Part shown: positions 1-16,375 of the stretch, one piece after another
How the letters are laid out: every line of letters begins with the position of its first letter
Numbering within the stretch: the first letter of the stretch is position 1
NCBI GenBank assembly: GCA_023487965.1
Contig: JAMDBV010000008.1
Coordinates: 1 to 16,375, forward strand
DNA length: 16,375 nucleotides
Source of the DNA: Patescibacteria group bacterium
GTDB lineage: Bacteria > Patescibacteriota > Minisyncoccia > Phycocordibacterales > PALSA-1337
Direction: 5' to 3'
Position numbers and translations under genes: made by a program
The notes under the pieces: model-generated
What the model was told of the DNA's origin: nothing
Database searches by the model: none
The model's input: only the letters and a program-made list of their open reading frames with translations

Positions 1-1
1 C

Positions 2-1057
2 GATAAGCTCATCGCCAAAGGTCGCGATCGAGGCTTCGTCACGTATGATGAAATCCTCAAGGAATTTCCGAATATCGAAAACGATATCGTCGGCCTCGAC
101 GATCTGTATAGCAAATTTACAACCGCCGGTGTAGATGTCCTCGAAGGTGGTGGCCTGCTCGAAGTTGAAGACCTCAAGGAAAAAGAGAAGAAACAAAGTT
201 TCCACCTCGGGCGTTCTTCGGATACGGCTTACGATTCGATACAGATGTATCTGAAAGAGATCGGACAATATCCGCTGATCAACGCTTCCGAAGAAAAGGA
301 ATTGGCGAGGCGCATCGAAGCGGGTGATGAAGAGGCCAAAGGCCTTCTCGCAAAAGCAAACCTCCGTCTCGTTGTATCGATCGCCAAAAAATACGTCGGT
401 CGAAGCCCGGATCTCACCTTGCTCGACCTTATCCAGGAAGGCAACCTTGGCCTTTTCCGCGCCGTCGACAAGTTTGACTGGACCAAAGGTTACAAATTCT
501 CGACATATGCCACGTGGTGGATACGCCAAGCCATAACCCGCGCTCTCGCCGACCAATCGCGCACGATCCGTGTGCCGGTCCATATGGTAGAGACGATCGC
601 AAAATACAAACAAGTCGTTCGCCGTCTCATGCAGGAATTGGGCCGCGAACCATTGCCGGATGAGATCGCTACCGAAATGGGTATAGACGTCGACAAGATA
701 TATCAGATCGAAAAGATCGAGCAGGACGTGGTATCGCTCGAAAATCCGGTCGGCGACGATGATGACGGCAAATCAACGCTTCAAGATTTCATCGCGGACG
801 ACAAAATACCTTCGCCTGAGCAAGAATCGTCGCGACGCATTTTGCGCGATCAGGTAAATATGATCCTGAATGACCTGACGGAAAAAGAAAGGAAAATACT
901 GGAGATGCGCCATGGTCTTTTGGACGGTATCACGCATACTCTCGAAGAAGTCGGTCGCGAATTCGGAGTCACCCGCGAACGCATACGCCAGATCGAAGCC
1001 AAGGCGCATGAACGAATACGCATTCATGACAAAGCCAATCGCCTGCGCAATTATTAA
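2..1057 (+). CDS. rpoD: RNA polymerase primary sigma factor (RpoD/SigA), 5' partial
   Basis: This is the housekeeping sigma-70 factor, which directs core RNA polymerase to -10/-35 promoters. The reading frame is open from base 2, so the gene starts before the window; 351 residues are visible. An ATG at 245 exists, but it cuts off a clear region 1.1 ([18 protein letters not shown] and following, visible residues about 2-50), so it is not the true start. Region 1.2 begins near [12 protein letters not shown] (from visible residue 77). Region 2 has [20 protein letters not shown] and the -10 recognition segment [13 protein letters not shown]. Region 4.2 carries the helix-turn-helix ending in [13 protein letters not shown]. 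After that the usual LRKLRHPSRS-type tail is replaced by [17 protein letters not shown], which is unusual but still basic. A terminator-like hairpin follows. Identity is essentially certain from the sequence; being the primary rather than an alternative sigma rests on region 1.1 and the near-canonical region 2. Confidence 0.97.
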
Positions 1058-1082
1058 TCTCAATTGATTAGATCTATTTTTG

Positions 1083-1121
1083 ATAGAGCACGGTTTCGCG
1101 CTCGTGTCTCTATTGATTTTT
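1083..1121 (+). terminator. Probable rho-independent terminator after rpoD
   Basis: A 10-bp stem pairs ATAGAGCACG (1083-1092) with CGTG-T-CTCTAT (1103-1113), with one bulged T and a 10-base loop. Four bases later there is a run of five T (1117-1121). It lies 25 bases after the rpoD stop codon and before the next ATG, as expected for an intrinsic terminator. The T run is short and slightly offset, so the strength is uncertain. Confidence 0.5.
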
Positions 1122-1146
1122 CGAGTGTTAGTGAGAAAATCGAAAC

Positions 1147-1704
1147 ATGTCCAATGACCAGTCAATAAATACCCATGACCGAAATACAGAACTCATTGAT
1201 AAAATAAAGAGGATTGTATCTTGGCTATATGTCCAAATTGAACTGTCTCAAGCCTATTATCAATTAAATAGCGAGAAACACGGCTTGCCACAGGTAAGAA
1301 TGGGAGATATATACCATGCTCGTTTGGGTACAAACATTGGCTCAGAAATAGACAAGAACAGACCTGTTATGATATTTCAGGGGTGTGATCCATATATCGA
1401 TGAATCAAACATGGTGACACTTATTCCAATCTCTTCAAATCTAAAAGAGAGACCATACAGGATTTCATTTTCAGAAAACGATATCATCGACAACAAAGGC
1501 ATATCTGGCGGATCGATTGTGATTCAACAAATAAGGTCAGTTTCCAAGATCAGATTGACAGAATACAATGGGAGACTAAGCGATCAAAAAATCCGAGATG
1601 TTATAACACAAGTAAATAGCCTCCTCTATAAAGCACTTCCCCCTGCTTTGCGACAGGGGGGACATGCGACCAATGTCGGTCGCGAGATGCACTGTGTGCA
1701 ATAG
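1147..1704 (+). CDS. MazF/PemK-like protein, orphan toxin candidate
   Basis: The protein has 185 residues. Residues about 52-160 resemble the MazF/PemK (CcdB-fold) endoribonuclease family: MGDIYHARLGTNIGSE, then the conserved Arg-Pro in NRPVMIFQ (R72-P73), then QIRSVSKIRL, which matches the family's Q-R-(S/T)-x-x-K-x-R-L block. Family members are usually toxins that cut mRNA. The catalytic threonine of characterised MazF proteins seems to be replaced by serine (about S96, IPISSN), so activity may be altered. There is an extra N-terminal segment of about 50 residues, and the last 20 or so residues come from reading through a cluster of hairpins (1637-1700). No antitoxin gene is adjacent: rpoD lies upstream, and the helicase starts 11 bases after the stop. 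The gene is richer in A+T and uses AGA/AGG for most arginines, unlike rpoD, which suggests horizontal acquisition. The family call is fairly secure; toxicity is inference. Confidence 0.75.
   Translation: MSNDQSINTHDRNTELIDKIKRIVSWLYVQIELSQAYYQLNSEKHGLPQVRMGDIYHARLGTNIGSEIDKNRPVMIFQGCDPYIDESNMVTLIPISSNLKERPYRISFSENDIIDNKGISGGSIVIQQIRSVSKIRLTEYNGRLSDQKIRDVITQVNSLLYKALPPALRQGGHATNVGREMHCVQ
1637..1700 (+). repeat. Cluster of three consecutive hairpins at the 3' end of the MazF-like gene
   Basis: Three inverted repeats follow one another. The first pairs TTCCCCCTG (1637-1645) with CAGGGGGGA (1654-1662), a 9-bp stem with one T·G pair and an 8-base loop. The second pairs GCGACC (1666-1671) with GGTCGC (1678-1683). 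The third pairs TGCAC (1688-1692) with GTGCA (1696-1700). All three are inside the open reading frame, which stops at 1704, so they are translated if the frame is used. The block resembles REP/palindromic repeat elements more than a simple terminator, because no T run follows. It could still fold in the message and insulate the downstream helicase. Confidence 0.6.
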
Positions 1705-1715
1705 AATTATATGAT

Positions 1716-4688
1716 ATGAAAAGACAAAGTCAAGACACCACAAATACTTTTCGGACTTCATATGATTCATTGAATGACGCCCAAAGGTGCGCCGTTGATA
1801 CTATCGAGGGTCCGGTTGTCGTTATTGCCGGTCCGGGCACGGGCAAGACGACCGTGCTTACTTTGCGCATCGCAAACATTTTACAGAAGACTGATACACC
1901 ACCGGACGCCATCTTGGCTCTGACGTTTACAGAATCAGGCGCGCACAATATGCGGCGCAAGTTGACCGAGATTATCGGTGCCGCCGCCTATCGCGTAAAC
2001 ATTCATACATTCCACGGTTTCGCCGCCAGAATCATCGAGAAATATCCGGATTATTTTCCTAGAATTATCGGCTCCACGATCATAAATGAGATAGATCAGA
2101 CGCGTATCGTAGAGCAAGCTTTGAAATCCAAGAAGATAAAACTTCTTAGGCCGTACGGAGATCGCGGTTATTATGTGCGGCCGATCCTGAAAGAAATACA
2201 GAATCTCAAACGTGAGAATATATCACCCGAAGAGTTTGCGGACAGTATTGTATCGCCCGGCGCGATAGATGATGCCGCCAACCGCTCGATCAAAGCGTCT
2301 CACGAGAAACAGACAAAGCAATACGAAAAAAACACGGAATTGGCGATGGTCTACGCATATTATGAACGGGCCATGGCCGAAGGCAGATTTTATGATTTCG
2401 ACGACATGTTGCTCGAAATCATTCGAGCCATGCGCGGGTATGATGACTTCAAACTGATGCTGCAGGAAGAATATCAGTATATTTTGGCCGATGAGCATCA
2501 GGACGCCAACGCCGCGCAGAATCGCATTCTCGAATTGTTATCTGATTTCCACGAATCACCAAATCTTTTTATTGTCGGCGATGATAAACAAGCCATATAT
2601 CGTTTCCAAGGCGCATCGCTTGACAACTTTATGTATTTCAAGGATAAATACAAAACCGCAACCGTCATAGACTTGGAGCATAATTACCGCTCGCATCAGG
2701 GCATACTCGACGCCTCGCACAGTATAATTGTAAACAATCCGACCATTCCTGGTCACGATGCGAAGCCGTTACGCTCATTGCAGATAGGATCTATGCCCAT
2801 ATCCATAGATGTATGTGAAGATCGCGATACGGAAATCGGCCATATAGCCGACAGTATCGCCGATGAAATCGCAAATGGTAAAGATCCGCAAGGGATCGCT
2901 GTACTGTATCGCGACAATAAGCATGCTGAGCCCATATCCAGGGCATTCAAGGATCGAGGTGTCGAATACCATATCGAATCGGATCACGATATTCTCGGTG
3001 AAAGTGACATTGTCGGACTTGTAACACTGTTGCGATCCATAAACAATCCGTCTACCGATGATGAATTGGCTTTGGCGATGTTTTTGCCTGTATTCGGTAA
3101 CGATCCGGGTGAAGTCGCCGAGGCATCCAAACGGGCGAGACGAGAAGGTGCGCCCATATACAAAGTATTAAAAAACTTTCCGAAACTCCGTGATTCGTAT
3201 GCACGGATAAGCAAGTGGAATACTGAAGCTCAGACGATGCCTTTCCTGCAATTTCTGCACAAGATCATAGAGGAAGCGGAAATAATAAAAATGATCATTG
3301 AAGGTGATATGTCGGCGGAACGCCTCCACGATATGAGAACTTTCATCGATTATGCCGAAGGACTTTCGAAAACGCGGCATACTTATTATCTGCGCAATTT
3401 CATCGAGCATATCGATATCGCAGGTGAACATGGCATATCGACTAAACGCGCCTCACATGACAATCGTGGTGTCAGGATGATGACCGCACACAGGGCCAAA
3501 GGTCTAGAATTTGACAGTGTGTATATCGTACACGCCAATGATGGCATCTGGGGTAATCGCAGTGGACGCAATTATTTCCACATACCATCGATCGAACACA
3601 TGCGCAATGTGGGACGTATCGAAGACGAACGCCGGCTGTTCTATGTCGCGATGACAAGAGCCCGCGAGCGGGTGTGTATAAGTTATGCGCTCGGTGACGG
3701 AGAGAGCGATATGGTACCGAGCCAATTCATCGAAGAAATCAGACGCGATCTCATCGAGGTAAAGCAGATACGCCGTGACACGGAATCATTGATCTCGATA
3801 TATCTCGGCGGTGAAGACGAAGAGTTTCGTGACGATACGTCCGTTTTGGATCGGGAATTCGTCAGAACGGCTTTCCTCGCACAACCTCTATCTGTGACGC
3901 ATATCAACAATTACATATCATGTCCTTGGAAATACTTTTTCACAAATCTGATACGTATTCCCGAAGCCAAAGATAAACACCAGATGTACGGCACGGCGAT
4001 CCACGCAACACTCAAGACATTTTTTGACACTTATCGTGATGGCAGAGAAATGACAAAAAAGCAATTGTTGGATGTGTTGCGCCACAATATGTCGCTGGAA
4101 GCGTTTGCCCACGATGAGCTTGCCGAGACGATAGAGAAGGGTCGTCGTGCCCTGGGCGGGTATTATGACGCGTACAAAGGGTCTTGGACGCGCAACTTTG
4201 TCACGGAGTATGCGATACGGGGCATTGCCATGGAAATACCTGACGCGAACGGCGATTCTGATCGGACATTATTGCAACTCACCGGCAAACTCGATCGCAT
4301 GGTATTCCTGGACGAAACGAATATCTCGGTCATCGATTACAAGACCGGAAAGCCAAAGTCCAAGAATGAAATAATGGGTAAGACCAAGAATTCCGACGGT
4401 AACTATTGGAGGCAATTGGTATTTTACAAATATATCCTCTCACTCGATCGCCCGGAGTCGTATATGCAAAACGGCGAAATTGACTTTATCGAGCCCAATG
4501 AATCGGGTAAATACAAGAATGAGATATTCGAGATAAAAGAGGGCGATGTTGAGGCGTTAAAAAAGCAGATCGTCGCTATGGCTTCGGAGATTCTCGGCAT
4601 GAAATTCATCGGCAAGAGGTTGTGCGAGGGGAAATGCAAATATTGCGCGATGGGCGAATCATTGGCGATAGGAAAAAGAAGAAAGTAG
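1716..4688 (+). CDS. UvrD/PcrA-type superfamily 1 helicase fused to a RecB/AddB-like nuclease
   Basis: This 990-residue protein probably processes DNA ends for recombination and repair. The helicase part has a Q motif (Q23), Walker A GPGTGKTT (39-46), Walker B DEHQD (259-263, where DEFQD is commoner), motif III VGDDKQAIYRFQGA (D289-D290), motif IV NYRSH, motif V MTAHRAKGLEF (589-599) and motif VI YVAMTRARER (M646 onward). The C-terminal third is a PD-(D/E)xK nuclease of the RecB/AddB type: GTAIHA (H763), LDR (D860) and VIDYKTGK (D874, K876). Four cysteines, C736 (SCPWKYF) and C970/C974/C977 (CEGKCKYC), flank the nuclease as in the iron-sulfur nucleases of AddB and AdnAB-type enzymes. The start is 19 residues before the Q motif; no ribosome binding site is visible. 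A TAGAAT at 1702-1707 could be a weak -10. It may be co-transcribed with the MazF-like gene. Domain calls are secure; pairing with another subunit is unknown. Confidence 0.93.
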   Translation: MKRQSQDTTNTFRTSYDSLNDAQRCAVDTIEGPVVVIAGPGTGKTTVLTLRIANILQKTDTPPDAILALTFTESGAHNMRRKLTEIIGAAAYRVNIHTFHGFAARIIEKYPDYFPRIIGSTIINEIDQTRIVEQALKSKKIKLLRPYGDRGYYVRPILKEIQNLKRENISPEEFADSIVSPGAIDDAANRSIKASHEKQTKQYEKNTELAMVYAYYERAMAEGRFYDFDDMLLEIIRAMRGYDDFKLMLQEEYQYILADEHQDANAAQNRILELLSDFHESPNLFIVGDDKQAIYRFQGASLDNFMYFKDKYKTATVIDLEHNYRSHQGILDASHSIIVNNPTIPGHDAKPLRSLQIGSMPISIDVCEDRDTEIGHIADSIADEIANGKDPQGIAVLYRDNKHAEPISRAFKDRGVEYHIESDHDILGESDIVGLVTLLRSINNPSTDDELALAMFLPVFGNDPGEVAEASKRARREGAPIYKVLKNFPKLRDSYARISKWNTEAQTMPFLQFLHKIIEEAEIIKMIIEGDMSAERLHDMRTFIDYAEGLSKTRHTYYLRNFIEHIDIAGEHGISTKRASHDNRGVRMMTAHRAKGLEFDSVYIVHANDGIWGNRSGRNYFHIPSIEHMRNVGRIEDERRLFYVAMTRARERVCISYALGDGESDMVPSQFIEEIRRDLIEVKQIRRDTESLISIYLGGEDEEFRDDTSVLDREFVRTAFLAQPLSVTHINNYISCPWKYFFTNLIRIPEAKDKHQMYGTAIHATLKTFFDTYRDGREMTKKQLLDVLRHNMSLEAFAHDELAETIEKGRRALGGYYDAYKGSWTRNFVTEYAIRGIAMEIPDANGDSDRTLLQLTGKLDRMVFLDETNISVIDYKTGKPKSKNEIMGKTKNSDGNYWRQLVFYKYILSLDRPESYMQNGEIDFIEPNESGKYKNEIFEIKEGDVEALKKQIVAMASEILGMKFIGKRLCEGKCKYCAMGESLAIGKRRK

Positions 4689-4747
4689 TCAAATGTCAAT
4701 TTGTCTGTGTTGATCCGGTTCGACCCGTCCAAGGATCGTTAATGTCG

Positions 4748-4776
4748 TTGACTTCTTCTCAATATCTTGGTAACCT
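4748..4776 (+). promoter_or_regulatory. Promoter of rpsB
   Basis: The -35 box is TTGACT (4748-4753), followed by a 17-base spacer and TAACCT (4771-4776), preceded by TGG to give an extended -10. The ATG of rpsB is at 4785, only eight bases after the -10, so the transcript would be leaderless or nearly so. The -10 is a partial match; the spacing and -35 are good. Confidence 0.55.
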
Positions 4777-4784
4777 TGTGAAAT

Positions 4785-5468
4785 ATGAAAAATGAAGCAA
4801 AAACAGCCATAGATGCGATGTTTTCCGCCGGATCGCATTTTGGCCTTGGCCGATCGAGGCGCCATCCTACGGTTGCCAAATACATTTTTGGCACCAAAAA
4901 TCGCACCGATATATTCGATCTCGAGAAGACCGATGAATTGCTCGGCAAGGCCAAGGAATTCATGAATAAGCTTGGTAAAGAAGGCAAGACGGTTCTGATC
5001 GTCGGTGGCAAGAAAGAAGCATGTCAGGCGGTCAAGACAACAGCCCAGAATCTAAACATGCCTTACGTCGACGGACGTTGGATCGGTGGCAGTCTGACCA
5101 ATTTTGGGAATATCAGGAAGCGCATTGAACGCTATGAAAGTCTGGTTAGTGACAAAGAGAAGGGTGAATTGGCCAAGTACACCAAGCGCGAACGCATGTT
5201 GCTCGACAAGGAGATTGCCAAACTCGAAAAAATGTTTCTCGGCATTGTACCGATGAAGAAATTGCCGGACGCTCTGGTTGTTATCGACCCGAAATACGAA
5301 GATATCGCTATTCGAGAGGCGGACAATATCGGTATTCCTGTCGTCGCTCTTGCCAATTCCGACTGCGATATATCCAAGGTCAAATATCCGATTGTCGGCA
5401 ACGATGCTACGAAATCGAGCATTTCCTATTTCCTTGGTGAGCTTGCAAACGCTTTCTCGGCCAAATAG
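4785..5468 (+). CDS. rpsB: 30S ribosomal protein S2
   Basis: S2 binds late to the 30S subunit near the head-body junction and helps recruit S1. The 227-residue length is typical. Diagnostic blocks are the N-terminal GSHFGLGRSRRHPTVAKYIFG, the central PYVDGRWIGGSLTNFGNI (normally xRWLGGxLTNxxTI), the coiled region with KEIAKLEKMFLGI, LPDALVVIDPKYEDIAIREA, and the end block IPVVALANSDCDISKVKYPIVGNDA. The usual 'HE'-type N-terminal motif reads HFG here. The ATG at 4785 fits the family N-terminus. There is no Shine-Dalgarno sequence, and a promoter ends eight bases upstream. rpsB-tsf is the usual bacterial order, but here 175 bases and a second promoter separate them. Confidence 0.98.
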   Translation: MKNEAKTAIDAMFSAGSHFGLGRSRRHPTVAKYIFGTKNRTDIFDLEKTDELLGKAKEFMNKLGKEGKTVLIVGGKKEACQAVKTTAQNLNMPYVDGRWIGGSLTNFGNIRKRIERYESLVSDKEKGELAKYTKRERMLLDKEIAKLEKMFLGIVPMKKLPDALVVIDPKYEDIAIREADNIGIPVVALANSDCDISKVKYPIVGNDATKSSISYFLGELANAFSAK

Positions 5469-5485
5469 GCAGGATTGACCGTTTT

Positions 5486-5494
5486 TGATACAAT
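5486..5494 (+). promoter_or_regulatory. Extended -10 promoter upstream of tsf
   Basis: TGATACAAT at 5486-5494 is an extended -10 (TGn plus TACAAT), the same nonamer found upstream of the DoxX-like gene and the receiver gene in this window. No -35 is visible at the correct distance; a TTGACC at 5475 is too close. The predicted start of transcription is near 5501. Confidence 0.5.
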
Positions 5495-5643
5495 ATCTAT
5501 GCATGATAAGCCCATTCGTTTTGTTGCGAATAAAAAGAGCAAACGGCAAATATCCGGTTCAATCGGAGTTGCCACTCCTCAAGGGGCTCGAAGGCGATCA
5601 GACAATTAAAAACAAAATATCCAATAACCAAAAACAATCAAAT
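5495..5643 (+). other. Leader/spacer between rpsB and tsf
   Basis: This stretch follows the extended -10. It has two small overlapping stems: TCCG/CGGA (5553-5567) and GGAGT/ACTCC (5565-5578). They share bases, so they exclude each other. An A-rich tail runs up to the tsf ATG. It also holds a 36-codon reading frame (5499-5609), and the tsf frame stays open back to 5485, so an N-terminally extended EF-Ts from ATG 5503 is possible but looks unlike the family. The length makes it a candidate regulatory leader; nothing in it matches a known riboswitch that I recognise. Confidence 0.35.
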
Positions 5644-6231
5644 ATGATTACAACAGAACAGATCAAAGAGCTCCGCGACCAGACCGGCGTATCGGTCATG
5701 CAATGCAAAAAAGCGCTCGAAGAAGCCGGTGGCAGTATGGAAAAGGCGCTGGTACTTTTGCGCAAGAAGAGCGGTGAAATATCCGCCAAAAAGGGTGATC
5801 GCAAGTTCGGCTCCGGAACCATTCAGGCATACATACATGCCAATGGCAGTGTCGGTGCCATGGTTGAAGTCAATTGCGAAACCGACTTCGTCGCCAACAA
5901 TGAGGAGTTCAAGACAATGGCGCGAGAAATCGCCATGCACGTGGCTGCTTCCAATCCAAAGTTTTTGTCCAAGAATGATATAACCGAGGAAGACAAAAAG
6001 ACCGCCGCCGCGGCTTTTGAGGCGGAAGTCAAGGGCAAACCGGAGGCGATGAAGGCCAAAATCCTGGAAGGCAAACTCAATGCGTATTTTGCCGACATGG
6101 TATTGCTCGATCAGCCGTTTATCAAGAACCCGGATATGAAGATACAGGCGTTGGTGGACGGAGCTGTTCAGAAATTTGGGGAGAAGATCGCGGTTGCGCG
6201 CTTTACGCGCTTCAAGGTTTTGGGTAATTAA
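5644..6231 (+). CDS. tsf: Elongation factor Ts
   Basis: EF-Ts exchanges GDP for GTP on EF-Tu in the cytoplasm. The 195-residue form from ATG 5644 begins MITTEQIKELRDQTGVSVM, which is the family N-terminus (UBA-like domain, with CKKALEEAGG and the AxxxLR-type helix). The core has GSVGAMVEVNCETDFVANN, including the TDFV motif that contacts EF-Tu's nucleotide-binding domain, then FKTMAREIAMHVAASNP and the LLDQPFIKNPDMKI block, and it ends with an ARFTRFKVLGN tail. It is much shorter than the E. coli protein (283 residues), because one half of the duplicated core/coiled-coil region is missing, as in many short bacterial EF-Ts. The open frame upstream to 5485 is not used as the start, since family homology begins at 5644. 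The next gene starts one base after the stop. Confidence 0.96.
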   Translation: MITTEQIKELRDQTGVSVMQCKKALEEAGGSMEKALVLLRKKSGEISAKKGDRKFGSGTIQAYIHANGSVGAMVEVNCETDFVANNEEFKTMAREIAMHVAASNPKFLSKNDITEEDKKTAAAAFEAEVKGKPEAMKAKILEGKLNAYFADMVLLDQPFIKNPDMKIQALVDGAVQKFGEKIAVARFTRFKVLGN

Positions 6232-6232
6232 A

Positions 6233-6607
6233 ATGTATACCTATATATCCATATTTTACGCTTCGATCCTGTCAATGGCATTGATGCTTTATCTCAAGGC
6301 ATTGGAAGTCAAAACAGGTCGCGTGTCGATTGTCTCTAGGATGGGTCGCGGTACGGATCATATATTTACGGCAATACACGCGAAAATACAAAGGATGATC
6401 TCATACATCAACCGCAAGACTTTTGTCGCTCTCCTTCAATGGATCGCGTATCATGTCCTGTTGCGTATCCGCAAGGTATATGTTGAGTTGAAGCACAGGG
6501 CATTGCAAAATCCGCATGGTAAAAGGTTGATAGATGCGGTTCGGGGCCGCGCAGACATAAGAAGGCATGGTGCCTCGTTTTATCTGCGCAGGATAAGTGA
6601 GAATTGA
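6233..6607 (+). CDS. Small membrane-anchored hypothetical protein
   Basis: The protein has 124 residues from ATG 6233, one base after the tsf stop, so it is probably translated by coupling to tsf. The frame is open upstream to 6176, but that would overlap tsf and has no support. Residues about 3-20 (ISIFYASILSMALMLYL) form one hydrophobic segment. The remainder is strongly basic, with many Arg, Lys and His, and is predicted to be helical, so it would sit on the cytoplasmic side if the positive-inside rule holds. I do not recognise a family. The arrangement of one N-terminal membrane helix plus a basic tail next to translation genes could suit a ribosome or RNA tether, but that is only speculation. 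Confidence 0.7.
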   Translation: MYTYISIFYASILSMALMLYLKALEVKTGRVSIVSRMGRGTDHIFTAIHAKIQRMISYINRKTFVALLQWIAYHVLLRIRKVYVELKHRALQNPHGKRLIDAVRGRADIRRHGASFYLRRISEN

Positions 6608-6667
6608 TCTATTACTTATCATTGTCTCATCGCTTCCCACATCACGCCTTTTCTGTTACAGTATCCT

Positions 6668-6676
6668 TGCTACCAT
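6668..6676 (+). promoter_or_regulatory. Possible extended -10 for the tRNA gene
   Basis: TGCTACCAT at 6668-6676 fits the TGnTAnnAT pattern and lies 23 bases before the tRNA 5' end. The match to TATAAT is four of six and no -35 is evident. Between it and the tRNA is a tandem pair of CCAGTAA (6679-6692). Confidence 0.3.
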
Positions 6677-6699
6677 TACCAGTAACCAGTAACTAGTTC

Positions 6700-6775
6700 G
6701 CCACCTTAGCTCAGTTGGTAGAGCAACGCTTTTGTAAAGCGAAGGTCCCCAGTTCAAGCCTGGGAGGTGGCTCCA
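6700..6775 (+). tRNA. tRNA-Thr (anticodon UGU)
   Basis: A full cloverleaf of 76 bases can be drawn. The acceptor pairs GCCACCT with AGGTGGC, then discriminator T and an encoded CCA. The D arm is GCTC/GAGC with an AGTTGGTA loop. The anticodon loop is TTTGTAA with anticodon TGT, reading ACA (Thr). The T arm is CCCAG/CTGGG with loop TTCAAGC. The outermost anticodon-stem pair (27-43) is an A·A mismatch; the other four pairs are intact. CCA is encoded in the gene. Confidence 0.97.
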
Positions 6776-6818
6776 AATATTGACGTCCTCATTCCGGACT
6801 TACGTGTCGATATTTCTC

Positions 6819-6827
6819 TGGTATAAT
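6819..6827 (+). promoter_or_regulatory. Extended -10 promoter of the 6857 gene
   Basis: TGGTATAAT at 6819-6827 is a perfect extended -10 (TGn plus TATAAT). No convincing -35 is present at 16-18 bases. The predicted transcript starts near 6834, within an inverted repeat ATTAGT/ACTAAT (6834-6848) just before the ATG at 6857. Confidence 0.65.
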
Positions 6828-6856
6828 AAGGACATTAGTATAACTAATACAGTTTT

Positions 6857-7294
6857 ATGAATTCAAACAACAGAGGTGGGGCAGTATTGTGGATAGTCGT
6901 AGTTGTCGCCGTTATTGTCGCGGCAATGTACTTTACGAAAGGATTTACGTTCAACAGTAAGCCGAACCCAAATGAAATAACCGATCAGTTGCGCGTCTTC
7001 CTGTCGGACCGATACGACAATTGTACCAATGCAAGTGTGACTGATCTGGAAAATATAAATGTCGGCCCATATAACAAAGATACATATGGCGGTTTTCCGG
7101 TATATGCCACATACAAAGTCACATGCGCTTCGGGCAATTCCAATTCCAGTACATCGCCGACTGTGGCAGTGGCTGTCGCAAAAAGAGATATATTCGGTCG
7201 ACACTTGCTTTTTGTGCCAAAATTCGTCAATGACATCCAAAATCAGGTCAACGACATGGCGGCGCAATATTGGAAAGATCATCCGATAAAATAG
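6857..7294 (+). CDS. Hypothetical exported, membrane-anchored protein
   Basis: The protein has 145 residues and no family that I recognise. The N-terminus is short and polar with one Arg (MNSNNRGG), followed by a hydrophobic stretch at about 9-24 (AVLWIVVVVAVIVAAM). This is typical of a signal anchor with no clear cleavage site. The rest is a soluble domain with alternating beta-like and helical segments and two cysteines, C56 and C90, which could form a disulfide outside the membrane. A Gly/Ser/Asn/Thr-rich turn (SGNSNSSTSP) follows C90. It has its own extended -10 promoter and a terminator hairpin after it, so it is probably transcribed alone. A pilin-like role is possible but the N-terminus lacks a prepilin cleavage motif. 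Confidence 0.8.
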   Translation: MNSNNRGGAVLWIVVVVAVIVAAMYFTKGFTFNSKPNPNEITDQLRVFLSDRYDNCTNASVTDLENINVGPYNKDTYGGFPVYATYKVTCASGNSNSSTSPTVAVAVAKRDIFGRHLLFVPKFVNDIQNQVNDMAAQYWKDHPIK

Positions 7295-7323
7295 CAATTT
7301 CCAGAATTGATTCGCGTTGTGGT

Positions 7324-7350
7324 AAAACAGTGCAAACACCGCGCTGTTTT
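7324..7350 (+). terminator. Terminator-like hairpin overlapping the pheS promoter
   Basis: AAAACAGTGC (7324-7333) pairs with GCGCTGTTTT (7341-7350), a 10-bp stem with one T·G pair and a seven-base loop. The 3' arm ends in four T, so it can end transcription of the 6857 gene, and the A-rich 5' arm makes it potentially bidirectional. Its last base is also the T of the pheS extended -10, so the hairpin or a protein bound to this inverted repeat could also affect pheS. Confidence 0.6.
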
Positions 7351-7358
7351 GCTATATT
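7350..7358 (+). promoter_or_regulatory. Extended -10 promoter of pheS
   Basis: TGCTATATT at 7350-7358 is an extended -10. The pheS ATG (7365) follows after six bases, which is where transcription would start, so a leaderless message is predicted. The -35 region is occupied by a hairpin arm and has no good TTGACA match. Confidence 0.5.
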
Positions 7359-7364
7359 TATGCA

Positions 7365-8189
7365 ATGAATGATGAAGAAAAAAAAGGACATCTGCATCCG
7401 ATAACTTCGGTTATACGCGAAATCGCGATGATATTCGATAAGATCGGCTTTTCTGTCGCTCAAGGACCGGAATTAGAAAATGAATTTTATAACTTCGACG
7501 CCCTCAATGTTCCACCGGATCATCCGGCTAGAGATATGCAAGACACATTTTGGGTCAAGCGTGCAAAGGATAACGTTGTTCGGGGAGACCTGGATCCTCG
7601 CCTGCGCCCCACTTCGCTTCGCTACGAGGGGCTTGCGAGGATGACACAACGAAAAAGTATTGATAATCAGAGATTGGTTTTGCGCACGCACACCTCTTCG
7701 GTACAAGTCCGGTTCATGGAGTCTATCAAGGACGATCCGAAACCGTTCAAGATAATCGTACCGGGCAAAGTGTACCGCAATGAGGCGACGGACGTGACTC
7801 ATGAGGCGCAGTTTTACCAGATCGAGGGTTTGTATATCAACGACAAAGTGTCGATCGCGGAACTCAAGTGGACACTCGAATATTTTTTCAAGGAATTTCT
7901 CGGTCCCGAAGCCAAGATCCGATTTCGTCCATCGTATTTCGGTTTCGTCGAACCGGGTGTCGAAGTCATTGTCTGGTGGCAAGATAAGAAGGGTAATGGC
8001 AAATGGTTGGAATTATTCGGAGCCGGTTTGGTACATCCGCATGTGATCCGTTCGTCGGGTCTGGATCCGGACAAGTGGCAGGGCTTTGCATTTGGCGGAG
8101 GTATCGACCGACTTGTAATGCTTCGATACGGCATCGACGATATCAGACATTTGTATTCGGGAGATTTGCGATTGATCAGTCAATTTTAG
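7365..8189 (+). CDS. pheS: Phenylalanine-tRNA ligase alpha subunit, N-terminally short, with an in-frame palindromic insert
   Basis: PheS carries the class II catalytic site that charges tRNA-Phe. The 274-residue protein starts almost at the catalytic core (HLHPITSVIREIAMIF), so the N-terminal coiled coil of about 85-90 residues that grips tRNA in E. coli PheS is absent. Core blocks are FYNFDALNVPPDHPARDMQDTFW, LRTHTSSVQVRFM, motif 2 YRNEATDVTHEAQFYQIEG (R138) and motif 3 FAFGGGIDRLVMLRYGI (R249). Between DTFW and LRTHTS, where the family usually has a short linker, about 20-25 extra residues (D77 to about Q95) are encoded by a palindromic element at 7594-7642. The frame stays open and the flanks are intact, so the protein should be functional. 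A toxin-like gene starts six bases after the stop and pheT follows it. The ATG at 7365 is predicted to be at or near the transcription start. Confidence 0.96.
   Translation: MNDEEKKGHLHPITSVIREIAMIFDKIGFSVAQGPELENEFYNFDALNVPPDHPARDMQDTFWVKRAKDNVVRGDLDPRLRPTSLRYEGLARMTQRKSIDNQRLVLRTHTSSVQVRFMESIKDDPKPFKIIVPGKVYRNEATDVTHEAQFYQIEGLYINDKVSIAELKWTLEYFFKEFLGPEAKIRFRPSYFGFVEPGVEVIVWWQDKKGNGKWLELFGAGLVHPHVIRSSGLDPDKWQGFAFGGGIDRLVMLRYGIDDIRHLYSGDLRLISQF
7594..7642 (+). repeat. Palindromic element inserted in frame within pheS
   Basis: Outer arms ATCCTCGC (7594-7601) and GCGAGGAT (7635-7642) are a perfect 8-bp inverted repeat. Inner arms GCCCC (7606-7610) and GGGGC (7628-7632) add five pairs. The apex has near-repeats CTTCG, CTTCG, CTACG. 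It encodes residues about 77-93 of PheS (DPRLRPTSL and following), in a place where the family has only a short linker. The TGGATCCTCGC...GCGAGGATGACA layout resembles protein-coding palindromic repeats such as the Rickettsia palindromic elements; that comparison is from memory and untested. Confidence 0.7.
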
Positions 8190-8195
8190 AACGTT

Positions 8196-8651
8196 ATGAC
8201 AAGCATCACCATTACAAAAAATAAAAGATTCCCCGAATGGATTGTCCTAAAAGAGAAACTCGATTTATCGATTCACGAATCCCCGCTATTCAACGAGGGT
8301 GAGGTATGGTGGTGTAGTATCGGTGAGAACGTAGGAAGAGAAATAAGCGGGAAAAGCCAGTTATTTTCAAGACCGGTTTTGGTGTTTAGAAAATTGTCCC
8401 GGCAAATGTTTCTAGGAATCCCCACAACTTCACAAATCAGAACTGGGTCGTGGTATGTTCCCGTTCAGTATAACGACAAGCAATATACGGTAGTATTGGC
8501 GCAGATGCGTGTATTCGATACAAAAAGGATGTCAAATAAGATCGGCAAAATTGACTCCGTTAATCTGAATAGGGTTAGAAGTGGGTTTGAGAGTCTGTTC
8601 TTACCAAAAATAATTCCCCCTTTCGGGGGCCGTGGCGAATGCCAAAAGTAA
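8196..8651 (+). CDS. MazF/PemK-like protein between pheS and pheT
   Basis: The protein has 151 residues. From about residue 34 it follows the MazF/PemK growth-inhibitor family: GEVWWCSIGENVGREISG, the Arg-Pro in SRPVLVF (R59-P60), IPTTSQ (T78 at the place of the catalytic threonine) and VVLAQMRVFDTKRM. Both residues associated with RNA cleavage in characterised MazF proteins are thus present. Many CPR genomes encode such proteins annotated as type II toxins. Here no antitoxin is seen on either side: pheS ends six bases upstream and pheT starts 45 bases downstream. It is richer in A+T and AGA/AGG codons than pheS and pheT, which points to insertion into the pheST operon. The last residues (IIPPFGGRGECQK) are encoded by a CCCCC/GGGGG hairpin. 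Being in the pheS transcript, it would be co-expressed with PheS. Toxic activity is inferred only. Confidence 0.8.
   Translation: MTSITITKNKRFPEWIVLKEKLDLSIHESPLFNEGEVWWCSIGENVGREISGKSQLFSRPVLVFRKLSRQMFLGIPTTSQIRTGSWYVPVQYNDKQYTVVLAQMRVFDTKRMSNKIGKIDSVNLNRVRSGFESLFLPKIIPPFGGRGECQK
8616..8629 (+). repeat. CCCCC/GGGGG hairpin at the 3' end of the second MazF-like gene
   Basis: CCCCC (8616-8620) pairs with GGGGG (8625-8629) around TTTC. It is inside the last codons of the gene. The surrounding TTCCCCCT...GGGGG layout echoes the first hairpin at 1637-1662 in the other MazF-like gene. Read on the minus strand it is followed by a T-rich run, so it could end antisense transcription. Confidence 0.5.
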
Positions 8652-8656
8652 CACTA

Positions 8657-8671
8657 TTGTATATTATACAA
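8657..8671. promoter_or_regulatory. 15-base perfect palindrome upstream of pheT
   Basis: TTGTATA (8657-8663), one central T, then TATACAA (8665-8671) form a perfect inverted repeat in an A+T-rich spacer of 45 bases. It overlaps a TATATT (8660-8665) that could be a -10 giving a 25-base leader before the pheT ATG at 8697; TTTAAT at 8688-8693 is another -10-like box but too close to the ATG. It could be an operator for a dimeric regulator or a pheT promoter element. Confidence 0.4.
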
Positions 8672-8696
8672 ATATATTGTCAAGCGATTTAATAAG

Positions 8697-10661
8697 ATGA
8701 AAACATCCTATAAATGGTTACAGAGTTATTTTGATGCGAAATTGCCGGAGCCGGAAGCGCTTTCGGAATTGATCGGCAATCATGCGTTTGAAGTAGAATC
8801 GGTCGAAAAGGTCGGTGACGATACCGTATTTGATATCAAAGTATTGCCGGATCGTGCGCATTACGCCCTATGTCACAGGGGAATAGCCAGAGAGATTCGT
8901 GCAATTACGGGATTGGTCATGAAGGACGAGAAAAGTTCGAGTATCAAAATAACCGATCCGACAACGGTGAATGTCAGTATAGATGATTATCGATTGTGCA
9001 GGCGTTACGTCGCGAGACGTATTTCCGGCGTACAAATAGGCGAAGCGCCACGATGGTTGAAAGAGAGACTAGAAGCGATCGGATCGCGCTCGATAAATAA
9101 TATTGTCGATGCTACCAATTATGTGATGTTTGATATCGGCCAGCCACTGCACGCATTCGACGCGGATAGAACATCTCAAAACATTTACGTTCGTTTAGCC
9201 GGAAATGGCGAAGAGATGGAACTTCTGCCCGAGACTGTCATGGTCGACGGCAAGGCGACTGAGAAAGAGAGGAAAATCACCCTAGACCAGAGCAATTTGG
9301 TAATAGCCGACGATGGTGGCGCGATAGCGTTGGCGGGTGTCAAGGGGGGTCGTAAAGCCGAGATCAATTCCGGGACGAAAAATATAATCATAGAATCAGC
9401 CAATTTTGATCCGGTTTCTATTCGTCGGACTTCGACGCGCATGGGCATACGCAACGATTCGTCAAAGAGGTTCGAGAACGAGATAATTCCGGAGCTTGCC
9501 GGTGAAGCCATGGACAGGATAACACAGCTTATCGTCGATATGTGTCCTGATGCCAAGATCAGTAATATTACCGATCAAAAATACAAAGAGACAAGGACAA
9601 GAAACATTTCGGTGCACCTTGCGTTTATAAACGAGAGGATCGGAGAAAATATAGACAGAAACACGGCGCGTGATCTGCTCGAAAGGGTCGGTTGCGACAT
9701 CGTTGAGCGAGATCATGAATTTTTGGTTACGCCTCCGATCGACCGTCTGGATATGAATATTCCGGAAGACGTTGTCGACGAGGTCGCGCGTCTTTATGGC
9801 TACGATATCATATCCGGTATGGAACCGGCGGCGCTTCGGCAAAAGACACCGGTCGACAAAACCTTTTATCTTTCCGAAAAGTTCAAAAATATCTTGAATT
9901 CGCTCGGTTACAACGAAACACTTCTGTATTCTTTGGTACCGAAAGGATCCTTTGTCATCGAATACCCTTTGGCGAGTGATAAGTCGGCGTTGAGAGAAAG
10001 TATTATTCCGGAAATGTCGGGAATACTCGTCACGAATGCCCGGAACGCGGAATTGCTGGGTCTGGACATGATAAAAATATTTGAAATCGGTAAAGTGTTT
10101 CCATCGACCGGCGAAAAGACTTCACTCGCTATAGGTATTACGATAGTCAAAAAGCGCAAAGGTATAAATGCCGAGAGTGAAGTGAAGATTATCATCGATA
10201 GATTATCGAAGGACTTTCCCATAGGAGCCGGTGATATCACATACAAAAAGGTCGATCCAATGACGATGCTGGCTGAAATCGATTTTGACAATGTGGTGAA
10301 CAAAATACATGAGGTCGGCGCTGTTTCAGATCTAGATTTTGCCGTTCTGCCGGAAGACAAGCGCTACGTACCTTTTTCTCAATACCCGTTTATCGGCCGA
10401 GACGTTGCCGTATTTGTTCCCGAGAATGTGACTGCAGAAAATGTCTGGCAGGTGATAGAGAGCGGGTTGAAAAAATCAAATACCTTGTCGCTCGTCGCAA
10501 AGCACGCACTATTCGATATCTTCAAGAAAGATGCAATGACTTCATACGCATTTCGCATCATATTCCAGGCCAGTGATAGGACTTTGACTGACGATGAGGT
10601 CAACCGTGCGACGGAGGCTATATATTCAGCCCTAAAAGAGAAGAATTGGCAGATACGATAG
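8697..10661 (+). CDS. pheT: Phenylalanine-tRNA ligase beta subunit lacking the EMAP-like tRNA-binding domain
   Basis: PheT pairs with PheS in a heterotetramer and carries editing and tRNA-binding parts. The protein has 654 residues, compared with about 795 in E. coli. The N-terminal B1 part (MKTSYKWLQSYFDAKLPEP) runs directly into FDIKVLPDRAHYALCHRGIAREI, so the EMAP/OB-fold tRNA-binding domain normally inserted there (about 110 residues) is missing. The B3/B4 editing region is present (RRYVARRISGV, INNIVDATNYVMFDIGQPLHAFD, IALAGVKGG). B5 is at about 303-375, ending RLYGYDIISGM. The catalytic-like B6/B7 region follows (FKNILNSLGYNETLLYSLV). The C-terminal FDX-ACB anticodon-binding domain is complete (SQYPFIGRDVAVFV to the end). 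No Shine-Dalgarno sequence is visible. A MazF-like gene separates it from pheS. Confidence 0.96.
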   Translation: MKTSYKWLQSYFDAKLPEPEALSELIGNHAFEVESVEKVGDDTVFDIKVLPDRAHYALCHRGIAREIRAITGLVMKDEKSSSIKITDPTTVNVSIDDYRLCRRYVARRISGVQIGEAPRWLKERLEAIGSRSINNIVDATNYVMFDIGQPLHAFDADRTSQNIYVRLAGNGEEMELLPETVMVDGKATEKERKITLDQSNLVIADDGGAIALAGVKGGRKAEINSGTKNIIIESANFDPVSIRRTSTRMGIRNDSSKRFENEIIPELAGEAMDRITQLIVDMCPDAKISNITDQKYKETRTRNISVHLAFINERIGENIDRNTARDLLERVGCDIVERDHEFLVTPPIDRLDMNIPEDVVDEVARLYGYDIISGMEPAALRQKTPVDKTFYLSEKFKNILNSLGYNETLLYSLVPKGSFVIEYPLASDKSALRESIIPEMSGILVTNARNAELLGLDMIKIFEIGKVFPSTGEKTSLAIGITIVKKRKGINAESEVKIIIDRLSKDFPIGAGDITYKKVDPMTMLAEIDFDNVVNKIHEVGAVSDLDFAVLPEDKRYVPFSQYPFIGRDVAVFVPENVTAENVWQVIESGLKKSNTLSLVAKHALFDIFKKDAMTSYAFRIIFQASDRTLTDDEVNRATEAIYSALKEKNWQIR

Positions 10662-10697
10662 CTGTTTGCAAGGTCGGATCTCGGCATAATATTTGCG

Positions 10698-10726
10698 TTG
10701 AATTACCGGTCGGAATCTGCTATAAT
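10698..10726 (+). promoter_or_regulatory. Promoter of gyrB
   Basis: TTGAAT (10698-10703), a 17-base spacer and a perfect TATAAT (10721-10726) preceded by TGC make this the best full promoter in the window. The transcript would start near 10733, leaving about 33 bases before the gyrB ATG. That leader has no Shine-Dalgarno sequence close to the start. Confidence 0.85.
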
Positions 10727-10750
10727 GTAGTCACAAATATGGCGGGATAA

Positions 10751-12847
<2,097 letters not shown>

Positions 12848-12879
12848 AGCGAATACGTCTGTCTTTGACGAGTGCACGA

Positions 12880-12915
12880 AATACGACATCTGTACCGTCG
12901 GATGTTTTTCGTATT
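12880..12915 (+). terminator. Terminator-like inverted repeat after gyrB
   Basis: AATACG (12880-12885) and CATC (12887-12890) pair with GATG (12901-12904) and CGTATT (12910-12915), with a 10-base loop and a five-T run (12905-12909) on the 3' side. The simpler form is ACATC/GATGT followed by TTTT. It ends two bases before the DoxX extended -10. The stem is imperfect, so termination strength is uncertain. Confidence 0.4.
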
Positions 12916-12916
12916 G

Positions 12917-12925
12917 TGATACAAT
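12917..12925 (+). promoter_or_regulatory. Extended -10 promoter of the DoxX-like gene
   Basis: TGATACAAT at 12917-12925 is an extended -10. No -35 is recognisable at the expected distance. Transcription would begin near 12932, about 22 bases before the ATG at 12954. Confidence 0.6.
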
Positions 12926-12953
12926 ATTGCCATATCAGTCCTAATGCAAAAAT

Positions 12954-13499
12954 ATGGCAAAGAAAAATGAAATAATAATCGAAGAGAATCCTGTCAGTCA
13001 TTTTCTCTTCAACAATACGCGCTCGGCCGCATTCTGGCTCATCGCCCGATTGTATCTCGGTTATGAATGGCTGATCGCCGGCTGGGAAAAGGTAACCAAT
13101 CCGGCTTGGGTTGGCAGTGATGCTGGCTCGGCTATATCCGGATTCTTGAACGGCGCATTGGCAAAGACTGCGGGTGCCCATCCTGATGTTCAAGGTTGGT
13201 ATGCGGCGTTCATAAAGAGCATGGTTTTGCCACACGCGACATTGTGGTCGCATCTTGTCGCGTACGGAGAATTACTGGTCGGTATCGCGCTTATCATCGG
13301 CGCGTTCACCGGTATAGCGGCGTTTTTCGGTCTGTTTATGAACCTGAATTATATGCTGGCCGGTACAGTCAGTACCAATCCGATATTATTTACGATCGCC
13401 ATCGGGATCGTCTTGGCGTGGAAAGTATCAGGATATTGGGGACTGGATAGGTATCTTATTCCGGCGTTAGGTACGCCGTGGCGCGGAAAAACCACATAA
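12954..13499 (+). CDS. DoxX family membrane protein
   Basis: The 181-residue protein resembles the DoxX/DoxD family, small four-helix membrane proteins linked in some organisms to thiosulfate:quinone oxidoreductase or to redox and oxidative-stress complexes. Visible signs are the first hydrophobic segment with RLYLGYEWLIAGWEKV (residues about 31-46, the family's R-x-x-L-G-x-x-W-x-x-x-G-x-x-K block), a soluble loop at about 50-90, then three further hydrophobic segments: YGELLVGIALIIGAFTGI (about 102-120), AFFGLFMNLNYMLAG (about 122-137) and ILFTIAIGIVLAWKVSGYWGLDRYL. The ATG at 12954 has no Shine-Dalgarno sequence. Thioredoxin lies downstream with its own promoter. The family call is good, but no substrate can be given. 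Confidence 0.85.
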   Translation: MAKKNEIIIEENPVSHFLFNNTRSAAFWLIARLYLGYEWLIAGWEKVTNPAWVGSDAGSAISGFLNGALAKTAGAHPDVQGWYAAFIKSMVLPHATLWSHLVAYGELLVGIALIIGAFTGIAAFFGLFMNLNYMLAGTVSTNPILFTIAIGIVLAWKVSGYWGLDRYLIPALGTPWRGKTT

Positions 13500-13512
13500 A
13501 TACCTGTCAACA

Positions 13513-13541
13513 TTGACCGGAATCACGCAAGGATATATATT
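13513..13541 (+). promoter_or_regulatory. Promoter of trxA
   Basis: TTGACC (13513-13518), exactly 17 bases, then TATATT (13536-13541). Each box matches the consensus at five of six positions. This is the one clear promoter here that has no TGn extension. The transcript would start near 13548, about 30 bases before the ATG. Confidence 0.7.
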
Positions 13542-13577
13542 TATATTCCTCATTACCAGCTATAAACAAAAAATAAT

Positions 13578-13907
13578 ATGTCAAAAGTAATAAATTCAGG
13601 TCAAAGTGACTTCGATCAGGTCGTTATCAAATCGGATCTACCGGTCTTGGTGGATTTTTGGGCACCGTGGTGTGGACCGTGCCGGGCGATGGCGCCGGTA
13701 TTGGACGAATTGTCAGACGAAATGGCCGATAAACTCAAAGTTGTCAAAGTGGATGTTGACAATGCTGAAAATCAAGAACTTGGCGCGAAATACGAGATAA
13801 GGAGCATACCGAATATGAAACTTTTCAAGAATGGGGAAGTTATTCATGAATTGGTTGGAATGATGCCGCTCGGCGCGCTCAAGGCGGAGATCGAGGGCAA
13901 AATATAG
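13578..13907 (+). CDS. trxA: Thioredoxin
   Basis: The 109-residue protein has the normal thioredoxin length. It reduces disulfides in cytoplasmic proteins. The active site is WCGPC with C32 and C35, matching E. coli numbering exactly. Around it are the family blocks DFDQVVIKSDLPVLVDFWAPW, VVKVDVDNAENQELGAKYEI and the cis-proline loop RSIPNMKLFKNGEV. There is no signal peptide. It follows the DoxX-like gene with a separate promoter; the pair suggests linked redox work but no direct link can be shown. The reductase is not in this window. Confidence 0.97.
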   Translation: MSKVINSGQSDFDQVVIKSDLPVLVDFWAPWCGPCRAMAPVLDELSDEMADKLKVVKVDVDNAENQELGAKYEIRSIPNMKLFKNGEVIHELVGMMPLGALKAEIEGKI

Positions 13908-13938
13908 GACATTATTCACAGTGTACGAATGAGAGCTG

Positions 13939-13947
13939 TGATACAAT
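13939..13947 (+). promoter_or_regulatory. Extended -10 promoter of the receiver-pilT operon
   Basis: TGATACAAT at 13939-13947 is identical to the nonamer upstream of the DoxX-like gene and tsf. The receiver ATG (13954) follows after six bases, so the transcript would begin at about the start codon. CACAG/CTGTG arms (13917-13921 and 13936-13940) surround it upstream; the right arm overlaps the TG. Confidence 0.6.
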
Positions 13948-13953
13948 TTAGGC

Positions 13954-14352
13954 ATGGATCAGAATAAAACCAAAAAAGTTCTATTCGTTGATGATGACAA
14001 ATTTCTTTTGGACATGTATTCGGTCAAGTTCACCAAGGCCGGATACGAAGTCAAAGCGGCAGACTCCACAGAACTGGCTCTCAAAATATTGCGGGACGGA
14101 TATGTCCCGGACATCATTCTGGCCGATATAGTCATGCCGGGTTCCGACGGTCTGCAATTCGTAAACAGTGTTCGCAAAGAGAAACTGGCGGCGGACGCGG
14201 CATTTATCATGCTGACCAATCAGGGCGAAACGGCCGATATCGAGCAGGCACGCAAGCTCGGTGTTTCGAGTTATATAGTTAAAGCCACAACTGTACCTTC
14301 CGATGTCCTGGGCGAGGTCGAAAAAGTCTTATCAAACCATAAAACATCATAA
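13954..14352 (+). CDS. Stand-alone CheY-like response regulator receiver
   Basis: The 132-residue protein is a single receiver domain with no output domain. Acidic residues D13-D15 (VDDDK) coordinate the metal, D58 in LADIVMPGSDG is the phospho-acceptor, T88 (MLTNQGE) and K110 (IVKATT) complete the switch. The residue after the lysine is Ala instead of the usual Pro. It lies three bases upstream of pilT and should be translated with it, so it probably signals to the type IV pilus motors, as PilG/PilH-type receivers do. No histidine kinase is in the window. A leaderless start is predicted from the promoter spacing. Confidence 0.92.
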   Translation: MDQNKTKKVLFVDDDKFLLDMYSVKFTKAGYEVKAADSTELALKILRDGYVPDIILADIVMPGSDGLQFVNSVRKEKLAADAAFIMLTNQGETADIEQARKLGVSSYIVKATTVPSDVLGEVEKVLSNHKTS

Positions 14353-14355
14353 TAC

Positions 14356-15414
14356 ATGGATTACAAAAAAGAGATCGAAGAGCTTGTCAATCTGATTTTA
14401 AAAGAGAATGCATCGGATCTTCATTTGGCTACAGGCCGAACGCCTATTATCCGTGTTTCCGGTAATCTGATACCCCTGGTAAAAAAGCCGGTAATAACGG
14501 AGAAGGACATGCAGGGTTATATTAACGCTCTTCTCACCGAGGCCAATAAGACGATTCTGGAAAATGACAAGGACGTCGATTTCTCCTATAGTCTGGCGCA
14601 TGCGCGTTTTCGAGGCAATGCCTATTATCGACAAGGTGCTCTCTCTATCGCTTTGCGTCTTATCCCAAAATCAATACGCACACTTTCCGAACTCAACCTG
14701 CCGCCGATTCTCGAGACATTTACCAGAAAGCCGCAAGGATTTTTCTTGGTCGTGGGCCCGATAGGACAAGGCAAAACCACTACATTGGCGTCGCTCATCG
14801 AGATTATCAATCAGACACGCACGGAGCATATTTTGACCATTGAAGACCCTATCGAATATCTTTTCGAATCAAAGAAATCAATCATCGATCAGCGGGAAGT
14901 AAGATTGGATACGCCGGATTTCAAAGACGCTCTTACCGCCATGTTCCGTGAAGACATAGACGTATGTATGGTGGGTGAAATGAGAGATGTCGAAACAGTG
15001 AGTACGGCGGTAACCGCCGCCGAGACAGGCCACCTGATCTTCTCGACATTACATACAAACAATGCCAGTCAGACGATCAACCGTATTATCGATTCATTCA
15101 TGTCTACACAGCAAGATCAGATCCGCATACAACTCGCGGGATCATTGACCGGCATATTCTCGCAGAGACTCATACCGAGAATTTCCGGCGGACTTATTCC
15201 CGCCTATGAATTGCTCATAAACAACAATGCGGTTTCAAATCTGATACGTGAAAGACGTGTGCATGAGATCCAGACGGTTATCGAAACGAGTTCTCAGGAG
15301 GGTATGATAGACATGAATCGGTCATTGGCAGAATTGGTACGGGCGGGAGAGATTACGGTGGAAAGCGCTTATATGAATTCTTCCAATCCGAAAACATTGG
15401 AACGTCTGCTATAA
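14356..15414 (+). CDS. pilT: Type IV pilus retraction ATPase PilT
   Basis: PilT is the hexameric motor that depolymerises the pilus, powering twitching and DNA uptake. The 352-residue length is typical. The N-terminal domain has NLILKENASDLHLATGRTPIIRVSG (PAS-like PilT start). The ATPase core has Walker A GPIGQGKTT (134-142, K140; the usual form is GPTGSGKST), the Asp box TIEDPIEYLF, Walker B with FREDIDVCMVGEMRD (PilT usually has REDPDV), and the His box STLHTNNASQTINRIID. The C-terminus has NNAVSNLIRE, close to the PilT signature AIRNLIRE, which separates it from PilB. It sits in an operon after the receiver and before pilC. An extended -10 for pilC overlaps its last codons. No pilB is in the window. 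Confidence 0.95.
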   Translation: MDYKKEIEELVNLILKENASDLHLATGRTPIIRVSGNLIPLVKKPVITEKDMQGYINALLTEANKTILENDKDVDFSYSLAHARFRGNAYYRQGALSIALRLIPKSIRTLSELNLPPILETFTRKPQGFFLVVGPIGQGKTTTLASLIEIINQTRTEHILTIEDPIEYLFESKKSIIDQREVRLDTPDFKDALTAMFREDIDVCMVGEMRDVETVSTAVTAAETGHLIFSTLHTNNASQTINRIIDSFMSTQQDQIRIQLAGSLTGIFSQRLIPRISGGLIPAYELLINNNAVSNLIRERRVHEIQTVIETSSQEGMIDMNRSLAELVRAGEITVESAYMNSSNPKTLERLL

Positions 15415-15415
15415 T
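15407..15415 (+). promoter_or_regulatory. Internal extended -10 promoter before pilC
   Basis: TGCTATAAT at 15407-15415 contains the pilT stop codon. The pilC ATG (15427) is 11 bases further. This could allow pilC to be expressed separately from pilT. No -35 is clear, and the motif is within coding sequence, so chance is possible. Confidence 0.4.
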
Positions 15416-15426
15416 TCACCAAAAAT

Positions 15427-16375
15427 ATGTTATTCAATTATGAAGCAGTAGATCAAACGGGTGCGAAAAAAGCGGGTTCCATCGACGCCATCAATGTTGA
15501 TATTGCCATTTCTTCTTTGCAGAGGCGTGGCATGGTAGTTACCAATATTGTAGAAGCGGATGCCGGTGGCGGTCTCTTCTCCAAAAATATCTCATTTTTC
15601 GATCGTGTTTCGACGAAAGATGTGGTTATCCTGTCTAGACAACTTTCAACACTCTTTGAGGCGCAAGTCTCGGCGTTGCGCATATTCCGATTGCTCTCGG
15701 CAGAGACGGAGAACGCATTCTTGGGCCGTAAGCTGACGGAGATAGCTGACGATATTCAAGGGGGCAGTTCGATATCTACCGCGTTGTCCAAACATCCCAA
15801 GGTCTTCTCCGGATTTTATGTAAGTATGGTCAAGGCCGGTGAAGAATCGGGCAAGCTGGATGAAACATTTCTATATTTGGCCGATTATATGGATCGCTCA
15901 TACGAGCTTTCTTCCAAAGTTAAGGGTGCATTGGTTTATCCGGCTTTCATCATTGTAACCTTTATTACGGTTATGATATTGATGTTCACGATGGTTATAC
16001 CGAAGATCAGTACGATTCTGACCGATTCCGGCTTAGAAATACCGATATACACGAAAATCATCATGGGTATCAGCAATTTCTTGGTCAGCTACGGATTTGT
16101 CCTTTTGGCAGGCTTGGTTGTCGGCGCTTTCTTTCTTGTCAAATACATACGAACGCCGGTGGGCAAGTACTCTTATGATAAGCTGAAGCTGACGGTGCCG
16201 TATATAAGCACCCTGTTCCGCAAGCTTTACCTTGCGAGGTTGTCAGACAATCTTTCGACAATGTTGAGTTCTGGTATCGCTATGGTGCGTGCTCTCGAAC
16301 TGACTTCCAATGTTATCAATAATGAAGTCTATAAAAATGTCTTGGGCCAGGCGGTCGATGCTGTAAAAGGACAAA
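15427..16375 (+). CDS. pilC: Type IV pilus inner-membrane platform protein PilC (PulF/GspF family), 3' partial
   Basis: PilC is the inner-membrane platform on which the PilB and PilT motors act. The visible 316 residues run off the window; the family is about 400. The N-terminal MLFNYEAVDQTGAKKAGSIDA and LQRRGMVVTNI match the GspF start. The first cytoplasmic domain has LSRQLSTLFEAQVSALRIFRLLS and GGSSISTALSKHPKVFSGFYVSMVKAGEESGKLDETFLYLADY, a clear GspF signature. Hydrophobic segments are at about 170-192 (AFIIVTFITVMILMF) and 220-240 (YGFVLLAGLVVGAFFLV). A second cytoplasmic repeat follows, starting ARLSDNLSTMLSSGIAMVRALELTS. The start is 12 bases after the pilT stop, with no Shine-Dalgarno sequence. 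Confidence 0.95.
   Translation, partial: MLFNYEAVDQTGAKKAGSIDAINVDIAISSLQRRGMVVTNIVEADAGGGLFSKNISFFDRVSTKDVVILSRQLSTLFEAQVSALRIFRLLSAETENAFLGRKLTEIADDIQGGSSISTALSKHPKVFSGFYVSMVKAGEESGKLDETFLYLADYMDRSYELSSKVKGALVYPAFIIVTFITVMILMFTMVIPKISTILTDSGLEIPIYTKIIMGISNFLVSYGFVLLAGLVVGAFFLVKYIRTPVGKYSYDKLKLTVPYISTLFRKLYLARLSDNLSTMLSSGIAMVRALELTSNVINNEVYKNVLGQAVDAVKGQ

What the first reader, a model, noticed from the sequence alone, without database searches (positions are those of the whole stretch)
7594..7642. Coding palindromic element inside pheS
The sequence shows a nested inverted repeat (8-bp outer arms, 5-bp inner arms) that encodes residues about 77-93, inserted between DTFW and LRTHTS, two blocks that lie close together in PheS proteins. 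The frame is preserved. Protein-coding palindromic repeats are known from Rickettsia and Wolbachia; finding one inside an essential synthetase in a CPR-like genome would be unusual and might show how such elements spread and are tolerated.
Basis: partly seen in the sequence, partly recalled or inferred. Interest (0 to 1): 0.72.

Follow-up and report, generated by a model that had tools for sequence, protein, structure and literature searches.

The report
Mobile palindrome inside a tRNA-synthetase gene
A short palindromic repeat that occurs many times in this ultra-small bacterium's genome sits in frame inside an essential gene (pheS), adding 21 amino acids to a variable loop, and it belongs to a repeat family that lies next to a small nuclease gene.

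Summary
Positions 7587-7649 are a 63-nt element (21 codons, PheS residues 75-95) built on ATCCTCGC/GCGAGGAT with a nested GCCCC/GGGGC stem. At least 15 related elements lie in the genome, 13 of them short: TGTC-ATCCTCGC-GAAG-GCGAGGAT-CCA. The short form fits the published CGTC-1 REP family (dRS3 of Neisseria, RPE-6 of Rickettsia). The pheS copy is a loop-expanded version; one other copy is known, and 0 of 296 other genomes searched in the order had it. A short copy lies in frame in a secA fragment. None of 40 aligned PheS relatives has the insert; four at 76-81% identity have 19-26 residues from DTFW to LRTHTS against 52. Related genomes carry REPs within open frames of alr, truB, polA and an M50 peptidase. 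A small GIY-YIG nuclease gene lies between two inverted REPs of the same stem here. In related genomes 16 of 21 close GIY-YIG homologues (15 with short loops only) have REPs on both sides, against 0 of 21 distant ones, and left and right stems match (0 of 20,000 shuffles as good). This is a known kind, coding REPs, in a new variant, with a likely partner nuclease. Transposition itself is not shown.

The parts
7587..7649 (+). whole inserted REP element, 63 nt = codons 75-95 (DLDPRLRPTSLRYEGLARMTQ); on the - strand it reads TTG-TGTC-ATCCTCGC-(33-nt loop)-GCGAGGAT-CCA-GGTC
   Evidence: family consensus from genomic copies; frame and length
7594..7601 (+). outer arm ATCCTCGC
7635..7642 (+). outer arm GCGAGGAT
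7606..7610 (+). inner arm GCCCC of the nested stem
7628..7632 (+). inner arm GGGGC of the nested stem
7613..7625 (-). GTAGCGAAGCGAA tip shared with the only other long-form copy found (C24:3172-3227)
7643..7646 (-). unpaired head TGTC (CGTC/TGTC tag)
   Evidence: sequence; definition in PMC3733652 section 6
7591..7593 (-). unpaired tail CCA
   Evidence: sequence; definition in PMC3733652 section 6
7365..8189 (+). host gene pheS, phenylalanine--tRNA ligase alpha subunit, 274 aa
   Evidence: PF01409, E 4.6e-91; TIGR00468

Best explanation
The palindrome is a loop-expanded copy of a CGTC-1-type REP (repetitive extragenic palindrome) that inserted into pheS of a CPR genome (Paceibacteria by its PheS neighbours). 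Shown: it is one of at least 15 elements of one family in the genome; it is in frame, 63 nt = 21 codons; relatives lack it; it sits in a stretch whose length varies naturally; a short copy of the same family is in frame in a secA fragment, in the same reading frame (LDPRLR). Shown: the family's REPs flank, tails inward, a small GIY-YIG nuclease gene, and the two flanking stems match each other in this and related genomes. Inferred: the nuclease recognises the hairpin in single-stranded DNA and drives or biases copying of the REP into new places. Inferred: insertions survive when they fall in frame in flexible loops, so the pheS copy is a tolerated neutral passenger and not a functional part of PheS.
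For: Copies in the genome: (15 two-armed elements). The short copies fit the CGTC-1 description: TGTC head, 8-bp stem starting AT, 4-nt loop, CCA tail. Order-wide: 25 of 297 genomes (own included) match within 2 mismatches, and the reversed-pattern control gave 0 in every row. Absence in relatives: (43 residues between W63 and R107 against 7-37, median 10, in 40 others). secA copy: (SecA_DEAD, E 5.4e-61). REPs within open frames elsewhere: (alr, truB, M50 peptidase, polA). GIY-YIG link: E<1e-20 hit in 15 of 26 REP-positive and 1 of 25 REP-negative genomes; both flanks in 16 of 21 close homologues, 0 of 21 distant, 0 of 1768 random placements; identical stems in 10 of 15 CPR pairs, 0 of 20,000 shuffles as good.
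Against: The pheS copy has a 33-nt loop, where the family definition says 4-5 nt. The insertion rests on one MAG (74.33% complete), and the nearest relatives compared are 76-81% identical, so no clean empty site was compared. No target-site duplication is visible to me. The secA frame breaks off after 212 codons near a contig start, so that copy may lie in a broken gene or an assembly fault. Nothing here shows that the GIY-YIG protein cuts or moves the REP. Eleven of 26 REP-positive genomes have no strong GIY-YIG hit. In the plasmid set only 6 of 16 homologues had strict REPs on both sides. One of the 16 two-sided CPR cases (L192) counts a doubtful long-loop hairpin.
Confidence: 0.8

Rival explanations
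1. The REP is mobilised by a Y1 (IS200/RAYT-type) transposase, as GTAG REPs are thought to be.
For: The genome has two PF01797 (Y1_Tnp) genes on contig C45; 19 of 36 genomes searched, own included, have a match. Three inverted pairs with starts 66-82 bp apart (C34, C39, C58) look like REPINs.
Against: No REP-like hairpin was printed for the Y1 loci L079, L096 and L137 of this genome. The frames are 113 aa (cut by the contig start) and 144 aa, which is short for a RAYT (recalled size). Di Nocera 2013 reports that no RAYT or IS200 gene examined was flanked by CGTC units (passage).
Confidence: 0.1
2. The hairpin has been recruited for a function: an RNA element controlling pheS translation or stability, or a useful loop in PheS.
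For: The RNA hairpin is fairly stable (-24.6 kcal/mol, z -2.86). It lies in an essential gene.
Against: None of 40 aligned relatives has it. The same stretch holds unrelated sequence in relatives, in two genomes (G028, G329) an A-rich interspersed repeat. REPs occur within frames of unrelated genes.
Confidence: 0.06
3. Chance palindrome in an ordinary, fast-evolving lineage-specific loop.
For: Bare 8-bp-arm hairpins are as frequent as in shuffled sequence.
Against: A similar 63-nt stretch occurs at C24 with 78% identity, and 15 elements share arms, head and tail.
Confidence: 0.01
4. Assembly artefact: a REP from elsewhere was joined into pheS in the MAG.
For: One MAG of 61 contigs; C18 starts inside a GIY-YIG copy, and the secA frame with its REP breaks near a contig start.
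Against: The pheS frame stays open on both sides, the insert is an exact multiple of three, the flanks align to PheS on both sides, and the only other long-form copy found is 78% identical, so not the source of a misjoin.
Confidence: 0.03

Closest known systems
CGTC-1 REPs (Di Nocera et al. 2013, PMC3733652; includes dRS3 of Neisseria and RPE-6 of R. conorii)
   Same: TGTC/CGTC head, 8-bp stem starting AT, CCA tail, dispersed copies, inverted pairs, in-frame intragenic copies in housekeeping genes
   Different: the pheS copy has a 33-nt structured loop in place of 4 nt; the host is a CPR genome, and word searches of that paper for 'candidate phyl' and 'Parcubacteria' found 0
Rickettsia palindromic elements (RPE-1 to RPE-6)
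   Same: palindrome inserted in frame in open reading frames of functional proteins
   Different: no direct sequence comparison with RPEs was made; RPE-1 is longer according to the 2013 paper
REPIN/RAYT systems (GTAG REPs)
   Same: short palindromes, inverted pairs, many copies
   Different: no GTAG head and no flanking Y1 transposase seen; a GIY-YIG gene is the flanked gene instead
Ssn, site-specific single-strand GIY-YIG nucleases (recalled: a 2025 report on Neisseria repeats; not found or held in the library)
   Same: small stand-alone GIY-YIG nuclease linked to a genome-wide repeat; a homologue at 48% identity is in N. gonorrhoeae
   Different: host phylum; cleavage not testable here; whether that report covers CPR or flanking pairs is not known to me

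Membership tests
CGTC-1 REP | unpaired CGTC (or TGTC) head | tested here: met
   TGTC at 7643-7646 (-); TGTC in short copies; definition
CGTC-1 REP | 8-bp stem with AT in first two positions | tested here: met
   ATCCTCGC/GCGAGGAT
CGTC-1 REP | loop of 4 nt | tested here: not met
   33 nt in the pheS copy and in C24:3172; 4 nt spacing in the other 13 of 15 elements listed, some with stem mismatches. So the pheS copy is filed as a variant, not a plain member
CGTC-1 REP | short unpaired tail, mostly CCA | tested here: met
   CCA at 7591-7593 (-)
CGTC-1 REP | dispersed multi-copy family | tested here: met
   15 elements in the 21 stretches scanned; 25 of 297 genomes of the order
CGTC-1 REP | predominance of head-to-head dimers | tested here: inconclusive
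   three close inverted pairs among 15 elements; I did not match the paper's HH/TT convention
Protein-coding palindromic element (RPE-like) | in-frame insertion in an intact gene, absent from orthologues | tested here: met
Protein-coding palindromic element (RPE-like) | insert lies at the protein surface | not tested
REPIN/RAYT | RAYT (Y1) gene flanked by the same REPs | tested here: not met
   genome 74.33% complete, so absence is not final
Ssn-type GIY-YIG with cognate repeat | GIY-YIG gene physically linked to the repeat (feature recalled) | tested here: met
   C43:2085-2378 between REPs at 2029-2055 and 2412-2438; 16 of 21 close homologues flanked on both sides
Ssn-type GIY-YIG with cognate repeat | site-specific cleavage of single-stranded repeat DNA (feature recalled) | not testable with these tools
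   needs purified protein

The most novel reading that the evidence does not exclude
Small stand-alone GIY-YIG nucleases are the long-missing dedicated partner of CGTC REPs across bacterial phyla: gene and inverted REP pair form one mobile unit, and the repeat it spreads colonises essential genes in frame. In CPR bacteria with tiny genomes this has repeatedly lengthened loops of PheS, SecA, alanine racemase, TruB, PolA and an M50 protease.
Probability: 0.45. Interest if true: 0.75.

Novelty: new variant of a known kind. Interest (0 to 1): 0.57.

Why it matters
The 2013 survey left open what moves CGTC REPs, stating that they seem to lack a dedicated transposase (passage). The linkage and stem matching found here name a testable candidate. 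They also extend coding REPs to streamlined CPR genomes, where intergenic space is scarce and essential genes can become landing sites, which gives a concrete route by which new peptide segments enter old proteins.

Tried and rejected
Chance hairpin: rejected by repetition, although hairpin counts alone do not exceed shuffles. RAYT mobilisation: Y1 genes found but no REP near those of this genome. Rfam: only a tRNA at 6700-6772 in the window. Viral contigs: no exact copy of the 27-mer. The idea that the loop of L208 holds a repeat (FDKLRA-like): its 15-mer occurs once in that genome, so not shown. The idea that the PheS loop is a hot spot for many repeat families: supported in two genomes only. 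The 77-nt loop DNA of G028 has 8 matches in G028 and 8 in G329, each count with that genome's own pheS loop in it; G011 matched only in its own pheS loop; G058 has 3; G044 has 0. Low-complexity loops L027, L031/L209, L035 and L044 were not tested for repetition. Literature: GIY-YIG with Ssn, REP, dRS3 or 'site-specific single-stranded' gave 0 papers. GIY-YIG with natural transformation and N. meningitidis gave 3, listing only. REP with Candidate Phyla Radiation gave 0. 'Palindromic repeat' with Patescibacteria gave 35, 15 listed and none opened, so they do not exclude a mention. REPIN with RAYT and dRS3 gave only PMC3733652. Rickettsia palindromic element gave 5, listing only; one search gave 3, of which I opened PMC3733652 alone.

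Rows dropped or not seen: 21 stretches were scanned, not the whole genome, so 15 is a lower bound. In one search, 23 of 30 loci matched my loop pattern; I passed 56 of 80 loci and 38 of 56 matched, 22 of 30 SecA loci matched; three duplicates were dropped and 15 loci with no tblastn hit were not scored; one of the 16 two-sided CPR loci (L192) had no short-loop pair and was left out. Two strong GIY-YIG places (G282:C12, G273:C1) were not fetched. The 25 REP-negative genomes were my choice, taken mostly from the genera and families of REP-positive ones. 16 of 34 plasmid-collection records were fetched.

Full report
Observation. The nested palindrome is present at the stated place: outer arms 7594-7601 and 7635-7642, inner arms 7606-7610 and 7628-7632. 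pheS runs 7365-8189 with 274 codons, matches PF01409 at E 4.6e-91 and passes the curated pheS model TIGR00468. As a hairpin alone it would not stand out: eleven starts of 8-bp-arm hairpins lie in the window against a mean of 10.35 in 20 block shuffles, and the fold energy has z -2.86.

A repeat family. Searching the window's own assembly (506,721 bases, 61 contigs, 74.33% complete) with the 96 bases around the palindrome gave 25 matches at E up to 10, itself and half-elements included. The arms occur exactly 13 and 19 times. Scanning 21 stretches gave 15 two-armed elements: 13 with a 4-nt spacing, some with stem mismatches, and two long forms, pheS and C24:3172-3227. The short form reads TGTC-ATCCTCGC-GAAG-GCGAGGAT-CCA. 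Flanks shared by several copies extend it to GACCTGG...GATGACACAA, so I take the pheS insert as 7587-7649, exactly 63 nt and 21 codons. Both long forms carry GTAGCGAAGCGAA at the tip but different inner stems (GCCCC/GGGGC, and by eye ATGT/ACAT). The long pattern was found in 1 of 297 genomes of the order, this one.

Absence in relatives. Among 41 aligned PheS proteins the window has 43 residues between W63 and R107; the 40 others have 7-37, median 10. The longest other stretches (37, 26, 26 residues) are unrelated sequence, and the rest are at most 18 residues, too short to hold the insert. Four near relatives (L204, L205, L206, L245; 76, 79, 81 and 77% identical) have 26, 19, 20 and 21 residues from DTFW to LRTHTS against 52. 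One of the four is labelled Candidatus Taylorbacteria and the others uncultured bacterium; placing the window near that group is my inference. Solved PheS chains 2akw and 6p8t have 15 and 4 residues between the two flanking matches. So the insert sits in a stretch of variable length; exposure was not tested.

Other coding copies. In the same genome a short copy at C30:569-595 lies in frame in a SecA-like frame (SecA_DEAD, E 5.4e-61), in the same reading frame (LDPRLREDDT) as the first half of the pheS insert (LDPRLRPTS). That frame is only 212 codons and ends 140 bases from the contig start, whereas the frames of relatives found run to 558-1018 codons; so the secA copy may be in a broken gene or beside an assembly fault. 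SecA relatives have 14-57 residues in that stretch, own 43 (22 of 30 loci parsed, own included). In related genomes I scanned eight open frames with internal REPs. Four gave clear housekeeping families: alanine racemase (L143), TruB (L155), M50 peptidase (L172) and DNA polymerase I (L150), with the REPs inside or between the Pfam matches. L200 gave weak methyltransferase-like matches, L146 a T4SS-coupling-like match, L159 one below its cut-off, and L153 none. Orthologues of these genes were not aligned. TruB and DNA polymerase I are also in the published proteobacterial list (PMC3733652, section 15).

Spread. The short form, allowing 2 mismatches, is in 25 of 297 genomes of the order, own included, with 0 for the reversed control in every row. 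It is patchy: of five genomes drawn from the window's genus only G000 and G003 (one CCCC variant) match; G016 carries a TTCCCGC variant instead.

GIY-YIG partner. In the window's genome a 98-aa GIY-YIG gene (C43:2085-2378, minus) lies between two inverted REPs at C43:2029-2055 and 2412-2438 with the same ATCCTCGC stem as the pheS copy. A second copy of the gene start and its REP begins contig C18. A search of 51 genomes with this protein gave a hit with E<1e-20 in 15 of 26 REP-positive genomes and in 1 of 25 that I chose as REP-negative; that one, G151, has REPs of another sequence around the gene. Of 21 close homologues from the order (80 bits or more), 16 have REP-like hairpins within 150 bp on both sides, tails inward, and 20 on at least one side; of 21 distant homologues none has any; random placements in the same loci gave 0 of 1768. 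With loops limited to 6 nt the 16 become 15. A caveat is that 20 of the 21 close homologues come from genomes picked for REPs, while the distant ones come from mixed genomes. Left and right stems are identical in 10 of 15 CPR pairs and 15 of 21 pairs overall; none of 20,000 shuffles reached the observed similarity in either set. Among 16 plasmid-collection homologues fetched (of 34 records found), 6 have strict REPs on both sides and 8 on any side; Novosphingobium and Sphingobium have inverted CGTCG/CGTCA palindromes that the strict rule misses, while R. tumorigenes and Sphingomonas show none to the eye. Residues Y9, Y20, R30 and E67 are invariant in 18 aligned proteins (that they are catalytic is recalled).

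Mechanism. Shown: family, in-frame insertion, linkage and stem matching. Inferred: the nuclease acts on the REP hairpin in single-stranded DNA, and repair or strand switching copies the REP elsewhere; in-frame insertions in loops survive. The 2013 survey says that CGTC elements seem to lack a dedicated transposase and that none of the RAYT/IS200 genes is flanked by CGTC units (passage). I recall a 2025 report of a GIY-YIG single-strand nuclease family (Ssn) acting on Neisseria repeats; the library does not hold it, so I cannot say how much of the linkage it already describes. This lowers my novelty claim.

Filing. The pheS copy meets head, stem, tail and dispersal criteria of CGTC-1 REPs but not the 4-nt loop, so I call it a new variant of a known kind. 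Papers: of PMC3733652 I read the abstract, sections 6, 14 and 15, the first part of section 17, and passages; all other papers were seen as search listings only.

Noticed in passing
window 8196-8651: A PemK/MazF-like gene (PF02452, E 3.9e-10) lies between pheS and pheT; no antitoxin was looked for.
   Followed up: partly
window 1147-1704: A second PemK/MazF-like gene (PF02452, E 2.7e-16), next to a gene that looks by eye like a sigma-70 factor.
   Followed up: partly
L057:55-260 (C18) and L061:1950-2040, 2440-2480 (C43): On the head side of REPs there are decaying tandem half-sites (GAGGATGACACAA about every 19-20 bp), as if heads were added stepwise.
   Followed up: no
L301 (G011 secA), L028 and L207 (G028 and G329 pheS): Unrelated repeat-like DNA fills the same stretches in relatives: a CCCTAAACCCTATA tandem in secA, and an A-rich interspersed repeat in pheS (8 matches in each of two genomes).
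   Followed up: partly
G000 contig C30:141-776 (L063): The SecA-like frame that carries a REP ends after 212 codons, 140 bases from the contig start; broken gene, frameshift or assembly fault was not resolved.
   Followed up: no
L285 (Planktothrix agardhii plasmid): A close GIY-YIG homologue sits between an MmeI-type restriction gene and drmA (DISARM), with TGTCATTCTGAG motifs on both sides that my strict REP rule does not accept.
   Followed up: no
L284 (Azospirillum lipoferum plasmid p3): The GIY-YIG gene with REP pairs on each side lies between sufB and sufC.
   Followed up: no
L299 (G003 secA stretch): The DNA holds CTTCGCGGGAATGATAAC, which may be an eroded REP half.
   Followed up: no
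G000 contig C45 (L137): Two Y1 transposase genes (PF01797) without REP-like hairpins nearby.
   Followed up: partly
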